Made by a program: the position numbers and the translations under genes | Shown: piece after piece, positions 1 to 60,934 of the stretch | Layout: every line of letters starts with the position of its first letter | How positions within the stretch are numbered: the first letter of the stretch is position 1 | Notes under the pieces: generated by a model | What the model was told of the DNA's origin: nothing | The model's input: only the letters and a program-made list of their open reading frames with translations | Databases searched by the model: none | IMG/VR virus record: IMGVR_UViG_3300047469_000311 | Coordinates: 1-60,934 of that record | Length of the DNA stretch: 60,934 bases | Source: a virus | Strand: one strand, 5' to 3'

Positions 1-389
1 GGGTCGATCATAAAGAGCGACAGCCAGCAGTCGTATCGCCATAAGGCACTCCGGATCGCATCGACAGTTTCTGTCAATGCGCCGTATGCCTGAGGTCGAA
101 ATTGACTGTAAAACGGAGACTCTGATGCAACCAGGTTAGGACGGTAATACTCGAAGATTTCCACCAGGTTATCTTCGTGGGCTGCAATGCGCTCAGCCCG
201 TGCACCATGGGTGTCGCCAAACCAGGTGTCTTTCGCCAGTTTCGACCCGACGAAAGTAAACGCAGTGCTCTCGATAATTTCGAGCTTCACTACGTCTACT
301 CTCAAGGCACCCATTCCAAGTGTCTCACTGCCAGGGTCGATACCGACGATGCATCCGATGGGGGATGCACCTTCCGGTATTACTAACAT
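1..389 (-). CDS. RuvC-like Holliday junction resolvase (C-terminus outside window)
   Basis: This frame begins at an ATG at 389 and stays open to the left edge, so about 129 N-terminal residues are visible. The start of the RuvC/RNase H-like fold is recognisable: IVGIDPGS at residues 14-21 supplies the first catalytic aspartate (D18), and a second acidic residue sits in SESPF (E90), followed by a helix resembling those of RuvC-family resolvases. Such enzymes cleave four-way DNA junctions, and in phages they resolve replicative branches before packaging. An AAGG lies just before the ATG. The preceding gene stops only 9 bases upstream, which suggests one leftward operon with the two structural genes. 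The family assignment is fairly safe; the catalytic C-terminus cannot be checked. Confidence 0.75.
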   Translation of the reverse strand, partial: MLVIPEGASPIGCIVGIDPGSETLGMGALRVDVVKLEIIESTAFTFVGSKLAKDTWFGDTHGARAERIAAHEDNLVEIFEYYRPNLVASESPFYSQFRPQAYGALTETVDAIRSALWRYDCWLSLFMID

Positions 390-398
390 GCCTTAGCC

Positions 399-1283
399 TC
401 AGCTGGTGGTAGTCTGCGAACCCGTGGTCGTGCCCGTCCCGGAGGTGAGCTTGTACAGAGGTTCCACCGCACCACAGTCGACCACGTTCTCGACGCCATC
501 TTGGCTGAAGTTCAGCGCATAGAAGGTGTTGATAAACGTATCCACTTGCGCGGCGATGACTTCCTTAAAGTTGAACGTGGGTTGCCCCGATCCCCCCACT
601 GCAATGACCTTGTCCACGCCGGAGACCAGCGCAATCTCGGAAACGATCGCAGCGTTCGGATCACCATAAATGATGTTCGCGACGTTCAAAATTTCCGTGA
701 CGTCATCGGCCGTGAGCGTAATGGGCACCGGTGCCGAGGCCATCACGTAGTCGCCGGTGGCCACATTCACGCCGGTGGGCGACAGGGCTTGCGGGTTCGG
801 ATTCAGATTGGACGTGTCGGGCTGGAAGGGCGTGGTCGTGACCGAGCCATCCGCATTGATCGTCTTGTACTGCATCGATACCGCTACGCCCGTAAAGTCG
901 ATGCGCTTCAGGTAGTAGGCGATGTAATTGACGCCGTTGTGCGTTTCTGCCACTCGCAGACCGTACGCCGCTTGTTGGGCTGACGTCAAATCGTTGGTGG
1001 GTTCACGCAGCACAAACGGCAGGTGGTTGTAAAGCGCTGCGTCGGTCGTCAAGTGCTGGATCGGCTCAGGGATGTACAACCCGTTAGTGATGTTCAGCTT
1101 GTGACCGCCATTACCGATCGCAAAGTAACGGCAGGTCGGCAGCACCCCGGAGTTGGGCAGAACGCCCGGCTGCACTTGAAACTTTTCATTCAGCGTGCTG
1201 TTGGTAGCCAGTGCAAACGGCAGCCCCAAGAGCTGGCACGACTGCAGATAGCTGCCGTACACGGTGCGTACGATATTGTCCAT
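399..1283 (-). CDS. Presumed virion structural protein (294 aa)
   Basis: This is a 294-residue protein with no motif I can name. Composition is typical of phage structural proteins: rich in Thr, Asn, Val and Ala, with few charged clusters, and a Thr/Ser/Gly-rich C-terminal tail (GTGTTTGSQTTTS). No signal peptide or clear membrane span is visible. It lies between a 786-residue presumed virion protein upstream and a RuvC-like resolvase downstream, all leftward and closely spaced, and close to the divergent portal gene. The structural role is inferred from composition and neighbourhood only. It could be a head-tail or tail component. Confidence 0.5.
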   Translation of the reverse strand: MDNIVRTVYGSYLQSCQLLGLPFALATNSTLNEKFQVQPGVLPNSGVLPTCRYFAIGNGGHKLNITNGLYIPEPIQHLTTDAALYNHLPFVLREPTNDLTSAQQAAYGLRVAETHNGVNYIAYYLKRIDFTGVAVSMQYKTINADGSVTTTPFQPDTSNLNPNPQALSPTGVNVATGDYVMASAPVPITLTADDVTEILNVANIIYGDPNAAIVSEIALVSGVDKVIAVGGSGQPTFNFKEVIAAQVDTFINTFYALNFSQDGVENVVDCGAVEPLYKLTSGTGTTTGSQTTTS

Positions 1284-1349
1284 TCTCTTACCTGAAAAAG
1301 GGTGGCACAGATTACTTAATCACACTATTTGCGATCAATTGGCCCGTGC

Positions 1350-3710
1350 TTAAAAGCCGTCGAGGTCGAGCTGCGGAATGACGTTAATCGTTCCATCGGG
1401 CTGGTGGTAAATCAGACCAGTGAGATGCCCGGCACGAATTACACTCGACAGAGTCGTCGTTTGGGTATCCGGCACTGTGGGCTGGAAGTCATTGCCCCAG
1501 ATGTCCGTGATCTTTTGTTGCTCGCCTGCAGGCAGGTTCAGCCAGTCACACAAGCCCGGCACTACAATCGCCTGGCTAGGGTTAGGGGCGGCGCAGTCGC
1601 AGTCATGCATCCGAAAGCGCACCTTACCTGCATTGAGGAAGGTGTGCTGCAAGTTGCTACTGACTTCGTGCCATGGATTCTTGATCGCTAGTTTTACGTG
1701 GTTGGCCATGGACACATGTCGATCATGGATCGGCGTGTACTTGGTCACCTGGTTCTCAAGCGAGTTCTTAAAGTGCGGGTGTTGATCGAGCGCCCGTACT
1801 CCCAGATCCGTGGCATCCATCTCGTTGGCCTGATGGCCGCGTGCGTCACCGACCCGAATCGCTGCCCACTCACCGGGCACGATAGTCGAATCGTTGATGG
1901 TGGACATGAATTGAATCGAGTAGCTCGAGAGCTGCTCCATCATGCCAATCATCGCCTTCTGGATGTTCGCGACGCTGGGCGTCGTGATAAGATCCTGACC
2001 CGTGGCATGTGCGACGATTTCCGCGTAGAGCGAACCCCACTCGGTTTGCGTGAATGCGGCGACATCCAGGTTGCGTGCTGCAAACCAAGCCGAGTAGTTA
2101 TCGCCCGGCTCGGCGACGTAGCACAGATTGTCGCTCCACAACAGCGAGGTGGCGTTCTTCACATAGCCGCGCACTTCCATGTGTTCCTGATACGACACCA
2201 ACCCGTCTTGCTGATTGGCTGCCGTATAGATCTGCTGACACAGGTTGTAGAATGCCTCGGTCGAGAGGAAAGTCGACGACGGCTTGATCAGCGGCATCAG
2301 GTCATGAATCTCCTGCAGCGTCGCACGATCCACCTTGCTCATGTCGCAGACCGCTGCCATGGCATCGACGCTAGGCGTCGGCAGGCGCGGCACGCGCTGC
2401 GCGAACATCGGCGGGATCACATCCAGCGTCATCCCAATCGAAGCGTTCAGTGCGTACCAGGCGAGACAGAACGCATCCTTCGCAAACAAGGGCACCGTTT
2501 CACCGGTGGCCGGGTTGGTGAACTGCACCGCCGAGTTGTAATACCCGAGGCTCGAGAGCCACAACCAGTTGTTGACCAGGATCTCGGAGAGCGGATACTT
2601 AACGCTACCCGTGTAGTCGATCATCGACGATTCAAGCGCCTTGGTCGGCAACTCATTGGAGAGCGAATTTTGCATCGCCTCCAGAATCTTCGGCTCGTAG
2701 TCGCCCTCGTACTTCTCATTGTCACGCGCAACGGGCCGTTCTTTGATCAGCATCTCGTCCAAGCTGATCTCGTTGATGCTATCGAGGTTGTAGCCCAGAT
2801 TGACCGGGTCGCGGGTGAACGTGATGGTCGGATAGAGATCCGCGGGCATCTTAGACACGTCATGGCGCATCGTGTACTTTGCCAGGGGCAAATTACGCTC
2901 GGTCATGATATGGTCCACGAGCCACTCGAAGATCTCCGACTGCCCGGCGTTACGCTCCAGGTAGTTGATGTTCCGATATAGTTCGAGCGACTGTTTGGTC
3001 GTCAGCTGGTCGAGGTACAGATCGAGCAGGCCATGACTCAAGAGGTACTGCCGCACGTGAAAGCTATGCGCCTCATTGGTCTTACAGGCTTCCAGGCGCA
3101 GCGACAAAATCACCTGCGGCAGCAGTGCGTACATGATCCCCAAGGTGAACGGGGTGTACATGTCGTCCGAGACCGTGTAGGCGAGATTCACCCAACGCGT
3201 TTTGAATCCATCGATCCAGCGCTGCAGCTTGTCGATGAGGCTGTACTCATTGAATTCGACCAGGCTGCTCGGGTAGGCCAAGATCTTCCCATCGGCGGCC
3301 GTGATGGCATCGTCGATGTCAACCGGATTCAAGATCCCGTTGATCAAGGTGACCTGGGTCGGATACTGAGCCACCAGGGCCAGATAGTCACGTTGGCCAA
3401 ACTGGTAGGCCTTCGCAGTCGCGCGGTGCAGCGCCAGATTTTCGACTGTGAATTCGATCGTTTCCAGCGTGTCCATCGAGACGACATACATCATCGTGTC
3501 GGCGAAGTGATACTGGCCAGATAAATTCATATAGTAGCGCCACGTCGTGGGGTCCAGGTCATTGACCTGATCCACCCCGTAAACGCCGCTAATATACGTG
3601 TTAATTGCATCAGCCGTGGCTGACGACTTGACGACAATGTATCGGGCCAACGCGAGTACACTGTCGAGATAGACCTGATACTGATTCGAGGTACTAGTTG
3701 TCGCGGCCAT
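1350..3710 (-). CDS. Large presumed virion structural protein (786 aa), divergent from portal
   Basis: This 786-residue protein has no enzymatic motif I recognise. It starts with a Thr/Ser-rich stretch (MAATTSTSNQYQVYLDSV) and continues as a mixed helical protein. The C-terminal quarter holds a short Cys/His segment (HDCDCAAPNP) and ends in a compact hydrophobic domain. It is transcribed divergently from the portal gene across a 68-base gap (3711-3778), the only place where promoters for both could lie. The pairing of a large unknown structural gene with the portal is typical of phiKZ-type genomes, so I infer a head, neck or tail role. No specific phiKZ homologue is claimed. Confidence 0.5.
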   Translation of the reverse strand: MAATTSTSNQYQVYLDSVLALARYIVVKSSATADAINTYISGVYGVDQVNDLDPTTWRYYMNLSGQYHFADTMMYVVSMDTLETIEFTVENLALHRATAKAYQFGQRDYLALVAQYPTQVTLINGILNPVDIDDAITAADGKILAYPSSLVEFNEYSLIDKLQRWIDGFKTRWVNLAYTVSDDMYTPFTLGIMYALLPQVILSLRLEACKTNEAHSFHVRQYLLSHGLLDLYLDQLTTKQSLELYRNINYLERNAGQSEIFEWLVDHIMTERNLPLAKYTMRHDVSKMPADLYPTITFTRDPVNLGYNLDSINEISLDEMLIKERPVARDNEKYEGDYEPKILEAMQNSLSNELPTKALESSMIDYTGSVKYPLSEILVNNWLWLSSLGYYNSAVQFTNPATGETVPLFAKDAFCLAWYALNASIGMTLDVIPPMFAQRVPRLPTPSVDAMAAVCDMSKVDRATLQEIHDLMPLIKPSSTFLSTEAFYNLCQQIYTAANQQDGLVSYQEHMEVRGYVKNATSLLWSDNLCYVAEPGDNYSAWFAARNLDVAAFTQTEWGSLYAEIVAHATGQDLITTPSVANIQKAMIGMMEQLSSYSIQFMSTINDSTIVPGEWAAIRVGDARGHQANEMDATDLGVRALDQHPHFKNSLENQVTKYTPIHDRHVSMANHVKLAIKNPWHEVSSNLQHTFLNAGKVRFRMHDCDCAAPNPSQAIVVPGLCDWLNLPAGEQQKITDIWGNDFQPTVPDTQTTTLSSVIRAGHLTGLIYHQPDGTINVIPQLDLDGF

Positions 3711-3778
3711 AACGGCGCCCCTTATTTCAATAACATGCAGTCCTTGTTTTTCAAGGGCTATCTTTCGTTGAGGTTCAA

Positions 3779-6643
3779 ATGTCCAAAGCGTTGAAGGAAG
3801 CCATTGCGCTTGCTGGCAGTGGCAAACGCTACTCGGCGATGTCCTTGGTTCGTCAAGACCCAGGCATGGCCGCCACCATCAGCAAGATGGTCCATGGCAA
3901 AACGCCTCCCCGGTACGACAGCTCTGGAAACATGACGACGGACAATCCGTCGATCCAGGCATTGAAGAACGTCTCGGATAATACGGTTCAAAACATCTCG
4001 GACGCCCAGACGGTGCTCCAGACGTTGCCGGAACTCGAACTGGCCATCCAGATCCTCGTGTCCTCGGTACTTTCACCGAAAGACATGATGACCGTGGAGC
4101 TGACATATAAAGCTCCCGAGAACCTGGTCCCGCCGGAAGTGAACACGGCAATGACCAATCGTGTTCGCGTCCATTTTGAACAGAACTATAAAATAAAGCA
4201 GGTCCTTCCTCGGATGCTGCGTGATGTTCTGGCTGAGACGGGCTCGTATCCGGTCGCGGTGATTCCTGAGAACTCGATTGACGATGTGATCAACTCCAAT
4301 CGCAAAGTCTCGATGGAAAGCCTCACCGAGCATTTCACTAACGATGGCAAGATCAAGCCACTCGGTCTGCTCGGGCCAGTCACGAAGAACAAGCCCACTC
4401 CCACACGGGCGGGCGCGGCGCTCTCGATGGAGTCGCTCGAGACGTTTAAATTCGACACGACCTACAACACCAGCGTCACGTTGGAGAAGTCGTTCGATAA
4501 CGCGGCGCAAGAGACGTACACGACAGTCACCGACAATCCGTCGCTGCTCAAGATCCCGATGATCAATCAGAAGATCCGGGAAAGTCGCGTGATGGACTTG
4601 CTGGGTGCCCGCAACGGTCTGTCGCGCAGCATGAAGCTCGCCACCGAAGCGTACGGCGCGCAGAGCCCGATCCATCAGGTGCAACAGCATAAGCCCAATG
4701 ACCGGGAACTGGCGGGGATGATCTATCGGGATCGCAACTACCAGTACAAGCCGATCACCACGCTGAAGACCCAAGAGCAGCTGAATCGTCGCACGGTGGG
4801 TGCACCGCTCATCATGCACTTGCCCTCGGAAGCCGTGATTCCGGTGTTCGTGCCGGGTAACGTTGAGCAGCACGTGGGCTTCTTCATTCTGATCGATGAA
4901 GACGGTCATCCGATCCAGCGTATTGCCGACATCGACTACTACCAGCAACTGAACGCCCGGATGAATTCGGGTGGTTCGTTCCCTTCGGCCATGCTGCAAA
5001 AGGTCAAGGCGAACATGCAGGGGTTCGACAACACCAACAACGCCCACCTGGATTACTCGGCGCGTGTCTACGGTGAAATGATCGAGCAGGATCTGTTGGC
5101 TCGGCTGCGCAACGGTGTGTACGGTAACGGTGTGGCACTGGCCAAGCGCGAAGAAGTCTACCGCATCATGTTTGCGCGGGCGCTCGCTAAGCAACACACG
5201 CAGCTGCTCTTCATGCCGATCGAGTTCATGACGTACTTCGCGCTGCGCTATAACGGCGACGGCATGGGTAAGTCGATGCTTGACGACCTGAAGATCATCA
5301 ACTCGCTGCGCTCGATGCTCTTGTTTGCTAACGTGATGGCGGCCGTCAAGAACTCGATGGGTCGCACCGAGGTCAAGATCAAGATGGACGAACACGATCC
5401 TGACCCGCAGAAGACCTTCGAGCGCGTGGTGCACGAAATCTTGCGCAGTCGTCAGCAAGCGTTCCCGGTGGGGACCAACTCGCCGATGGACATCGTGGAC
5501 TGGGTGCAACGCGCCGGTTTTGAGTTCGTACCGGAAGGCCATCCGGGCTTGCCGGACATGACGGTGGAGTTTGGTGAGAAGAACACCAGCTACGTGAAGC
5601 CCGATACGGAGCTCGACGACGATCTGCGCAAGCGCTCGATCATGGGTCTCGGTCTCACGCCGCAGTCGGTCGATGCGGCTTTCGAAGCGGAGTTCGCCAC
5701 GTCAGTCCTGACCAACAACATCCTCTTGTCCAAGCGGGTGATGAACATTCAGGAAGTGATCGAGCCGCAACTGGCTGATCACGTGCGTAAGGTCATGATG
5801 AACGATGAAGAGCTCGTTCGTGATCTGCGGGCGATTCTGGAAGCGAGCGCCGATAAGCTGCTCGAACGTTTGAAGAAGCAAGACGAGGCCCATAAGGACG
5901 ATCCGACCTATCGCTCGAACCTGGGTGGTCAGCCCAAGGAACTGGTGATTCAGCAGCTCCTGTACGACTTTGTGATGGGTCTGGAAGTCAGCCTGCCCAA
6001 GCCGAACAGTGTCACACTGGAAAACCAACTGGCGGCGATGGATACGTATTCGAAGTCGCTCGATCAGGGCCTCGACTACTACATCTCGACAAACTTCCTG
6101 ACGTCGGACACCACGGGTGACCTCAGCAACTACGCAGGCTCGCTCAAGGAGATGGCCAAGGCCTACTTCATGCGTAAGTGGATGGGTGAGAATGGCGTGC
6201 TGCCGGAGCTCTCCGATCTGAACACGCTCGATGACGACGGCAAGCCGAAGCTCAACCTGTGGGACGCGTTCCAGGATCACACCAGCAACATGATCCTGAG
6301 CATGGACCACTTCATGAACGGCATGAAGCCGATCAAGGATGCAGCGGGGCTGAACAACGCCAAGCGTCAAGAGACCGACCAGAACAGCGGCGGGATGGGA
6401 GGCGGGATGGGTGACATGGGTGGCGGTAGCATGGGCGGCGACATGTCCATGGGTGGCGACACCGGTCTGGGTGGGTTGGGTGGCAGTGATGACTTTGGGG
6501 GTGGTGGTTTCGACACGGGCGGCGCAGGGGGCGGTGACGATCCCTTTAACCTCGGTGGCGGAGCCAGCACGACCGATGAATCACCTTTGAATCCGGAAGA
6601 TGACAAGCCGGAAGATCAGGGTGCGGCCGAACCGCAAGTCTAA
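3779..6643 (+). CDS. Portal protein (phiKZ-type, 954 aa)
   Basis: The portal protein forms the dodecameric ring at one capsid vertex through which DNA is packaged and ejected. The N-terminal third looks portal-like: a helical clip/stem region with LPELELAIQILVSSVLSP around residues 82-99 and KQVLPRMLRDVLAETGSYPV around residues 140-159. The size fits giant-phage portals, which are much larger than those of small phages. The C-terminal 90 residues are a low-complexity Gly/Met/Asp-rich tail (repeated GGGMG and GGSMGGD) ending in an acidic segment. The ATG has a GAGG about 6 bases upstream. The gene is alone on its strand between two leftward units and is followed by a bidirectional hairpin. Confidence rests on overall pattern rather than a single motif. 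Confidence 0.75.
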   Translation: MSKALKEAIALAGSGKRYSAMSLVRQDPGMAATISKMVHGKTPPRYDSSGNMTTDNPSIQALKNVSDNTVQNISDAQTVLQTLPELELAIQILVSSVLSPKDMMTVELTYKAPENLVPPEVNTAMTNRVRVHFEQNYKIKQVLPRMLRDVLAETGSYPVAVIPENSIDDVINSNRKVSMESLTEHFTNDGKIKPLGLLGPVTKNKPTPTRAGAALSMESLETFKFDTTYNTSVTLEKSFDNAAQETYTTVTDNPSLLKIPMINQKIRESRVMDLLGARNGLSRSMKLATEAYGAQSPIHQVQQHKPNDRELAGMIYRDRNYQYKPITTLKTQEQLNRRTVGAPLIMHLPSEAVIPVFVPGNVEQHVGFFILIDEDGHPIQRIADIDYYQQLNARMNSGGSFPSAMLQKVKANMQGFDNTNNAHLDYSARVYGEMIEQDLLARLRNGVYGNGVALAKREEVYRIMFARALAKQHTQLLFMPIEFMTYFALRYNGDGMGKSMLDDLKIINSLRSMLLFANVMAAVKNSMGRTEVKIKMDEHDPDPQKTFERVVHEILRSRQQAFPVGTNSPMDIVDWVQRAGFEFVPEGHPGLPDMTVEFGEKNTSYVKPDTELDDDLRKRSIMGLGLTPQSVDAAFEAEFATSVLTNNILLSKRVMNIQEVIEPQLADHVRKVMMNDEELVRDLRAILEASADKLLERLKKQDEAHKDDPTYRSNLGGQPKELVIQQLLYDFVMGLEVSLPKPNSVTLENQLAAMDTYSKSLDQGLDYYISTNFLTSDTTGDLSNYAGSLKEMAKAYFMRKWMGENGVLPELSDLNTLDDDGKPKLNLWDAFQDHTSNMILSMDHFMNGMKPIKDAAGLNNAKRQETDQNSGGMGGGMGDMGGGSMGGDMSMGGDTGLGGLGGSDDFGGGGFDTGGAGGGDDPFNLGGGASTTDESPLNPEDDKPEDQGAAEPQV

Positions 6644-6658
6644 GACCAAAAAAAAAGA

Positions 6659-6710
6659 GCGTCATAAGCCCCCAGGCTTTCGCCTGGGGGTCTATGCCGT
6701 CTTTAAGACG
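6659..6710. terminator. Bidirectional hairpin terminator with TATG flanks
   Basis: An 8-bp GC stem, CCCCCAGG/CCTGGGGG with a 6-base loop (6669-6690), is flanked by AGCGTCATAAG on the left and TCTATGCCGTC on the right. The flanks are imperfect inverted copies of each other. A run of nine A precedes it on the + strand, giving a U-tract for transcripts coming from the right. It lies between the convergent portal gene and the 597-residue gene, so it can end both. It is one of the clearest members of the recurrent flank family in this window. Confidence 0.8.
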
Positions 6711-6774
6711 TGTCGAGCACGCCGTTTGGATTTGTTATTATTGGCCCCACCGCACGGCCCCCGTTGTTCAATTA

Positions 6775-8568
6775 CTAGTCACGGACCTTGAGCAGGTTCG
6801 CAGCCACCGTGTCCATCTGTTCTTTCAACACCGGATCAGCAGGCGAGGCTACCGGCGCAACGCCGCCCGGCCATAGTCCTGCGTCATCGACGTGGGCGAT
6901 GGAACGGTTCATCCCGCGCGGCAATTTAGATGGCACAAACACGTTAGTCACGACCCCGAATGCATCGCGAACAATCTGTGCACTGCCCTCCTGTACCGCG
7001 TCGAAGATCCGGTCGGCTTCTGCTTGCAGTGCCGCCATCTCTTCGTTGGTCTTCCAGCGCACCCCGCACTGGTTATCGAACACCAGATCCACCGGTAGGT
7101 TCGAATAGTCGAATGCCATTTCACCCCCGCCGATATGCATCCCGCGAATGAATGACTGAGCACGTACCAGCATCTGTTCACGCGTTTCACCGGTGAGCGG
7201 ATGGATCTGCATCTGGTACTTGAAGCCCGACTCCAGCTCGCCGTTATGATCCCCGTTGTCTTGCCCCAACGGATGACCCAACACCACGCCGCCAAATTCA
7301 GGCAGTGTTTCCAGAATCGGTGAAGATTCACGGGCTTGTTGGCTCGTCATGGCTTGCAGCGCCTCCCGGCCTGCTCGCGTCAGCTGGCTGTGAGCTTTCG
7401 GATCGAAAAGTGGCGTCGAGCCCGACACATGCGCGCCCGAGATACCGGCGTTCTGGATTTTCCGGTTGAGATGGATTTCCGGAAACTTCGGCTTGAGCGC
7501 AGTGTAGATGCGCACCACATCTGACGGCGTTACCGGTTGACGATCCCAGCGCGAAATAAATACGTCCAACTGCGGCAGGGTATCGTTGTCCTCGAACTCC
7601 CTCTTGCGGTAACCCAGGTAGCTCTCCTGCGCGGGTGGCGGGATAAGGTGAACGGTGCCGATCCGGAACTCACCAAGAAGGCTCACGAGTGCAGGTTCTT
7701 TGAGCATCTCGTCCAGCAAGGCCTGACACTTGAATTCCTGGAGCTGCAGGTATTCTTGCACTTCGCTCGACTTGTTCTGCATATCGAGCATGTGTTGCTT
7801 GGCGTATTTACGACGCACGATGCTTTTGCTCATCTCCTGCGTGAGCGTCGTGCCCACTGGCGGTTCGTCGTCTTCGGCGGCCTGAGCAATCTCCAGGAAG
7901 TTCTTCACGCTCTGGTCTTGATGGGCGTCACCGCTCAGTCGTACTTGACCTTCGGCGACCATCTCGTCACGCGTCTTGTGCGGCAGCAGCGCGGCGCTCG
8001 CGTTCAGGGCGTCGGGATTAGCTTGACGGGCTTGCTCCAGGATTGCCCTGGTGCTCGGACGCAACCGCAGTTCCGCTGGCAGCTTGGCCGAACCGAGCCC
8101 ATAGTGACGCTCCATCACTTCAGCGCTCGAGAAGTCGCGCGGCGCATCACTAGCCGATGCTCCGGCTTGCGCGACACCCAGGTCCAGCGTGCTGCCTGGA
8201 TAAGTGATACGCGTCGGTTGCCAGCATCCCATTTCCATGTCGACATGTGCCGCGTTCTGGTGGATCGGTGAATACTTCGTCGGCCTAGCCTGCCAGCGTT
8301 CCGTGCCTTCGATTCCGGCGTCGACCAGATAGAGACGCCCCACTGCGCGTTCGACGAAGACGAATTCCGTGTCCTTGAAGACACCGTTGGCGATGGCGTT
8401 TTCCAGAATCTGCTGGCATTCTTCCCGTGGCGGCATGCCGTCATTGAAAAACGAGATCTGCTCGTCTTCCACGCTGTTCTGGCGCAAGAACTCCGAGAAA
8501 GCATATGCGAGCAGCGTCTTACCGGTATGGCTGGCGCCGTCGATGGTGATGCGAATTCCTTTCTTCAT
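6775..8568 (-). CDS. P-loop protein of unknown function (597 aa)
   Basis: The protein opens with a strand followed by a Walker A loop, IDGASHTGKTLLAYAF (loop GASHTGKT at residues 11-18), so it probably binds ATP or GTP. A possible Walker B is FVFVE around residue 70. The remaining roughly 500 residues match no family I can name; they include a region rich in Gln/Glu and Arg (about 180-290) and a C-terminal part with many Met and Pro. The start is supported by AGGAGAACAGG directly before ATG. It heads the downstream group that includes the 167-residue unknown gene and lies downstream of the five-paralogue cluster. It may be a kinase-like or motor-like NTPase fused to a phage-specific domain. 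Confidence 0.6.
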   Translation of the reverse strand: MKKGIRITIDGASHTGKTLLAYAFSEFLRQNSVEDEQISFFNDGMPPREECQQILENAIANGVFKDTEFVFVERAVGRLYLVDAGIEGTERWQARPTKYSPIHQNAAHVDMEMGCWQPTRITYPGSTLDLGVAQAGASASDAPRDFSSAEVMERHYGLGSAKLPAELRLRPSTRAILEQARQANPDALNASAALLPHKTRDEMVAEGQVRLSGDAHQDQSVKNFLEIAQAAEDDEPPVGTTLTQEMSKSIVRRKYAKQHMLDMQNKSSEVQEYLQLQEFKCQALLDEMLKEPALVSLLGEFRIGTVHLIPPPAQESYLGYRKREFEDNDTLPQLDVFISRWDRQPVTPSDVVRIYTALKPKFPEIHLNRKIQNAGISGAHVSGSTPLFDPKAHSQLTRAGREALQAMTSQQARESSPILETLPEFGGVVLGHPLGQDNGDHNGELESGFKYQMQIHPLTGETREQMLVRAQSFIRGMHIGGGEMAFDYSNLPVDLVFDNQCGVRWKTNEEMAALQAEADRIFDAVQEGSAQIVRDAFGVVTNVFVPSKLPRGMNRSIAHVDDAGLWPGGVAPVASPADPVLKEQMDTVAANLLKVRD

Positions 8569-8591
8569 CCTGTTCTCCTGAAAGCGTTATG

Positions 8592-9095
8592 TTAAGCGGT
8601 GGCGCATTCGATCTCTTGCAACAAGGGTCGATCCCCAAGGCGAAAGCCCGCGTTGATAATGAGACCCAGCACGCTGTTGGGCGTCGGCTCGCCCACGCCG
8701 TCGAGCCAGCGTTGATACTCGGCGCCCCCCTCGGTGTACTCTTGCGTGAGCTCACCATAGCCGAGCCAGTTAACCATGTCTGCCAGTGCCCGCTCCTGTT
8801 CACGGGCACGATTGTAAAAACGCGGCGCATATTCTTGCGAAGCTGAGCGCATAAAGCGCACTTCAAAGAAGCCCGTGAACTGCCGCGCCCGGATACGTAC
8901 CTCGCGTTCAGCGGCTTCGCTGCCCGAAGTTGCGCCGAAGCGAATTTCCATATCACCCCACCCTGTCGAGGCATACAGCTTTTCCTTTACCGTGCCTAAG
9001 GGGAAGACCTTCTTCGAGATGATCTGGGAGTTCAAAGCCTCGATCAGCTTGACGCCGAATTCGTTACCAGCATTGGTGAAATCAAAGAGTTCCAT
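8592..9095 (-). CDS. Hypothetical protein (167 aa)
   Basis: A 167-residue acidic, soluble-looking protein without recognisable motifs, signal peptide or membrane span. It is compact and mixed alpha/beta in appearance. The start at 9095 has no clear Shine-Dalgarno sequence (AATTGAATAAAA precedes it), which is unusual beside its neighbours. A hairpin at 9129-9154 separates it from the paralogue cluster upstream, so it may start a new transcript shared with the P-loop gene 23 bases downstream. Function unknown. Confidence 0.6.
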   Translation of the reverse strand: MELFDFTNAGNEFGVKLIEALNSQIISKKVFPLGTVKEKLYASTGWGDMEIRFGATSGSEAAEREVRIRARQFTGFFEVRFMRSASQEYAPRFYNRAREQERALADMVNWLGYGELTQEYTEGGAEYQRWLDGVGEPTPNSVLGLIINAGFRLGDRPLLQEIECATA

Positions 9096-9128
9096 TTTTA
9101 TTCAATTAGGCCATAAGCGTTATAAGTA

Positions 9129-9154
9129 GACGAGGCGGCCGCAGCCACCTCGTC
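9129..9154 (-). terminator. Hairpin between paralogue cluster and 167-aa gene
   Basis: GACGAGG/CCTCGTC forms a 7-bp stem around a GC-rich loop. On the leftward strand it is followed by TATAACGCTTATGGCC, a variant of the TATGNCG flank seen at other hairpins. No long U-tract is present. Confidence 0.5.
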
Positions 9155-9172
9155 CGGATCACATTGCAGGTA

Positions 9173-9595
9173 TTACAGATTGCCCGACTGTTCGACGACA
9201 CAACCGTCGAGGATCAATGCTTCTTCGGCAGTGATACCTTCTTCCCCGAGACTACCAATCTCCAGAGTCGCCCTCTGGTTCTGGTTGGTCCATGTCACAA
9301 GCCCGTCAAGATTGACTTCAGCCGTATTGGGATCTTCCCGGCTAATGACCATCACGCTCGCGCTGAACATGTTTGGATTGGCCTCTCGCATGGCATCGAG
9401 CAACGACTGCGGCTCCTCGACGGCACCAGATTGGCTACTCCACGCACGGAATCCGGGCGAATCAGCAATGATGTTGGCTACAGCTACGTTTTCAAACCCG
9501 TAGGTATCCTTCAAACCTTGACCGATCGCCCGTCCTACCAGTTCCGCCGCTTTCCCATCGGGTGAAGATACGATGATGCTGATGGGTGCGTCCAC
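9173..9595 (-). CDS. Paralogue family member 1 (140 aa, GTG start)
   Basis: First of five small proteins sharing one pattern: an N-terminal strand with I-x-I/V-x-S/E (here ISIIVSSPDG), a helix ending in a GF-x-N/H-V motif (GFENVAVANI), then SLLDAMREANPNMFSASVMV. The LLxxMRxxNPxxF core is the family signature. No known domain is recognised. The start is GTG at 9595 with GGGAGGAAAG directly upstream. It is the last gene of the cluster in transcription order. The ferredoxin-like appearance (beta-alpha-beta with a second alpha-beta) is only an impression. Function unknown. Confidence 0.65.
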   Translation of the reverse strand: MDAPISIIVSSPDGKAAELVGRAIGQGLKDTYGFENVAVANIIADSPGFRAWSSQSGAVEEPQSLLDAMREANPNMFSASVMVISREDPNTAEVNLDGLVTWTNQNQRATLEIGSLGEEGITAEEALILDGCVVEQSGNL

Positions 9596-9607
9596 CTTTC
9601 CTCCCTA

Positions 9608-9976
9608 TTAATCGCGTTCATTCACCTCGTCGCGATCCAGCTCGAGCGCGACTTCCAGATCCGCAGCCTCGTTCGGCGGCAAATCCATCTCCACCTCGAG
9701 TTCCGGCTCCAGACAGGCACTCACCACTTCAATGCGACGATGGAAGAGCGCGGGATTCGCGTCTGCCATCGCATCGAGCAGCGACTTGCCTTGCTCGAAG
9801 TCCGTTTGCGGCTCGCCTTCGCCTTCGCTACTCACATCCGCGTTGTGAGTAACCGTGACGTTGGTGAAGCCGACGTTCTGAATTGCATGACCGACGACCT
9901 TACCGAGCGCCAGCGCGAGATCGTTGTTATCCGACTCGATGATGACGCTGGCAACGGCATCTTGTTTCTGTTCCAT
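9608..9976 (-). CDS. Paralogue family member 2 (122 aa)
   Basis: Same family as its neighbours: an initial strand (VASVIIESDN), a helix (LALALGKVVGHAIQNVGF), TNVTVTHN, then SLLDAMADANPALFHRRIEV, followed by a strongly acidic C-terminal tail rich in Glu and Asp. AAGGAGGAAGGAC precedes the ATG. The stop lies 13 bases before the start of member 1, so the two are likely co-transcribed. The acidic tail is the most distinctive difference from the other copies. Function unknown. Confidence 0.65.
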   Translation of the reverse strand: MEQKQDAVASVIIESDNNDLALALGKVVGHAIQNVGFTNVTVTHNADVSSEGEGEPQTDFEQGKSLLDAMADANPALFHRRIEVVSACLEPELEVEMDLPPNEAADLEVALELDRDEVNERD

Positions 9977-10004
9977 GTCCTTCCTCCTTGTTTTACTGCG
10001 TCGT

Positions 10005-10418
10005 TTACTGCACGATGACCGTAGCTGCTTCGGGTTTGCTCACCCGGATCGCATCGTTCAGACCTGCGCCGTCGCCAAGTTCTTCCTTGGCGTCTTCAAT
10101 CATGTCCGTGACGAGATCCAGTGCCGCGCTGCCACCCGCTGTGGCAATGACGGCGATGGGTGCATCGAAGAGCTGCGGGTTCAGGGCCTTCATCGAGCCG
10201 AGGAGCGTGTCCGCGTTCGAGAGGTCCACATCCACACGCGTCGGATCGTCGCTCTTGTCGACATGGATCGCCACGTTCGTGAAACCTGCATCCGCGAGAC
10301 CTTTATTGACCGCGACGGCGATCGCCTGTCGCTGGCTGATGTTGTCTGACGCGATGATGACACCCGCACCGCTGTCGTTCTTGGTTACGTCGTTCATAAT
10401 GCGAGCAAATTCCTTCAT
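10005..10418 (-). CDS. Paralogue family member 3 (137 aa)
   Basis: Carries the family pattern: GAGVIIASDN near residue 18, the helix IAVAVNKGLADAGF, TNVAIHVDKS, then TLLGSMKALNPQLFDAPIAV. The C-terminal part adds a predicted helix (ALDLVTDMIEDAKEELGDG) and a short tail. AGGAACGGTATC precedes the ATG. It lies 28 bases from member 2 and 30 bases from member 4, an operon-like array. No function is known to me. Confidence 0.65.
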   Translation of the reverse strand: MKEFARIMNDVTKNDSGAGVIIASDNISQRQAIAVAVNKGLADAGFTNVAIHVDKSDDPTRVDVDLSNADTLLGSMKALNPQLFDAPIAVIATAGGSAALDLVTDMIEDAKEELGDGAGLNDAIRVSKPEAATVIVQ

Positions 10419-10448
10419 GATACCGTTCCTGTTCGTGATGGGTTTTTG

Positions 10449-10886
10449 TTAGACGAGAACTTCGTCGAGTAGCACCGCTTTGGGTGCTACGAACGTGGCG
10501 AGGTCAATGATGGTGCCGTCTTTCAGACGACCTTGACCGGGCTGGAGTTCGGACGTATCGCCCGACAGTTCCGTTATGTCAATGTGGTCAGCCATGGTGC
10601 TTAGATGGGGCTCAGTGGCTTCCACAGGGTTCTCGCTATAGGGCATAGCGAGGATGCTCACCGGCCGCGCGAACAGTCGCGGGTTCAGTGCACGCATCTC
10701 GTCAAGCAGGCTCGGAAGCGCGGAGCGTTCGATCACCTTGCTTGTTTCGTCGTCGCGGCTGGCGATGCCAGTGTCGACATGGGTGAACCCCGATTCCTGC
10801 AGTTTGTCTTGAATCAGACTTGCCACCAGCTGCCGGGTCTGTGCGCCCTGTGCCTCGATGATGACATTGATTGCGTCAGGAGTCAT
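10449..10886 (-). CDS. Paralogue family member 4 (145 aa)
   Basis: I place the start at 10886 (MTPDAINVIIEAQG) because the other family members begin with this strand; the frame is open upstream to 10946 but adds only non-conserved residues. AAGGAACGATTAGGC precedes the chosen ATG. Family core: LVASLIQDKLQESGF, THVDTGI, then SLLDEMRALNPRLFARPVSI. The C-terminus has an additional roughly 60 residues with an acidic stretch and the end VAPKAVLLDEVLV. Function unknown. Confidence 0.6.
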   Translation of the reverse strand: MTPDAINVIIEAQGAQTRQLVASLIQDKLQESGFTHVDTGIASRDDETSKVIERSALPSLLDEMRALNPRLFARPVSILAMPYSENPVEATEPHLSTMADHIDITELSGDTSELQPGQGRLKDGTIIDLATFVAPKAVLLDEVLV

Positions 10887-10964
10887 GCCTAATCGTTCCT
10901 TGAAGGGCTCATAAGACGGAGGGGCCGAAGGCACCCTCCATCTCATGCTCAGTCGTCGTAAGTT

Positions 10965-11369
10965 TTACTTCTGCTGCGAGGGACCCACATGCGCCCAGAT
11001 CGTGTTAGCGGCAATGAGAAGCTCTTCTTCGATCGCCTCGACAAAGAGTTCTTCGGTTTTACCATCGTGCAGCCACAGATCAAAGAATCGCCCTGCACCC
11101 GGTTCATCATTCCGATAGTACTCCCTCATCGACACGTACGGCACTTGCTGGCCCATACGGGTTAAGTCAATGAAGTAGAACTGGGTGTGTGCGTGACTGT
11201 CTTCTGACTCGCACACGTACATGGTTTTCAGCTGAATGCTCGGAGACTCCGAACGTACCGCTAACAGCTTAGCCTGCAGAATTCCCATGATGGCGTAGCC
11301 GAACGGGTTCGGTACGTTATCAGCCATCGGAACAGTTTCAGGAAGGGCAGGTTTCTTACGGGCGCTCAT
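10965..11369 (-). CDS. Hypothetical protein (134 aa)
   Basis: A 134-residue soluble protein with no recognised domain. It lacks the LLxxMRxxNP signature of the flanking paralogues. The C-terminal half is helical and acidic (TEELFVEAIEEELLIAANTIW). It lies 6 bases downstream of the 386-residue gene, indicating co-transcription. Function unknown. Confidence 0.6.
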   Translation of the reverse strand: MSARKKPALPETVPMADNVPNPFGYAIMGILQAKLLAVRSESPSIQLKTMYVCESEDSHAHTQFYFIDLTRMGQQVPYVSMREYYRNDEPGAGRFFDLWLHDGKTEELFVEAIEEELLIAANTIWAHVGPSQQK

Positions 11370-11375
11370 TAATGC

Positions 11376-12536
11376 TTACTCCGTGGTCTGGAACTTACGA
11401 GTCCGATGCAGTTCGATGGAGAATGCCTCGGGGTTCTTTTCGATCTCAGCCCACGTGGTGTGATCAGGCACCATTGCGGGCAGGGTGAGATTCACACGAT
11501 GTGAGTCCCCATCGACTAAGAACATGCCGATCGCGCCTGCCCATTGTCCCACGTACACCTGCGGGATCTTTTCAAAACGCGCAATGCTACTCAGCTTGAG
11601 GAGCTCGCCCGCTTGCCCGAAGAATTCCACATTCACCCAGCCGGGTTGCAGGTCAAAACCCTCCTCGATCACGACCTTCCACCGGGGCTTACCGTCGGGC
11701 GTGTCCAGATACACCGTGGTAGTCCCGTAGGCGCTCTCAGTGGGCTCGCAGACGTCCGCGGCATAGCCAGTACAGTCGTAGGCTCCGACGACGCCCTTGG
11801 CCAGCAGCGCAAGCCCGCGACCGGCTGAGCACGCATCCTCCATTTCGAACTGATAGGACACTTGCGGCTGCAACTCGAGCCAGTCGGCATCCATCCAGAA
11901 ACCGATCGGCTCGGCTTGCGTGAAATACGCCACCAGCGAGGTGACGAATTCGTCGGCTTCCAGATCGAGCTGACGACCTTTGCGATCGAGCACGGCCGAT
12001 ACATGCACGGGCGTCAGTTGGAGCACACGCAGATTGCCGCTCTTGATATTGAGCGTGCCGGAGAGTTCCATCTCCAGTCGCACATACATCTGTTCGGCCA
12101 TCATGCGCTGCAAAATCGGCGGACGGGACTCCACCGTGGTCCAGGTCGCCAGCTCAGTCAGACCGATCACAAACGGAATGCGCTTGTTTTCGATCGCCAG
12201 CTGACAGAAGTCGGTTTGCGAGGACGGGGCGAACCGGGCATCCGCTACATTCAGCCCGATGGCCGAAGTCACCACCTTCTCACAGTCGGGCAGCTTGAAC
12301 ACCACCCCATAGAGCCGCGGGTTCGTCGGATCAATGCCCCAGCTCGAGCGGATCACTTCCTGCGCGACGAGCTCTTCACTGCGAGCGAGCCCCGTGAAGG
12401 GAATGTTCACGTTAAAGCGCAATGCCGATGTGTAGACCGAGATGTGCGGAGTGAGCGCTTCTGCTTCGCCGAGATTGTACTGATCATCGACAAAGTGGTA
12501 ACGGTTAAAGGGGGTATGCAACGGTAGGATTTTCAT
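11376..12536 (-). CDS. Hypothetical protein (386 aa)
   Basis: A 386-residue protein that looks mostly beta-rich (many alternating hydrophobic strands, for example VHVSAVLDRKGRQLDLEA), with four scattered cysteines and no recognised catalytic motif. It has no membrane span or signal peptide. It is embedded among the small paralogues and followed at once by the 134-residue gene. It might be a scaffold or partner for them, but that is a guess from position only. Confidence 0.6.
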   Translation of the reverse strand: MKILPLHTPFNRYHFVDDQYNLGEAEALTPHISVYTSALRFNVNIPFTGLARSEELVAQEVIRSSWGIDPTNPRLYGVVFKLPDCEKVVTSAIGLNVADARFAPSSQTDFCQLAIENKRIPFVIGLTELATWTTVESRPPILQRMMAEQMYVRLEMELSGTLNIKSGNLRVLQLTPVHVSAVLDRKGRQLDLEADEFVTSLVAYFTQAEPIGFWMDADWLELQPQVSYQFEMEDACSAGRGLALLAKGVVGAYDCTGYAADVCEPTESAYGTTTVYLDTPDGKPRWKVVIEEGFDLQPGWVNVEFFGQAGELLKLSSIARFEKIPQVYVGQWAGAIGMFLVDGDSHRVNLTLPAMVPDHTTWAEIEKNPEAFSIELHRTRKFQTTE

Positions 12537-12573
12537 TTTCTTTTCCCTGTCTTTCTAACCTGTACTGACTACG

Positions 12574-12966
12574 CTAAAAGCGAATAGTGGTCACACCACC
12601 CTGAATCTCGATGGCCTTGATGGGACCATCGGGCGGGCTCGGATTGGTGATCCGGTTCCAGGCCGCCTCATTGGGGATGTCTGGTTCAAACGCTTGCCGG
12701 GCCGTCTCCACCGTAATCGCGGTGGAAAAGATTTCGGGATTGAGTATCCGACACTCTTCCAAGAGCGTGGTCACATTCTCGGACGGCATCTGCTCCTTGT
12801 GATCCGGAATGTAATCGACGTGCTGAAAGCCTGCTCCTTCCAGGGCCCCAAACACCACTTCTTTGGCGACCCAGCGGGCGCGCTCTGTGCCGCCAGTGAT
12901 CACGATGCTCATCGCATCTTCACCCACATCCAGCGGTCCCACCAAGTCCATGTTCAGCTGTGCCAT
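12574..12966 (-). CDS. Paralogue family member 5 (130 aa)
   Basis: The most divergent copy of the family: AMSIVITGGTERARWVAK, a helix ending in GALEGAGFQHVDYIPD, then TLLEECRILNPEIFSTAITV. The spacing between the GF-x-H/N-V and L-x-x-x-x-x-NPxxF elements is kept although sequence identity is low. It is separated from the other four by the 134- and 386-residue genes, so the family is spread over about 3.8 kb of one leftward unit. It starts one base after the stop of the 126-residue gene upstream (translational coupling likely). Confidence 0.6.
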   Translation of the reverse strand: MAQLNMDLVGPLDVGEDAMSIVITGGTERARWVAKEVVFGALEGAGFQHVDYIPDHKEQMPSENVTTLLEECRILNPEIFSTAITVETARQAFEPDIPNEAAWNRITNPSPPDGPIKAIEIQGGVTTIRF

Positions 12967-12967
12967 G

Positions 12968-13348
12968 CTAACTCTCCCAGACGTCGGTTGCTAAATAGAG
13001 GTAAAGACGGATCAGGTAGTCGTGAATGGATTCCGCATTCACCCACAGCTCCGCTACTTCGATGTCGTCATTGCGCGCGCCGACGACATGACGCATCACT
13101 TTCACCCGTGCCATGCGCAAGCCTTCGCGCTCCGCCACGCTTAGGTAGCCTTTCAGCCCCAGCGGCTCTTGCCCGTCGAGCTCGCTGATGAGGAGTTCGG
13201 TATGGTGCTCGCGCGTCTCATCATCGTCCTTACGGGTCACGACGACATTCGTGAGCGAGTTCTGCACTTTGTAGCCGGTGAGCGCCTGACGAAATACCAC
13301 GTACTGCGCGATCAGCTCCGCAAAGGGACGATTGCTTTCTACGGTCAC
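12968..13348 (-). CDS. Hypothetical protein (126 aa)
   Basis: A 126-residue protein, charged and probably soluble, with no recognised motif. It is the first gene of the leftward unit that contains the five paralogues; its stop and the next start are separated by one base. GGAGAG lies just before the start. The upstream gap contains two hairpins, so a promoter for the unit could lie between 13349 and 13380. Function unknown. Confidence 0.6.
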   Translation of the reverse strand: MTVESNRPFAELIAQYVVFRQALTGYKVQNSLTNVVVTRKDDDETREHHTELLISELDGQEPLGLKGYLSVAEREGLRMARVKVMRHVVGARNDDIEVAELWVNAESIHDYLIRLYLYLATDVWES

Positions 13349-13368
13349 AACACTCTCCTGGTTATCGT

Positions 13369-13420
13369 AAGGGCATAAACCGAGACAAGGAAAAAATTCC
13401 TTGTCTCGTTATGCGTGAGC
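13369..13420 (-). terminator. Long hairpin with GCATA/TATGCG flanks
   Basis: A perfect 12-bp stem CGAGACAAGGAA/TTCCTTGTCTCG (13381-13408) with an A4 loop. It is preceded by GGCATAAAC and followed by TTATGCGTGAG, matching the flank pattern of the other hairpins. It is the second of two hairpins between the 690-residue gene and the 126-residue gene. Confidence 0.7.
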
Positions 13421-13512
13421 CTTAGGCCCAATTACCATCCGTGTTAAGAAACACGTCTCGCTGCGCAGTCATGGTCATGGGTCCGTTTGGCCTGCTATCG
13501 ATGAACAAAAAA

Positions 13513-13550
13513 GAAAGGCCTGGGGAGTGACCCCCAGGCGCTATGCCGCT
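13513..13550 (-). terminator. Intrinsic terminator of the 690-aa gene
   Basis: CCTGGGG/CCCCAGG with a 5-6 base loop (13519-13538). On the leftward strand it is preceded by AAGCGGCATAGCG and followed by CTTTCTTTTTTG, a classical U-tract. It lies directly after the stop codon of the 690-residue gene. Confidence 0.8.
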
Positions 13551-13556
13551 TAATCC

Positions 13557-15629
13557 TTAACGGATCTTGCGGATCAGGTACGCATCACTGCCGAGATAGC
13601 CCGTGGTGACTTCGAGGACGTGGTCATCTGCCGTGCGGATGAAATGCCGGTAGAAGTTATCGTCGACGCCGCTCGTGGCTTGGAAGATGCTTTCGGCCAA
13701 GTTGTACAGCTCCGGCATGTCGCTGGTGATCAACGACGCGATCCGATCCTTCGAATCGAGTTCGAGTTCCAGCTCCACGGCCGCTGCGCTCAGATACGTG
13801 AACGTGTAGTTCGAGGTGAGGTACGTGAGCTTGGGCGGATGTTCCGGCGAATAATCGCGATCCATCAGGAGATTATCCGTGAGGGCCGCTTCATCGTCCG
13901 GATGCGAAAACTCCGCAAACGCTGCGCGAATGTTCTTCGTCTGGTTGCCCAGGAAGACCACCGAGAACGTTTCGCCGTACCACTTCTCGATCACACCCGG
14001 CAGATCCGCCACATCGGCTGCGAAATCATGGATGCGGATGTCGCCGATGGAGAGCGACTGCGCGAGCACGCGGTTGACCATCTCGGTGAGCTTGCGATTG
14101 ATGGCTGCATAGAGCGGGCCATTCATCACGCCTTCGACCGATTTCATCATTTCCGCGAGTTCTGCGTAGCTCTTCGCTTGCGCGAACGATTGCAATGCCC
14201 CGCTTTCGTCCTTCAGCGACACGAAGGGCTCAGCCACTTGCGCACGGATGCGATACACATCCGGCACTTGCTCGCTGTCCTTCGTCACGGCCATGCACTT
14301 GAGCGTACCTTGCAGCCATGCCAGATCCAGCGTCGGCTCCAGTACCCACGTATCTTCCACCACCTGCACGAGCGGCTTCTTCGGCGGTGCCTCGCCCGCT
14401 TCCCCATCGCCGACCTTCTCGGTCAGTTCCTTCACCCCGGCCGCAATACGCGTGAGCGTCTGGGCCGATTTGTTGGTATCGATGTACTTCGGTACGCTGC
14501 CGAAGGTGGTTGGGAGGCGATGCTTTTCACGGTCCATCGAAGAGTCCGTCCTTTCTTTCACGAGTTGGATGACAGTGCCGTCGGCCTGCTTTTGCAGATA
14601 CAACAGACTGGTACGGGGGTTATACGCCAATGCATACGGCTGACGCACTGACGGCTTCCACACCAGTTTAGTGGAGTCGATATGTTCCGGCTCGTTACCG
14701 GCGGGTTTCGTTTCCACCTGCGTTGCAGGCTTGGCTGCGGGTACGGACTCACTACGTTCGCTTGGCGGTACCCAGGACGTCTTCACGTTCGGCACGGAAG
14801 GCCCTTGGTTGTCACCTGGCTTCTTGTCGAAACGGCTCGTGTTAAAGCTGCCGCTTTCCTGGGTGGGTTCGCCATACTGCACGCCCCCAGAGAACAGACC
14901 CGACGTTGCGCCTTGGTTCAGTGAACCGGCAAACTGCCGCGCAGGAGGACGTTGTTGATTCCAGCCACCGCCCCCCTGGTTACCCCAGCGCGACGGTTGC
15001 TGCTGGTTCCCCCATTGTTGGCCACCACCGGAGTTGCCCCACTGACGTGCGCCACCCCACTGATTGCCACCGCCTTGATTGCCCCAGCCCGCACCTTGAC
15101 CACCCTGCGGCGCCCCGCCTTGCATCATCTGCGCGTAAACGGGACTGTTCTTGAACGCATTGATTTCGTTCTGGACCTCGTTGGCCATCTGAACGAGACC
15201 GGTGATATGCGCCTGCATCTGTGGCGGCACCCCTTGTTGCAGCTCCGCGTACTGCACCACTTGGTTTGCCACATACATCTCGACCATCTTCGGGATCAGC
15301 GCCTGCGCACCTTGCTCCGGATTCTGGAACTTGTTGCTCGCCAACCCGAGCAGCACCCAGTCGACGACCCCCATCACGAGACCCGCAAACACCTCGTTCT
15401 GATAGCCGTTACGGGACACCACGTTGTACGCCATCGTCCGGGGCGGACTATTGGGCGCATTGGTTTGAAAATCGAGCGCGACTGCTGCCGAAATCACCGG
15501 CACCAAGTCAGCCATGAATCCCGGATACGGAAACTGCGGGACACAGGGCGGATTGTTGATGGCGATATTCAGTGGAGCGCGTTCTGGATTGTAAGGGTCC
15601 GCAGGCAGACCCGCATTTGACATAACCAT
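13557..15629 (-). CDS. Protein with Gly/Asn/Gln/Trp-rich segment (690 aa), probable phage structural or assembly protein
   Basis: Residues 1-160 form a hydrophobic, helical N-terminal domain. Residues about 165-240 are a striking low-complexity region of repeated QWGN, GGGNQWGG and QQPSRWGN units, resembling disordered, phase-separation-prone sequences. The C-terminal 400 residues are an ordinary globular region rich in Leu, Glu and Val. Two starts are possible (ATG at 15629, or the ATG two codons on); AAGGAAATAAACC precedes the first. It is located directly downstream of the RNA polymerase beta fragment. I do not recognise the family; a virion or nucleus-associated role are both conceivable. 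Confidence 0.6.
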   Translation of the reverse strand: MVMSNAGLPADPYNPERAPLNIAINNPPCVPQFPYPGFMADLVPVISAAVALDFQTNAPNSPPRTMAYNVVSRNGYQNEVFAGLVMGVVDWVLLGLASNKFQNPEQGAQALIPKMVEMYVANQVVQYAELQQGVPPQMQAHITGLVQMANEVQNEINAFKNSPVYAQMMQGGAPQGGQGAGWGNQGGGNQWGGARQWGNSGGGQQWGNQQQPSRWGNQGGGGWNQQRPPARQFAGSLNQGATSGLFSGGVQYGEPTQESGSFNTSRFDKKPGDNQGPSVPNVKTSWVPPSERSESVPAAKPATQVETKPAGNEPEHIDSTKLVWKPSVRQPYALAYNPRTSLLYLQKQADGTVIQLVKERTDSSMDREKHRLPTTFGSVPKYIDTNKSAQTLTRIAAGVKELTEKVGDGEAGEAPPKKPLVQVVEDTWVLEPTLDLAWLQGTLKCMAVTKDSEQVPDVYRIRAQVAEPFVSLKDESGALQSFAQAKSYAELAEMMKSVEGVMNGPLYAAINRKLTEMVNRVLAQSLSIGDIRIHDFAADVADLPGVIEKWYGETFSVVFLGNQTKNIRAAFAEFSHPDDEAALTDNLLMDRDYSPEHPPKLTYLTSNYTFTYLSAAAVELELELDSKDRIASLITSDMPELYNLAESIFQATSGVDDNFYRHFIRTADDHVLEVTTGYLGSDAYLIRKIR

Positions 15630-15683
15630 GGTTTATTTCCTTTCCTTGTTTTTGCTTACACTCGATACGTCTACCGAGCGCTT

Positions 15684-17384
15684 TTAGTGAGACGCACTGA
15701 ATTGACGGACCCGAGTACCGTAGGGTTTCAGCTTGACCTGGGTGGAGTCCAGCAACTCAATGAGAGCCGGGTCGCGCAGCACGACACCCTTGGAGTCCGT
15801 ATGCAGATGCGGATTCAAGCGTGCATGCCCGGAAGGATCACTCTTGGGCAGATTCGCATACCCGCCGACTTCACACACCGAAATGTGGATCTTCTTCGTC
15901 GGGTCGCTGATTGCTGCGTTGTCCTTCCGCCCCGTTTGGCGACTGGAGCTCGTTTGCGGCACCAACTGGGCGGTCGTTTTGAACGCCTTGTTGTCGCCAG
16001 GACACGAAATCGTCGAAACCTCACCATGCTTCTTGGTGATCGAGTACACCAGACCGGTCCGCAGCGTCTGGTTCATCATGGTCGTGATTTCTTTCGTGTT
16101 CAGTTCCTTCTTCGAAGCCGCCTTCAGCTTGAAGTAGAACTTGTTGATTTGCTTGGTGATTTCGTCCAGCACGTAATACAGCACCGACAATTCCTTGTCG
16201 TACATGCTACTGACGTGATCACGCGCCGCGAGAATCCAGTCCTGGAAGTTCTCGAGCACAATACCGAAGAGCTGGTAAATGTCCTCGATCGGCATCCCGA
16301 TGTCGCGGAACTTGATCTTCATCACCTCATCGATGTACTCATCCAGAGAGCGGATGTGCTCAGCGATGTCGTCCTCCAGCTTACCTTCCGTGATATTGCT
16401 GGAGAACAGCAGATGACCCATCAGAATCATCCACAATGCACGCTCCCGAGGCTTGGGTGCATCGATCGTGCCCAGATACTTCGGCTGGACGCGACTCGGG
16501 AAGTGATCGACGATGTAGAAGAAGCCACACACCAGGTTTTTGACCATCGGCGTATATTCTTCCCGGCGGATAGCCAGGCGAATCGTCGTCGGCGTATACT
16601 GCTTGAGCGTATACGTGCGTGCAGGCCGCGTGTGGGTATTGGTCTTCACGATCACCCAGTCGCTGGGCGGATACTCCGCTTCGCTAATGGTGGTCGCATC
16701 CCCCACAATCGGCACCGTGCCGCCGAAGCGCTGGAACATTTCCGCAAATCCATACTTACACAGCAAGTAGTGAACGAGCGTGGTGTTCGCCTTGATGACC
16801 GGCTTGAGCTTTTGCATCTTCTGGTTCTTGTTGTACACCAAGGACCAGGCCACATGAACGGTCTCACGGAAGTCCCGCCCCGTGACATCGTTCGCGAGGT
16901 AATGCTGCTGCTCGCGCTGGAACGTCAGCTTCGCGCGGATGAGCTTCACGAAGATGGAGTCCTCCCCCTTCGAGATCACTCGGTCGGCCAAAATCGGCGA
17001 GATCACAAAGCGCGACCCACCGAGATAAATCACTCCAGCATCCGACACAAACGGGAGATACATGTAGCGCTTGATCTCCTCCGTCTTACCGTTCTTGTCG
17101 GTATGGCGGAAGATGTACTTCATCATGTAAATGTCCGACCTGGCCACGTCGAACATCCGTTTGTTGTTCTTCTTCCGAGTTGCCTCGTCGAATTCCTCCT
17201 GTGGGGTGCAGCGCTCTCCTCTCACATAGGTGAAGCCATCCGGAAAGCCTTTAGCCACGGCTCGGAATACCGAGTCAACCCAGCCTTCAGCTTCCTGCAT
17301 GTGCTTCTGTGCCAAGCCGCCCGCCAAATCCGGATTCAATTTGGGGGTGTGTTGATCAATTAGCCGAGAAAGTTCGCGGTCCAT
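15684..17384 (-). CDS. Multisubunit RNA polymerase, N-terminal beta-subunit fragment (non-virion RNAP type, phiKZ gp123-like)
   Basis: The phage encodes part of its own RNA polymerase. Two landmarks of bacterial beta are visible: MYLPFVSDAGVIYLGGSRFV around residues 108-127 aligns with the conserved LPLMTD-x-GTFIINGTERVIV element, and near the C-terminus IHISVCEVGGYANLPKSDPS corresponds to the HYGRICPIETPEGPN region that borders the active site. The protein ends soon after, so the C-terminal half of beta must be another gene outside this window. Split beta and beta-prime genes are established for phiKZ-like phages, whose non-virion enzyme transcribes late genes. The usual beta motifs are degenerate, as expected for this group. 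No rifampicin-site claim can be made. Confidence 0.8.
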   Translation of the reverse strand: MDRELSRLIDQHTPKLNPDLAGGLAQKHMQEAEGWVDSVFRAVAKGFPDGFTYVRGERCTPQEEFDEATRKKNNKRMFDVARSDIYMMKYIFRHTDKNGKTEEIKRYMYLPFVSDAGVIYLGGSRFVISPILADRVISKGEDSIFVKLIRAKLTFQREQQHYLANDVTGRDFRETVHVAWSLVYNKNQKMQKLKPVIKANTTLVHYLLCKYGFAEMFQRFGGTVPIVGDATTISEAEYPPSDWVIVKTNTHTRPARTYTLKQYTPTTIRLAIRREEYTPMVKNLVCGFFYIVDHFPSRVQPKYLGTIDAPKPRERALWMILMGHLLFSSNITEGKLEDDIAEHIRSLDEYIDEVMKIKFRDIGMPIEDIYQLFGIVLENFQDWILAARDHVSSMYDKELSVLYYVLDEITKQINKFYFKLKAASKKELNTKEITTMMNQTLRTGLVYSITKKHGEVSTISCPGDNKAFKTTAQLVPQTSSSRQTGRKDNAAISDPTKKIHISVCEVGGYANLPKSDPSGHARLNPHLHTDSKGVVLRDPALIELLDSTQVKLKPYGTRVRQFSASH

Positions 17385-17439
17385 TCGCTTTGGTCAATCC
17401 TATCAATCTTGCGCATTTAACTGCATCCTCTTAGCGTCC

Positions 17440-18618
17440 TTAGCTGCTCTTACCGAACAGTTTCATGACGATTGGGATGGCTGCCCCGATTCCGACTATG
17501 ATTGTCGGTAACATCTTTACTACTTCACTGCGGTCTTTCCTGTCCAAGCTGCGCTCTTCGTAGCGGTCCTTCATCCTCAGCTTCTCAAGCGCTAAAAAGT
17601 GCTCGATACGCTTTCTCTCCTCTTCCAACTCAGACTCTCGGCGCTCGCGCTTAAAGTCTGCCTCCTTCTGAAGAGCTTCGGCGTGCTTCAGTTTGAACTC
17701 CCACTCACTAATTTCTAGCGCATGCTGCTGCTTCAGCTGATCATTCTCTCGCCGAAGGTGAGCGGTGGCGTGCTCGATCTCTGCTAACTCCCGTTTCCGG
17801 GCGCCAGACAGATCACCCAAATGCTCGGCCTCCTCGTAACTCTTAAAGAGGCCATACTGGTCTTGGTCTGGGCTATCGAGCGGAAGGAACTTGACTGTGT
17901 ACTCACCGGGCTGAAAGACGCCTGTGTCCGGTGTGCTTGAGCCAATGTAGATTCCATTGCGTCGGGTCGGGTCACGAATCGGTCGAACACGATACACCGT
18001 GTTCACGATGTTCAGAAAGCGGTCACCGAACCTCCCGGTGTTATCCACAATCTCCACACAGTAACCGAAGCTTGAGCCTCCTACCCGTACTGGCGTGTCC
18101 ACCATCATCTTTGCATTGCGGCCTGCCTCGCTGTAGGGGTGTAACGGCGCGGCTTGCACACTTAGCAAACTGATCACCAAGTCCGATTCGTGATGATACA
18201 CGCTTCGCCCGTGGCTCTTAATTTGCTCTACACTGATTGGGTGGTCCAGTATTAATTTTGCAGGGGCATAAAACCCCTGTTTTTCGTCAGATTCCTGGAG
18301 CGCTTTCTTGAGCAACTGCAGCTCTTGAGACGAACGATCATCAACTCCATTTAATACTGCGCGCACGTTTTCTTTTACTTCTGCAGAAATCGCCCACTCA
18401 GCACGTATGACAAAGCCGCTGCTGCGAAAGCTGGGTTTAGGGGGAATGGAGACCCTAAGACCAGACCTTTGCACCACCGTGATCGGCACACTGGTGTTGT
18501 TGATGAAGGAGACCCGACGACACGCATGAATCAAATTCCCGCCCCATGCCTCGCCCACGGCGTCGCCAGGCGCGACGTCACCGAAGAACGTCGGACTGCT
18601 CATCGGGGGATAAGACAT
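17440..18618 (-). CDS. Coiled-coil protein with C-terminal membrane segment (392 aa)
   Basis: I choose the ATG at 18618 (MSYPPMSSPTFFGDV) because AGAGGGACTT precedes it; the frame is open to 18729, where the apparent ATG lies inside a repeated TATGCCGTT flank motif. Residues 1-240 appear globular with several strands. Residues about 270-360 form a long charged coiled coil rich in Arg, Glu, Lys and Leu. A hydrophobic segment, LPTIIVGIGAAIPIVMKLFG, ends the protein and may anchor it in the membrane. Codon choice looks less GC-biased than in neighbouring genes, hinting at separate acquisition. Function unknown; a tail-anchored membrane tether is one possibility. Confidence 0.55.
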   Translation of the reverse strand: MSYPPMSSPTFFGDVAPGDAVGEAWGGNLIHACRRVSFINNTSVPITVVQRSGLRVSIPPKPSFRSSGFVIRAEWAISAEVKENVRAVLNGVDDRSSQELQLLKKALQESDEKQGFYAPAKLILDHPISVEQIKSHGRSVYHHESDLVISLLSVQAAPLHPYSEAGRNAKMMVDTPVRVGGSSFGYCVEIVDNTGRFGDRFLNIVNTVYRVRPIRDPTRRNGIYIGSSTPDTGVFQPGEYTVKFLPLDSPDQDQYGLFKSYEEAEHLGDLSGARKRELAEIEHATAHLRRENDQLKQQHALEISEWEFKLKHAEALQKEADFKRERRESELEEERKRIEHFLALEKLRMKDRYEERSLDRKDRSEVVKMLPTIIVGIGAAIPIVMKLFGKSS

Positions 18619-18723
18619 AAGTCCCTCTACTGCGTGAAAGTTAAGCCGAGTACATCGCATCTCAGCTGGCCTATTCATTCTGATGCCAGTAGAGTGATAT
18701 ATCGCTGAAGATTCTTTGAACAA

Positions 18724-18765
18724 CGGCATAAAACACCCAGCGAGGGTAGCTGATTAGGCTACCCC
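18724..18765 (-). terminator. Hairpin with ACGGCATAA flank
   Basis: GGGTAGC/GGCTACCC stem (18745-18765) next to AACGGCATAAAA. On the leftward strand the hairpin is followed by TTTTATGCCGTTGTTC, a member of the recurrent flank family, located just upstream of the 392-residue gene. Confidence 0.6.
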
Positions 18766-19141
18766 CACCTTCGGAGACATCAAGGAGTTCCGTTGCCAGT
18801 TCCCCTCAATAGATACCCTAACGCAGTAAGGAATTACGGCCAGCAGTTTTGACGTCACCGACTCACCTTCTGAGCCGACGGCATCTTCTCCCATGGCGTT
18901 CGAAGCAACGGCATAAAGCCCAGGTTGCCCTGGGCCTCATGTATCTTTCAAAGCGGTGCTGCCCGTGTTCCCACGGGTGTTGTGCCTGGCCATGTAACCA
19001 CAGACAGCATAAATAGACCTCGCCTGGGTAATCCCAGGCGAGACCTACACAGCCCCAACAGCTGCACCGACGCATGGCTCAAGGCTGACCTGAGTAGATC
19101 TGAAATCCACCCAGGTCAGTTACATCAACCAAGCGTGTTCT
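18766..19141. other. Hairpin-rich non-coding stretch downstream of the capsid gene
   Basis: About 375 bases without a credible gene, directly after the capsid stop codon in the leftward direction. At least four hairpins are visible: CTGACCTG/CAGGTCAG (19085-19119), CTCGCCTGGG/CCCAGGCGAG with loop TAAT (19019-19042), CCCGTG/CACGGG (18962-18977) and GCCCAGG/CCTGGGC (18918-18935). The GCCCAGG hairpin is flanked by AACGGCATAAA. The series could stabilise the 3-prime end of the abundant capsid mRNA, stop transcription in steps, or encode a small RNA. Confidence 0.6.
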
Positions 19142-21346
19142 TCACGACACCGAGTGCATGTTGACAGCAACCTTCGCCGTCACCACGCTTTCGATACCGC
19201 TCACGTCGATCGAACCCATGATCGGCAGGTTCACGACGTGCAGGAACGACGGCTGGACCGTGATTTCCTTGCTGTTCGCGCCGTTGCGGTGCAGCGGGAG
19301 AATCAGCGTCAGTTCCGGCTTCCATGCCATGTTGCCGAAGTGCATCGGATTCGGCACGCCTTCCTTGCCTTCACCGAATTCGCCGAACGACATGCGGATC
19401 TTGCCGCGCATGTTGATGTTCAGCGTCGACACGATCTTCACGTTGAAGTCGTTGCCGAGCGTACGGAAGTCGCCCGTGACTTGCAGGTAACGCGCGATGA
19501 CCGGGTCCGTACCGATGATGACGGTCGGCGTAGCAGCGATGCCGCCAGCCAGTGCGTCAGCCGCAGCCTTGTAGCCCGAGTCGCGGTACATGCGGTAAGC
19601 CATGTCGCGCAGGATGTTGATCAGCGAAGCCTGGATGTCGGCCGCACGTTCGTGCGACTTGATCGAGTCCACCACCGCCGGTGCGCTGTAGTCTTGGTGC
19701 TCGTAGAACGGAGTCACCAGGAAACGCGCCACGCCGAGGATTTCCGGATCGCCTTGATACAGACCACCGTTGGCCGTGACCAGTTCCTTCAGCGCCGTTT
19801 CGACGTCCAGCAGCTTCGCCACTGCAGCGTTCGACGTACGGATGTGCGTTGCCGTGATCAGTGCAGCCAGATCGCTTGCGTCGTTCTGGTCACCCAGCGT
19901 CAGCGGACGCGGAATCGTGATCGGCGACAGGAGCGGCACGCCGTAAACCATGTTGTAGAACGTGAGGTCGAGCAGCTGACCGCGTTCACGACGGTTCGTG
20001 TTCGTGCGACGTGCGTCGAGGTCGTAACCGACGATCGAAGCACCAGCCAGCGCGGTCATGATCGTTGCGCCAGCGCCCGTGGTCTGGTCGACCAGGTTGC
20101 CGTCTTCGTCACGGATTTCGTACACCGACACTTGACCAGCCGACAGTTGCGTGTCAGCGAGTTCGAGGTTCACGTTACCGAACACTTGCACCGACAGCTT
20201 GACTTCGTAGTTGCCTTGCACGATCGGCGCGAGAACCGACGAAGCCGAACCGTCGGCCTTCTTCGTGTTCACGTTCAGCACGAGCGCGTTGCTGATGAAG
20301 TTCAGCGTCATCAGACGGTAGTTGTTCTGCACCGAGTACGTGAACGTGCCCGATTGCATGTTGGCAACCGACTTGAACTTGATGACTTCGGCCGAGCCAC
20401 CCGAGCCGACTTGCAGGTACAGCGAGCTCAGCTTGATCGCCGGGTCGATTGCGTCGGTCGAATCCAGCATGCCGGTTTCGAGCAGCGCGTCGGTTTGCGA
20501 GATGCCGAGCAGCGAGAACGACTTGCCGATCGCGAGCGGCGCCGTCTTGATCGACACGCCTTCGTATTCGATGTCCGCAGCCGGAACCAGGCTCGAGCCG
20601 ACGAAGTTCGCAGCGCTTTCCGGACGGTAGACCGGGACGATCTTCGAGAGGTCGTTGCGCAGGATGGTCGGGTCGATCAGGGCCTGGATGATGTTCTTCT
20701 TGCCGAAGTTCTTGCTCAGCGCGCCGTCGATGGTGCGACGAACTTCGTCGTACACTTGCACGAGGCGAATCGACACGGTGTAGCCGTACTGGTCCGGCGT
20801 GACGACGACGGTCGGGAAGAAAGCTTCGCCGAATTCGTCTTGACGTGCAGCTTGCAGGTTGTACGCCACCGAGTACACGGTAGCCGACTTCGTTTCACGC
20901 TCGTCGTATGCTTCGAGCGCCTTCGACTGGCGATGATCCATCGCGCCATTGCCCATCGCGGGGATGAACGTGTGGCCTTCGAGCGAAACCTTGCGTGCGA
21001 CCGGTGCCTTCAGGAAGCCAGCCATGTCGCCCGCGACGATTGCCGCGACCAGACCTGCTTGCTTCTGCGCGACGGTGTGCTTGCCCTTGATCAGGCCGTC
21101 GTTGGCGTTCAGTTCAGCTGCGAATTGCGAGCTGATCGATTCCAGCGAGGTCTTCAGACCCTTGACCGAGCCTTCGAGCTCTTGTTGCGTGACGGCGTCG
21201 AGCGACTCCATCGCAACCACGGACGATGCCAGGCGCTTTTCGATGTGCGGGCCGCTGCGGTTGACAGCGTGTTGGACCTTCGCAACCAGCGAGTTGATCG
21301 TGCCGTCCTGGCCAGCGTTGCCGATTTGATACAGTTTGGAAGACAT
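19142..21346 (-). CDS. Major capsid protein (phiKZ-type, 734 aa, with propeptide)
   Basis: Forms the icosahedral shell. Length and pattern match the phiKZ gp120 type of HK97-fold capsid protein. The first roughly 145 residues are helical and polar, like a scaffolding propeptide; a plausible prohead-protease site is ALE/AYDERETKS after E145, in agreement with the S/A/G-x-E rule known for the phiKZ protease. The mature part then begins before ATVYSVAYNLQAARQDEFGE. The C-terminus contains LPLHRNGANSKE (residues 683-694). The central part, about residues 236-452, has a diverged copy in the gene at 52024-52785. The last six codons of the preceding intergenic strand carry AAGGGAAACAAAAG before ATG. 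Expression is expected to be late and very high. Confidence 0.9.
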   Translation of the reverse strand: MSSKLYQIGNAGQDGTINSLVAKVQHAVNRSGPHIEKRLASSVVAMESLDAVTQQELEGSVKGLKTSLESISSQFAAELNANDGLIKGKHTVAQKQAGLVAAIVAGDMAGFLKAPVARKVSLEGHTFIPAMGNGAMDHRQSKALEAYDERETKSATVYSVAYNLQAARQDEFGEAFFPTVVVTPDQYGYTVSIRLVQVYDEVRRTIDGALSKNFGKKNIIQALIDPTILRNDLSKIVPVYRPESAANFVGSSLVPAADIEYEGVSIKTAPLAIGKSFSLLGISQTDALLETGMLDSTDAIDPAIKLSSLYLQVGSGGSAEVIKFKSVANMQSGTFTYSVQNNYRLMTLNFISNALVLNVNTKKADGSASSVLAPIVQGNYEVKLSVQVFGNVNLELADTQLSAGQVSVYEIRDEDGNLVDQTTGAGATIMTALAGASIVGYDLDARRTNTNRRERGQLLDLTFYNMVYGVPLLSPITIPRPLTLGDQNDASDLAALITATHIRTSNAAVAKLLDVETALKELVTANGGLYQGDPEILGVARFLVTPFYEHQDYSAPAVVDSIKSHERAADIQASLINILRDMAYRMYRDSGYKAAADALAGGIAATPTVIIGTDPVIARYLQVTGDFRTLGNDFNVKIVSTLNINMRGKIRMSFGEFGEGKEGVPNPMHFGNMAWKPELTLILPLHRNGANSKEITVQPSFLHVVNLPIMGSIDVSGIESVVTAKVAVNMHSVS

Positions 21347-21395
21347 CTTTTGTTTCCCTTGAGTTAAACGAAGTTGCTATTGGGGCTGAAACCGT

Positions 21396-21965
21396 TTAGG
21401 CCGCCACTGCTACTTTTTTCTTGGACAGCAGTTGCAGCCAACGCTTGAACCAAGGTGTTCGAGCCACCTCGTTAGGCGGTGTGTACACATACAATGCTTT
21501 TAGAATTGCTTCCACCGTAGCGAGGTAGAGCTCATCGGGAGCACTGGCAGTATAGAAGCCCGGACTAATGACCATCGCGCCAACGGCAGGAGCTATGTCA
21601 TAGTAATTAAAAGGTTCACTGTGACGCTCGGTGCGACTGTCTTCGCCAAACAAGCGATCTTTCGCGTCCTTGACGAACGACTCATCGCAGGTTAGCGGGA
21701 TGACCGTGTTCTGGTAAAAGGTTCGGCTCTCCTCCGTACGAAGTGATTCATACCACGCCTGGTGGATTCCCCAGGTCCCAATGTGAAGATCACCACCCAC
21801 AAGATGGGTAGCAAATTCCTGCACAATCAGGAGGCCAGCCATATCAGCGGGCGCACAAACACGACGGATCTTCTCGAAATCGAGCATGTCCGCCAAATTC
21901 ATCTTGTTACGATGAATGGAATCAGCGATCCAGTAAGGGACCACCACAATCTTTTTTTCGGCCAC
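21396..21965 (-). CDS. Hypothetical protein (189 aa, GTG start)
   Basis: I place the start at a GTG at 21965 (VAEKKIVVVPYWIADSIHRN) because TTGGGAGCATCAACC gives a good ribosome site; the frame is open to 22145 but the extra 60 codons are Cys-rich and lack support. No family is recognised. Visible elements are IHQAWYESL, a region EPFNYYDIAPAVGAMVIS, and a basic C-terminus (WLQLLSKKKVAVAA). It lies upstream of the capsid gene in the same direction and is divergent from the DnaB-like helicase. Function unknown. Confidence 0.5.
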   Translation of the reverse strand: MAEKKIVVVPYWIADSIHRNKMNLADMLDFEKIRRVCAPADMAGLLIVQEFATHLVGGDLHIGTWGIHQAWYESLRTEESRTFYQNTVIPLTCDESFVKDAKDRLFGEDSRTERHSEPFNYYDIAPAVGAMVISPGFYTASAPDELYLATVEAILKALYVYTPPNEVARTPWFKRWLQLLSKKKVAVAA

Positions 21966-22179
21966 GGTTGATGCTCCCAATGATGGGTCAGATGTTAATT
22001 TTGAAGCCGTGTGCCTAGAGTATGTACAGGGGACGAAGCAGATCCCTCGACAGCAGGCATACGCAAGAATTCCTTTACCCGAGATTAGTCGTTCTGCCAC
22101 AACATAATCATTTTCATAGAGATGATAGTGGATGACGGGGACCAAGCCTCTTGGGGATAACTACCATTAACGCGCAGAA

Positions 22180-23733
22180 ATGAATAACCGACTCCTTTTG
22201 GTGAATGCAATCACCCTGCTTTACCGCGAAAGTCAATTGCCACCGACGATGGAGCGTAGCCAGAATCTGGTCCGCAACATTGTGTCCACCATCAAGATGC
22301 CTGAGGTGAACCTCACGCTTGATCCTGAAACCGAGACGCTCGCGGGTCTGAAGAGCTGCGCACTGGCAATGTGCGACACGCCCCAAGACCATCAGTACGA
22401 GCCGCTCGAAATCATGCAGCGCATGAAGGTGGTCTGTGGGGAAGACCAAGCGATGTATGAAGCGTTCGAACAAGGTATTAGCAGCGAGCTGCAAGAAGGC
22501 TCGCTCAAGCGTACCTGCCTGAACATTCGCCGTACGTTGCAGAATTACTTCCGGGAAGAGAAGGTCAAAGAGATCTTGCACCGCGCAGGCGTCGCGGTGA
22601 AGTTCAACCGTGAGAACATCACGGACATGAAGCAGTTCGTCGCCGAAGTCTGTGCGGAGCTCGAACCCTATCAGCAAGACGCGGTCACCAAAGATCCGGC
22701 GATTGTCTCGCACGTCTCGTTTAGCAACCTGGACTCGATGGCCGAAGTCTTTAAGGACATTCAGCAGGAGTCCAACGGTAACTCGATTCTGCGCACCGGC
22801 TGGCAAGGGATTAACCGCATGTTGCGCGGGGGCTTCCGCCGCGGCGAGCAGGTGGTGATCGGCGCCCTGCAGCACAAGTACAAAACGGGCTTTACGCTGT
22901 CGATCTTCAAACACCTGGCGCTCTACAATGTGCCGGAGATGATTGACCCGAGCAAGAAGCCCTTGCTGTTGCGGATCTCGTTCGAGGACGACATCAACAA
23001 CAACATGCGCTTCCTCTATACGTCGCTCAAGGAAAATGAGACCGGCGTCGCGGTGACTGATAAGGAACTGGAAGGGGCGGACCCGCAAGAGATTGCGGCG
23101 TATGTGAAGGAGAAGATGGGCGTCAATGGTTACCACATTGACATGCTGCGAGTGGACCCGACCAAGTGGTCGTACATGGACATCTGCAACAAGCTCATCG
23201 AGTACGAGGCCGACGGCTACGAAATCCATGCGCTGATCGTCGACTACCTGTACATGGTGCCGACCACGGGTTGCTCACAAGGCCCTGCCGGTCACGACGT
23301 GCGCGACATGTTCCGCCGCATGCGTAACTTCACCAACCCGCGCAAGATCACCTTTATCACCCCGCACCAGCTCTCAACGGAAGCTAAGCAATTGGTGCGC
23401 GACGGTAAGACCGACTTCGTGAAGGAAATCGCGAACAAGGGTTACTACGCAGGTAGCCGTCAGATTGACCAGGAAGTGGATCTGGAGCTCTACATCCACA
23501 TCGAGATCGTGAATGGGAGCTCGTGGTTAACGGTGCAGCGTGGTAAGCACCGGATTGTCGGACAGACCCCGTTGATTGATCAGTACTGTGTGCTGCCCTT
23601 CCAGCCAGTGGGCGGTATTCTGGACGATCTGAACGGGCCGGACACGACTCGCCGTAAGGTGGGCGGGGGTCCGATTGGTAGTAGCGACGAAACGCCGTGG
23701 TTCGCAGCACTGGACGATCCTTTGCAACTCTAA
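22180..23733 (+). CDS. DnaB-like replicative helicase (SF4, 517 aa)
   Basis: A RecA-fold hexameric helicase of DnaB type that would unwind DNA at the phage fork. The C-terminal domain begins with TGWQGINRMLRGGFRRGEQV (residues 206-225), the usual entry to the ATPase core. Walker A is degenerate: GALQHKYKTGFT at 228-239, with Tyr where the glycine before Lys-Thr is expected. Walker B is HALIVDYLYM (351-360), and ITFITPHQLS (391-400) matches the H3/sensor strand. Residues 1-180 are the helical N-terminal region. No Shine-Dalgarno sequence is evident before ATG (TTAACGCGCAGAA). It is followed by a hairpin and then the SNF2-like helicase. Confidence 0.8.
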   Translation: MNNRLLLVNAITLLYRESQLPPTMERSQNLVRNIVSTIKMPEVNLTLDPETETLAGLKSCALAMCDTPQDHQYEPLEIMQRMKVVCGEDQAMYEAFEQGISSELQEGSLKRTCLNIRRTLQNYFREEKVKEILHRAGVAVKFNRENITDMKQFVAEVCAELEPYQQDAVTKDPAIVSHVSFSNLDSMAEVFKDIQQESNGNSILRTGWQGINRMLRGGFRRGEQVVIGALQHKYKTGFTLSIFKHLALYNVPEMIDPSKKPLLLRISFEDDINNNMRFLYTSLKENETGVAVTDKELEGADPQEIAAYVKEKMGVNGYHIDMLRVDPTKWSYMDICNKLIEYEADGYEIHALIVDYLYMVPTTGCSQGPAGHDVRDMFRRMRNFTNPRKITFITPHQLSTEAKQLVRDGKTDFVKEIANKGYYAGSRQIDQEVDLELYIHIEIVNGSSWLTVQRGKHRIVGQTPLIDQYCVLPFQPVGGILDDLNGPDTTRRKVGGGPIGSSDETPWFAALDDPLQL

Positions 23734-23762
23734 TTCTTTCCCCTGTAGTACCGCTAGGTGTG

Positions 23763-23812
23763 ACACTTGGGTCTGACCAGCCCAGGTGTTGCCCTAGCCT
23801 TTTATGCCGTTC
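23763..23812 (+). terminator. Hairpin with TATGCCGTT flank
   Basis: ACACTTGGG/CCCAGGTGT stem (one mismatch) with loop TCTGACCAG, followed by TGCCCTAGCCTTTTATGCCGTTCC. It separates the DnaB-like and SNF2-like genes, both rightward. The trailing motif is the same as at the other hairpins. Confidence 0.65.
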
Positions 23813-23895
23813 CAATGTCACTAAAAGAATCGAGCCGAAATAGTTATGAATCCATTTTTGGTCCGCTAACTATACAACGACTCTCAGGGGTGCAA

Positions 23896-25989
23896 ATGTT
23901 TTCTGGTTTTAAGCGCCTAATCGGTTCCATCGACGTCTTCGAGGATGAAAAACTCATCCATATCGAAGGCCTCCCGGCCGATGTGATTGCCCGCGACATC
24001 ACGAAGATCTGGTCCACCAGCAAGATCGCGATGTTCATGTTCACCAAGATGGGACGCTCGAGCGTTTCCTTCAACAAGTTCTTTGCCCCTGACGTCGTCT
24101 ATACGTTCGAGACAATCATCAAGCTGCGCAGCCGCAACTATAACAACCGGGCGCTGCAAAAGATCGTCGACCTGATGTACGAGAACACCTGGTTGAAAAG
24201 CGTTCGGGAAGAGACCCGGCCTGACATTCTGGATTTCAGCCAGCTCGATGAACTGAATGTGAACCTGCTGCCCCATCAGGCTGAGTTCCTCCAGCTCTAT
24301 AACGAGATGGTGCCGCGCATGAAGCTCAAAGGCTATGTGCTGGCAGCCGCGCCCGGTTCAGGCAAGACAATTAACTCGATCGCCCTCGGTTGTGTACTGA
24401 ACGCCGATGTGTTTATCGAGCTGGTTCCGAAGCCCGCCGTGGACGAGGTGTGGGACAAGACGCTGCGCACACTCTTTAAGAAGCCAGAACACCACAAGTA
24501 CTGGACGACGCTTTCCGGTAAGCCGCTCGAGTGGGGCTATCGTCATTACGTGTTCCATTACGAGCAATTGCCCAAGGCGATCGAGTTCTTCAAGCAACAC
24601 CAGCACAAGCTCCGTAAGCCGTTCATGATCGTGGATGAGTCCCACAACCTGAACGAGCTCGATAGCCTGCGTACGAACCTCTGGATCGATCTGTGCAAGG
24701 TGACTGACTGCAAGCACGTGCTGCCGATGTCGGGCACGCCGATGAAAGCCATTGGTGCGGAGGCGATTCCGATTCTCACCGTGCTCTGCGAAGACTTTAA
24801 TCAGGACGCCCAGTTGCGGTTCAAGGAAATCTTTGGCAAGAACTCCGTGCGGGCCAATGACATCCTGCGTAACCGCCTTGGACAGATGATGTACAAGGTC
24901 GACAACGTAGTGGATAACAACCGCAAAGAGATCCAGAAGAACGTCGAGATGCCCAATGGCGGTGTCTATACGCTTGACGCCGTGAAGGACGTCATGAAGG
25001 CGTTCATCACCGAGCGCATGGCGTACTACAAGGCGAACTTCAAGGGCTTCCAGAACATCTACTACACGGCCTGCGGGGTCTACGAGCGCACCCTGCGGGA
25101 CGGGCCTGCCAAGAACGAGTACAAGAAGTACCAGGGCTACATCAGCCAGATTATCCAAGGGTACGACCCGAAGACGATGAAAGACATGGTGATGTTCTGT
25201 AACAAGTTCGAAAAGCAGAAGATCGCCCCGAGCTTGCCACGTGACCTGAAGATCTCCTTCCTGGATGCGCGCTCGGTGGTGAAGTACATGGACCTCAAAG
25301 TCCAGGGTGAAGCCTTGGGTCGGATTTTGGGTAAGCTGCGCGCGCAGTGTCACGTCGACATGTTGCCGTACGTGGGGATGCCGGAGCTCATTGATGGCTC
25401 GATGTCCAAGACGCTCATCTTCACGTCCTACGTGAATGTGGTCAAAGCCGCGGATGAGTACTTGCAGAAGGAAGGCTATCAGCCCTTGCTCGTCTACGGC
25501 GAGACTAACAAGGACCTGAAGGGCATCATCAAGCGCTTTGATGAGGACGAGGATCTGAACCCGCTGATTGCGACGTTCGATTCATTGTCGACCGCTGTGC
25601 CGGTGCTCTCCGCTTCGACCATGATCAACCTGAACGCGCCGTTTCGGGACTACGAGTACAAGCAAGCGATTGCGCGGATCGATCGGATTGGTCAGAAGTT
25701 CCCCTGCACGATCTGGAATGTGTTTCTGGATACCAAGGGAGTCCCCAACATCTCGACGCGTTCCAATGACATCTTGAACTGGTCGCGTGAGATGGTCGAT
25801 TCGATCATGGGCACGAGCAGCGCAGGGCTGGATCTGGCGCTGGAATCCTTCAGCTTGCAACAGAAGGCGGATCGCTACGAGCTGGCGATGGAAACGTTTA
25901 ACGACGGCGGTACCGAAGGCGACGACGAGAAGGTCGAGACTGGCAGTATCATCGTGCAACCCAACTGGATGTCGTGGTCCAACGTGTGA
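23896..25989 (+). CDS. SNF2/SF2-family helicase or DNA translocase (697 aa)
   Basis: An ATP-dependent translocase of superfamily 2. Motif I is AAAPGSGKTINSIALG near residue 150, motif II IVDESHN near 245 (DESH rather than DEAH), motif III MSGTPMKA near 277, and motif VI QAIARIDRIGQKFPC near 592, the last being typical of SNF2 proteins. I start at the ATG at 23896 (MFSGFKRLIGSIDVF), which has CAGGGGTGCAA upstream; earlier in-frame starts lie in the terminator flank and are unlikely. An N-terminal domain of about 130 residues precedes the helicase core. The role may be in replication, repair or removal of bound proteins from DNA. The ADP-ribosyltransferase-like gene follows after 7 bases. Confidence 0.85.
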   Translation: MFSGFKRLIGSIDVFEDEKLIHIEGLPADVIARDITKIWSTSKIAMFMFTKMGRSSVSFNKFFAPDVVYTFETIIKLRSRNYNNRALQKIVDLMYENTWLKSVREETRPDILDFSQLDELNVNLLPHQAEFLQLYNEMVPRMKLKGYVLAAAPGSGKTINSIALGCVLNADVFIELVPKPAVDEVWDKTLRTLFKKPEHHKYWTTLSGKPLEWGYRHYVFHYEQLPKAIEFFKQHQHKLRKPFMIVDESHNLNELDSLRTNLWIDLCKVTDCKHVLPMSGTPMKAIGAEAIPILTVLCEDFNQDAQLRFKEIFGKNSVRANDILRNRLGQMMYKVDNVVDNNRKEIQKNVEMPNGGVYTLDAVKDVMKAFITERMAYYKANFKGFQNIYYTACGVYERTLRDGPAKNEYKKYQGYISQIIQGYDPKTMKDMVMFCNKFEKQKIAPSLPRDLKISFLDARSVVKYMDLKVQGEALGRILGKLRAQCHVDMLPYVGMPELIDGSMSKTLIFTSYVNVVKAADEYLQKEGYQPLLVYGETNKDLKGIIKRFDEDEDLNPLIATFDSLSTAVPVLSASTMINLNAPFRDYEYKQAIARIDRIGQKFPCTIWNVFLDTKGVPNISTRSNDILNWSREMVDSIMGTSSAGLDLALESFSLQQKADRYELAMETFNDGGTEGDDEKVETGSIIVQPNWMSWSNV

Positions 25990-25996
25990 GGCAGGT

Positions 25997-26554
25997 ATGC
26001 ATTTCATAGCAAAACGCACGCCTGCGATGGAGTGGGCCTTCTGGAAAGCACTGAATGACGGCGCCCAGGTGATTGATTTTACCCAGATCGATCACGATAA
26101 ACTGGCAGCGCTGTCTCAGCACACCGAGCTGCTTAAGCAGCTCGATCGCTGGATCTTGCATCCGGACAAGACGCTCCTGCCTTCACTGCGCGCTTTGGCC
26201 AAGATTGTCAACGACCTGTATCACTTTAAGGAGTTGGCTCTCTTTCGTGGCTTTGATCCGTCGATTGCCTATCAAGACACCATGGGTCTGCAACGGGGCC
26301 GGTACGCGACGGGTGAGCGCCACGATTATCCGCTCGAGAACCCACTGTCTTTTAGTACGGAGTTGAAGATCGCTCAGAGCTTTGGTCCGACCGTCGTCCG
26401 TACCCTGGTCGATCCGAATCATCCCTTGGGACTGGTAGTGACCGATGAGCTGTCGGTGCTCGTGTCCCAGCTTCGCAATATCCGTCCGGAAACCCAAAAA
26501 GAAGTCATTATGTTTCCGCCCGCCGTTATTCAGTTCACCATAATCGAGAAATAA
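25997..26554 (+). CDS. Probable mono-ADP-ribosyltransferase (R-S-E type, 185 aa)
   Basis: The three hallmarks of R-S-E ADP-ribosyltransferases occur in order with normal spacing: an arginine strand LALFRGF (R84), the S-x-S motif in NPLSFSTELKIAQSFG (S118, S120, T121), and the catalytic loop RPETQKEVIMFPP, where Q167-x-E169 precedes the EV-hydrophobic-PP strand usual in this fold. Such enzymes transfer ADP-ribose from NAD+ to protein or RNA; T4 ModA, ModB and Alt are the known phage examples acting on host RNA polymerase and translation. Q-x-E rather than E-x-E suggests a non-arginine acceptor residue, but this is uncertain. Start ATG at 25997 has GAGGCAGGT upstream. It sits 7 bases after the SNF2-like gene and 2 bases before a virion-like gene, so it could be packaged or early. 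Confidence 0.75.
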   Translation: MHFIAKRTPAMEWAFWKALNDGAQVIDFTQIDHDKLAALSQHTELLKQLDRWILHPDKTLLPSLRALAKIVNDLYHFKELALFRGFDPSIAYQDTMGLQRGRYATGERHDYPLENPLSFSTELKIAQSFGPTVVRTLVDPNHPLGLVVTDELSVLVSQLRNIRPETQKEVIMFPPAVIQFTIIEK

Positions 26555-26556
26555 CC

Positions 26557-28701
26557 ATGAAACGACGCATGAGCCTGGAGAGCATCGCCGCTCTGGGTAT
26601 GGAATCCTTCGACTCAGCCCCCACGGGCAATGTCCAGCCGACGATGCAGGGCGCAACCCCTGAGCAACCGCTGGTCACCTCCGGCTACAGCGAGTCACCT
26701 TTCAGTGGCTCGGAGAACTACGCCGCCGAAAAGCTGGCACAACGGGTGAAGGAAGCTATCGAGAAGCCGCTCTTCCCAGTACGCTACGCTTCGGAAGCCG
26801 AAGCCATCGTGGTGGACGACGATGAGTTCGACGCGCTGATCAAATCCTCCACGGTTGCGACAGCGGTGTGGGACGACAACAGTGAAGTCTCGCTCGAAGC
26901 CAAGGACAGCAACAAGCTGGCCGTGGCTAAGAACAAGCTGCACGGGCGCTTTAAGAAGATGTTTGAGGGCTGGAAGGATGGTTGGCGCACCATGCCGGGC
27001 CTCATCAAGAAGTACGAGGCACGCCTGGCCGAACTGCAGAAGCAACTCGACGGCACGATCATCCGGGGTCCGCTCGATGTGAATCTCTCGGGTCTGTGGC
27101 AGCACTTCTCCAACGACGCGGGTCCGATTCACAACAACTTCATGCACAAGGTGCAGGAGGACTTGGCGTTCTCGAGCTATATCCTGGGCGACTTCTCCAA
27201 GGAAGCGATGGCGCAGCTGCGTAAGCTGGAGTCAGCGTTGCATACGGGCCAAGGTAACTCGGATGAAGAAGCCAAGCGCACGGCGCTCGACCTCGAGAAG
27301 CTCGAAGCCCCCTCGATGTACCTGGACCACAAGTGGATGTGCGTGTCGGGCGAGCAGCCGTATCTGTCGGTGACGGGTATCTACGCAAGCCAAGGACGCG
27401 TGCCGCGTCCGGTCGCCATCGGCGGTGTATCGATGGAGAAGCTCGCCAAGATGGCGATGCCGTTCCATGTCCGCGAATACGGCTCGTTCATGCACGGCAT
27501 GAAGAAGCTCTTTGTGAATAGCAGCAAGGCGAACGTACGCTTGACCGAGAACGATCTGGAGAACCTGATCAAGGCCGGTCAGACGTATCTGGAGAATGCC
27601 CGCGGTTACATGGATAACTACCATAACAGCTGGCCGATCTTCCGTCGCATCGACGAATCGCTCGAGATGATCTGGAATGACTTCGATCTGACGGACTACT
27701 CAATCACATTGGGTGATGAGAACGACGAAGATGCCATGGAAATTAGCTGGCAGACTTCGGGCACGGGTGACGTGACGCGGCGCGCAGCACTCTACGATCA
27801 GATCCTGATGGTAGTGCAAAACTTCTCGGACTCGGTGGTCGCACCGGGTAGCCACGAAGCGCATCGTGCGGTGCGGGCAGCCAAGTTCCACTGCTACTTG
27901 CTCGAAGCGGCCCTGAAGGCCGTCAAGTCGGCGGCGATGGAATCGATGATGGTCCCGGCACGCCTGGAGCGTAAGCTCGCTCAAGAGATCTTCGGTTTTG
28001 GCAAGAAGCCGCATACGCCTGCTCAGTATCAAGAGCCGGAATACGCGAAGATCCCGAAACCGCAATGGGACCCGAAGCACCCTCCTTCGATTACGGAATC
28101 CGTCAAGACGCTGCGCGCCGCCATGCAGCAACATGATCCGGAAGGCCTCAAGACGTTCCATCGTCCGGCCACGCCGCAAGAGCTGCAAGCATTGTCGGCG
28201 CTGGTGAAACAACATACCGGTAAGGACCTGCCGCCTGATTACGTCGAATTGTACAAAATCAGCAACGGCGGGATCTCAGCCTATCGGCACCTGAAGCTGC
28301 TTGATCACGACGAATTCATTCCGATTCACGAAGTGATCGCCGAGTACAAGCAGCGCCTGGCCTTCATCAAACGCGACTGGGCCGGTCAGAAGTCGAAGTG
28401 CTACGCGGGCGTGCAGGGCGAAAACTGGTGGGAGCCCTGGTGGGTGCCGTTTAGCGCAAGCGGTTCGGGCGACGGTTACTGCGTGGACGTCAATCCGGGT
28501 TCGGGTGGCACCTTCGGTCAGGTAGTCGACTGGGGTCATGACTTCAATGACCGCGGCACACGCGCTCCGAGCCTCGCGGCCTTCGTGGCGCTGTCGATTT
28601 ATCGCCAGCTCTACCTCTTGCAGCACAAGAAGGATTGGGAAGCCAAGAACGGCCCGGCTCCCAAAGAGGAAGAGGACGAAGACGACGATCTCGACTTCTA
28701 A
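26557..28701 (+). CDS. Virion-like protein with C-terminal SMI1/KNR4 (SUKH) domain (714 aa)
   Basis: Residues 1-30 resemble a cleavable propeptide with S/A/G-x-E sites (MSLES, ALGMES), as in phiKZ internal virion proteins. Residues about 120-480 are helical and Lys/Leu-rich with Trp-containing segments (MFEGWKDGWRTMPG). Residues about 536-690 form a SMI1/KNR4 domain: LPPDYVELYKISNGG, then NWWEPWWVPFSASGSGDGYC, VDVNPGSGGTFGQVVDWGHD and APSLAAFV are its classic elements. The last residues are acidic. SUKH domains are known mainly as immunity proteins against bacterial toxins. This combination in one phage protein is unexpected. It begins two bases after the ADP-ribosyltransferase gene. Confidence 0.75.
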   Translation: MKRRMSLESIAALGMESFDSAPTGNVQPTMQGATPEQPLVTSGYSESPFSGSENYAAEKLAQRVKEAIEKPLFPVRYASEAEAIVVDDDEFDALIKSSTVATAVWDDNSEVSLEAKDSNKLAVAKNKLHGRFKKMFEGWKDGWRTMPGLIKKYEARLAELQKQLDGTIIRGPLDVNLSGLWQHFSNDAGPIHNNFMHKVQEDLAFSSYILGDFSKEAMAQLRKLESALHTGQGNSDEEAKRTALDLEKLEAPSMYLDHKWMCVSGEQPYLSVTGIYASQGRVPRPVAIGGVSMEKLAKMAMPFHVREYGSFMHGMKKLFVNSSKANVRLTENDLENLIKAGQTYLENARGYMDNYHNSWPIFRRIDESLEMIWNDFDLTDYSITLGDENDEDAMEISWQTSGTGDVTRRAALYDQILMVVQNFSDSVVAPGSHEAHRAVRAAKFHCYLLEAALKAVKSAAMESMMVPARLERKLAQEIFGFGKKPHTPAQYQEPEYAKIPKPQWDPKHPPSITESVKTLRAAMQQHDPEGLKTFHRPATPQELQALSALVKQHTGKDLPPDYVELYKISNGGISAYRHLKLLDHDEFIPIHEVIAEYKQRLAFIKRDWAGQKSKCYAGVQGENWWEPWWVPFSASGSGDGYCVDVNPGSGGTFGQVVDWGHDFNDRGTRAPSLAAFVALSIYRQLYLLQHKKDWEAKNGPAPKEEEDEDDDLDF

Positions 28702-28727
28702 GCATCACTGAGTCGTAAGCGCATACT

Positions 28728-28766
28728 GGGGAGCGGCTCGAGAGGGCCTGCTCCCTCTTATGCCGT
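28728..28766 (+). terminator. Hairpin with TATGCCGT flank
   Basis: GGGGAGC/TGCTCCC stem with an internal CTCGAG-containing loop, followed by TCTTATGCCGTAGTTTT. It ends the SUKH-domain gene and precedes the 246-residue gene. Confidence 0.65.
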
Positions 28767-28829
28767 AGTTTTATCGGCCCGTGCTGAATCTTATAGAACT
28801 TCCCTCAAACCCTTCCTTTTCGACCCGCT

Positions 28830-29570
28830 ATGAGCCAAACCGAAGAGCTGACACAGTACCTTGAGACGGTGTCCGAGAAGGTCCGCAAGAACGTGCAGGT
28901 CGTAACTCCTGAAGAAGTGAAACAGGACTATTTCCTCCATATCTCCACGGACACAGCAATCAAGAAATTCATTCCGCACATCGGACGACGTCAGGCGTAT
29001 AGCGAGGATCGAACCGTTCCCCGTATTACCGTGGCGCCGAGCCTGTTGGGCTGCTTCATTGGCTATGCGAAGGCCGAACACGACTTCCAGACCCAGCGCT
29101 CGACCGGCAAACCCGAACACGGCAACTACAAGGGCGGCTGGAAGATCTACGCGATCCCTTTCCAGGCTGCCCTCAAACCCAATGCCCGGATGGTGTTCGA
29201 TGCGCAGGCAAGCGGTGAGCACTGGCTCGTCTCGTATAACCGGGAAACCAACGTCTACACCTCCACCTCGGCGGGCAAGATGTTTTATCGCTCGATCCGA
29301 CTGGTGTCGCGTTCGGGCAAAGTTCCGGCCGGGGAGATGGAACTGTATGTGGAAATTACAAAGGAAGACGGGATTCGTTTCAGTAAGAGTCACTTCCTCA
29401 ACCCCGGTTACTACCGCATCGTGGGACCGACCCAACAGCACGTCGCCAGTTGGCGCGACGATAGCGACTTTGTGGTCACCACCATCGACAAAGACGAGTA
29501 CCTCTCAGCCAAGAACGCCGCTGCGGATCTCTTGGGATTCAAAGAACCCCCGCCCCATCAGCAGTGGTAA
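28830..29570 (+). CDS. Hypothetical protein (246 aa)
   Basis: A 246-residue soluble protein. A conserved-looking block DYFLHISTDTAIKKFIPHI followed by VPRITVAPSLLGCFIGYA resembles a family of uncharacterised phage and bacterial proteins, but I cannot name it. No Shine-Dalgarno sequence precedes the ATG (TTCCTTTTCGACCCGCT); the start codon lies inside a TATG, the minimal motif reported for phiKZ late promoters, so a leaderless or near-leaderless late mRNA is possible. It stands between two virion-like genes. Function unknown. Confidence 0.6.
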   Translation: MSQTEELTQYLETVSEKVRKNVQVVTPEEVKQDYFLHISTDTAIKKFIPHIGRRQAYSEDRTVPRITVAPSLLGCFIGYAKAEHDFQTQRSTGKPEHGNYKGGWKIYAIPFQAALKPNARMVFDAQASGEHWLVSYNRETNVYTSTSAGKMFYRSIRLVSRSGKVPAGEMELYVEITKEDGIRFSKSHFLNPGYYRIVGPTQQHVASWRDDSDFVVTTIDKDEYLSAKNAAADLLGFKEPPPHQQW

Positions 29571-29632
29571 GCAATAAGAAATCCAGCCTATCCCTTGCCG
29601 TCAAGGGTTAATCCTTTTCACATTGGACCAAC

Positions 29633-30868
29633 ATGAAATCCTTTAACATGCGCGCCGCGCTCGAAGCGCGTCCGATCGAAGACCAAGACCTGGAAGATAC
29701 TGCCAAGCCTGCGCCGGACGCAGGTCAGATCGATGGCGACACCACGACGCTCTCCGGCATGGCCAAGTCCGGTCAGAATCCGGTGCCCGATACGGAAAAC
29801 GTCGCCACTGAAGGCACTGAGAAGATCGACACGCGGCCGGTAGATCTGGATGACGTGGTGCTGATCGAACAAGACCGTCGGGCGTTCCAACCGGAGTCGA
29901 CTGGTAGTGCCGAGCACGATGCGATCAACGAGCAGAACATCGCCCAGGAAGGCTGGGTCAGCAAGAAGTTCGAAAACATCAAGGATTTCTTCACCCGGCG
30001 CGAGAAAGAACTCGAAGAAGGTCACACGGCCACCAAAGAGAACCTGGAAGCCATCACCCGGCTGCGTACGAAGCTCCAGGTGCGCCCTGGCGAGGTCACC
30101 CGTGACGCAGATACCATCACGATCAACAAGTTCGCCAAGTGGCTCTCCATCGACGGCAAGCACATCACTGATCCGGTACGCCTGATTCGCGAACTGCATC
30201 GCATCCATGAATTCGTGCAATGGACCGGCTCGCTCGACAAGGCTTGGCTCGAGGGCTACAAGTTCGTCGCCGACCAAGTCTGGAAGCTCGGGGAGTCGGA
30301 TCTGAAGAAGGCCGAAGAAAACCTGAAGAAGCTCTGGCAAGTGGCGCGTCCCGTGGGGGCGGATAAGTTCCTCTCGGTCACCAAGGTCGAAGAGTTCAAG
30401 GGCAAGAAGTACAGCGATCATCACACGCCGTTTTTCCTCGGTCAGTGGTGTCTGTACGAGACCGCCCAAGAAGAGCAGGTTCCGGCACCTGGCGGGATCG
30501 TGTCGGTGGTGCGCATGAAGTCGATGAAGGCCATCGGCGGGGGCGAATTTCCGGCACTGAACAAAGCCCAAATGAAAGAAGTCCTCGACATCTGCGAGAA
30601 GATCGAAGCGCATCTGGCCTCGCTCACCTTTGATGGTCGGATCGTCGACCGTTATCTGGATGCGCTGGACGAGTTCGCGTATCGCTACCGCAACTTCAAG
30701 TCGCTGCCGCGTGAAGAGCAGACCATCGTCTCGCGCCTGTACACCTGGGGCCAGTTGATCATGGACCACGACACGACGTACCTGCCGACTGCGTTCAGCA
30801 ACCACCTCGTCAAGGTGCTGTTGAGCTACGTCGAGAAGTCGATGCGTCGCATTGAAGTTGCTAAGTAA
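29633..30868 (+). CDS. Probable internal virion protein with propeptide (411 aa)
   Basis: The N-terminus MKSFNMRAALEARPIED contains an A-L-E site (residues 9-11), matching the phiKZ prohead-protease rule S/A/G-x-E. It is followed by an acidic, poorly ordered region up to about residue 95 and then a helical, Lys/Glu-rich body (WVSKKFENIKDFFTRREKEL). The pattern is like the cleaved inner-body and ejected proteins of phiKZ-type phages, which lie in tandem arrays. Its neighbours at 26557 and 30881 share the same layout. The start has no strong ribosome site. The enzymatic content is nil as far as I can see. Confidence 0.55.
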   Translation: MKSFNMRAALEARPIEDQDLEDTAKPAPDAGQIDGDTTTLSGMAKSGQNPVPDTENVATEGTEKIDTRPVDLDDVVLIEQDRRAFQPESTGSAEHDAINEQNIAQEGWVSKKFENIKDFFTRREKELEEGHTATKENLEAITRLRTKLQVRPGEVTRDADTITINKFAKWLSIDGKHITDPVRLIRELHRIHEFVQWTGSLDKAWLEGYKFVADQVWKLGESDLKKAEENLKKLWQVARPVGADKFLSVTKVEEFKGKKYSDHHTPFFLGQWCLYETAQEEQVPAPGGIVSVVRMKSMKAIGGGEFPALNKAQMKEVLDICEKIEAHLASLTFDGRIVDRYLDALDEFAYRYRNFKSLPREEQTIVSRLYTWGQLIMDHDTTYLPTAFSNHLVKVLLSYVEKSMRRIEVAK

Positions 30869-30880
30869 AAGGAGTCCTCC

Positions 30881-32203
30881 GTGGAAGACGTAATCGAACA
30901 ACCGGCGATCGTCACGTTGAGTGATGACGTCGAATGCAATCGCCTGAATGATGCGCTCGATAAGCTAGGCGAGCTGGGCACACGCTTGCAAGAAGACGGC
31001 CAGCTCACGGTCGACGTGGCGCTCGAACATCAGGCCCTCACCGGTAGCAATGCGCTGGTGAATACCTACTACAGCACGCTCGCTAAGCAACAGAAGCTCA
31101 AAGTGGCTCAGGAAGGCCTCTACGAGCAAGCCAAGAGCCTGCTGAAGAAGGCGATGGACCTGCTGTGGGAAATGATCGTCAAGGTCTGGAAGTGGCTGCA
31201 AAAGCTCTTCGTGAATGGCGAGCCCATGACCGAAGCGGCCCTCGCCAAGGAGAACGAGAAGTTCAAATCCTTCGTGATGCCGGTCCAGAAAGCCGAACGA
31301 GTCCCCAGTTCCCGTACCGCCATCATCCAGGCGGTGCGCGAAGAAGGCCTGAACGAAGCCTTCGTCAGCAAGTTCACGCCGGAAGAGATGGACATCTACA
31401 ACGAAGGTCCGTACCATCGGGCCGTGCAACGCATGATTCCGGCCCTCGATGGCTTCAATGTAGCGAGTGTGGTCGAGACACTGGTGAAGTGGCATGAGAA
31501 ATGGTTGCCCGCAGGTCGTCAGTTTGATCAGGACAACGCAGGCGCTGATCCCCATGCGCTGCAGGATAAGCTGGAGCGCTTCCAGAAGGACGCACAGACC
31601 GATCTGGAGCACGCCACCTCCATGGCTACCAAGCTGATGCAGATCCGCCTGGAGAGCTACCAGACGGCTGTGGAAGCACGTCGGAAACTGAAGATCGATC
31701 CGAACTTCCATCTCGGCACCGATCTCTCCGGCATCATCGCACGCGGCGTACGCATCTACGACCAGTCCGGCTACAAGAAGATGGGTGCGGCACTCACGGA
31801 TGTCTTTAAGTCGCTCGACTCGACCGTGAACAAGATGGAGTCGATTCGTACCAAGGCCTACCAGAATCCGATGCCCAACGATCACGGTGGGGTCAAAGCG
31901 GGCGAGGAGTGGATCGAACAGATCTACATGAAGGAAGTCAATCGCATCATTTCGACGCTGCATCAATGCGTCTCGATGATTCAGTTGATCAACAACTACT
32001 ACTCGTTTGTGGTGGGCTCGGGCAAGACGATCATGCAGTACTGCATGAAAGTGGCGTACGCGGCGACTCGGCACGGTGGTGATGCAGCCACCCTGAACGA
32101 AATCACGCGCACCGGTGCGACGGCCTTTGGCCAAATACTGGGTGATCAGGCTAGTGTGAACGCTCAGCAGCAGGGCGCAGGCATGCAAACCGACCTGGGT
32201 TAA
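30881..32203 (+). CDS. Probable internal virion protein with propeptide (440 aa, GTG start)
   Basis: GTG start with AAAAGGAGTCCTCC upstream, 12 bases after the previous gene. The first 49 residues are acidic and end in the protease-like site VALE/HQAL. A Trp-rich amphipathic helix (LLWEMIVKVWKWLQKLF) follows at about residues 94-110; such segments are seen in membrane-active ejected proteins. The remainder is mostly helical. The C-terminal part has MKVAYAATRHGG and a polar tail. The role is inferred from layout and position. Confidence 0.55.
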   Translation: MEDVIEQPAIVTLSDDVECNRLNDALDKLGELGTRLQEDGQLTVDVALEHQALTGSNALVNTYYSTLAKQQKLKVAQEGLYEQAKSLLKKAMDLLWEMIVKVWKWLQKLFVNGEPMTEAALAKENEKFKSFVMPVQKAERVPSSRTAIIQAVREEGLNEAFVSKFTPEEMDIYNEGPYHRAVQRMIPALDGFNVASVVETLVKWHEKWLPAGRQFDQDNAGADPHALQDKLERFQKDAQTDLEHATSMATKLMQIRLESYQTAVEARRKLKIDPNFHLGTDLSGIIARGVRIYDQSGYKKMGAALTDVFKSLDSTVNKMESIRTKAYQNPMPNDHGGVKAGEEWIEQIYMKEVNRIISTLHQCVSMIQLINNYYSFVVGSGKTIMQYCMKVAYAATRHGGDAATLNEITRTGATAFGQILGDQASVNAQQQGAGMQTDLG

Positions 32204-32220
32204 GCGTAAACGACGCTAGA

Positions 32221-32262
32221 ACGGCATACGAGGCCAGGGTTTTCCCTGGCCTCTATGACGCT
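32221..32262. terminator. Bidirectional hairpin terminator with both TATG flanks
   Basis: A perfect 10-bp stem GAGGCCAGGG/CCCTGGCCTC with loop TTTT (32230-32253), preceded by AACGGCATAC and followed by TATGACGCT. It separates two convergent genes, so each direction reads hairpin followed by TATGNCG. No promoter would be useful here, which argues that the flanks belong to the terminator. Confidence 0.85.
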
Positions 32263-32263
32263 A

Positions 32264-32620
32264 TTATTGCGGGGTCAGTGGACTAATCGTGACGATCCAC
32301 TCACGCGTATTGGTGAAGTCAAACGCGCAGTCCAGGACGATGTGTTGATACAAACAGTCTGGGTCGCTGCCGTCGGAAATCAGAATGTCTACTCGCCCTT
32401 GCTTGCCAGGCGCGAGCGAAGGGTCGTTTTGGTAAGGCAACGTCGTAAGACGCACCTGCACGATCTTGATGTACAGGTTAAAAGTGTACTTGATCAGAGC
32501 CATGATCGAGTACGCGGTAGTTTGCGTTTGCGTGTTGGCCAGCAGCCAAGTACGCAGGCCATCGAGGTCCACAGCGGATTCTGGGACGACGAGCGGCGCC
32601 GGGTTGGTCGTGGTCGACAT
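32264..32620 (-). CDS. Hypothetical protein (118 aa)
   Basis: A 118-residue protein beginning with a Thr/Asn/Pro-rich segment. The rest looks beta-rich (YIKIVQVRLTTLP, GRVDILISDGSD) with no recognised motif. AGGAAAGTTC precedes the ATG. It is last in the leftward direction before the convergent terminator and is separated from the 466-residue gene by another strong terminator, so it is likely a single-gene transcript. Function unknown. Confidence 0.6.
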   Translation of the reverse strand: MSTTTNPAPLVVPESAVDLDGLRTWLLANTQTQTTAYSIMALIKYTFNLYIKIVQVRLTTLPYQNDPSLAPGKQGRVDILISDGSDPDCLYQHIVLDCAFDFTNTREWIVTISPLTPQ

Positions 32621-32663
32621 GAACTTTCCTCCTTGGTTAGCTCATGCAATAAGCGGAATCGAC

Positions 32664-32720
32664 CAAAAAAAAAAAGAGCACGGACATAGGGAGAGGCCGA
32701 AGCCTCTCCCGTCTATGCTC
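32664..32720 (-). terminator. Strong intrinsic terminator with U11 tract
   Basis: On the leftward strand: AAGAGCATAGAC, the stem GGGAGAGGC with loop TTCG and GCCTCTCCC, then TATGTCCGTGCTC and eleven U. The outer AAGAGCA and TGCTCTT also pair, so the hairpin is extended. It ends the 466-residue gene. UUCG tetraloop and U-tract together make this the strongest classical terminator in the window. Confidence 0.9.
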
Positions 32721-32729
32721 TTGAGCTGA

Positions 32730-34130
32730 TTAGCTCAAGAAGATCGGCTGAGCGAAGATGACTTCGCCGTAGCCGTTACGCACTTGGATGATGAGTGCTT
32801 TGCCCGGCGCGTATTCCGCGACGAAGCTCATCACACCGGCTCCCGCGTGACGGAAGTTGGTGTTCAGTTGCAGCAGGACCTGCTCGACCGCACCGCGCGG
32901 CGCCGGCGGCAGTTCGTCTTCCACCACCATCCCGACGTACCCCGTGAAGCGCGCCAGCAAGTTGGTGGTGAAGATGGTCTTTTCCGGATAGCCACCCGGA
33001 TAGGACGGCGACGGACGCTGACCGTACAGGCCCGGCGCCTTACCGTAGGGCGACAGACCACCCATGCTCGGATGACCGAACTGCTGCTCCATTTCCGAGC
33101 CCCACACCGAACGCGCTTCACCCAGTCCTGCCAACGGCGGCATTGCACGGTGTCCGCGACCGCTATTATCCCGCACACCGGCTGCAGACGGCGTAAAGGG
33201 CTGCGGATGCATGCCGCGGGTTTCACGCACGTTCAGTTCGGGCATGACGTCGACGATCTCGTCATAGCCGCCTTCGCGACGCTGCGTGGTCAGATGCACC
33301 ACACCCACCGGAATCGCACCGGCGCGTGCCCCGATGAAGAATTGCAGGTCCACCGCACCTTGTGCCGTCGAGTCCGTCGTGGCGATTCCGACCTGCGTTT
33401 GCACCACGCAGTCCATCTCGTTCACGAGATCGTCCATCGAACGCGACCACGCCGCCGTGTGTTGTGCGATGGTCTTCACGGCCATCGTCAGCTTGTTGTC
33501 CACATCGAGCGTCTTGATGTGGTTAGCCTTGAGGGTCGCGTAGACTTCCGGCCACGGCTTGTGGAAGATGTTCGGGATCGTCAGGTTTTCATTGCTGGCG
33601 GCTTCCGCAGGTGCACTCGCTTCGATCAGCCTTGCATCGACGCCAAGCCCGACCTGGATCGCTTGCTTGCGTTCCTTGGCATCGGCTTCACGCACGCCCG
33701 CGAAGTACTCGATCGTCTTCGGACCCCGGCGCACCGTATCGACCTTCAGCACGAAAGCGGTATCGGCCCGGCCCGGCACGATCTGATAGACCAGCACTTC
33801 GTCGCCACGACGCTGAAACACATAGGTGCCTTCACCTTCCGGATCGGGATGCTTGCCGAAGTGTTCACCCAGTGCGTTCTTGAACATCGTGTTCTTGATG
33901 TCAATGTTCTTGCCGAGCTTGCCAAACGGCGGCATCACATTGCGGTGGATGAAGTTCAGCGCCTCGTGGTGCGAGCGCGGGATCGTCGGCAGATCCAACA
34001 CTTGCGTGCTGAACTGCACGGTAGCGCGTGCCTTCACGTCCTTCGTCGCCTTCGTGCGCTTCACCGCCACTGACGTACGCGAGGGTTTCTTGGCAGCGGG
34101 CTTCTTTTGAATAATCTTCTTAGCATTCAT
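32730..34130 (-). CDS. Hypothetical protein with basic N-terminus (466 aa)
   Basis: The first 35 residues are highly basic (IIQKKPAAKKPSRTSVAVKR), like a histone-like or nucleic-acid-binding tail. The rest is a globular protein with a Pro/Gly-rich linker around residues 310-375 (PSYPGGYPEK and similar) and a beta-rich C-terminus. No known domain is seen. AACAAGGTC precedes the ATG. It is followed by the strong U11 terminator. DNA or RNA binding through the tail is inference; the family is unknown to me. Confidence 0.55.
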   Translation of the reverse strand: MNAKKIIQKKPAAKKPSRTSVAVKRTKATKDVKARATVQFSTQVLDLPTIPRSHHEALNFIHRNVMPPFGKLGKNIDIKNTMFKNALGEHFGKHPDPEGEGTYVFQRRGDEVLVYQIVPGRADTAFVLKVDTVRRGPKTIEYFAGVREADAKERKQAIQVGLGVDARLIEASAPAEAASNENLTIPNIFHKPWPEVYATLKANHIKTLDVDNKLTMAVKTIAQHTAAWSRSMDDLVNEMDCVVQTQVGIATTDSTAQGAVDLQFFIGARAGAIPVGVVHLTTQRREGGYDEIVDVMPELNVRETRGMHPQPFTPSAAGVRDNSGRGHRAMPPLAGLGEARSVWGSEMEQQFGHPSMGGLSPYGKAPGLYGQRPSPSYPGGYPEKTIFTTNLLARFTGYVGMVVEDELPPAPRGAVEQVLLQLNTNFRHAGAGVMSFVAEYAPGKALIIQVRNGYGEVIFAQPIFLS

Positions 34131-34191
34131 GACCTTGTTTCCTTGTAACGAGTTTGTATTTAACTACGCTGTTTAACTACAGGGGCGCTGC

Positions 34192-34560
34192 TTACTTCGC
34201 AATATCGAAGTTCATCACGGTGCCGACCGCGTGGTCATCATTCGTGGTGAGGTTGGTGAAGATGGTGACGTGCTTAACGTCCAGAAACTGCAACGCTCGG
34301 CAGTACATCTTCCACGACATCGTCGGTTGCAATAGAGCGCGTTCGAAATTACCACGCTCCATCTTCTCCATGTCCGGGTCCATCAGGTGGCGCAGCGCGT
34401 GCCGTGCCATATGGGCATTCAGCAACTGCTCCCACTTCTCGGGCGTCATGGCGAGCCCGCGAACCAGCGAGCGAAACTGTGTGGCCAGCATCTGCTCGGG
34501 CTCCATCGCTGAGCCGTCCAGCCGTTCCATCAACTGCTCAATCACATGCGCTTTAGTCAC
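34192..34560 (-). CDS. Small paralogue A (122 aa, GTG start)
   Basis: I start at GTG 34560, which has an excellent AAGGAGGGTAATA upstream, although the frame is open to 34596. The protein shares its layout with its upstream neighbour: FRSLVRGLAMTPEKWEQLL matches FRRMLFALQVDEQKWDVLM, and QPTMSWKMYCRALQFLDVK matches APSLSWKTYLNGLRFLGLT. The EKW and SWK-x-Y motifs mark the family. No function is known. A duplication is likely. Confidence 0.6.
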   Translation of the reverse strand: MTKAHVIEQLMERLDGSAMEPEQMLATQFRSLVRGLAMTPEKWEQLLNAHMARHALRHLMDPDMEKMERGNFERALLQPTMSWKMYCRALQFLDVKHVTIFTNLTTNDDHAVGTVMNFDIAK

Positions 34561-34578
34561 TATTACCCTCCTTGTTAC

Positions 34579-34606
34579 AGGAGTCCTGTTGTGCAACAGG
34601 ACTCCT
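34579..34606 (-). terminator. 13-bp perfect hairpin between the two paralogues
   Basis: AGGAGTCCTGTTG/CAACAGGACTCCT around a two-base centre (TG), with no U-tract. It lies 8 bases after the stop of paralogue B and just before the ribosome site of paralogue A. It could attenuate or be an RNase III-type processing site that separates the two reading frames. Confidence 0.6.
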
Positions 34607-34613
34607 CTAGGTT

Positions 34614-35018
34614 CTACTTCAGGTCTTGGCCTGCGTCCGGTTCACGCGGACCCGTCCACGTCACCTGACTCACGACCGGCGTCAGCGGCACGCTGTTGAT
34701 GGCTCCAACGACGGTGATCGTGGCACTGGTGAGACCCAGAAAACGCAAGCCATTCAGATAGGTCTTCCAGGAGAGCGACGGGGCAGTGAGTTCCTTGGTC
34801 AGATTCGCTACCAGCGCCTCACGGGTCGAGTCATCACGCTTCTCGACGAGTTGTAGCTCCTGGTTTACGAACTTGTCCATCAGGACGTCCCACTTTTGCT
34901 CATCGACCTGGAGGGCAAACAACATCCTCCGGAAATTGTCGGCGAGAATACCACCACCCGTCAGCGCTGCTGCTTCGCCGCTATTGCTCAAGAGTGCTTT
35001 CACTGCTTCGTTGCTCAT
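34614..35018 (-). CDS. Small paralogue B (134 aa)
   Basis: Upstream copy of the pair, with GGAGAGCATC before ATG. Shared motifs are EQKWDVLMDKF and SLSWKTYLNGLRFLG. Its N-terminus (MSNEAVKALLSNSGEAAALTGGG) and C-terminus differ from paralogue A. It is preceded by a short hairpin (35044-35063) and the 886-residue gene. Function unknown. Confidence 0.6.
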   Translation of the reverse strand: MSNEAVKALLSNSGEAAALTGGGILADNFRRMLFALQVDEQKWDVLMDKFVNQELQLVEKRDDSTREALVANLTKELTAPSLSWKTYLNGLRFLGLTSATITVVGAINSVPLTPVVSQVTWTGPREPDAGQDLK

Positions 35019-35043
35019 GATGCTCTCCTTGGGTTAAAGAAGA

Positions 35044-35063
35044 GTCCCGCTACAGAACGGGAC
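35044..35063 (-). terminator. Short hairpin after the 886-aa gene
   Basis: GTCCCG/CGGGAC with an 8-base loop, between the stop of the 886-residue gene and the start of paralogue B. No U-tract; an attenuator or processing hairpin is as likely as a full terminator. Confidence 0.5.
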
Positions 35064-35075
35064 CCCGACCTACGG

Positions 35076-37736
35076 TTAGACGACCTGCAGTTCGATCTCG
35101 ACGACCTTCTTGTTGTTGCGCTCTTCCACCACCGTCAGGTTGAGCACACCCCTGGACGGATCGTACATCACCGAGTAACGCTCGGTGTTCTCGCCCTTGC
35201 AGTGATAGAGGCGATCGATGTACTCGACTGCATCGCGCACACGGTCTTTGTCATCGTCGTCGGTGAGCAGCTCAGTAATGCCACCCATCACGTGGTTGAA
35301 GAAGATCCAGATGTTCGTGTCGACACAGTTGGTCTGATCCACTTCGTTCGCTGCCATCGGACGAGCCTCCGGAGTAGCATGACCTTGCAAGACAGCTTGC
35401 GTCGGCGTAGCAATCTGCACGATGCGTTCATCCCAGTTCGTGAAATCAACATTCGAACGCGCAGCCGTGAGCAGGCTCAAACCCACTTCCGAGTTAGCGC
35501 GATCCGGATCGAAAGCCCGCACCCGGATCTGACCCGGCACTACGTCCGTCGGATACCTCATCGTTGCGCTGAAGGTCGGGCGCTCGAACCCGACGATCTC
35601 GAAGAAATGACCCGACGTTACCTTCAGTGTAGTGAGCACATCAGTGACGTTCAGCGATGCGTTGCCTGTCAGGTTCTTGTGCAACCACTCCACGAATTCG
35701 TCACGTCCGATTACATCTTCGAACAGTTCGATGTAACGCAGCGACTTGCCTGCCTGCATCATGTTGACTGCAGGAGCTTCGCTGATCTTCGGACTTTCTT
35801 TCCAGTTCTGGCGCACGATCACCGGTTGCCGGATGGTTTCCGATTCACCCATGATGCGAACACCCTTCACGCTTGTGGGCGTTTCGTATTTGCTGGTGTC
35901 CTTAAAGAGCGTTGCCGGATCAGTCTTCGGGGCTTCCGTGTCGGGAATCGGATTGGCGGCCGAGCCTACATCCATCGTTTTGCCGCCCATGGCTTTAGTG
36001 CGTGCCGAGAGCGGTTCGAAGACTGGCGGCGGTCCCATGTTCGGCAGCTCGACTTCGAACGCGCCGATGCATTCCGAGAGTTTGCCTTGGTCGATCGATT
36101 CGAGTTCCGTGTACACATCGAAACCAAACAGCAGCTTCGAATCAGCACCCGGCGAATACACCTTGCCCTTGATGAGGCCGCGCTCCAGCGTATGGTTACT
36201 GCGCAAGCTCGGTGAAACCATCCGTTCGAACTTGATCACCACTTGGCTGGCCAGACGACGATCCAGATCCTGATGGTGCGAGTAACGACGCTGGATCTCG
36301 TACCACAACCGCTCGATGTACTGGACTTCGCGGGCGCTGGCCGTGTTCGTGAGTACCATCAGCGCACTGGCGCCGAAATTCAGTGAGTCGACACGATTGA
36401 CCGCCAGGTACTGGGTCTGGCGCAGTGTCGGGTCTGTCAGGTACAGGAGCTTTTCCACTTGCTTGGCCTCGCTGCCGATCCGGACATGAGTTTCCCATTC
36501 TGCGGTGGTGGTGAACGTGAGCAAACTGCCGAGCTGCATCATGCCGAGCGGCTTGCCCACGACTGGTACGAGCACAGCCATGTCGACCAGACCCAGTTCC
36601 GACGAGAGTTCATCCGAATGCCGGTTCTTGGTGCCAAGCAGGCTCGCATGCTTAACTGAGACGAAAGCGAACTGGATCAGCTCCGGCTCCACATCGTGCA
36701 TTTTGCAGACCTTGTCGAGCAGCGCCTTGAAGTACTCGCGATCGGCCTGCTGCACCGACTGACCTTCCAGCCATTCCAGCGCGAATTGCAGGGACGTCGG
36801 GCTACCGTTCTCGAGCGGGACCAATACCGGACCCGATTCTTCTTTCTTTCGTTCCGGCTGAGCACGCCCGGCTTCCTGCTGGGATTGTTGGGGAGCAGCC
36901 TCGGCCGCCTTCGTGTCGTTTACCGTTGCTTTGTTTTCTTCGAGTGCCATCTCTGCCTCCTGAGCAGGTTGTTCGGTGTGGGTCGCCGTGTCAGTGGGTG
37001 TGGGCGGCGTATTCATCTCGTACAACAGACGCGTGGCCCCAATACTGAACCCTTCGGCTTCCAGAATCTGACGCTGATCAAAGGTCAGAAAGCTGGTTTC
37101 AAAACGCAGGGTCGCCAGCACCATGTCCTTCACGCCCTTGGGGCGCATGTCCAGTTTGATCAGACCGCCCCGGCCTTCACGTGGATGACGCAGTGCGTTA
37201 CCCCGCACGAATTCGACCTGATGGGGTGTGAGGTTGTGCAACTTCAGGAAGTCTCGCAACTGCCTGAAGAGGATCTCGCCTTGACTACCGTCGCCGCGAT
37301 ACACCGACATCCACATGCGCAAATCGTCGACCGTCGCCGCGTTCTCTTTCGAGAATTCCGACATGTCAATGTTCTTGATGTCGTAGTCTGTACCAAACAC
37401 GATGTATTCCGTACCATCGACCATCATCGTCCGCAAAGCGATGTGATCCACGGTTTCAGTCGGGTGGCCGAGAGCGATCCGCCTGAGTTCGATCATGAAC
37501 ATTCCGGCGAGATCATCTGCTTCTGTCGGCCGATAGCAGTGATAGACTTGCCCCCAGAGTTCGCTCGGCGGTACTTTGGTGCCGGTCACGCATTCCGCAA
37601 GATGGTCTGCGATCATGCTCTTACGCAGATACGTGTTCGTCTTGATCCAGTCACCCAGTGCCTGCTCTTCACGGGGGGCAGAAACAATCGGAAAACTGGT
37701 GTGCCCTTGTTCATGGGCTTGGTCGAGGGTGATCAT
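35076..37736 (-). CDS. Large hypothetical protein (886 aa)
   Basis: Three globular parts are joined by a low-complexity linker around residues 240-300, which is rich in Thr, Gln, Ala and Glu (PTPTDTATHTEQPAQ). The third part ends in RYSVMYDPSRGVLNLTVVEE; a loosely similar RYSV-x-x-x-NILTVTLER occurs in the 413-residue gene at 38933, so the two may share a small domain. No catalytic motif is recognised. AAGGATTGAA precedes the ATG. It follows the AAA+ ATPase gene by 21 bases, so a joint function with that ATPase is plausible but unproved. Confidence 0.55.
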   Translation of the reverse strand: MITLDQAHEQGHTSFPIVSAPREEQALGDWIKTNTYLRKSMIADHLAECVTGTKVPPSELWGQVYHCYRPTEADDLAGMFMIELRRIALGHPTETVDHIALRTMMVDGTEYIVFGTDYDIKNIDMSEFSKENAATVDDLRMWMSVYRGDGSQGEILFRQLRDFLKLHNLTPHQVEFVRGNALRHPREGRGGLIKLDMRPKGVKDMVLATLRFETSFLTFDQRQILEAEGFSIGATRLLYEMNTPPTPTDTATHTEQPAQEAEMALEENKATVNDTKAAEAAPQQSQQEAGRAQPERKKEESGPVLVPLENGSPTSLQFALEWLEGQSVQQADREYFKALLDKVCKMHDVEPELIQFAFVSVKHASLLGTKNRHSDELSSELGLVDMAVLVPVVGKPLGMMQLGSLLTFTTTAEWETHVRIGSEAKQVEKLLYLTDPTLRQTQYLAVNRVDSLNFGASALMVLTNTASAREVQYIERLWYEIQRRYSHHQDLDRRLASQVVIKFERMVSPSLRSNHTLERGLIKGKVYSPGADSKLLFGFDVYTELESIDQGKLSECIGAFEVELPNMGPPPVFEPLSARTKAMGGKTMDVGSAANPIPDTEAPKTDPATLFKDTSKYETPTSVKGVRIMGESETIRQPVIVRQNWKESPKISEAPAVNMMQAGKSLRYIELFEDVIGRDEFVEWLHKNLTGNASLNVTDVLTTLKVTSGHFFEIVGFERPTFSATMRYPTDVVPGQIRVRAFDPDRANSEVGLSLLTAARSNVDFTNWDERIVQIATPTQAVLQGHATPEARPMAANEVDQTNCVDTNIWIFFNHVMGGITELLTDDDDKDRVRDAVEYIDRLYHCKGENTERYSVMYDPSRGVLNLTVVEERNNKKVVEIELQVV

Positions 37737-37757
37737 TTCAATCCTTGTTTTCTTGGT

Positions 37758-38831
37758 TTAGAGGAAACCGATCCGTTTACCGAAGCGGTTTACAGTTTGT
37801 TGTTCAGCCATGTGCTTGGCGAGCGCTTCTGACAGCGGCCACTTTTCCTTGACCGACCAGTCCTTCGGCGGCAATCCGGCAGCCTCGCACGCCGCGGCGG
37901 CTTCATCACGCGTAAGCTCGCGGAACGGCAGGATGTCAAAGCAACGACCCTTGCGCAGCAGTGCGGGATCGATGCTATCAATGCTCGGCAAATTGGTCGA
38001 GAAGACGATTTTCTTGCCAGTATGCTTGACCACGCCTTCGGACGCGTTGAGAATCGGCGCCATCAGGGTGTTGCCATCCTGGCGGCTTTTCAGATAGTTG
38101 TCGATGTCCTCGTAAGCGAGGATCTTCGCGACCGAACTCCGGAAGAAGCGCCCAATCAGTGCCGGAGTCTCCACCACCGGCTTGTTATACGCCAGGTAGG
38201 TGTCGTAGTTGCCCGACATGATCAGCGAGCGCAGGAAGGTACTCTTGCCTACGCCCGGCGGCCCGAAGAGCACCAAGACGGTTTCGTCCGACTCCATGAA
38301 TGCCTGGAAGTAGTCGCGCAGCGGGACATTGAGCCACGGATAGAACTCCTGTAACGCCAGGTTTGCCGACTCCTGCGTCATGTATTTGCTCGAGAAGACC
38401 GGCTCGCCTCGATCATTCAAACTGTTCGCTGTCTGGATAAGCGCACCCAGCGAGTCGAAGTTCTCCTTCACCCAGTCAGTCACCACTTGGGCTTCAGCGA
38501 GATCACCATAGACGCTGACGCTGATGGTGTTATCTTGGGTGGTGAATTCGACCATGGCTTCGACATAGCCTTCGTCGTTATCTTTCAGGCCGATATGGGT
38601 GCCCGCGGTGCGGAACGTGATGAAGCCGCGCTCTTGCAAGTAACGCAGGAACTTGTTGCGGTCTTGCTCCCTGTCCTTTATTGCACGCGTGGCTGACTTA
38701 CGGGAGCTGTTCAGACCTGCCTTCAGACGCGTGGCGGCCACCAGCGCGTCAAAACGCGCGATTGTGTCACGCGGATTGGAACCAGCTTCGAAAAACTGCA
38801 ACACATTGTAGTAAACGAAATGTTCTTGCAT
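37758..38831 (-). CDS. AAA+ ATPase (357 aa)
   Basis: An ATP-driven remodelling enzyme. Counted from the upstream in-frame TTG at 38849, Walker A is FGPPGVGKSTFL (195-206), Walker B ILAYEDID (243-250), sensor 1 VFSTN (282-286), and an arginine-finger-like DPALLRKGRCFDI follows (294-306), a full AAA+ set. I start at ATG 38831 because AAGGAACAGTC precedes it. The N-terminal 170 residues are a separate domain, perhaps for substrate binding. The PALLRKGRCFDILPF sequence resembles the BCS1/RarA-like and FtsH-like subgroups. Its target is unknown; the neighbouring 886- and 413-residue proteins are the first candidates as partners. Confidence 0.8.
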   Translation of the reverse strand: MQEHFVYYNVLQFFEAGSNPRDTIARFDALVAATRLKAGLNSSRKSATRAIKDREQDRNKFLRYLQERGFITFRTAGTHIGLKDNDEGYVEAMVEFTTQDNTISVSVYGDLAEAQVVTDWVKENFDSLGALIQTANSLNDRGEPVFSSKYMTQESANLALQEFYPWLNVPLRDYFQAFMESDETVLVLFGPPGVGKSTFLRSLIMSGNYDTYLAYNKPVVETPALIGRFFRSSVAKILAYEDIDNYLKSRQDGNTLMAPILNASEGVVKHTGKKIVFSTNLPSIDSIDPALLRKGRCFDILPFRELTRDEAAAACEAAGLPPKDWSVKEKWPLSEALAKHMAEQQTVNRFGKRIGFL

Positions 38832-38882
38832 GACTGTTCCTTGTTTCAATTGTAACGATTGTAAGTTGCGCTATTTGAACCA

Positions 38883-38925
38883 ACGGCATAGGGCGAAGAG
38901 AGTTGCCTCCCTTCGCCTATCGCCC
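38883..38925 (-). terminator. Hairpin with ACGGCATA flank
   Basis: GGCGAAG/CTTCGCC stem (38892-38917) with a 12-base loop, flanked by AACGGCATA on one side and TATCGCCCCGT on the other. On the leftward strand it is followed by CTATGCCGTTGGTTC. It separates the 413-residue gene from the AAA+ gene. Confidence 0.7.
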
Positions 38926-38932
38926 CGTGTAA

Positions 38933-40174
38933 TTATTCGACGTCGACCTTGCACTGATAAATAGCCAGTGCAGGCGACTGTTCTTGGCCGAGCTTCACTG
39001 CCCGATCGTAGATTGCGATGTATGCATTGTTGCCGTCACGCAGGAAGTTCTGCGACAAACGCCCACCACCATCACGCACCAGTGCTGCATGGAAGGCCCA
39101 GTTATCCACGTTAGCGAGACCTTCGCCATCGAGGATGTAGTGACGGAACGCCATCAAAGCGCGCTTGTCCCGCTCACTGATCAACGACACAAGCAAACGC
39201 TCGATGAAATGATCGAGCATATACTCGTCGTTGCCAGTGACTTCGACATCCTTCATCGCACGAATCGGCTGAGCATGGACGATGGTGTCCATGACATTCT
39301 CGGCGAGGATCTTGCCGGGCGACTGCGCTTCCACCAGTTCTTCCGCGTGGGCCAACAAGGCACGCGCTTCTTCGGTGGTAGTGCCGACTGCTTCGTCCGG
39401 CGTCGGCTCGACGCTGCGCACTTCGTTCCAGGCTTCCTGTCGCTCGCTCAGGGCTTGTTCGCGCTCGAACGTAGCTGCCCGTGATTCTGCCGACATGGCG
39501 AGCACAAACGCGCCATTCTGCGATTCGACATTCAGCACCAACAGCTTGAGCAGGGTGTCGTCTTCGCCCGGATCACCCTTACCCAGTGCTTCGATTTCGA
39601 CTTCGTTGCCGTCCTTCTTCTGCATGCGGAAGTACACGGTCGGATTGGGCACCTGGGCTTCCAGCAGCGCCTGTTCCGGATCGCCCAGTTCCTGACGGAA
39701 ACCCGTGACCGTGCCCTCGTGGTCCGCCACCTGCGTGATGAAAGTGACGATCTGCTCGAGCGTCGTGAAGATCACGGCCTGCCCCGCTTGGAGTTCCTTC
39801 GTGATCTGGGCGAACGTATCGAGCATGCGATGCGTGACCATGGCACCTTCGATGCGCGGACGAATCGCGATGCCGTCCTTACCGTAATCGGCGAAGAACA
39901 TCTGCAGCTTCGGCGCACGCTCACCTTCATCCAGGTCGCTGCGCTCGAGCGTCACCGTGAGGATGTTCGGGCCATTCTCGACGGAGTAGCGCGGCGTGTC
40001 GGTCGTTTGCTTCTTGTGCGTATTGAGCGCAAGATGCTTGGACCACAGGGCCGTCTTCTCGTCGATGAACTTGAGATTGTCCGCCAGTTCATCGTTAGCC
40101 GAATGCTCGCGCAGATACTCATCGATCTCTGCGCGCGTATAGAACTTGATGCTGTTGTTTTCTTGCTCGGACAC
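38933..40174 (-). CDS. Hypothetical protein (413 aa, GTG start)
   Basis: GTG start at 40174 (VSEQENNSIKFYTRAEIDEY) with AAGGAGCATGTA upstream; a frame of 32 more codons exists but is basic and unsupported. The protein is acidic, mostly helical, with no recognised domain. It shares a short RYSV...LTVTLE element with the C-terminal part of the 886-residue protein. It lies 25 bases after the 193-residue gene. Function unknown. Confidence 0.55.
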   Translation of the reverse strand: MSEQENNSIKFYTRAEIDEYLREHSANDELADNLKFIDEKTALWSKHLALNTHKKQTTDTPRYSVENGPNILTVTLERSDLDEGERAPKLQMFFADYGKDGIAIRPRIEGAMVTHRMLDTFAQITKELQAGQAVIFTTLEQIVTFITQVADHEGTVTGFRQELGDPEQALLEAQVPNPTVYFRMQKKDGNEVEIEALGKGDPGEDDTLLKLLVLNVESQNGAFVLAMSAESRAATFEREQALSERQEAWNEVRSVEPTPDEAVGTTTEEARALLAHAEELVEAQSPGKILAENVMDTIVHAQPIRAMKDVEVTGNDEYMLDHFIERLLVSLISERDKRALMAFRHYILDGEGLANVDNWAFHAALVRDGGGRLSQNFLRDGNNAYIAIYDRAVKLGQEQSPALAIYQCKVDVE

Positions 40175-40199
40175 TACATGCTCCTTGTTGTTTGATGGT

Positions 40200-40778
40200 T
40201 TACTGGGTGAACGCCGTGATGACGCTATGGCGCTGGAAATCTTTGTACGCGATGAGCGTGAGACCTTCATCGTTCAATTCCAAATCAAAGGTGATCGCTG
40301 TCGGATACTTGCGGTGCAACATCTCGAAGTACTCGAGGCTGTGGGCCAGCAGGTCATTTTTCGGGTTATTCAGCGATACGTGACGAATACTGAGCGCCGT
40401 CTTCAGGTCAGCGAAAGTGAAGTGGGCATTCATTGCGGCGGTTTGTTGCACGCGCTTACGAATCACGAGCTGCTCGGTAACCTCGCTCGTTTTCTTCCAC
40501 TTCAGATGGACCGTCCCCATTTGTGTGTTGGGCGTACCGGGCGCCATCACGTAGAGGTCGATCTTCTCGCTACTACCTTCCACGCGGCCGAAGGCAAAGC
40601 GCGGTGCGCCATAGGGTTCGCGGGGGTTACGTGCCTGATACGACTCCATCACCTTGTTCACTTCCGAGATGATGTCGGCAGCGATTTCTTCGCTTGTGTG
40701 ATCCACCAGATGAGAGTGGAGCTCAAGCGTTCCTACGAACAGTTTGGCACTGATGGCTTTGGTTGCAACGACGCTCAT
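40200..40778 (-). CDS. Hypothetical early protein (192 aa)
   Basis: I start at ATG 40778 (MSVVATKAISAKLFVGTLEL), preceded by GAGGTGATTACC; another ATG lies three codons upstream. The protein has a beta-rich N-terminus and a helical middle, and no recognised motif. A TATATTAC box, the phiKZ early-promoter consensus, lies about 60 bases upstream on the same strand, so this gene is probably among the first transcribed and heads the run of leftward genes down to 32730. Function unknown. Confidence 0.6.
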   Translation of the reverse strand: MSVVATKAISAKLFVGTLELHSHLVDHTSEEIAADIISEVNKVMESYQARNPREPYGAPRFAFGRVEGSSEKIDLYVMAPGTPNTQMGTVHLKWKKTSEVTEQLVIRKRVQQTAAMNAHFTFADLKTALSIRHVSLNNPKNDLLAHSLEYFEMLHRKYPTAITFDLELNDEGLTLIAYKDFQRHSVITAFTQ

Positions 40779-40839
40779 GGTAATCACCTCATAGTCAGAT
40801 TGGTCTACTAGATGATGCTTTCTTATCTAGCTCTGACGG

Positions 40840-40847
40840 GTAATATA
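40840..40847 (-). promoter_or_regulatory. Early-promoter-like box TATATTAC
   Basis: On the leftward strand TATATTAC, preceded by TTCAGCCC and followed by CCGTCAG. It exactly matches the consensus published for phiKZ early promoters used by the virion RNA polymerase. It is placed 62-69 bases before the start of the 192-residue gene and after the stop of the Gly/His-rich gene. Confidence 0.75.
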
Positions 40848-40866
40848 GGGCTGAAAGTCGTTTGAA

Positions 40867-41274
40867 TCAGAAGGGTAGCAGCCAAGCCAGCGCGACTGCA
40901 AGAATTCCAACTACAACGAACGCCCCCAGGACTGTTGCCACGCCGGAGTCCCCTTTACAGGTGACACTTACGTCACTCGCCCCTTGTTCTTCAGTCTTCT
41001 CGACCCCGTTCGGACACAGGTCATGATAGCTGCTGCCGTGTCCGACGTAATAGGTGCGCGGCACCACATGAGTTTCTTCGTGAAAACCGCTGCTGTGGCC
41101 GCCCTCGCTCTCATGGGCTGAACTGTGCCCTTCCCCACTGGCGTGACCACTTGCATGTCCTCCGCCCCCGTGACCGCCTCCGCCACCGCGCGCAAACGCC
41201 AACGGAATGCCCACCAGCAGGGCGATCATCATCGCCAGAATAAACCCCGCTATTACTATTTTTGTTTTCTTCAT
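40867..41274 (-). CDS. Gly/His-rich secreted or membrane protein (135 aa)
   Basis: I start at ATG 41274 (MKKTKIVIAGFILAMMIALL), a typical signal peptide, probably cut after AFA around residue 29. A low-complexity segment of Gly, His, Ser and Glu follows (GGGGHGGGGHASGHASG), which could bind metal ions. Two cysteines (LCPNG, VTCKG) could form a disulfide in the periplasm. A C-terminal hydrophobic span (VLGAFVVVGILAVALAWLL) ends the protein. AGGACAACAAGC precedes the ATG. An envelope role is inferred. Confidence 0.6.
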   Translation of the reverse strand: MKKTKIVIAGFILAMMIALLVGIPLAFARGGGGGHGGGGHASGHASGEGHSSAHESEGGHSSGFHEETHVVPRTYYVGHGSSYHDLCPNGVEKTEEQGASDVSVTCKGDSGVATVLGAFVVVGILAVALAWLLPF

Positions 41275-41334
41275 TGCTTGTTGTCCTAGTGTCAAAGCAC
41301 GCCTACAATACATGCCCTCATCGTGTCAAAAAAA

Positions 41335-41381
41335 GATTGACGGCATAAACGGGGACCCGAAGGCCCCCGTTGATACGCTGT
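41335..41381 (-). terminator. Hairpin with GCATAAAC/GATACGC flanks
   Basis: AACGGGG/CCCCGTT stem (41348-41371) with a CCTTCGG-type loop on the leftward strand, followed by TTTATGCCGTC and then CTTTTTTTGAC. It ends the 101-residue membrane-protein gene. Confidence 0.75.
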
Positions 41382-41687
41382 TTAGGCGTTCTTCTTGATG
41401 AGTGCCCAGATGACGGTCCACTTGCCGGTCCGATACAGGAAATAGGCAGCAGCCGCCAACCAGAGCCACAGTGGCAAAGACGTCAGGAAGTACAGCGCCG
41501 TCACCACAGCCACGATCACAACCTTCGTCGTGATGAGGGTCGGTGCCAGGCCGAACTTCGCAACCGCCTTTTGCAACCACTCCGAAGCATCCGCCATGCT
41601 ATTCTTGAGAATTGCATACTGGCCCAACGCGTCGGAGAATTGCAGTGCCACTACAGCCAAGAAGACGAAGAAGACGAGTTGCGTCAT
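41382..41687 (-). CDS. Small membrane protein (101 aa)
   Basis: Start at ATG 41687 (MTQLVFFVFLAVVALQFSDA) with CGAGGTCAAC upstream. Three hydrophobic segments are visible: near the N-terminus, LITTKVVIVAVVTALYFL, and LPLWLWLAAAAYFLY, with a basic end (WALIKKNA). Inner-membrane location is likely. It closes a chain of tightly packed small genes beginning at 44220. Function unknown. Confidence 0.6.
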   Translation of the reverse strand: MTQLVFFVFLAVVALQFSDALGQYAILKNSMADASEWLQKAVAKFGLAPTLITTKVVIVAVVTALYFLTSLPLWLWLAAAAYFLYRTGKWTVIWALIKKNA

Positions 41688-41743
41688 GTTGACCTCGAGG
41701 AAAGGATTACCAGGGTACTGCACATGATAATCCTTTTCTTTTT

Positions 41744-41962
41744 TCACCCTGCCTTCACACAGGTGAAACCCTCGAGTGGGGTGTAGCCGTTGTTCGACAA
41801 CCACTCATTGAGCTCTGCCAACTCGTCATGCCAGTCCTGTGGGATCTCCTTCCTGGCGTCGAAATAGCGCCCCATCGCTTCGACGATTTCTTGCGCGCGC
41901 AGCTCCGCGACGATAAAGCGCGGTCGCAATCCCAATGGCGGGGCTTTAGTCTCGGCTACCAT
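41744..41962 (-). CDS. Small hypothetical protein (72 aa)
   Basis: ATG 41962 (MVAETKAPPLGLRPRFIVAE) with GGAGATGACT upstream; the gene overlaps the zinc-ribbon gene by 17 bases. The protein has a helical middle (LRAQEIVEAMGRYFDAR) and a Trp-containing C-terminal helix. No domain is recognised. Confidence 0.6.
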   Translation of the reverse strand: MVAETKAPPLGLRPRFIVAELRAQEIVEAMGRYFDARKEIPQDWHDELAELNEWLSNNGYTPLEGFTCVKAG

Positions 41963-42077
41963 AGTCATCTCCAAACAGATTGATACAGACGACACAGTCG
42001 CCTTCTGCGGTATGCCAGCGCACGCACTGACACACCTGACAGTACTTGCTGCTGGCCTTCTTCCAGATACTAAACAC
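41946..42077 (-). CDS. Tiny zinc-ribbon-like protein (43 aa, GTG start)
   Basis: GTG start at 42077 with AAGGAGAATAGCA upstream. The sequence carries C-x-x-C-x-C and a second C-x-x-C (KYCQVCQC and GDCVVC) separated by about 13 residues, the layout of a small zinc ribbon. It overlaps the preceding gene's end by 8 bases and the next gene's start by 17. It may be an RNA-, DNA- or protein-binding adaptor; no target is evident. Confidence 0.6.
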   Translation of the reverse strand: MFSIWKKASSKYCQVCQCVRWHTAEGDCVVCINLFGDDYGSRD

Positions 42078-42381
42078 TGCTATTCTCCTTGTTTGGCACT
42101 GGATATTGCTCCAGCATCGCTTTAAGCTGACGGGTGTAGTAGCGCACCAGCTCACCATTAAAATCCCGCACTGCGAGCGTGCCCTTATCCACATAGTTGA
42201 GCACCGCGCCATGGCTTTGCGCGTCCGGATACTTCCTATCGAGAGCTCGATTAGTTACTTCGCGAAACTCCACAAGCGTTTCGATAAAGCGATAAACCTT
42301 CGCACCCGTCGGACCGGGAAGCAGTTTGGCCCACCATTTCAGAAACGCATAATAACGTCGCTCGAAGAAGCTTAGTTTCAT
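42070..42381 (-). CDS. Hypothetical protein (103 aa)
   Basis: A basic, helical 103-residue protein beginning MKLSFFERRYYAFLKWWAKL, possibly membrane-peripheral because of its aromatic amphipathic N-terminus. GGGAGCGAGCTGGC precedes the ATG. The end overlaps the start of the zinc-ribbon gene, indicating coupling. Function unknown. Confidence 0.6.
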   Translation of the reverse strand: MKLSFFERRYYAFLKWWAKLLPGPTGAKVYRFIETLVEFREVTNRALDRKYPDAQSHGAVLNYVDKGTLAVRDFNGELVRYYTRQLKAMLEQYPVPNKENSSV

Positions 42382-42399
42382 GCCAGCTCGCTCCCCTGG

Positions 42400-42831
42400 T
42401 TAGGTGGTCGACACGCCCTGATAGGTCATGAGATCGGTCGTGATAGCAGGGCGGACCGCGTCCCAGGTCGGTTCGTGGCATTCCGGATCGCAGTTGGGTC
42501 CCACGGGTTCACGATCAAACATTTCGCAGACTTTCATCGTGAAGTCACGAATCAGTGCCGCATTGAACATGTAGCTACCGTACTGCCCGTAAGGCATGAC
42601 CTGGTGACAAATGAGACGGAACTTGACCCGCCACAACGGGTGATCGATGGCGTCCAGCGACACACCGGCGAGCTTCAGACCTGCCTCTCGTGCAGCTTCC
42701 GGCGTATTGAAACGCTCCGCGTCGAAGATGTCCTCGGCGAGCCAACCCTCTGGCGTATGGCGATCGTTAGCGAGGAAGCGAGTTCGATCAGGATGATCCG
42801 GATGTTCAAATAGTACGACGTACTTGGGCAC
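42400..42831 (-). CDS. Hypothetical protein (143 aa)
   Basis: A soluble protein starting MPKYVVLFEHPDHPDRTRFL, with three Cys and a His-rich element (CDPECHEP) near the C-terminus that could bind a metal. No family is recognised. It is placed 14 bases after the 144-residue gene in the same operon. Confidence 0.6.
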   Translation of the reverse strand: MPKYVVLFEHPDHPDRTRFLANDRHTPEGWLAEDIFDAERFNTPEAAREAGLKLAGVSLDAIDHPLWRVKFRLICHQVMPYGQYGSYMFNAALIRDFTMKVCEMFDREPVGPNCDPECHEPTWDAVRPAITTDLMTYQGVSTT

Positions 42832-42845
42832 AGTGCTCCCCTTTG

Positions 42846-43280
42846 TTATACGTTAGGTAATGCGTCCAGGGTTTGGCGATCCTTCTCCGAGAGCGTGTAG
42901 TGCATGCGCGACAAGCCGCGCTCGTCGTTAGACTCGAACTCCTTGTCGTGATCCTCGGTTTGCAGGGCAATGGTCTTGATGCGATCAGGCGCGAAGCGTA
43001 GACGGTCTATACCGCGGCTATGCGCCACCCAGACGGCCGCAAACACCTTGGGGGAGGTGTAGGGCTTACCGTCATCGTACTCGACCGCATAGCCCTTCTC
43101 CTCAAGGATACGTCGGATCTCGCCATAGAACAACGTAGCCAAGCGCTTGACACGAAAGTTACGCAGATACTTCGGATTGCCCTTGATAATGATCGCGACC
43201 TTGAGCTTCGCTTCGTCCGCAGCATTGAACACTTTACGAACCTCATCGGCTCGCTGATAGGCTTCTACTAACTTGTTCAC
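42846..43280 (-). CDS. Hypothetical protein (144 aa)
   Basis: A charged 144-residue protein with a basic central region (KYLRNFRVKRLATLFYGEIR). It is predicted soluble, with no recognised domain. It follows the 29-residue membrane peptide gene by 8 bases. Function unknown. Confidence 0.6.
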   Translation of the reverse strand: MNKLVEAYQRADEVRKVFNAADEAKLKVAIIIKGNPKYLRNFRVKRLATLFYGEIRRILEEKGYAVEYDDGKPYTSPKVFAAVWVAHSRGIDRLRFAPDRIKTIALQTEDHDKEFESNDERGLSRMHYTLSEKDRQTLDALPNV

Positions 43281-43288
43281 ACTGCCCC

Positions 43289-43378
43289 CTATCGCGGCGG
43301 ATACTTGTTACCCCAGACCAGCACCAGGATCAGTACCCCGACGAAGATCCAGACTCGACTGGCTGATTTCTTTTTCAT
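43289..43378 (-). CDS. Membrane microprotein (29 aa)
   Basis: A short gene starting MKKKSASRVWIFVGVLILVL, with a basic N-terminus, one hydrophobic span and the tail WGNKYPPR. GGAGGGAGC precedes the ATG, and the ATGA overlap with the previous gene's stop indicates translational coupling. Small single-span peptides like this are easily missed; the reading-frame context makes it credible. Confidence 0.55.
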   Translation of the reverse strand: MKKKSASRVWIFVGVLILVLVWGNKYPPR

Positions 43379-43734
43379 GCTCCCTCCATGCTGACGAGCT
43401 GATCGATCTTGCCGTCCTTGAGCATAAAGCCCACCACCACACGACTGACCTGTTCTGCCGGAGCACTAGTTTTGGCAAAGTCAAAGTGGTAGACAATCAG
43501 TTCACACGGCAGAGGCTGGCCGGTTTCCCTATTGGTAACTACAGCGTTGCGATCCAGCCCCATGCCCTGACCGATCATGAGAGGTCCGTGACGCTCCACT
43601 TGCGTGCGCACAACGTCCGCCAGATACTCGAACATCTCATCAGTGGCACCGTATTCACGCAGCATGTCGTACATCTCCTCCAGCATATGCTCGTCTGAAT
43701 CAGCCAGCGGCTCCAGGTATTTCTTTTGCTGCAT
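43375..43734 (-). CDS. Hypothetical protein (119 aa)
   Basis: Start at ATG 43734 (MQQKKYLEPLADSDEHMLEE) with AAGGAGCGGAGC upstream. The N-terminal half is helical and acidic, and the C-terminal half is beta-rich (LPCELIVYHFDF, VSRVVVGFMLKDG). It overlaps the next gene by 4 bases. Function unknown. Confidence 0.6.
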   Translation of the reverse strand: MQQKKYLEPLADSDEHMLEEMYDMLREYGATDEMFEYLADVVRTQVERHGPLMIGQGMGLDRNAVVTNRETGQPLPCELIVYHFDFAKTSAPAEQVSRVVVGFMLKDGKIDQLVSMEGA

Positions 43735-43754
43735 GCTCCGCTCCTTGTTTGATG

Positions 43755-43794
43755 TCATAAGCGGGAGAGGTTCCGCGCCTCTCCCGTGATCCGC
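43755..43794 (-). terminator. Hairpin after the HTH gene
   Basis: CGGGAGAGG/CCTCTCCCG (43762-43786) with a 6-base loop, flanked by GATGTCATAAG and TGATCCGC. On the leftward strand it is followed by CTTATGACATC, a variant of the TATGNCG flank. Confidence 0.7.
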
Positions 43795-44220
43795 TTACTG
43801 CAAAGTCAATCCTGCTTGAGTAGTGCGACTCACCCGCCGGGCCGCCACCACTTCCTCACTCCTGCGCGGACGCAGTTTCACACCTTCCAGAAGCCACGGC
43901 TGGTTATCCCGCAACCACGCCACGTCCTTGGTGATGGTGCCCGTGGAGAGCTTAAAGCATTTGGCGATGATCGTCTGCTTCATGCCTGCTTTCATCATCT
44001 TAGCGACGAATGCTCGCCGCGGTTCCACTGCCATCCAGTAGGCGTATTCCTCCACGCCGTTGCGAAAGAGCTTTGCCTCGTAGCCCTTGTCAACCTGAAC
44101 GACGACCAGCTTGAGGAACAGGAATTTGTGTATCGTGATCTGCACGTACTTTCGGCTGTTCTCGTACTTCTCGTAGATCTCGTCGATGTACTGCTTCGCC
44201 CGGTCCATCTTCTTTGCCAT
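43795..44220 (-). CDS. Helix-turn-helix DNA-binding protein (141 aa)
   Basis: Start at ATG 44220 (MAKKMDRAKQYIDEIYEKYE) with AAGGAACTGAA upstream. A helix-turn-helix is apparent in MKQTIIAKCFKLSTGTITKD around residues 86-105, where a turn (KLS) separates two helices. The flanks are basic (VEPRRAFVAKMMKAG and RPRRSEEVVAARRV). A transcription-regulator role for nearby early genes is plausible. A hairpin separates it from the genes downstream. Confidence 0.6.
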   Translation of the reverse strand: MAKKMDRAKQYIDEIYEKYENSRKYVQITIHKFLFLKLVVVQVDKGYEAKLFRNGVEEYAYWMAVEPRRAFVAKMMKAGMKQTIIAKCFKLSTGTITKDVAWLRDNQPWLLEGVKLRPRRSEEVVAARRVSRTTQAGLTLQ

Positions 44221-44337
44221 TTCAGTTCCTTGTAACAATTGTAGAGTAACGACCAATGTGGGGCTTTACACCCTCTCATGCGTGGGTAGTAGCTTACCCA
44301 TACGAAGTGCCCAATGCGTAAAAATCACATTCCTTCG

Positions 44338-44410
44338 AAACAACGGCATTTTCTCGCCGTGCTCGAAACAACGGCATAAGAGGAGAGCCGAAGCTCTCCT
44401 CCCATACCTG
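44338..44410 (-). terminator. Hairpin with UUCG loop and duplicated TATGCCGTT flank
   Basis: AGGAGAGC/GCTCTCCT with loop CGAA (44381-44400; UUCG on the leftward strand). It is followed on that strand by CTTATGCCGTTGTTTCGAGC and, about 30 bases on, a second near-copy AAATGCCGTTGTTTCGAAGG. The doubled motif is unique in this window. Confidence 0.7.
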
Positions 44411-44978
44411 AAGCGTCGATTGCAAAGTCCTGTGGACAGGGATAAGCAAAAGCTTTGACTCTATGCGACTCGAATGCACTTCCGACTATACTTACCAGAC
44501 AAGGTGGCCATCCCGACAAGTAAGCATACCCGGCTGCGCATTCCCAGCCCGACGTAGACGCAGCGGCCGCGGTGAAAACCGCAGGCGCCACTAGGCGAAC
44601 AAGTCCCGTAACGGCCGCACAAGGAAGACGGGCGTAACAACTCCGGGCTGGCACGTCGGGTTACCCCGGTTACCAACGATTCGCGAAGAAGCGAGACTAG
44701 ACGCAGTATCGGTACTGGAAACAAACAACTTACTGGCGTTTGCGTCGCCAGTCGTACGATTCGTGGCACCCATCGCGCGCAAACGCGATTTCGACCACAC
44801 GTAGGTACCTCCGTTAATCGTGAGTCACGGAGTCACAGGCGAAACTCGCCTGAATCTTGCTATAGCAAGTCTGGAAGCACTATCGACTCGGTCCTATCCT
44901 TTAAGTCCAGTCAGAGGCAGGTCAGTGCATGCAATGGAGTGGGCGTGGCTTCACGTCCGACAATGCTTCCAAATTTGC
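44411..44978. other. Long mostly non-coding stretch before the tRNA-Ser gene
   Basis: About 570 bases with only one weak gene candidate (44591-44800). Several hairpins are visible: GCGG/CCGC around 44575, CAGGCG/CGCCTG (44836-44852) and the palindrome CTTGCTATAGCAAG (44856-44869). Base composition is skewed and unlike that of the coding sequence around it. It may hold one or more structured RNAs transcribed leftward from the tRNA region. Confidence 0.5.
44591..44800 (-). CDS. Weak candidate small protein (69 aa, GTG start)
   Basis: GTG at 44800 is preceded by AACGGAGGTACCTAC, a very good ribosome site, and the frame runs 69 codons (VWSKSRLRAMGATNRTTGD at the start). The composition, Ser/Thr/Arg-rich with no hydrophobic core, resembles no family, and the surrounding sequence looks non-coding. 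It may be real because of the ribosome site, or chance. Confidence 0.3.
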   Translation of the reverse strand: MWSKSRLRAMGATNRTTGDANASKLFVSSTDTASSLASSRIVGNRGNPTCQPGVVTPVFLVRPLRDLFA

Positions 44979-45070
44979 TGGCGGAGAAAGTTGGATTCGA
45001 ACCAACGGTACAGGCACGCCCGTACTCCGGATTAGCAGTCCGGTGCTTTAAGCCTCTCAGCCATCTCTCC
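44979..45070 (-). tRNA. tRNA-Ser (anticodon GCT)
   Basis: A complete cloverleaf in 92 bases: acceptor GGAGAGA pairing with the 3-prime TTTCTCC, D arm with GCTGAGAGGC, anticodon stem CCGGA/TCCGG with loop CTGCTAA (anticodon GCT), a long variable arm typical of serine tRNA, T loop TTCGAAT and an encoded CCA. It decodes AGC/AGU. It is normal in every respect and serves as a control for the atypical units nearby. Confidence 0.9.
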
Positions 45071-45078
45071 ATTACTAC

Positions 45079-45360
45079 TTAAACTGCTTCGACCCGGATG
45101 ATCGTGGGCGCATTTTCGCGATAGTGAGCGATGCTCTCTTCACGTGCACCGCACGCTTTCATGTCGGCGATTCGCAGATCGATCCAGACAGGAATGTCAG
45201 CACGCGCTTCTTCCTCGGTCGCGTACTGCTTGGCTTCATGTCGGTTGTCGCCCGTCAGACTAGCAATGACGCAAGAGGGAATCGGACCCGTCACATCCGG
45301 GTTGAAATATTCTTTGCTGTTCGCACCGTTGCGATGCAAAGGAGCTACCAGAATGAACAT
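45079..45360 (-). CDS. Small protein carrying a capsid C-terminal motif (93 aa)
   Basis: Residues 1-19 (MFILVAPLHRNGANSKEYF) contain PLHRNGANSKE, identical over 11 residues to the major capsid protein segment at 684-694; the underlying DNA is also nearly the same. The rest (EEARADIPVWIDLRIADMKA and so on) is unrelated to the capsid. The ribosome site is weak. It sits within the tRNA cluster, 8 bases from tRNA-Ser. It may be a recombinant or a gene recognising the capsid context; function unknown. Confidence 0.55.
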   Translation of the reverse strand: MFILVAPLHRNGANSKEYFNPDVTGPIPSCVIASLTGDNRHEAKQYATEEEARADIPVWIDLRIADMKACGAREESIAHYRENAPTIIRVEAV

Positions 45361-45388
45361 GACGTTATCCGCAAAATGATTAGGTTAA

Positions 45389-45466
45389 TGGCCCCTTGGG
45401 AAGGATTTGAACCTCCGACACACCACCATTCGAGGTGGCCGCTCTACCAGACTGAGCTACCGCGGG
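45389..45466 (-). tRNA. Atypical tRNA-like gene with an 8-base anticodon loop
   Basis: D arm GCTC/GAGC, T arm with loop TTCAAAT and encoded CCA are present. With the standard 5-base variable region, the anticodon stem is GCCAC/GTGGT and the loop is CTCGAATG, eight bases instead of seven. The acceptor CCCGCGG pairs with CCAAGGG only at both ends; the two central pairs are G-A and C-A. The anticodon cannot be assigned safely (CGA if read from U33). It may be a frameshift-type tRNA, a tRNA mimic or a decaying gene. Confidence 0.5.
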
Positions 45467-45484
45467 ATACAACAGAAAACTGGT

Positions 45485-45566
45485 TGGTCCAGCAAGTGGT
45501 TTCGAGCCACCACCAAACTATCGACGCATGCATTCGCGATAGCCCAGTCCCTACCGGGGCAGACCA
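45485..45566 (-). tRNA. tRNA-like element with aberrant anticodon arm
   Basis: Four arms can be drawn: a short closing stem TGGTC/GACCA, a D-like arm GCCC/GGGC, an anticodon-like arm CTATCG/CGATAG with a long loop around GCATGC, and a T-like arm GGTGG/CCACT with loop CTCGAAA. The 3-prime CCA is part of the closing stem and no normal 7-bp acceptor exists. I treat it as a tRNA-derived structured RNA rather than a functional tRNA. Confidence 0.35.
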
Positions 45567-45588
45567 CAGAGTAAAGACTAAAAAAGAG

Positions 45589-45714
45589 TGGTTCCGTCAG
45601 GTTGGTATCGAACCAACGACCTCCGTCTGGTTGGTGAGTGGGAGAGTCCACCCTACCTGGCCGGTAGGTGGGCCCACTCTGGTGACGGCGCTCTACCGGC
45701 TGAGCTACTGCGGA
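45589..45714 (-). tRNA. Interrupted tRNA-like gene (56-base anticodon loop)
   Basis: A full tRNA body is split in its anticodon loop. Acceptor TCCGCAG pairs with CTG-A-CGGA (one bulged A), D arm GCTC/GAGC, anticodon stem CCGTC/GACGG, variable AGGTC, T arm GTTGG-TTCGATA-CCAAC and encoded ACCA. Between the anticodon stem strands lie 56 bases that fold into nested hairpins: GAGTGGG/CCCACTC around CCACCTACC/GGTAGGGTGG. No anticodon can be read directly. Confidence 0.5.
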
Positions 45715-45738
45715 CACTGAAGTACAACGGTAAAAGGA

Positions 45739-45871
45739 TGGTTCCAAGCGACACGAATCGAACGTGTGACCTCCCGTCTGTGTATATCCAACTCCACCAC
45801 TTCCCCTAACGGGGAAGCCCGGATTCGAACCGGGGAACTACGGGCACTCTTCCAAACTGAGCTACGCTGGA
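45739..45871 (-). tRNA. Interrupted tRNA-like gene (62-base anticodon loop with tRNA-like insert)
   Basis: Acceptor TCCAGCG pairs with CGC-T-TGGA (one bulged T), D arm GCTC/GAGT, anticodon stem CCCGT/ACGGG, variable AGGTC, T arm ACACG-TTCGATT-CGTGT and encoded ACCA. The 62 bases inside the anticodon loop contain a T-arm-like hairpin CCCGG-TTCGAAT-CCGGG, then CTTCCCC-GTTA-GGGGAAG, then a D-arm-like GTGGTGGAGTTGG. The insert therefore looks like the 3-prime half of a second tRNA placed before its 5-prime half. Confidence 0.5.
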
Positions 45872-45896
45872 CACTGATACAGCTACTACGAATTCT

Positions 45897-45974
45897 TGGC
45901 TCCCCAGGGTGGGTTCGAACCACCGACCTTCGGATTAACAGTCCGACGCTGACTACCAACTGAGCTACTGAGGA
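45897..45974 (-). tRNA. tRNA-Asn (anticodon GTT)
   Basis: Complete cloverleaf: acceptor TCCTCAG/CTGGGGA, D arm GCTC with loop AGTTGGTA, anticodon stem TCGGA/TCCGA with loop CTGTTAA, T loop TTCGAAC and encoded CCA. It decodes AAC/AAU. Confidence 0.9.
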
Positions 45975-45989
45975 ATTGAAGCATGCGAA

Positions 45990-46074
45990 TGGTGGAGAAG
46001 GATGGATTCGAACCATCGTAGGCAAAGCCAACAGATTTACAGTCTGCCCCCTTTAGCCACTCGGGCACCTCTCC
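45990..46074 (-). tRNA. tRNA-Tyr (anticodon GTA)
   Basis: 85 bases: acceptor GGAGAGG/CTTCTCC, anticodon stem GCAGA/TCTGT with loop CTGTAAA (anticodon GTA), a long variable arm as usual for tyrosine tRNA, T loop TTCGAAT and encoded CCA. It decodes UAC/UAU. It is the first tRNA of the leftward cluster. Confidence 0.9.
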
Positions 46075-46103
46075 GTCATGATGCATATACATACGGGTGA
46101 ATC

Positions 46104-46179
46104 AGAGAGGGCGTTGAGGACACGCACGACGTTCACACAGGCTTCTGGTTAGGAAGCCTGCGCAAGCATCACCCTCTCT
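46104..46179 (-). ncRNA. Structured 76-base element upstream of the tRNA cluster
   Basis: An 8-bp closing stem AGAGAGGG/CCCTCTCT encloses a very stable hairpin CAGGCTTC/GAAGCCTG with a 7-base loop and a smaller stem GCGT/ACGC. Length and arm arrangement recall a tRNA, but there is no TTCRA T loop and no CCA. It lies between the stop of the 293-residue gene and tRNA-Tyr, so it may be a processing leader, a terminator or a tRNA-derived RNA. Confidence 0.45.
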
Positions 46180-46205
46180 AATACATGCTCAGACGCGGTA
46201 AAAAG

Positions 46206-47087
46206 TTACTTTACGTCGTAGTCCGGATCGAAGCACATGTGACTGTGGTTGACCAGCATGTCCGTGAGATCGATGATTTGGAACTGCCAGTGCGAGCCAA
46301 TCTTGACCGCCGGTGGCACGTACTGTGCGCCTGCAATCTTGGCCTCACTGTCATCGAACTCCACGTAGTGGAACACGCCCCCGAGGATTTGATCCAGGGT
46401 CCGCTTGGCGCTTTCCGCATCGATGAACGACTGGAGTCGATTACCGAGCTTGACCCACTGCACGCTATCCTTCTCGGGGGTATCGGGATGAAACTCCAGA
46501 CTCGCGAAGTAGAGAATCGTGTTTTCCAATACCAACCGCAAAACGAACATGCCTGCCTCCTTTTCCGTGTTGACGTCTTTGTAGTGAGTCCCACCCGGCT
46601 CGAACTCCTTTACCGGCACGTACCATTTGCCCTCGTTCACACTCGCCAGGATCTTGGCTTTCATGGCCGCAAAGCTGTGACCGTAAAGGTGAGCAATCTT
46701 GCGCGCCATCGTATCGAGATCGGGATAGACTTCGGAGATGGGGGTACCAGGGGTGACTTCCTCGTACACTTGCCAGGCGGTAGCTTCTTGGATCGTCCAG
46801 GCAGGCGTATAGTCCGTGGCGACGGGTCGATCCCCGTAGTAATGCTCCACGCTCATGTCCAGCGCATGGCCATCGCGTTTAGTCCACCCGTAGAGGTCCC
46901 GACCATCCGGGCGTACCCCAATCAGGGTATAGACTTCGTTGGATTCCTCCCAGCGCTTACGGCACTCGTCCCAGTGCTGTTGATGCGCCACTAACTGGGT
47001 GCCGTCCATCAACGGAATGAAGCGACCCTTCGCGTCACGGGGATGTTCCCAATTCGGGGCCACACGACGGTATGCAATCTTACCCAT
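46206..47087 (-). CDS. Hypothetical protein, paralogue of the gene at 48742 (293 aa)
   Basis: The N-terminal half resembles the 171-residue protein at 48742: VAPNWEHPRDAKGRFIPLMD versus VAAGWQHPKLNDKLFVPLMD, then W-x-P/Q-x-EAT and YE-x-x-T-x-GTP. The C-terminal 130 residues are unique to this copy. No function is known. It starts in a TAATG overlap with the preceding stop codon. It is the last protein gene before the tRNA cluster. Confidence 0.6.
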   Translation of the reverse strand: MGKIAYRRVAPNWEHPRDAKGRFIPLMDGTQLVAHQQHWDECRKRWEESNEVYTLIGVRPDGRDLYGWTKRDGHALDMSVEHYYGDRPVATDYTPAWTIQEATAWQVYEEVTPGTPISEVYPDLDTMARKIAHLYGHSFAAMKAKILASVNEGKWYVPVKEFEPGGTHYKDVNTEKEAGMFVLRLVLENTILYFASLEFHPDTPEKDSVQWVKLGNRLQSFIDAESAKRTLDQILGGVFHYVEFDDSEAKIAGAQYVPPAVKIGSHWQFQIIDLTDMLVNHSHMCFDPDYDVK

Positions 47088-47485
47088 TAGAACTCCATTT
47101 GCTTAACTTGATGTTGCAGTAGCGACAAGAAGCGATCGCTATCGACGTTATCCCCAAACGTCGGCCACGAGCAGCCCAGATAGAAGTGTGCCAGCACACT
47201 CATCAGCTGGTCAGCGACATCGGTGTCGGACACGGTGTTCGCCAGGACCATGGTGATGCGCTCACGCGGGTAGAGCGAAAGGATTGCCTCGACTTGCCCC
47301 ACCGTCAGATCGACCTTGGCATGTTCGGCCCAAAGTGCTGCCACATCCCGGTACGCTTCATCGGGCGTCGCCATGTAGCGATGGTTCAACGCCTCCATGG
47401 TCGCTTGGCTGCGCATGTTGATGATGAAGAGGTTATCCGGATCGGACGCGAGTCGCAGCGTGTTCTTAGCACTATCGATGAACAT
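47087..47485 (-). CDS. Hypothetical protein (132 aa)
   Basis: Start at ATG 47485 (MFIDSAKNTLRLASDPDNLF) with AAGGAGAGCTCTAAC upstream. It is helical and soluble in appearance. The stop overlaps the next start. No family recognised. Confidence 0.6.
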   Translation of the reverse strand: MFIDSAKNTLRLASDPDNLFIINMRSQATMEALNHRYMATPDEAYRDVAALWAEHAKVDLTVGQVEAILSLYPRERITMVLANTVSDTDVADQLMSVLAHFYLGCSWPTFGDNVDSDRFLSLLQHQVKQMEF

Positions 47486-47486
47486 G

Positions 47487-47945
47487 TTAGAGCTCTCCTT
47501 GAGCCAGGAATCTAAGCAGGTACGGCAGCAGATTTGAGACATCCTCTTCTGTCAGCTGCATGCGGGAACGCGGATCGGAATTCGGATGCGCCGCCATGTC
47601 GCGCTTGAGTTGCTCCGAATCAATCCCGAGCCAGACAGCATGCGTACCGGACACGCGACTTTCTTGCAGACTGCTGTCCCGACCATAAAAGTCCTTGAAT
47701 AGCACTCGCTTAGAACCCCGTGACGTTTCGAGCTCCACGTGCGAGCGCACCGGATGTTTCATCTGGATCTCGAACTGCTCATGCAGGACATTGATCGGGT
47801 TGCGCTCTTGACCCGGCAAGCGATCAATGTCTCGTGTCGCTTGCAGTTCCCGGATATAGTGCTCCGGACCATTGAGTGCCCGTAACAGCGTGCGCAAGGC
47901 TTCTGCGTCAACGGCGACGTAACGGGTTTCCTTAAAAGCGGACAT
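47487..47945 (-). CDS. Hypothetical protein (152 aa)
   Basis: I start at ATG 47945 (MSAFKETRYVAVDAEALRTL) because AAGGAAA is better spaced to it than to the ATG two codons earlier. The protein is charged and soluble; the C-terminus is helical (LTEEDVSNLLPYLLRFLAQ). No domain is recognised. It is packed between neighbours with 1-2 base gaps. Confidence 0.6.
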   Translation of the reverse strand: MSAFKETRYVAVDAEALRTLLRALNGPEHYIRELQATRDIDRLPGQERNPINVLHEQFEIQMKHPVRSHVELETSRGSKRVLFKDFYGRDSSLQESRVSGTHAVWLGIDSEQLKRDMAAHPNSDPRSRMQLTEEDVSNLLPYLLRFLAQGEL

Positions 47946-47947
47946 GC

Positions 47948-48622
47948 TCATTTTCCTTGTACGTGAGTGTCAAACGTCCAGTTCTTGATGTCAGCGGCCT
48001 GGATGAACGGGAAGGCTTTGCGCAGCTCCTGCGTAATGTTCTTACGCGCATCGGTGCCCGTCATCATCAAGGACAGGTCAAAGAGCGGGTGCTGCAAGGA
48101 GAAGTAATGATGTTGGCCAAAGATCGTGACTTCTCCCGTGATGCCGCGCCGACGCGAAGCGGTTTTGGTCCGACAGTCCGTGGTAAACACCACGTCCGAG
48201 TCCATCGCCAGCGTAATCGGCGTGCAGCGCTTGATGGCTGCGCCAATGCGACTTTCGACATGGCGACCCCGACGTTGGAAGAAGTTGTGAAACTCTTTGC
48301 CCACTCGGTAAGTCTCGTCCTCGTTAGGTGCTTTCATCTGGGCGCCGTTGAGCTTGAGCTCGCCAAAGAGGCTGATGAACTTCGGATCGGGCAGCAACAT
48401 CTTGACGTAGTCGATCGTGTTCTGCGATTCAGGCAGGTGTACCGGTCCGCTATCTTCGCGGTACTGGATCTGCATGTACACTTTGACGGCTTGATCGGTT
48501 TTGGCATCAGCCAGTGTGATAAACCAGTTGGGCAATTCCGCGACGCGCTTCACCTGTTGGGGCAGGGGGACGAAAGTGAAGTGGCAGAAGCTATTTTCCA
48601 TCGAGATGCGGTGGGTAGTCAT
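47948..48622 (-). CDS. Hypothetical protein (224 aa)
   Basis: Start at ATG 48622 (MTTHRISMENSFCHFTFVPL); the ribosome site (GAGAACGTTACA) is modest. The protein is mixed alpha/beta with a basic stretch (CRTKTASRRRG). No family recognised. It heads the four-gene group down to 46206, behind a hairpin at 48680-48712. Confidence 0.55.
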   Translation of the reverse strand: MTTHRISMENSFCHFTFVPLPQQVKRVAELPNWFITLADAKTDQAVKVYMQIQYREDSGPVHLPESQNTIDYVKMLLPDPKFISLFGELKLNGAQMKAPNEDETYRVGKEFHNFFQRRGRHVESRIGAAIKRCTPITLAMDSDVVFTTDCRTKTASRRRGITGEVTIFGQHHYFSLQHPLFDLSLMMTGTDARKNITQELRKAFPFIQAADIKNWTFDTHVQGK

Positions 48623-48677
48623 TGTAACGTTCTCTATAGTGGGGTCGGGCACGCATTCCTAGCGGGCTTGGACGCCA

Positions 48678-48712
48678 AGGTCATAAATGGCGAGGGTGTA
48701 ACCCCTCGCCCA
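48678..48712 (-). terminator. Hairpin with GTCATAAA flank
   Basis: GGCGAGGG/CCCCTCGCC stem (48689-48710) with a short loop. On the leftward strand it is followed by ATTTATGACCTTGG, a TATGAC variant. It ends the 171-residue gene. Confidence 0.65.
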
Positions 48713-48741
48713 AAGTGCTCTACTGCGAGTTACATCTACCA

Positions 48742-49257
48742 TCATGCGGGTTGGAGCAACGCATCCTCAATGAGAATGGTGTTGATCTTCTCGCGCATCA
48801 GCTGGCCAAAGGTAAAACCATGACACAACTGTAACCAACCGGTAAAAGTCAGTCGCCGAGTGGGGCAGAGCGTGACTTTGTGCGTCACGCACCAATCCGC
48901 CAACTCGTTTTCTGTCGGAAACGCCGGAGATAACGGCGTACCCAACGTGAGCGTTTCGTACAACATGTACTGGGTGGCTTCCTCGGGTTTCCATACCGGC
49001 ATGTACTGGTCCTGATGGGGCTCGTTGCCGTAGTACTGGTGAAAACAAGTTTGACAGATACCTGCTTCACGTCGAGTGATCCACTCTTTCGCGTTCACGG
49101 GGTCTCGTACCATCCCGAGCTCCCACATCCGGCGATTTTCTTCATACCGCTGAGAGTCTGATGCAAACCGACTCCCGTCCATCAAGGGAACAAACAGCTT
49201 GTCGTTCAACTTCGGGTGTTGCCATCCCGCAGCTACTTTACGAACTTCACGACTCAT
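48742..49257 (-). CDS. Hypothetical protein, paralogue of the gene at 46206 (171 aa)
   Basis: Start at ATG 49257 (MSREVRKVAAGWQHPKLNDK) with AGGAGATCAGTG upstream. Shares the WxHP...F-x-PLMDG block and the EAT-x-Y-x-x-YE-x-x-T-x-GTP block with the 293-residue protein. A C-x-x-C-x-x-H (CQTCFHQYYG) may bind zinc; the longer paralogue lacks these cysteines. The C-terminus is short. Function unknown. Confidence 0.6.
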   Translation of the reverse strand: MSREVRKVAAGWQHPKLNDKLFVPLMDGSRFASDSQRYEENRRMWELGMVRDPVNAKEWITRREAGICQTCFHQYYGNEPHQDQYMPVWKPEEATQYMLYETLTLGTPLSPAFPTENELADWCVTHKVTLCPTRRLTFTGWLQLCHGFTFGQLMREKINTILIEDALLQPA

Positions 49258-49291
49258 CACTGATCTCCTGGTGGTGATGCCTTGCTTCAGG

Positions 49292-49783
49292 CTAGGTCGT
49301 GCGAAACGCTTCGTAGTTCGAGAAGCCAGTGAGGCAACGTCGAAGCTGCAAAGCGTCCCACAGTGCGTGATGCTGTACTGCACCCTGAAGCGCGCGATCC
49401 TGAACATACGGGTCGACGCGCTGTACTTCGAAGACGATACCAGGGATGTCCACCATCGTGCCGGGTCCCGTGATCAGCAGTTCGCTGAAATACTTCACGT
49501 CATCCGGCCAGTCGGTGATGATCCGAATCTCGCCCTCTTCTTTCTGCAAATACGCCTGCAGAACCTTTTGGAACTCTTCCACACCTAAGTGCAGAGGCCA
49601 AATACCGCTCGGGGTAGCCGCGTCCAGGTACGGGACTACATTGCGTTGCACCCACGGATCGATCGGTGCTTTCGGCCGGGGAAAGACGTTATACAACGCC
49701 ACCCCCAGACTGTTCACCAGACCGATACTCATCAACTCGCCTTTATGGCTGTTGAACTCCGTGTCCAAATAGACTTTCCCCAT
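49292..49783 (-). CDS. DEDDh-type 3'-5' exonuclease (163 aa)
   Basis: The exonuclease motifs are in order: VYLDTEFNS (D7, E9; Exo I), ITDWPDDVKYF (D91 or D94; Exo II) and QHHALWDALQ (H139, D143; Exo III). The enzyme would remove nucleotides from 3-prime ends using two metal ions; the small size and sequence recall the Rv2179c-like exoribonuclease family, so RNA may be the substrate. A CATATTAC box lies 42 bases upstream, suggesting early expression. It could process the nearby tRNA-like transcripts or degrade host RNA; this is inference. Confidence 0.75.
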   Translation of the reverse strand: MGKVYLDTEFNSHKGELMSIGLVNSLGVALYNVFPRPKAPIDPWVQRNVVPYLDAATPSGIWPLHLGVEEFQKVLQAYLQKEEGEIRIITDWPDDVKYFSELLITGPGTMVDIPGIVFEVQRVDPYVQDRALQGAVQHHALWDALQLRRCLTGFSNYEAFRTT

Positions 49784-49824
49784 TTCCTTCCTCCTTATTT
49801 AGGCTACTGGTGTTGCTCAAGGAA

Positions 49825-49832
49825 GTAATATG
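49825..49832 (-). promoter_or_regulatory. Early-promoter-like box CATATTAC
   Basis: CATATTAC on the leftward strand, one base from the TATATTAC consensus, 42 bases before the exonuclease start. Preceded by TTTGGGCGA and followed by TTCCTTG. Confidence 0.5.
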
Positions 49833-49860
49833 TCGCCCAAACTGGTTTCATTGGGGCATA

Positions 49861-49882
49861 AACCAGAGCACCTGCTCCGGAC
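49861..49882 (-). terminator. Short hairpin beside a GGCATAAAC motif
   Basis: CC-x-GAGC/GCTC-x-GG with loop ACCT, next to GGGGCATAAACC. A weak member of the flank family. Confidence 0.4.
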
Positions 49883-49894
49883 TACTTTCTTATT

Positions 49895-50125
49895 GTTTTA
49901 AGGGAAATAAAAAGCGGGGCAGCAGACCTCGCGTATCGGTGGAGAACGAGCTTGCTGTCTGTGCCCCGTGGACAAACAAAAAAGAAGGAGGGACCCTGGT
50001 CCGGTGTTGGACAGACCAGCGCTGTAGCCCCTCCCCTGAGAGAACTGGTGAAGAAAAAGTGAAGGCCAAGCGGCAGACAGGAGGAGGTGAGCCTAACCGC
50101 CCGGCCTTCGAGAGGAGACCTCTAC
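49895..50125 (-). ncRNA. Three tandem hairpin + U-tract units
   Basis: No protein gene is credible here. On the leftward strand three large stem-loops occur in succession, each followed by a U-rich tract: CGAAGGCC...GGCCTTC then ACTTTTTC (about 50055-50113); GGAGGGG...CCCTCC with inner CTGGTC/GGACCAG, then TTCTTTTTTG (about 49978-50038); and CGGGGCACAGAC...GTCTGCTGCCCCG then CTTTTTATTTCC (about 49905-49972). Each looks like a small RNA ending in an intrinsic terminator. They lie after the 122-residue gene. Confidence 0.65.
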
Positions 50126-50192
50126 AATTGCACAAACGAGGAACAGTCTACTACCGCACTACAGCCGCATGCAAAAGACAGCAGCCCCAAAG

Positions 50193-50561
50193 TTAATCGT
50201 TAACCTGCCAGTGTTTGGCCGCCGCAATCACCTTCGCGGCGCGTTCTTCCACAGGCAGCTCGAGAAGACGGCGATGTGCAGCAATGTCCGCTTCGGTGTA
50301 GGGCACAACCGTTGCTTTGCCATTACCCCACACGGTGCGGCCGGGTGCATCCTGGCGCGCTTTGAACCAACGACCCGCGAGCACTTCGACCGGCGAGAGC
50401 TCGTTGAGCTCATCGCACGAAGTGACCAAGAACGCATTTGATCCTTCCACGCGTTTTTCATGCTGGTTCAGCGTCTCGAGCAACACCTCGGGCGACTGCT
50501 CAGCCGCTAAGGTTCCGTCTTGAAAAACCGAATGCATGAAAAGACCCATTGCCACACTCAT
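50193..50561 (-). CDS. Hypothetical protein (122 aa)
   Basis: AAGGAGGCACGCA precedes the ATG. The protein is soluble, with a helical C-terminus (LLELPVEERAAKVIAAAKHW). No family recognised. It is the last protein gene before the three hairpin units, which probably terminate its transcript. Confidence 0.6.
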   Translation of the reverse strand: MSVAMGLFMHSVFQDGTLAAEQSPEVLLETLNQHEKRVEGSNAFLVTSCDELNELSPVEVLAGRWFKARQDAPGRTVWGNGKATVVPYTEADIAAHRRLLELPVEERAAKVIAAAKHWQVND

Positions 50562-50572
50562 TGCGTGCCTCC

Positions 50573-50905
50573 TTAGGCGAAGAATTGCACAGCCAGTAAA
50601 CGAATCCGGTTAATACGCATGTTCGTGCCTGCTGCCCCCATTTTCCAGTCGGCGAGGATCTGAGGCGAGGGATGCGACTTACTGTGTTTGAGCAGACCAC
50701 AGGCCAGGTACTCAATCGGGGCCAGTCCACCCAAGGTGTTCTGCGTGGAGGGCTTAGTGAGCGCTTGCCGTGCGGTGTCTGGAATACCTGGCAACGAACA
50801 GAGCTCATCGAGCAGAGTATCCGGATCGCCAATATTCGCATTGGTGAGTTGCGTGAGCACTTGCGCGCTCTTACCTACAAACATCTGCTGCCAGGCCGTA
50901 CCCAT
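50573..50905 (-). CDS. Hypothetical protein (110 aa)
   Basis: AAGGACACGATC precedes the ATG. A 110-residue helical protein, with no recognised motif, 11 bases upstream of the 122-residue gene and separated from the cyclophilin gene by a hairpin. Function unknown. Confidence 0.6.
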   Translation of the reverse strand: MGTAWQQMFVGKSAQVLTQLTNANIGDPDTLLDELCSLPGIPDTARQALTKPSTQNTLGGLAPIEYLACGLLKHSKSHPSPQILADWKMGAAGTNMRINRIRLLAVQFFA

Positions 50906-50920
50906 GATCGTGTCCTTGAA

Positions 50921-50955
50921 AGAGAGGATGAACTACACAAGATTTCATCCTCTCT
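50921..50955 (-). terminator. 12-bp hairpin after the cyclophilin gene
   Basis: AGAGAGGATGAA/TTCATCCTCTCT with an 11-base loop. No U-tract and no TATG flank. It separates the cyclophilin-fusion gene from the 110-residue gene. Confidence 0.65.
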
Positions 50956-50974
50956 CGGCGCGCCTTACTGCTAC

Positions 50975-51979
50975 TTAGGCGATGTGCGTGCCTTCGACTT
51001 CCCGTGCAATGCGGGCGCGCGTGCGACGCTGCAGGGCTTCGATCGCGGCGTTGATGTGATCCAGCGCTTCCTGGTTTTCGTCACAGGCGAACTTGCCGTC
51101 CTGGAAACCTTGCAGGCGATGACCGCAGGCCGCGAGCACAGCTTCGATCGTGACGCCGTTCTGACCGACCACGGGCACCACACCGTTCTGGAACAACAGG
51201 TGCAGCATCAGGCTTTGGCCAGCGTAGCCTTCTTCCAACACCGACGGATGCGTTTCCGCATTGAAGCCCGAGAAGACGTAGTAGTGATTCGCACCGCTGA
51301 CTTCGTTGGCGTTATCGCCGACGGCGACGAGCAGCTGCGTGTCTGCACCTTCGACCAGATGCTGGGTGATAACGGCACCCTTCTGGCGACCGAGAGCCCG
51401 CGCCTGCGCTTCCTGTTCCAGCCGCACAGCGGTATCTTCCGGTGATTCACACGGGTCGCCCAGATGATCGCCTGCGGCGTCCGTTTCGTAGGCAGCAGTA
51501 ATGACGATGTCTTCGAGCGGTACGTCTTGATGAAAGCCCTTGCTGCCGGTCTTCACCTGACGAATCGCGTCGATCACTTCTTCACCGACGATCACCTTGC
51601 CGAACACAGCGTAGCCCCAGCCTTGCGGGGTCGGCGACGAGTGGTTCAGGAACTCGTTGTTGTTCACGTTGATGAAGAATTGCGCGCTCGCCGAGTGCGG
51701 ATCATTCGTGCGAGCCATCGCGATCGTGTACAGTTCGTTCTTCAAACCGTTTTGCGCTTCGTTCGCGATCGGTGCATCCGTTTCGCGTTGGGTCTTCATG
51801 TTGGCTTCGAAGCCGCCGCCTTGCACCATGAAGCCGTTGATCACGCGATGGAAGATCAGACCGTTGTAATGGCCCTTGTTCACGTAAGCGAGGAAATTCG
51901 CGACAGTCTTGGGGGCACGCTCATCGTCGAGCTCGACGAGGAAGTTACCCTTGGTGGTTTCGAATAGAGCGTGTTTCAT
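50975..51979 (-). CDS. Cyclophilin-type prolyl isomerase fused to an Acb2/Tad1-like domain (334 aa)
   Basis: Residues 1-165 are a PpiB-like cyclophilin: [17 protein letters not shown] (41-57, catalytic R45), [12 protein letters not shown] (97-108), and [18 protein letters not shown] (122-139). A roughly 35-residue Glu/Asp-rich linker follows. Residues about 200-334 match the small phage proteins annotated as Acb2/Tad1 domain: [56 protein letters not shown] and the end [14 protein letters not shown]. Acb2 and Tad1 proteins sequester cyclic (oligo)nucleotide signals of CBASS and Thoeris defences. Normally the family ends RGVEGT; here REVEGT. Both domains appear intact. A fused isomerase is not something I know of. 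Confidence 0.85.
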
Positions 51980-52023
51980 GGCGTGGTGATATGATTGTAA
52001 GAGTAGCGTGTGGCCGAGAGGTC

Positions 52024-52785
52024 TTAAACCGGGTGATATTCGGGTGAAGTCCGATACCGCGCAGCGAGCGTGTCTGCTGCATCAACTTGCAGGTTTTCCT
52101 GCGAGACATACCGCGGTGCTCTGAGCGCGTTCAACCGATCAATGTCCAGATCGTAGCCAACGAGCATCACGTCGGCGAGTACAATCTGAACGAGGTCGTC
52201 CCGAATCTTCTTGCGAATGTCGTCATCGGCCAGCGCTGGCGTATCGGGAAACTGGAATGCCCCCTCGCCGATCTGCGACGCGTAGAAACACGTGTCACCC
52301 AGGTGCAGATTCACCCGACCGGCGACTTGCGCTTCAACCGTGATAACAATGCCCGCGGCCGTGAACGGATCGATCACGTTCAAAATCTTGCCGTTGACGT
52401 CACGCGTGTAGCGATCCAGGCGAACCGAAAGTCGGTGATCTTTCAGCTCGATCGTACGGTACGAGCCAGTAGGTCCGGGACTCAACGGCACATTGATCGG
52501 TGCACAGACGTACTGCTCGCCGATCTGTAGATAGACGTTTTCCAGCAATGCCTTGTGACCGATGTGATCCGTCATGTCGAGAAGCACTGTCTCGAGTAGC
52601 GCTTTGGTTTCTCCCAATGCCAGCACTGAGAACGCCGCCCCAAAGCGATACGGTGCCGTGAGGACCGCCTCGTCGTCGATCGTCGCACTGCGTTGCAGAT
52701 CTGTCACAATGTAACCGGCGGCTTCCGGTCGCACGATAGGAACAATCCGTGCCCCGCGGAACCGTTTGAATTGTTGTGCTTCCAC
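52024..52785 (-). CDS. Truncated major-capsid paralogue (253 aa, GTG start)
   Basis: The protein aligns with the central part of the major capsid protein (about residues 236-452): [15 protein letters not shown] versus [34 protein letters not shown] versus LGISQTDALLETGMLDSTD; NVYLQIG versus [23 protein letters not shown] versus SIVGYDLDARRTNTNR. The propeptide and the C-terminal third are absent. GTG at 52785 has AAAAGGACAGAAA upstream; a TTG start 47 codons earlier is also possible. It may be a minor capsid component, an assembly regulator or a decoy. Confidence 0.75.
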
Positions 52786-53285
52786 TTTCTGTCCTTTTCT
52801 TTTAAGTTTGTTGACGCACTCCACAGATTGCTCTTTGACACTTCTCTGTCTTACCGTCCTTCTTTCGATTAAAGCGGTAGTCCTCAACAGAGTCGTCGAC
52901 ACGTGAGGGCGTGTCGTTTGGACCAAAGAACTCTCTGCAGGCTGCGTCCCTTACTTAGTCATCGACTTATCGTTGGCTTGCGAGTCCAACCTTACGTCAC
53001 CTTTTCGTTTCAGGGTACAACTTGCCTTGACTCCGGTAGCACCGTAAGTCTTAGCCGGACGATTTGAGTCAGCGTATCAACTTGGCGGTATCTCGCTGGT
53101 GTGTACATACCCGACGGGCAGCACACCTCCTAAAAGGATCGTGAACCTTTTGCTCTTAGGGGAGCGAGAACTCCCCTTTCGCGGGCGTTACACCCACGAA
53201 TTACCAATCGTCCCTTGAGAAGGGTGTCTTAACAGATGGACGATTGATAACCGTTGCCGACTTGCACGGCTCATCAGAGAGCTTA
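52786..53285. other. Hairpin-rich non-coding stretch upstream of the capsid paralogue
   Basis: About 500 bases without a convincing gene. Visible hairpins include CGACAC/GTGTCG (about 52899-52918), GGTGTG/CACACC enclosing CCCGACGGG (53095-53130), AAAAGG/CCTTTT (53134-53153), GGGGAG/CTCCCC (53159-53176) and ATCGTCC/GGACGAT enclosing CCCTT/AAGGG (53206-53244). The structure density suggests a long leader or small RNAs in front of the capsid paralogue. Confidence 0.55.
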
Positions 53286-53591
53286 CTACGCAACCCGGAA
53301 AATGGGGTTGTCTGCCTCACGCATGCGCTTCAAGAAGTCGCGATGTCCATGGCGCTTGAGTTGACCTTCCAAGAGGTCGGCCGCTTCAAAGCACTCGATC
53401 ATCTTGTTTTCAATGACCACCGCCACAGAGCCCTTACACTTCTCATCGGACTCCAACGACGTGCGCAGCTGATACGCTTCAGAACGCGTCGTTTCAATCG
53501 CAATCCACAGTGCTTCTGAATAAGCACGTGAATATTCGATCGGTTTAAAGTTGTTGTCGTTCACGATTATCCCGTTTGATCTGAACAGCAT
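53286..53591 (-). CDS. Hypothetical protein (101 aa)
   Basis: I start at ATG 53591 (MLFRSNGIIVNDNNFKPIEY), preceded by TGGAAAGAGAC; an upstream GTG at 53615 is also possible. The protein is charged and helical with two Cys, and no family is recognised. It follows the 119-residue gene's terminator and precedes the long non-coding stretch. Confidence 0.5.
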   Translation of the reverse strand: MLFRSNGIIVNDNNFKPIEYSRAYSEALWIAIETTRSEAYQLRTSLESDEKCKGSVAVVIENKMIECFEAADLLEGQLKRHGHRDFLKRMREADNPIFRVA

Positions 53592-53663
53592 GTCTCTTTC
53601 CAGATTATGCCGCACCTCAGTAAGTTTTCCTATTCTGTTGTTTCCTTAATCAATCGCTGTTAT

Positions 53664-53700
53664 TACGGCATAAAGGCAGGACCGAAGCCCCGCCTTTATT
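53664..53700 (-). terminator. Hairpin with TTACGGCATAAA flank
   Basis: AAAGGC-x-GG/CC-x-GCCTTT (53672-53697) with a GCTTCGGT-type loop on the leftward strand, followed by TTTATGCCGTAATAAC. It ends the 119-residue gene. Confidence 0.8.
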
Positions 53701-53708
53701 AGACGCGC

Positions 53709-54068
53709 TTAGGCGCCTGCTTGTGCTTCGCCACCTTCGGACGACGGCGTGCCGTTGGCAGCGTGCGTCGTGCCGTCGGCCGGAACCGCGTAGCCGACTG
53801 CCGTCACGAACGGACCCGTGGCCGGGGGTGCTTCGCCTGCATCGACGAAGGGAACGTTGTTCGTCGAAAACGCGCCCGACGGGGTTTGCTTCGCTTGTGC
53901 CGGATTCTCGATCGCGACATTCACGCGCGAGCCACCGGTCAGGACCTTGACGATCGTGCAGGGCAGCGGATCGATGTTGGTGACGGTAGCACCCGTGCCG
54001 TCCAGACCCAGTGCGGGCGACGTGAATTGCGGGAAGTACTGAGCGGCGGTGTTATTTGCTGCAGGCAT
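53709..54068 (-). CDS. Small Ala/Thr/Gly/Pro-rich protein, possible virion decoration protein (119 aa)
   Basis: The composition (Ala, Thr, Gly, Pro, Asn; few charges) and beta-rich core (ATVTNIDPLPCTIVKVLTGG) recall capsid decoration or structural proteins. The C-terminal third is low-complexity and Gly/Ala/Glu-rich. No specific family is recognised. It lies in one unit with the 153-residue gene upstream. The structural role is only a possibility. Confidence 0.55.
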   Translation of the reverse strand: MPAANNTAAQYFPQFTSPALGLDGTGATVTNIDPLPCTIVKVLTGGSRVNVAIENPAQAKQTPSGAFSTNNVPFVDAGEAPPATGPFVTAVGYAVPADGTTHAANGTPSSEGGEAQAGA

Positions 54069-54125
54069 CGATGACTCCAGTTAAGAAAGGGGAAAGGCTA
54101 CTGCATGTGTGCCGAACCGAAAAGC

Positions 54126-54587
54126 TTAGTTCGGATCTTGCGCGACCGGGGTTTCCGGAGCCTCGACGGGCGTACCCGTCTCGTCGGCCATGATCTTGAC
54201 CGGCGCGTAAGGCTGCGCGCTGTCTTCCGGGTTGGCCGGGGGATTGATCGGTGAGAGCGGCATGTTCCAGCCCGCTTTCTGATACGGCACCGTCTTGGGC
54301 GGCGGGAAGGCCGGAGCGTCGTTCGGGTCCACACAATAACCACCCACACCAGGGATGATGTTCGTGTAGGGGCGTGCCGCGTATTCGCTATCGAAGTACG
54401 GCACGTTCTTCAGCATGTACTGGCGACCCGTGGGGCCCGTGACCGTGAGGTTCACTTTGAGCGTCGGACCCACATAACGAATGGTGGCGTTCAGCGGCGT
54501 GATCGCCTCGATCGCATTCAGGTCAGCCAGCTGGCCGCCGCGTTCCGGATAGAACTGGACCGCTTGGCCGATTGTCGGTGCACCCAT
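54126..54587 (-). CDS. Hypothetical protein (153 aa)
   Basis: A beta-rich N-terminal half (LNATIRYVGPTLKVNLTVTG) followed by a long Pro-rich C-terminal region (FPPPKTVPYQKAGWNMPLSP and further). It begins in a TGATG overlap with the Met-rich 33-residue gene, so the two are translationally coupled. It may be a virion component like its neighbour; function unknown. Confidence 0.6.
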   Translation of the reverse strand: MGAPTIGQAVQFYPERGGQLADLNAIEAITPLNATIRYVGPTLKVNLTVTGPTGRQYMLKNVPYFDSEYAARPYTNIIPGVGGYCVDPNDAPAFPPPKTVPYQKAGWNMPLSPINPPANPEDSAQPYAPVKIMADETGTPVEAPETPVAQDPN

Positions 54588-54688
54588 CAGATCCCCCAGA
54601 GCAGAAACGGGTTGAACAACGCCATCGATTGGAGCATGGCGCGCTGTGTGACGCCATTCATCAGCATGGCGTACGTCATGAAAGACAT
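54587..54688 (-). CDS. Met-rich microprotein (33 aa)
   Basis: AAAAGGAATCTGAC precedes the ATG. The sequence starts MSFMTYAMLMNGVTQRAML and contains seven Met plus a hydrophobic end (LFNPFLLWGI). The stop overlaps the next start. A membrane-associated or small structural peptide is possible. Confidence 0.5.
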   Translation of the reverse strand: MSFMTYAMLMNGVTQRAMLQSMALFNPFLLWGI

Positions 54689-54700
54689 GTCAGATTCCTT

Positions 54701-55045
54701 TTATTGACCGCCGCGAAACTCGGGCGGCGGCATCGGGATTTCGGAGTTTTGCTTCAGCTTCACGCCCCAGGCCGCAGCGAGTGCTTGGCCCGAGATCGCT
54801 ACGCAGCCACCCGAGAAGGCGAGACTGTTAAACGAGTGATTCTTCAGCGTGTCGTAGATTGTGAGTGCGATGAAGACAAAGCCGCACAGCAGCACAAATC
54901 CGTAACCAATCAGACGGGCCGGGTCATAGTCACCGTTCCAGTTCTGGAACATGTCGCCGAAAGTCTTGGCGATCAAGGCGCGCGTTTCTTTCATCGTGAT
55001 CTTGTCACGCAGCCATTTCAAGAAGGCCAGGAATTTGGCGCTCAT
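54701..55045 (-). CDS. Two-span membrane protein, holin-like (114 aa)
   Basis: A charged N-terminal helix of about 45 residues (KFLAFLKWLRDKITMKETRA) is followed by LIGYGFVLLCGFVFIALTIY and a second hydrophobic stretch (LAFSGGCVAISGQALAAAWG), then a polar tail. The arrangement is like that of small phage holins and similar membrane proteins, but no lysis enzyme is nearby. It belongs to the membrane-protein run. Confidence 0.5.
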   Translation of the reverse strand: MSAKFLAFLKWLRDKITMKETRALIAKTFGDMFQNWNGDYDPARLIGYGFVLLCGFVFIALTIYDTLKNHSFNSLAFSGGCVAISGQALAAAWGVKLKQNSEIPMPPPEFRGGQ

Positions 55046-55056
55046 GTTAGTTTCCT

Positions 55057-55446
55057 TTATTGATCGTCCGGCGGAAAGTCCTCTAGCGGAATCGTGACTC
55101 CTGCCAGCTTATGGGTCGAATCACCACAGTACACGAGATAGCCGCCTGTGATGAAGTAGTGGCACACCACATCCACTATTTGCTCATAATGATCGGGCTT
55201 TCGCGTGGGCAAATCGAGTCGCTCGTCAAAGCGTCGCGTATACCGCAGCAGCAGCGACGGATGGCAGGTAAGTTGTTCGTTGAATTGACCATTCCACGTC
55301 CAGACCGGATGTGGGTGGGCTTGAAGCTGCTGTGCAACATAAACCACATGGTTCATATCGCACGCAGGACAGTAGTGAACAATTCCGATTCGATGATTCG
55401 GATCTTTCGAATCGACCAGCCAGCGCAACTTCTTCGAGTCAGTCAT
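55057..55446 (-). CDS. DUF6527-like metal-binding protein (129 aa)
   Basis: GGACGGAGGATC precedes ATG 55446. The layout fits the widespread phage family with C-P-x-C near the start, a W-x-W-N-G block, a PSLL block, then C-H-x-F-I and D-x-x-H-x-L-A-G: here YCPACDMNH, WTWNGQF, CHPSLLL, VCHYFITGG and GDSTHKLAGVTIPL. These residues probably bind zinc. The biochemical role of the family is not established. Confidence 0.7.
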   Translation of the reverse strand: MTDSKKLRWLVDSKDPNHRIGIVHYCPACDMNHVVYVAQQLQAHPHPVWTWNGQFNEQLTCHPSLLLRYTRRFDERLDLPTRKPDHYEQIVDVVCHYFITGGYLVYCGDSTHKLAGVTIPLEDFPPDDQ

Positions 55447-55474
55447 GATCCTCCGTCCATACTGCGACGCCATA

Positions 55475-55536
55475 AAGCCAAAAAAAAAAGATGGGGTAAG
55501 AGGAGGCGAGTCAGACACCCGAAGGCATCTGACTCA
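55475..55536 (-). terminator. Hairpin and U10 tract
   Basis: On the leftward strand GAGTCAGA/TCTGACTC (55508-55535) with a CCTTCGGG-containing loop; some 20 bases later ATCTTTTTTTTTTGGC and TTTATGGCGTC. It ends the 118-residue membrane-protein gene. Confidence 0.75.
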
Positions 55537-55547
55537 CAGAATGAAGC

Positions 55548-55904
55548 TCACGCTGGCATGCAGCAAAGCTCCTGCCCTAAGAGGATGTGATTAAAGCGCT
55601 GGGCGACTGTGTCTTGGGCAGCATACAGCCACTGGATGCACTGCAAGCACATGTAGGCGAGTACCGCCATGGCTGTAATGGGCAAACCCACGAACCAGGC
55701 ACCAAAGGCCAAGAAGGTGTAGACGAGCACGGCAATCACCATCTCCGTACCGGGGATGAGATTCGCCGAGAGGAACGACTTTTGCAGCCAGAGCGTCAGC
55801 TTGCTTTGGGGATCTTGAATCGTGAGAGAGACGAACGCCCTCACGACCCAGAACGCGACCAGCGCAACGAAGACGACCAGACCGATTGCGTATGCGATGG
55901 CCAT
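55548..55904 (-). CDS. Small membrane protein (118 aa)
   Basis: Three hydrophobic segments: MAIAYAIGLVVFVALVAFWV, TEMVIAVLVYTFLAFGAWFV and LPITAMAVLAYMCLQCIQWL. Predicted inner membrane. No family recognised. It is part of the run of small membrane genes from 59280 to 54701. Confidence 0.6.
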   Translation of the reverse strand: MAIAYAIGLVVFVALVAFWVVRAFVSLTIQDPQSKLTLWLQKSFLSANLIPGTEMVIAVLVYTFLAFGAWFVGLPITAMAVLAYMCLQCIQWLYAAQDTVAQRFNHILLGQELCCMPA

Positions 55905-55912
55905 GATAAAAT

Positions 55913-56266
55913 TTAGTGAACAGTGGGGGATTGGGGGCGAGCGGCTTGCGACACAGGCGCATTCGCGTCGGCCAGGATCGCCTTCAGGTCTTTGTCAATA
56001 TCCTTAATCACGGCTTGCATCATGAGGTCCAGAAAACCCATGCCGAGATCTAACGTCGCATTGATTGTCTTCTCAGCGAAGATGCGGTCTTGAGCCGTTG
56101 AGTCGTACTCGCAGGTGCCATGCACGAGCGACAGTTCACGACGATTCGCTTCGGCCTTCTTTTCGTTGGCGTAGGCCACGTTCAGGTAGATCACGTAGGC
56201 GAACATGCCCACAAGCATCGTGCTCGGAATGATGGCGGAAAGGTTTGCGTGGATGAAGTTCAGCAT
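55913..56266 (-). CDS. Single-span membrane protein (117 aa)
   Basis: An N-terminal span (IIPSTMLVGMFAYVIYLNVA) is followed by an 85-residue polar region with a hydrophobic helix (LDLGMGFLDLMMQAVI). It is probably anchored in the inner membrane with a soluble domain. It is preceded by a hairpin at 56307-56330. Function unknown. Confidence 0.6.
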   Translation of the reverse strand: MLNFIHANLSAIIPSTMLVGMFAYVIYLNVAYANEKKAEANRRELSLVHGTCEYDSTAQDRIFAEKTINATLDLGMGFLDLMMQAVIKDIDKDLKAILADANAPVSQAARPQSPTVH

Positions 56267-56306
56267 GGTAAGACTCCTGGAAAAGATTGATCAACTCATG
56301 GAAGAG

Positions 56307-56330
56307 GCAGGGGAGCCCGAACTCCCCTGC
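56307..56330 (-). terminator. Hairpin in the membrane-protein run
   Basis: GCAGGGGAG/CTCCCCTGC with a TTCGGG loop on the leftward strand. Next to it is a short tandem repeat, TACAGTGC twice followed by TACAG (about 56336-56356). Confidence 0.65.
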
Positions 56331-56363
56331 GGGTACTACAGTGCTACAGTGCTACAGCAACCC

Positions 56364-56573
56364 TTAGGCTGCGGCGGCTTGGGCGCCATTGGCGGCGTCC
56401 TTGCCTGCGCCGTTGACCGGCGACATCATCGAGTCGATGGTCTTCGCTGCCTTCTTCGCGGCGCTACGGCGACGCAGGGCCTGGATGCCCTTGTAGCCAC
56501 CGAAGCCGACACCGGCGCCACCGATAACGCCACCAGCGATGATTGCGATCTTGATTGCGAGTGCTTGATTCAT
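56364..56573 (-). CDS. Small Gly-rich membrane protein (69 aa)
   Basis: A single span with glycine-zipper character (IAIIAGGVIGGAGVGFGGYK), followed by a basic patch (RRRSAAKKAAK) and an Ala-rich tail. Glycine zippers often mediate packing or oligomerisation in membranes. Function unknown. Confidence 0.6.
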   Translation of the reverse strand: MNQALAIKIAIIAGGVIGGAGVGFGGYKGIQALRRRSAAKKAAKTIDSMMSPVNGAGKDAANGAQAAAA

Positions 56574-56646
56574 GGTAAAGCTCCTTTTAAGGATTAAGAG
56601 TAACTACCTGTTGTACTACGGGGGTGCACGCTCTTAAGCGACGTGC

Positions 56647-56733
56647 TTACTGTCGCCGAGTCATCAGCGAAAACCAGACCAGCAAAGTCAGAACCACAAA
56701 GACGGTCCACTTGCCACTACGTTTCTTGGCCAT
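56647..56733 (-). CDS. Membrane microprotein (28 aa)
   Basis: MAKKRSGKWTVFVVLTLLVW at the start, with one hydrophobic span and a basic end (MTRRQ). Its ATG follows the preceding stop by two bases (GTAATCATG), so translation is coupled. It resembles the 29-residue peptide at 43289 in layout. Confidence 0.5.
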   Translation of the reverse strand: MAKKRSGKWTVFVVLTLLVWFSLMTRRQ

Positions 56734-56735
56734 GA

Positions 56736-56789
56736 TTACATCACGATCAAGATGTAGATGAGTGCCGCCAGAAAGAGGATCTTGCGCAT
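56736..56789 (-). CDS. Membrane microprotein (17 aa)
   Basis: MRKILFLAALIYILIVM: a basic start then one short hydrophobic span. AAGGAGTTGTG precedes the ATG at ideal spacing, which is the main reason to accept so short a gene. Confidence 0.45.
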   Translation of the reverse strand: MRKILFLAALIYILIVM

Positions 56790-56798
56790 CACAACTCC

Positions 56799-57134
56799 TT
56801 AGAAGGAGAAGCTCGCGAACTTCTTGGAGGTGCTTTCCTTGAGTTCACCGAGCTTACGGTTAAGCACCATCACGCCACCGATCACGACCGTGAAACCCAT
56901 CACCGCGGCGAAGATGCGATAGTCGGCGTGCACGAGCGAGATGATCGCCGCGCCCACGATACCGGCATTCAAGATCTCGCTTTCGCCTGCGGTCTTTTGT
57001 GCGTGGTGAAACATGGCGCGCACACGTTCCACACTGGGGTTCTTCGCAGAACGGGTATGAAAGTTGTACCACACGCCCATGGCGAACGAGATCATGCCGA
57101 TGATTTGCAAAACGATGAAGAGGGTTTCGAACAT
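56799..57134 (-). CDS. Small membrane protein (111 aa)
   Basis: AAGGAGAACGTC precedes ATG 57134 (MFETLFIVLQIIGMISFAMG). Three hydrophobic segments, including AGIVGAAIISLVHADYRIFA and a third ending in VVIGGVMVLN, and a basic C-terminus. Predicted inner membrane. No family recognised. Confidence 0.6.
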   Translation of the reverse strand: MFETLFIVLQIIGMISFAMGVWYNFHTRSAKNPSVERVRAMFHHAQKTAGESEILNAGIVGAAIISLVHADYRIFAAVMGFTVVIGGVMVLNRKLGELKESTSKKFASFSF

Positions 57135-57190
57135 GACGTTCTCCTTTAAGCGAGGTGGAATGAAGGGCGGCTCATAACTGCCCCGATCGT

Positions 57191-57568
57191 TTACTGCGCG
57201 AAATCTTCCCCTTTGGGCCAATGCCAGGCTGGGGGGTCATTCGGTTGATGGTCGACATCGCGCTCCGCAATATCGATCCAGTTCTGAATCGTCACGTAGG
57301 AGATGAGGCAGCACACCAGTGCTAGTCCCAGGAAGATCGCAAGCAGATGCAGCTCGACGTACACAGCGCCCGCGAAGAGCACCGTGAGCAACAGCGTCGT
57401 AAGCACCGAAGGACGACGCGTCACGTTGTAGTCCTCCAGGTTCTTCTGCGCGCTGGCGCGACGATTGGCGATTTCATCATTCGTCAACTCGTCTTCGGAC
57501 TTGATCAAGCCCAGCCACGTAGCGACACGCACCACCACCTTTTTCAAGGCACGGAAAATATGTTTCAT
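57191..57568 (-). CDS. Two-span membrane protein (125 aa)
   Basis: A basic N-terminal amphipathic helix (MKHIFRALKKVVVRVATWLG) and acidic linker precede two adjacent hydrophobic segments (VLTTLLLTVLFAGAVYVELH, LLAIFLGLALVCCLISYVTI), then a polar C-terminus. Its N-terminal half plus paired spans resembles the layout of the next three genes. Function unknown. Confidence 0.6.
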   Translation of the reverse strand: MKHIFRALKKVVVRVATWLGLIKSEDELTNDEIANRRASAQKNLEDYNVTRRPSVLTTLLLTVLFAGAVYVELHLLAIFLGLALVCCLISYVTIQNWIDIAERDVDHQPNDPPAWHWPKGEDFAQ

Positions 57569-57595
57569 GATAACCCTCCTTAGGGTCGAGTGAAA

Positions 57596-57973
57596 TTAGG
57601 CAAACGCCGCTTCAGCCACGAGATCCATCGGCACGTCGTTCTTGCGAGCGATATACATCGTGATGGATTGCTCGATGGCACGAGCCAGTGCCCCTGCAGC
57701 AAAGACGCCGATGGCCGACGCCGTGAAAGCCCAGCCCGCTGCGAGAACCAGGCCCATCGTCACGTACAGAATCGCTGCCCGCATAAACGCCGGGGAGAAC
57801 TTACGACCACGCAACTGCTCGCGATCCATCTTGACATTCGCCGCCGCGATTTCCACCACTTGCTTGTGAATCGGTGCCTTCTTGAACTTATCAAGACCTT
57901 CGATCGTGCTCCAGGCAAGGATCACGGCGAGGATAACGAAGACCACAAAGTAATAGACGACGAGTGCAACCAT
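57596..57973 (-). CDS. Membrane protein, layout family member A (125 aa)
   Basis: An N-terminal span (LVVYYFVVFVILAVILAWST), about 45 polar residues, then two further spans (AAILYVTMGLVLAAGWAFTA, SAIGVFAAGALARAIEQSIT) and a short charged end. Two upstream neighbours (58008 and 58403) have the same arrangement and nearly the same length, which suggests old duplications. Predicted inner membrane. Confidence 0.6.
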   Translation of the reverse strand: MVALVVYYFVVFVILAVILAWSTIEGLDKFKKAPIHKQVVEIAAANVKMDREQLRGRKFSPAFMRAAILYVTMGLVLAAGWAFTASAIGVFAAGALARAIEQSITMYIARKNDVPMDLVAEAAFA

Positions 57974-58007
57974 GATAATCTCCTAGACCGGCGAAAGGGT
58001 GAATGAG

Positions 58008-58373
58008 TTAGTACGCGTACACGCCTGCTTGTTCCAGGGTGTCGTGGTGACGTGCGACACGATGCATCAGCAGCTTCGAGATAAGGTGCGAAGCAGCGTC
58101 GCCTGCGTACCAGATGCACAGGACGGCTGCACCGTAGAAGCCAACCAGACCCAGGAACACGCCGAACACAAAGAAGAACGACACGAAACCCAGATCGAAG
58201 TCGATCGAACCCGCTACCGAGAGACGTTCTTTGGTGCGCTCGATGTCACGGGCTTGATCAGCCGCGTCTTTCTTCAAGAACTTCTTGTAGGCGCCGATCG
58301 CGCCGCGTGCTTTGATAGCGCCGATGATCAGGATAGCGAGGGCGAGGATAGCCACGAAGAGAGCGACGGACAT
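58008..58373 (-). CDS. Membrane protein, layout family member B (121 aa)
   Basis: An N-terminal span (SVALFVAILALAILIIGAIK), a basic and charged linker (YKKFLKKDAADQARDIERTK), two spans (GFVSFFFVFGVFLGLVGFYG, AAVLCIWYAGDAASHLISKL) and a polar end. Same layout as its neighbours on both sides. Function unknown. Confidence 0.6.
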   Translation of the reverse strand: MSVALFVAILALAILIIGAIKARGAIGAYKKFLKKDAADQARDIERTKERLSVAGSIDFDLGFVSFFFVFGVFLGLVGFYGAAVLCIWYAGDAASHLISKLLMHRVARHHDTLEQAGVYAY

Positions 58374-58402
58374 GAGAGATTCCTTGTAATCAGTAATGGG
58401 GG

Positions 58403-58780
58403 TTAAGCGGCCGTAACGTTCAAGCCACGACCTGTTTGCCAGAAGCGGACCAGGTAGATGTCCTTAAGTTGTTCCAGGAAATCCGCGAAGCAGCAGGCAA
58501 AGCACAGCGTGAAGAAGAGCGAAGTGAGCGACAGACCAGCCATCGCACACACCAAGGCGAGCGCCGCAGCGATCATGAAGTAGCTCGCATCGGGCAGCGG
58601 ATCGTTGTCGATCTGTACCGACAGGCCCTTCGCAGCCAGGCGCACTTTCTTGATCTCGATGTACGACGCGCAGAATTCCTGCGTTTGCACGGTCAGCAGT
58701 TTCTTGGCTTCTTCCATGTTGATCGCGAAGAGCACGAGCAGCAACGCTGCGATCACAAACAAAGCGAACAGGATGATCAT
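58403..58780 (-). CDS. Membrane protein, layout family member C (125 aa), first gene after an early-type promoter
   Basis: An N-terminal span (MIILFALFVIAALLLVLFAI), a polar linker (VQTQEFCASYIEIKKVRLAA), a Cys-rich double span (YFMIAAALALVCAMAGLSLT, LFFTLCFACCFADF) and a basic end. A TATATAAC box lies about 56 bases upstream, so this gene probably begins the early transcript that carries the small membrane genes. Confidence 0.65.
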   Translation of the reverse strand: MIILFALFVIAALLLVLFAINMEEAKKLLTVQTQEFCASYIEIKKVRLAAKGLSVQIDNDPLPDASYFMIAAALALVCAMAGLSLTSLFFTLCFACCFADFLEQLKDIYLVRFWQTGRGLNVTAA

Positions 58781-58835
58781 GGTGATGCTCCTTAACAGGT
58801 GTTGGGGTAGAAGCTATTTGCTTCAGTTCAAGTCG

Positions 58836-58843
58836 GTTATATA
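58836..58843 (-). promoter_or_regulatory. Early-promoter-like box TATATAAC
   Basis: TATATAAC on the leftward strand, one base from the consensus, preceded by TTTCAAACC and followed by CGACTTG. Upstream of the first gene of the membrane-protein run. Confidence 0.65.
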
Positions 58844-58862
58844 GGTTTGAAATCTTTTTCAA

Positions 58863-58918
58863 TCCACTTTTCAAGTGGGTTCAAAGAGAGTCCAAGCCAG
58901 GGAGCCGAAGCCCCCTGG
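58863..58918 (-). terminator. Two hairpins after the 117-aa membrane gene
   Basis: CCAGGG/CCCTGG with a UUCG-type loop (58898-58918) and CCACTT/AAGTGG (58863-58880). They separate the gene at 58927 from the early promoter at 58836. Confidence 0.65.
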
Positions 58919-58926
58919 TAACTAAC

Positions 58927-59280
58927 TTACATCCACTGGCACAGCGGATGCAGTTGGCGCGGATGATAATTACGGTTCGGGAAGCGATGCATCAGCACAC
59001 TGCGCAGGACGCAAGTCAGGCCTGCGAGCAGCGTGAAGAGAGCCGCCGCTTTCCAGCCGTGCATGTACAGGGCAACTGCCATAGCCAGGTACACCACCGG
59101 CATCAGCCAGTCTTGCCAGATTTCCAGCGTGCGGCGCGTGGGTGCCACCAGAATCACCCGACGGCACCAGTCAGTGACCTCGTGCTGGAGCGGACCACAC
59201 TGCGCAATCAGCAGCACACCGATGTGAAACACAAAACCCCAAGCCATCAGTCCCGTCACGATCATTTCGAATGTGCTCAT
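58927..59280 (-). CDS. Multi-span membrane protein (117 aa)
   Basis: Spans near MIVTGLMAWGFVFHIGVLLI and WLMPVVYLAMAVALYMHGWK, then AALFTLLAGLTCVLRSVLM, with basic loops. A TATATTCC box lies about 63 bases upstream, so it appears to be an independent early gene. Function unknown. Confidence 0.65.
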   Translation of the reverse strand: MSTFEMIVTGLMAWGFVFHIGVLLIAQCGPLQHEVTDWCRRVILVAPTRRTLEIWQDWLMPVVYLAMAVALYMHGWKAAALFTLLAGLTCVLRSVLMHRFPNRNYHPRQLHPLCQWM

Positions 59281-59342
59281 TTGTAACTCCTAGTTTGATT
59301 TAGTAGAGGGTTTGAGTTCGATACTGGTTTGAACTCAGCCGG

Positions 59343-59350
59343 GGAATATA
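59343..59350 (-). promoter_or_regulatory. Early-promoter-like box TATATTCC
   Basis: TATATTCC on the leftward strand, preceded by ATTCAAACA and followed by CCGGCTG. One base from the consensus TATATTAC and sharing the TTCAAAC upstream element with the box at 58836. Confidence 0.6.
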
Positions 59351-59390
59351 TGTTTGAATTTTATTTGAATCCGCTCAAAAAAGAATCGAC

Positions 59391-59420
59391 GTCATAAAGG
59401 CGAGCCCGAAGGCCCGCCTC
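59391..59420 (-). terminator. Hairpin with GACGTCATAAA flank
   Basis: AGGCG-x-GC/GC-x-CGCCT around a CCTTCGGG loop (59398-59418); on the leftward strand followed by CTTTATGACGTCG and then ATTCTTTTTTGAG. It ends the 118-residue gene. Confidence 0.75.
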
Positions 59421-59426
59421 TTGGGT

Positions 59427-59783
59427 TTACAGATGGTGGTTTGAAGTGAGGCGACGAATCTCCTCACTCTGGTGCTCAATCACTTCAGGAGGTACATCAG
59501 CCTCAGGCGGATAGACAATGTAGTTGCCATCACTGGGCTCCTCCACGTCGACACGCTTGCCGCTCTTGCGATCACGACACTCGCCCTTCTGGCAGTGCAC
59601 CAGTTGGCCACCCAGTTCCTCCACATCCGACAGTACCGTCTCCACACTGTCGTACTGGTGTGTTGCCGCGTACTTTAACTGGGCGTACCGGTGATACTTC
59701 GTCGCCAACAACGCTATCGCCACCAATACGACTACGAGGGCGATAATGACTTTCTTGGACCTTTTGGTCTCTCTAACTGGCAT
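59427..59783 (-). CDS. Membrane-anchored protein with soluble domain (118 aa)
   Basis: A basic N-terminus and one span (KKVIIALVVVLVAIALLATK) are followed by a roughly 80-residue hydrophilic domain with two cysteines (HCQKGECRD) and an acidic, Pro-rich end. Most likely an inner-membrane anchor with the domain in the periplasm, where the cysteines could pair. Function unknown. Confidence 0.6.
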   Translation of the reverse strand: MPVRETKRSKKVIIALVVVLVAIALLATKYHRYAQLKYAATHQYDSVETVLSDVEELGGQLVHCQKGECRDRKSGKRVDVEEPSDGNYIVYPPEADVPPEVIEHQSEEIRRLTSNHHL

Positions 59784-59804
59784 GATCTTCCTGAGGTAAG
59801 CCGG

Positions 59805-60149
59805 TTAATCTTTCAGACTGTCGAGGTACGCACCATCGATACAACCTTCCGGGTCCAGTGTGATAAGAAAGGTTGAAAAGTGGTGTACCGTAAAACGCCG
59901 CTGAGTGGGAGGCGCGCTGACTTGTCGCACTCGAACGATGCGACGATTCTCTTTACCGGTGTAAACGAGCTCGAACGCGATGTCAAAGTGAAGTTCTCCG
60001 CGCGGAGAGAATTCCCGCGCTTTGGACTGACCGACCCACACATGGCTTAACACTTTGTGGAACGTTGCACTATTGACACAGTTACGACGCATGTACTCCA
60101 GCCCGCGACGCTCGTCAATCTCCTCATTCACGTACATCATCAGGCTCAT
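59805..60149 (-). CDS. Hypothetical protein (114 aa)
   Basis: AGGAGAGCG precedes the ATG (MSLMMYVNEEIDERRGLEYM). A charged, mostly beta-rich protein (ELHFDIAFELVYTG, FSTFLITLDPEG). It lies 9 bases from the 121-residue gene upstream. No family recognised. Confidence 0.6.
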   Translation of the reverse strand: MSLMMYVNEEIDERRGLEYMRRNCVNSATFHKVLSHVWVGQSKAREFSPRGELHFDIAFELVYTGKENRRIVRVRQVSAPPTQRRFTVHHFSTFLITLDPEGCIDGAYLDSLKD

Positions 60150-60158
60150 CGCTCTCTC

Positions 60159-60524
60159 CTAAGCGTAGTGCGTCTCCCAGACTGGATTGCGCAGCCGAAT
60201 GGTCTCGATGACTTCCTGCTTGTCATTGAGAATCTGCACTTTGATGACGTCTTCCATGTCCACCAGCATGCCTTCAGCCTGGTCGTCCCATTCCTTACCA
60301 AAGAGTCGGATCAGAAAGAGCGTGCTGGCATCGAAGTCAAAGACCTTCTTCGGAATCACGAGCTTCCCGATTTCCTCGACGACATTATGGGCATGCCAGA
60401 GTGTCGCAAATGGCACAGCATCCTCAACCTTCTCTACCAGCGTCCACAGGTAAGGCTGATTCAGATCCGCCAGTCCCAGAAAGACACGCGCTTGTTGCCA
60501 CCGTTTAAAACGCAACACATACAT
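60159..60524 (-). CDS. Hypothetical protein (121 aa)
   Basis: AAGGAGAGTCGTG precedes ATG 60524 (MYVLRFKRWQQARVFLGLAD); the frame is open further upstream but the ribosome site decides. Soluble, with a beta-rich C-terminus (DVIKVQILNDKQEVIETIRL). Function unknown. Confidence 0.6.
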   Translation of the reverse strand: MYVLRFKRWQQARVFLGLADLNQPYLWTLVEKVEDAVPFATLWHAHNVVEEIGKLVIPKKVFDFDASTLFLIRLFGKEWDDQAEGMLVDMEDVIKVQILNDKQEVIETIRLRNPVWETHYA

Positions 60525-60535
60525 CACGACTCTCC

Positions 60536-60934
60536 TTACGCCGCTACCGGCACTTTGAGCGTACGCAAGAACCGCTCCATGTCTTCCATCGGCTCCGCCA
60601 TGTTGCCCCACTGCACCGGTGCGATGTCGCCATAGGTGGTCTTGAGAAACAACTCGACCGCCTTCTTGCTCATGTCGCTCTTGGCGCGCAAGAACCAGTA
60701 CGCCGTGAGTAGCGACATCTCCTTGATTTCGCCGTGTTTCAGGAACAGCACCCGACTCGGTTCGGGTGTGTGCACCGAGACGGTTTCGGCGAAGATGATT
60801 GGCGCGAAGAGCAAGCCCGTGACCTGGTAGCGGTTGTTCAAGAATTCCATCTTCTCCTGAATGGAGACGGCAAAACGACGCTCCATGTCAAAGAGGATAA
60901 AGCTCGGTCCCAACGGCGTACGCGAGAGGATCGG
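60536..60934 (-). CDS. Hypothetical protein, N-terminus outside window
   Basis: The frame stays open to the right edge (PILSRTPLGPSFILFDMERR at the visible start), so the gene probably begins beyond it; internal starts near 60913 are possible but have no ribosome site. Soluble mixed alpha/beta sequence with a helical C-terminus. No family recognised. Confidence 0.55.
   Translation of the reverse strand, partial: PILSRTPLGPSFILFDMERRFAVSIQEKMEFLNNRYQVTGLLFAPIIFAETVSVHTPEPSRVLFLKHGEIKEMSLLTAYWFLRAKSDMSKKAVELFLKTTYGDIAPVQWGNMAEPMEDMERFLRTLKVPVAA

What the first reader, a model, noticed from the sequence alone, without database searches (positions are those of the whole stretch)
50975..51979. 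Cyclophilin fused to an Acb2/Tad1-like anti-defence domain
Seen: an intact PpiB-like cyclophilin ([25 protein letters not shown]) joined by a charged linker to about 135 residues ending in [36 protein letters not shown] and [14 protein letters not shown]. Established: small stand-alone phage proteins with this C-terminal pattern belong to the Acb2/Tad1 group, which sequester cyclic (oligo)nucleotides used by CBASS and Thoeris. Inference: the phage may carry a bifunctional sponge; the isomerase may help folding, oligomerisation or host targeting. I know of no described fusion of this kind.
Basis: partly seen in the sequence, partly recalled or inferred. Interest (0 to 1): 0.9.

Follow-up and report, generated by a model that had tools for sequence, protein, structure and literature searches.

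The report
Cyclophilin-fused Tad1 sponge in jumbo phages
A giant virus of bacteria carries, in one protein, a protein-folding enzyme joined to a sponge domain that probably soaks up the alarm molecules of bacterial immunity, in a gene block that also holds a copy of part of the virus shell protein, which suggests the sponge may travel inside the virus particle.

Summary
Confirmed: 50975-51979(-) is one intact 334-aa frame. Residues 1-163 are a PpiB-type cyclophilin with its active-site residues; residues ~201-334 are a Tad1-family domain. All 20 structure matches at E up to 0.001 are Tad1 (VIA Z 12.2, 123 residues aligned), and the recalled ligand residues are kept. It is Tad1, not Acb2. The closest solved relative is phiKZ gp184, a chain of the phiKZ capsid entry, reported in print as injected.

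The fusion was found in six records of one phiKZ-like lineage (window, Burkholderia phage FLC9, four IMG/VR contigs), each preceded directly by a paralogue of part of the major capsid protein. Two natural variants matter. In one relative the sponge domain is fused to that capsid-domain paralogue and the cyclophilin is a separate gene just upstream. In another, close relative the sponge has been deleted in frame while the cyclophilin remains.

Best reading: a second-messenger sponge against Thoeris/CBASS in a capsid-linked module, probably loaded in the head and injected, with the cyclophilin as docking or folding partner. Shown: domains, predicted fold, pocket conservation, gene order, natural loss of the sponge. 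Inferred: ligand binding, packaging, the cyclophilin's role. New architecture of a known kind.

The parts
50975..51979 (-). cyclophilin-Tad1 fusion gene, 334 aa plus stop
   Evidence: single open frame; full-length homologues in 5 other records
51491..51979 (-). residues 1-163, PpiB-type cyclophilin; R45 F50 Q53 F102 L111 Y123 kept
   Evidence: PF00160 4.7e-45, PDB 3s6m 3.6e-77; these positions (active-site role recalled) are invariant in a 12-row alignment that includes four fusion members and were read out
51380..51490 (-). residues 164-200, charged linker, fast-evolving
   Evidence: residues 164-219 have pN 0.47 against FLC9, versus 0.16 in the cyclophilin
50978..51379 (-). residues 201-334, Tad1-family domain: short beta strands then two long helices
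   Evidence: PDB phmmer, AF2 pLDDT 89.0 for residues 190-334, Foldseek and VIA to Tad1 structures
51104..51106 (-). F292, equivalent of the recalled CbTad1 pocket residue F82
   Evidence: aligned; F in 90, Y in 5, L in 1 of 96 rows
51074..51076 (-). N302, equivalent of the recalled CbTad1 pocket residue N92
   Evidence: aligned; N in 96 of 96 rows
51011..51025 (-). R319 to R323, helix stretch with invariant R319 and R323
   Evidence: R in 96 of 96 rows at both positions
52024..52785 (-). gene just upstream: paralogue of one domain of the phiKZ-type major capsid protein (start 52785 inferred from alignment with L004; longest frame runs to 52926)
   Evidence: PF25620 3.6e-9; the only three Foldseek matches of its AF2 model at E up to 0.001 are jumbo-phage capsid proteins, best 1.8e-12 to 8y6v_a; 44 bases from the fusion's start
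19145..21376 (-). major capsid protein of phiKZ type of the same phage (stop-to-stop frame, 744 codons), source family of the paralogue
   Evidence: phmmer to solved major capsid proteins, best 1.1e-104, phiKZ gp120 in 8y6v 1.1e-78; hit by the paralogue family's model

Best explanation
The protein is a Tad1-type second-messenger sponge carried on a cyclophilin. The C-terminal domain assembles like Tad1 and sequesters the signalling nucleotides of Thoeris and/or CBASS (glycocyclic ADP-ribose, cyclic di- or trinucleotides). The gene sits in a capsid-linked module, and the protein is probably loaded into the head with capsid-related proteins and injected with the DNA, as reported for phiKZ gp184, so that the signal is mopped up from the first minutes. 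The cyclophilin, taken from a Burkholderiales-type host ppiB, acts as an active prolyl isomerase that docks the sponge to, or refolds it with, the capsid-linked proteins. Shown: both domains, the predicted Tad1 fold, conserved pocket residues, the conserved neighbourhood, natural loss of the sponge in a relative. Inferred: ligand binding, packaging and injection here, and the cyclophilin's job.
For: Tad1 sequence and fold; pocket residues kept; nearest solved relative is phiKZ gp184, a chain in the phiKZ capsid entry 8y6v that also holds gp120; gp184 validated as injected (PMC10449902, passages), injected phiKZ Tad1 said to block CBASS and Thoeris (PMC13282480, passages); 201phi2-1 homologue gp280 noted as seen by mass spectrometry; capsid-domain paralogue directly upstream in all six fusion records; the same paralogue fused to the sponge, with the cyclophilin gene just upstream, in IMGVR 3300047320_000285; sponge deleted, cyclophilin kept, in IMGVR 3300048861_000178.
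Against: No direct evidence of packaging for any fusion member. Four phiKZ-like relatives checked (phiKZ, 201phi2-1, Phabio, PA1C) have N-terminal extensions with an S/A/G-X-E protease motif within the first 15 residues; the fusions start with the cyclophilin, and the motif occurs in them only at scattered places that prove nothing. The 201phi2-1 paralogue gp282 carries no mass-spectrometry note and scores below Pfam's cut-off; phiKZ has no paralogue at E up to 0.001. Stand-alone cyclophilins of three other jumbo phages are not near a Tad1 gene (about 19 kb and 43 kb away in G003 and G006, no Tad1 found in G005), and a fourth record with one, L341, has no Tad1 match. The AU test does not reject a single origin for the fused and the neighbouring stand-alone cyclophilin (p 0.189), so repeated capture beside Tad1 is only suggested.
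Confidence: 0.5

Rival explanations
1. The fusion is a working Tad1 sponge made after infection begins, not packaged. The cyclophilin only raises folding, solubility or stability of the sponge or of phage proteins.
For: Of 184 distinct Tad1-like domains collected, 152 have 0-59 residues between the first Met of the frame and the domain; the fusion lacks the N-terminal extension of the phiKZ branch; some jumbo phages carry cyclophilins unlinked to Tad1.
Against: The gene lies beside a capsid-domain paralogue in all six fusion records, and its nearest solved homologue is a virion protein.
Confidence: 0.3
2. The cyclophilin aims the sponge at a host defence protein or alters that protein by prolyl isomerisation; the two halves act on the same pathway.
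For: The cyclophilin is of host type with active-site residues kept.
Against: No target is indicated by any result here; in L337 the cyclophilin is kept without the sponge.
Confidence: 0.1
3. The Tad1-like domain has become a head accessory protein and no longer binds messengers.
For: phiKZ gp184 is annotated as a structural protein and is a chain of the capsid entry.
Against: Pocket residues are conserved; no Tad1 match was found in a close relative's 315-kb record, unlike an essential head part; phiKZ Tad1 is said in print to sequester messengers.
Confidence: 0.1
4. Chimeric assembly or reading-frame artefact.
For: None found.
Against: Full-length fusion in six records, one of them an isolated phage.
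Confidence: 0.01

Closest known systems
phiKZ gp184 (taken here to be the injected phiKZ Tad1)
   Same: Same C-terminal domain (phmmer 5.6e-17); phiKZ-type phage; part of the capsid entry and injected
   Different: N-terminus is an extension of about 100 residues, not a cyclophilin; phiKZ has no cyclophilin and no capsid-domain paralogue at threshold
Tad1 (CbTad1, CmTad1, SBSphiJ7 Tad1)
   Same: Fold and core motifs; 25-27% identity to CbTad1 and CmTad1 structures, 33% to SBSphiJ7 Tad1
   Different: Those are short chains (123-142 aa) without a cyclophilin
Acb2
   Same: Pfam groups the helical hairpin of Acb2 and Tad1 (PF24729)
   Different: A review describes the Acb2 protomer as helices only; this domain has strands like Tad1 and no PF24729 match
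Bacterial PpiB cyclophilin
   Same: Up to 72-73% identity to Burkholderiales cyclophilins; active-site residues
   Different: Joined to a phage sponge; the four fused members then known form one clade (100/99)

Membership tests
Tad1 | Sequence homology to characterised Tad1 | tested here: met
   1.7e-6 to 8kbb, about 1e-5 to 7uav and others
Tad1 | Antiparallel beta strands followed by two long C-terminal helices | tested here: met
   model pLDDT 89.0, elements; all 20 Foldseek matches at E up to 0.001 are Tad1; Z 12.2, rmsd 3.8 over 123 residues of 8smd_A
Tad1 | Ligand-pocket residues (F82 and N92 of CbTad1, recalled) | tested here: met
   F292 and N302 by alignment; the residue names are recalled and come from no call
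Tad1 | Hexameric assembly | not testable with these tools
   only single chains can be predicted here
Tad1 | Sequesters gcADPR or cyclic oligonucleotides and blocks Thoeris or CBASS | not testable with these tools
   needs binding and infection assays
Acb2 | Match to the Acb2/Tad1 hairpin model PF24729 | tested here: inconclusive
   no match at E up to 1, but phiKZ gp184 also fails while SBSphiJ7 Tad1 rings at 34.2 bits
Acb2 | Protomer of helices only, without a beta sheet (review) | tested here: not met
   the model has strands before the two helices
Cyclophilin (PpiB type) | Cyclophilin domain with active-site residues | tested here: met
   PF00160, PDB matches, invariant positions; the NCBIfam PpiB equivalog model scores 212.5 bits, below its cut-off of 297
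Cyclophilin (PpiB type) | Prolyl isomerase activity | not testable with these tools
   needs an enzyme assay
Virion-borne Tad1 of phiKZ (gp184 type) | Closest to gp184 among solved chains | tested here: met
Virion-borne Tad1 of phiKZ (gp184 type) | N-terminal extension with an S/A/G-X-E motif near the start | tested here: not met
   the N-terminus is the cyclophilin
Virion-borne Tad1 of phiKZ (gp184 type) | Present in virions and injected | not testable with these tools
   needs virion proteomics and an injection assay

The most novel reading that the evidence does not exclude
The cyclophilin is a cargo carrier: it docks on a proline-containing site of the capsid-domain paralogue, as human cyclophilin A docks on the HIV capsid (recalled analogy), and so loads an exchangeable passenger into the phage head. 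The sponge domain is one such passenger; in the relative IMGVR 3300048861_000178 its place is taken by the product of the neighbouring small gene, and in IMGVR 3300047320_000285 the sponge is tied to the capsid-domain paralogue directly. That would be a capsid-docking system for delivering anti-defence proteins together with the genome.
Probability: 0.22. Interest if true: 0.87.

Novelty: new variant of a known kind. Interest (0 to 1): 0.72.

Why it matters
Sponge proteins are described as small, free proteins, and phiKZ Tad1 as an injected one; how such a protein gets into the head and refolds after injection is, as far as I know, open. Here nature has linked a Tad1 domain by fusion or by gene order to a prolyl isomerase and to a copy of a capsid domain, and has also made the deletion variant. 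That turns a vague idea, that phages deliver anti-immune proteins with their DNA, into concrete pull-down, virion-proteomics and protection tests on a defined protein, and it offers FLC9 as an isolated phage whose virions can be examined.

Tried and rejected
Acb2 membership: tested by Pfam and by fold, not supported. Absence of a Pfam sponge match as a refutation: rejected, because the model also misses phiKZ gp184. PADLOC: nothing relevant; it also misses SBSphiJ7 Tad1 and gp184. A frameshift or chimera: rejected. Two independent captures of ppiB beside Tad1: favoured by the tree but one clade is not rejected by the AU test (p 0.189), so not claimed. Xanthomonas phage LucasX as another paralogue holder: the match lies in a gene annotated as similar to the major capsid protein. 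Protease-site scan for a head-targeting peptide: scattered motifs, no conclusion. A mixed full-length alignment (A7) looked misaligned and was not used, so no model of the whole fusion was made. No promoter or timing analysis was made. phiKZ gp184's own chain (8y6v_I) was not among the structure matches shown for the Tad1 model; which of its residues are modelled I could not see.

Novelty searches: 'cyclophilin' with 'jumbo phage' gave one review of cryo-electron tomography; 'tad1' with 'cyclophilin' as whole words gave 8 papers, none with a phage title or abstract start (p53, wheat, psychrophile and embryonic-factor papers; listing only); a mixed search listed 15 of 116 papers, none with both tad1 and cyclophilin counts above zero; a comparative overview of jumbo phages has no occurrence of cyclophilin or peptidyl-prolyl in its main text (PMC7824862, word find only). 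The library holds open-licence PMC papers only.

Full report
The observation. The frame 50975-51979 on the minus strand is a single open frame of 334 residues. Residues 6-163 are a cyclophilin (PF00160, 4.7e-45; NCBIfam peptidylprolyl isomerase B model 3.1e-63 but below its curated cut-off, 212.5 against 297 bits; solved PpiB-type structures). Positions that make up the cyclophilin active site (role recalled) are kept, R45, F50, Q53, F102, L111 and Y123, and are invariant over 12 cyclophilins, four of them fusion members. After a charged linker comes a domain that matches three PHROGs of unknown function (8.8e-26, 4.6e-25, 1.8e-16), phiKZ gp184 (5.6e-17) and Tad1 chains (1.7e-6 to 1.2e-5).

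What the C-terminal domain is. An AlphaFold2 model of residues 190-334 on a 96-row alignment has mean pLDDT 89.0 and shows short strands followed by two long helices. The 96 rows are the window, L003, L004 and 93 of 140 non-redundant domains listed; short, weak or oddly extended ones were left out by hand. Foldseek gives 20 matches at E up to 0.001, all of them Tad1 structures (best 2.7e-8). VIA-align gives Z 12.2, rmsd 3.8 over 123 residues to CbTad1 with gcADPR (8smd_A); the first unrelated entry follows at Z 7.0. Over the 96 rows, Q264, G266, N274, G275, N302, R319 and R323 are invariant, and F292 is F in 90, Y in 5 and L in 1. F292 and N302 align with F83 and N93 of the 7uav chain, which I take to be the CbTad1 pocket residues F82 and N92; these names are recalled. 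Pfam's Acb2/Tad1 hairpin model rings for SBSphiJ7 Tad1 (34.2 bits) but neither for this protein nor for phiKZ gp184, so that silence is uninformative. A review describes the Acb2 protomer as helices only, which does not fit the model.

What is known of the nearest relative. phiKZ gp184 is chain I of entry 8y6v, titled as the phiKZ capsid structure, which also holds the capsid protein gp120. A proteomics paper reports gp184 as an inner-body interactor validated as injected (PMC10449902, passages seen; the blot legend gives n = 1). [quoted passage not shown] it cites Li 2024, which is not held. That this Tad1 is gp184 is my inference from the match. The 201phi2-1 homologue gp280 is noted as identified by mass spectrometry.

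The phage. The window is a 60,934-base virus record; its fusion protein is 98% identical to one on a 313-kb IMG/VR contig. It carries a phiKZ-type major capsid protein at 19145-21376(-). Burkholderia phage FLC9, 321,833 bases, host Burkholderia glumae, has the same fusion as gp131; a 2025 review groups FLC9, as an unclassified genus, in one family with Chimalliviridae phages (PMC12388082, passages).

The neighbourhood. The gene just upstream (likely 52024-52785) is a paralogue of one domain of the phiKZ-type capsid protein: PF25620 at 3.6e-9, 2.3e-14 for FLC9 gp132, and an AlphaFold2 model on 7 rows (pLDDT 79.7) whose three Foldseek matches at E up to 0.001 are all jumbo-phage capsid proteins (best 1.8e-12). 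This paralogue lies directly upstream of the fusion in all six fusion records: window, L003, L004, FLC9, L333 (where the contig piece cuts it) and L334. L333 and L334 are nearly identical to each other, so they count as about one.

Two informative variants. In IMGVR 3300047320_000285 (L006) a stand-alone cyclophilin gene is followed, 47 bases on, by a 376-aa gene that joins the capsid-domain paralogue (PF25620 4.1e-25) to a Tad1 domain (PHROG 2428, 5.4e-28). In IMGVR 3300048861_000178 (L337), a close relative of the window phage, the cyclophilin and part of the linker are kept (90% to L004 over 208 aligned columns), but the Tad1 domain is missing: residues 194-251 are the product of a small gene that in L004 follows the fusion separately (93% over 58 residues). 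Two capsid-domain paralogues lie directly upstream there. No Tad1 match was found in that 315,190-base record. The sponge is thus polymorphic among close relatives, as anti-defence genes tend to be, and unlike an essential head part.

Wider survey. PF25620 was searched in 15 jumbo-phage records (3, 9, 3): all 15 have a full-length capsid protein match and 9 have extra partial matches (in 201phi2-1 below the cut-off). Among the 8 of these 9 that also have a Tad1, the nearest partial match is fused or within about 2 kb in 6 (G001, G002, FLC9, G004, G010, 201phi2-1; the first three are one lineage), about 7.4 kb away in G008 and about 40 kb away in G003. Phabio adds a paralogue three genes from its Tad1. 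G005 has a paralogue and a cyclophilin but no Tad1 match. By rough arithmetic one or two paralogues in 300 kb would fall within 2 kb of a given gene by chance in about 1.5-3% of genomes. Cyclophilins were found in 3 of 4 records (the fusion lineage; phiKZ has none) and in 4 of 9 further records; of those four only G004's lies beside Tad1.

How rare is the fusion. In the GenBank phage collection 1 of 76 matching records, FLC9, covers 80% or more of the fusion. Among 184 distinct Tad1-like domains in the loci in hand, five had an N-terminal extension over 180 residues: the four cyclophilin fusions then known (the window included) and the L006 capsid-domain fusion. Two more fusions were found later. 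The scans are not exhaustive: 80 of 115 relatives, and 79 loci out of 102 relatives, were kept in two of them.

Origin. In a tree of 92 rows the four fused cyclophilins then known form one clade (100/99), and L006's stand-alone cyclophilin falls within Burkholderiaceae beside Pararobbsia (97/75). Independent capture is favoured, but one clade of fused plus L006 is not rejected (p-AU 0.189).

Mechanism. The best-supported reading is a Tad1 sponge, delivered or at least encoded in a capsid-linked context, with a cyclophilin partner. Three facts tie the three domains together: one gene cluster, two alternative fusions, and loss of the sponge alone. What each does physically is inferred. A docking role for the cyclophilin on the capsid-domain paralogue would explain why the sponge can be joined to either; a foldase role after ejection through the tail is the main alternative. 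Neither packaging nor timing has been shown for this lineage, and the fusions lack the N-terminal extension of the phiKZ branch.

Novelty. No paper found links a cyclophilin to Tad1 (open-licence PMC library only). Tad1 sponges and injected phiKZ Tad1 are known; the cyclophilin fusion, the capsid-domain fusion and the natural deletion appear to be new, so this is a new variant of a known kind.

Noticed in passing
L006:6552-7682: A 376-aa gene joins a capsid-protein domain paralogue to a Tad1 domain, a second sponge architecture of which I found no description.
   Followed up: yes
L337:4001-5062: In-frame loss of the Tad1 domain with fusion of the cyclophilin linker to the next small gene, followed by a 100-aa frame without a Pfam or PHROGs match.
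   Followed up: partly
L023:5917-6936: A Tad1-like domain with a C-terminal extension of about 196 residues of unknown nature in a 127,830-base viral contig.
   Followed up: no
L001:12835-13380 (FLC9 gp134): A SLOG-family protein (cpYpsA, 9.7e-13) a few genes from the FLC9 fusion; the SLOG fold is also used by nucleotide sensors in defence (recalled).
   Followed up: no
window 44979-46074: Four tRNA genes called by ARAGORN, one with a four-base anticodon (cgaa) and no amino acid assigned.
   Followed up: no
window 49292-49783: An RNase H-like protein (PHROG 2259, 2.9e-26).
   Followed up: no
IMG/VR records of L005, L007, L008: Stand-alone PpiB-like cyclophilins in three other phages with a phiKZ-type capsid protein, away from any Tad1 match; their role is unknown.
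   Followed up: partly
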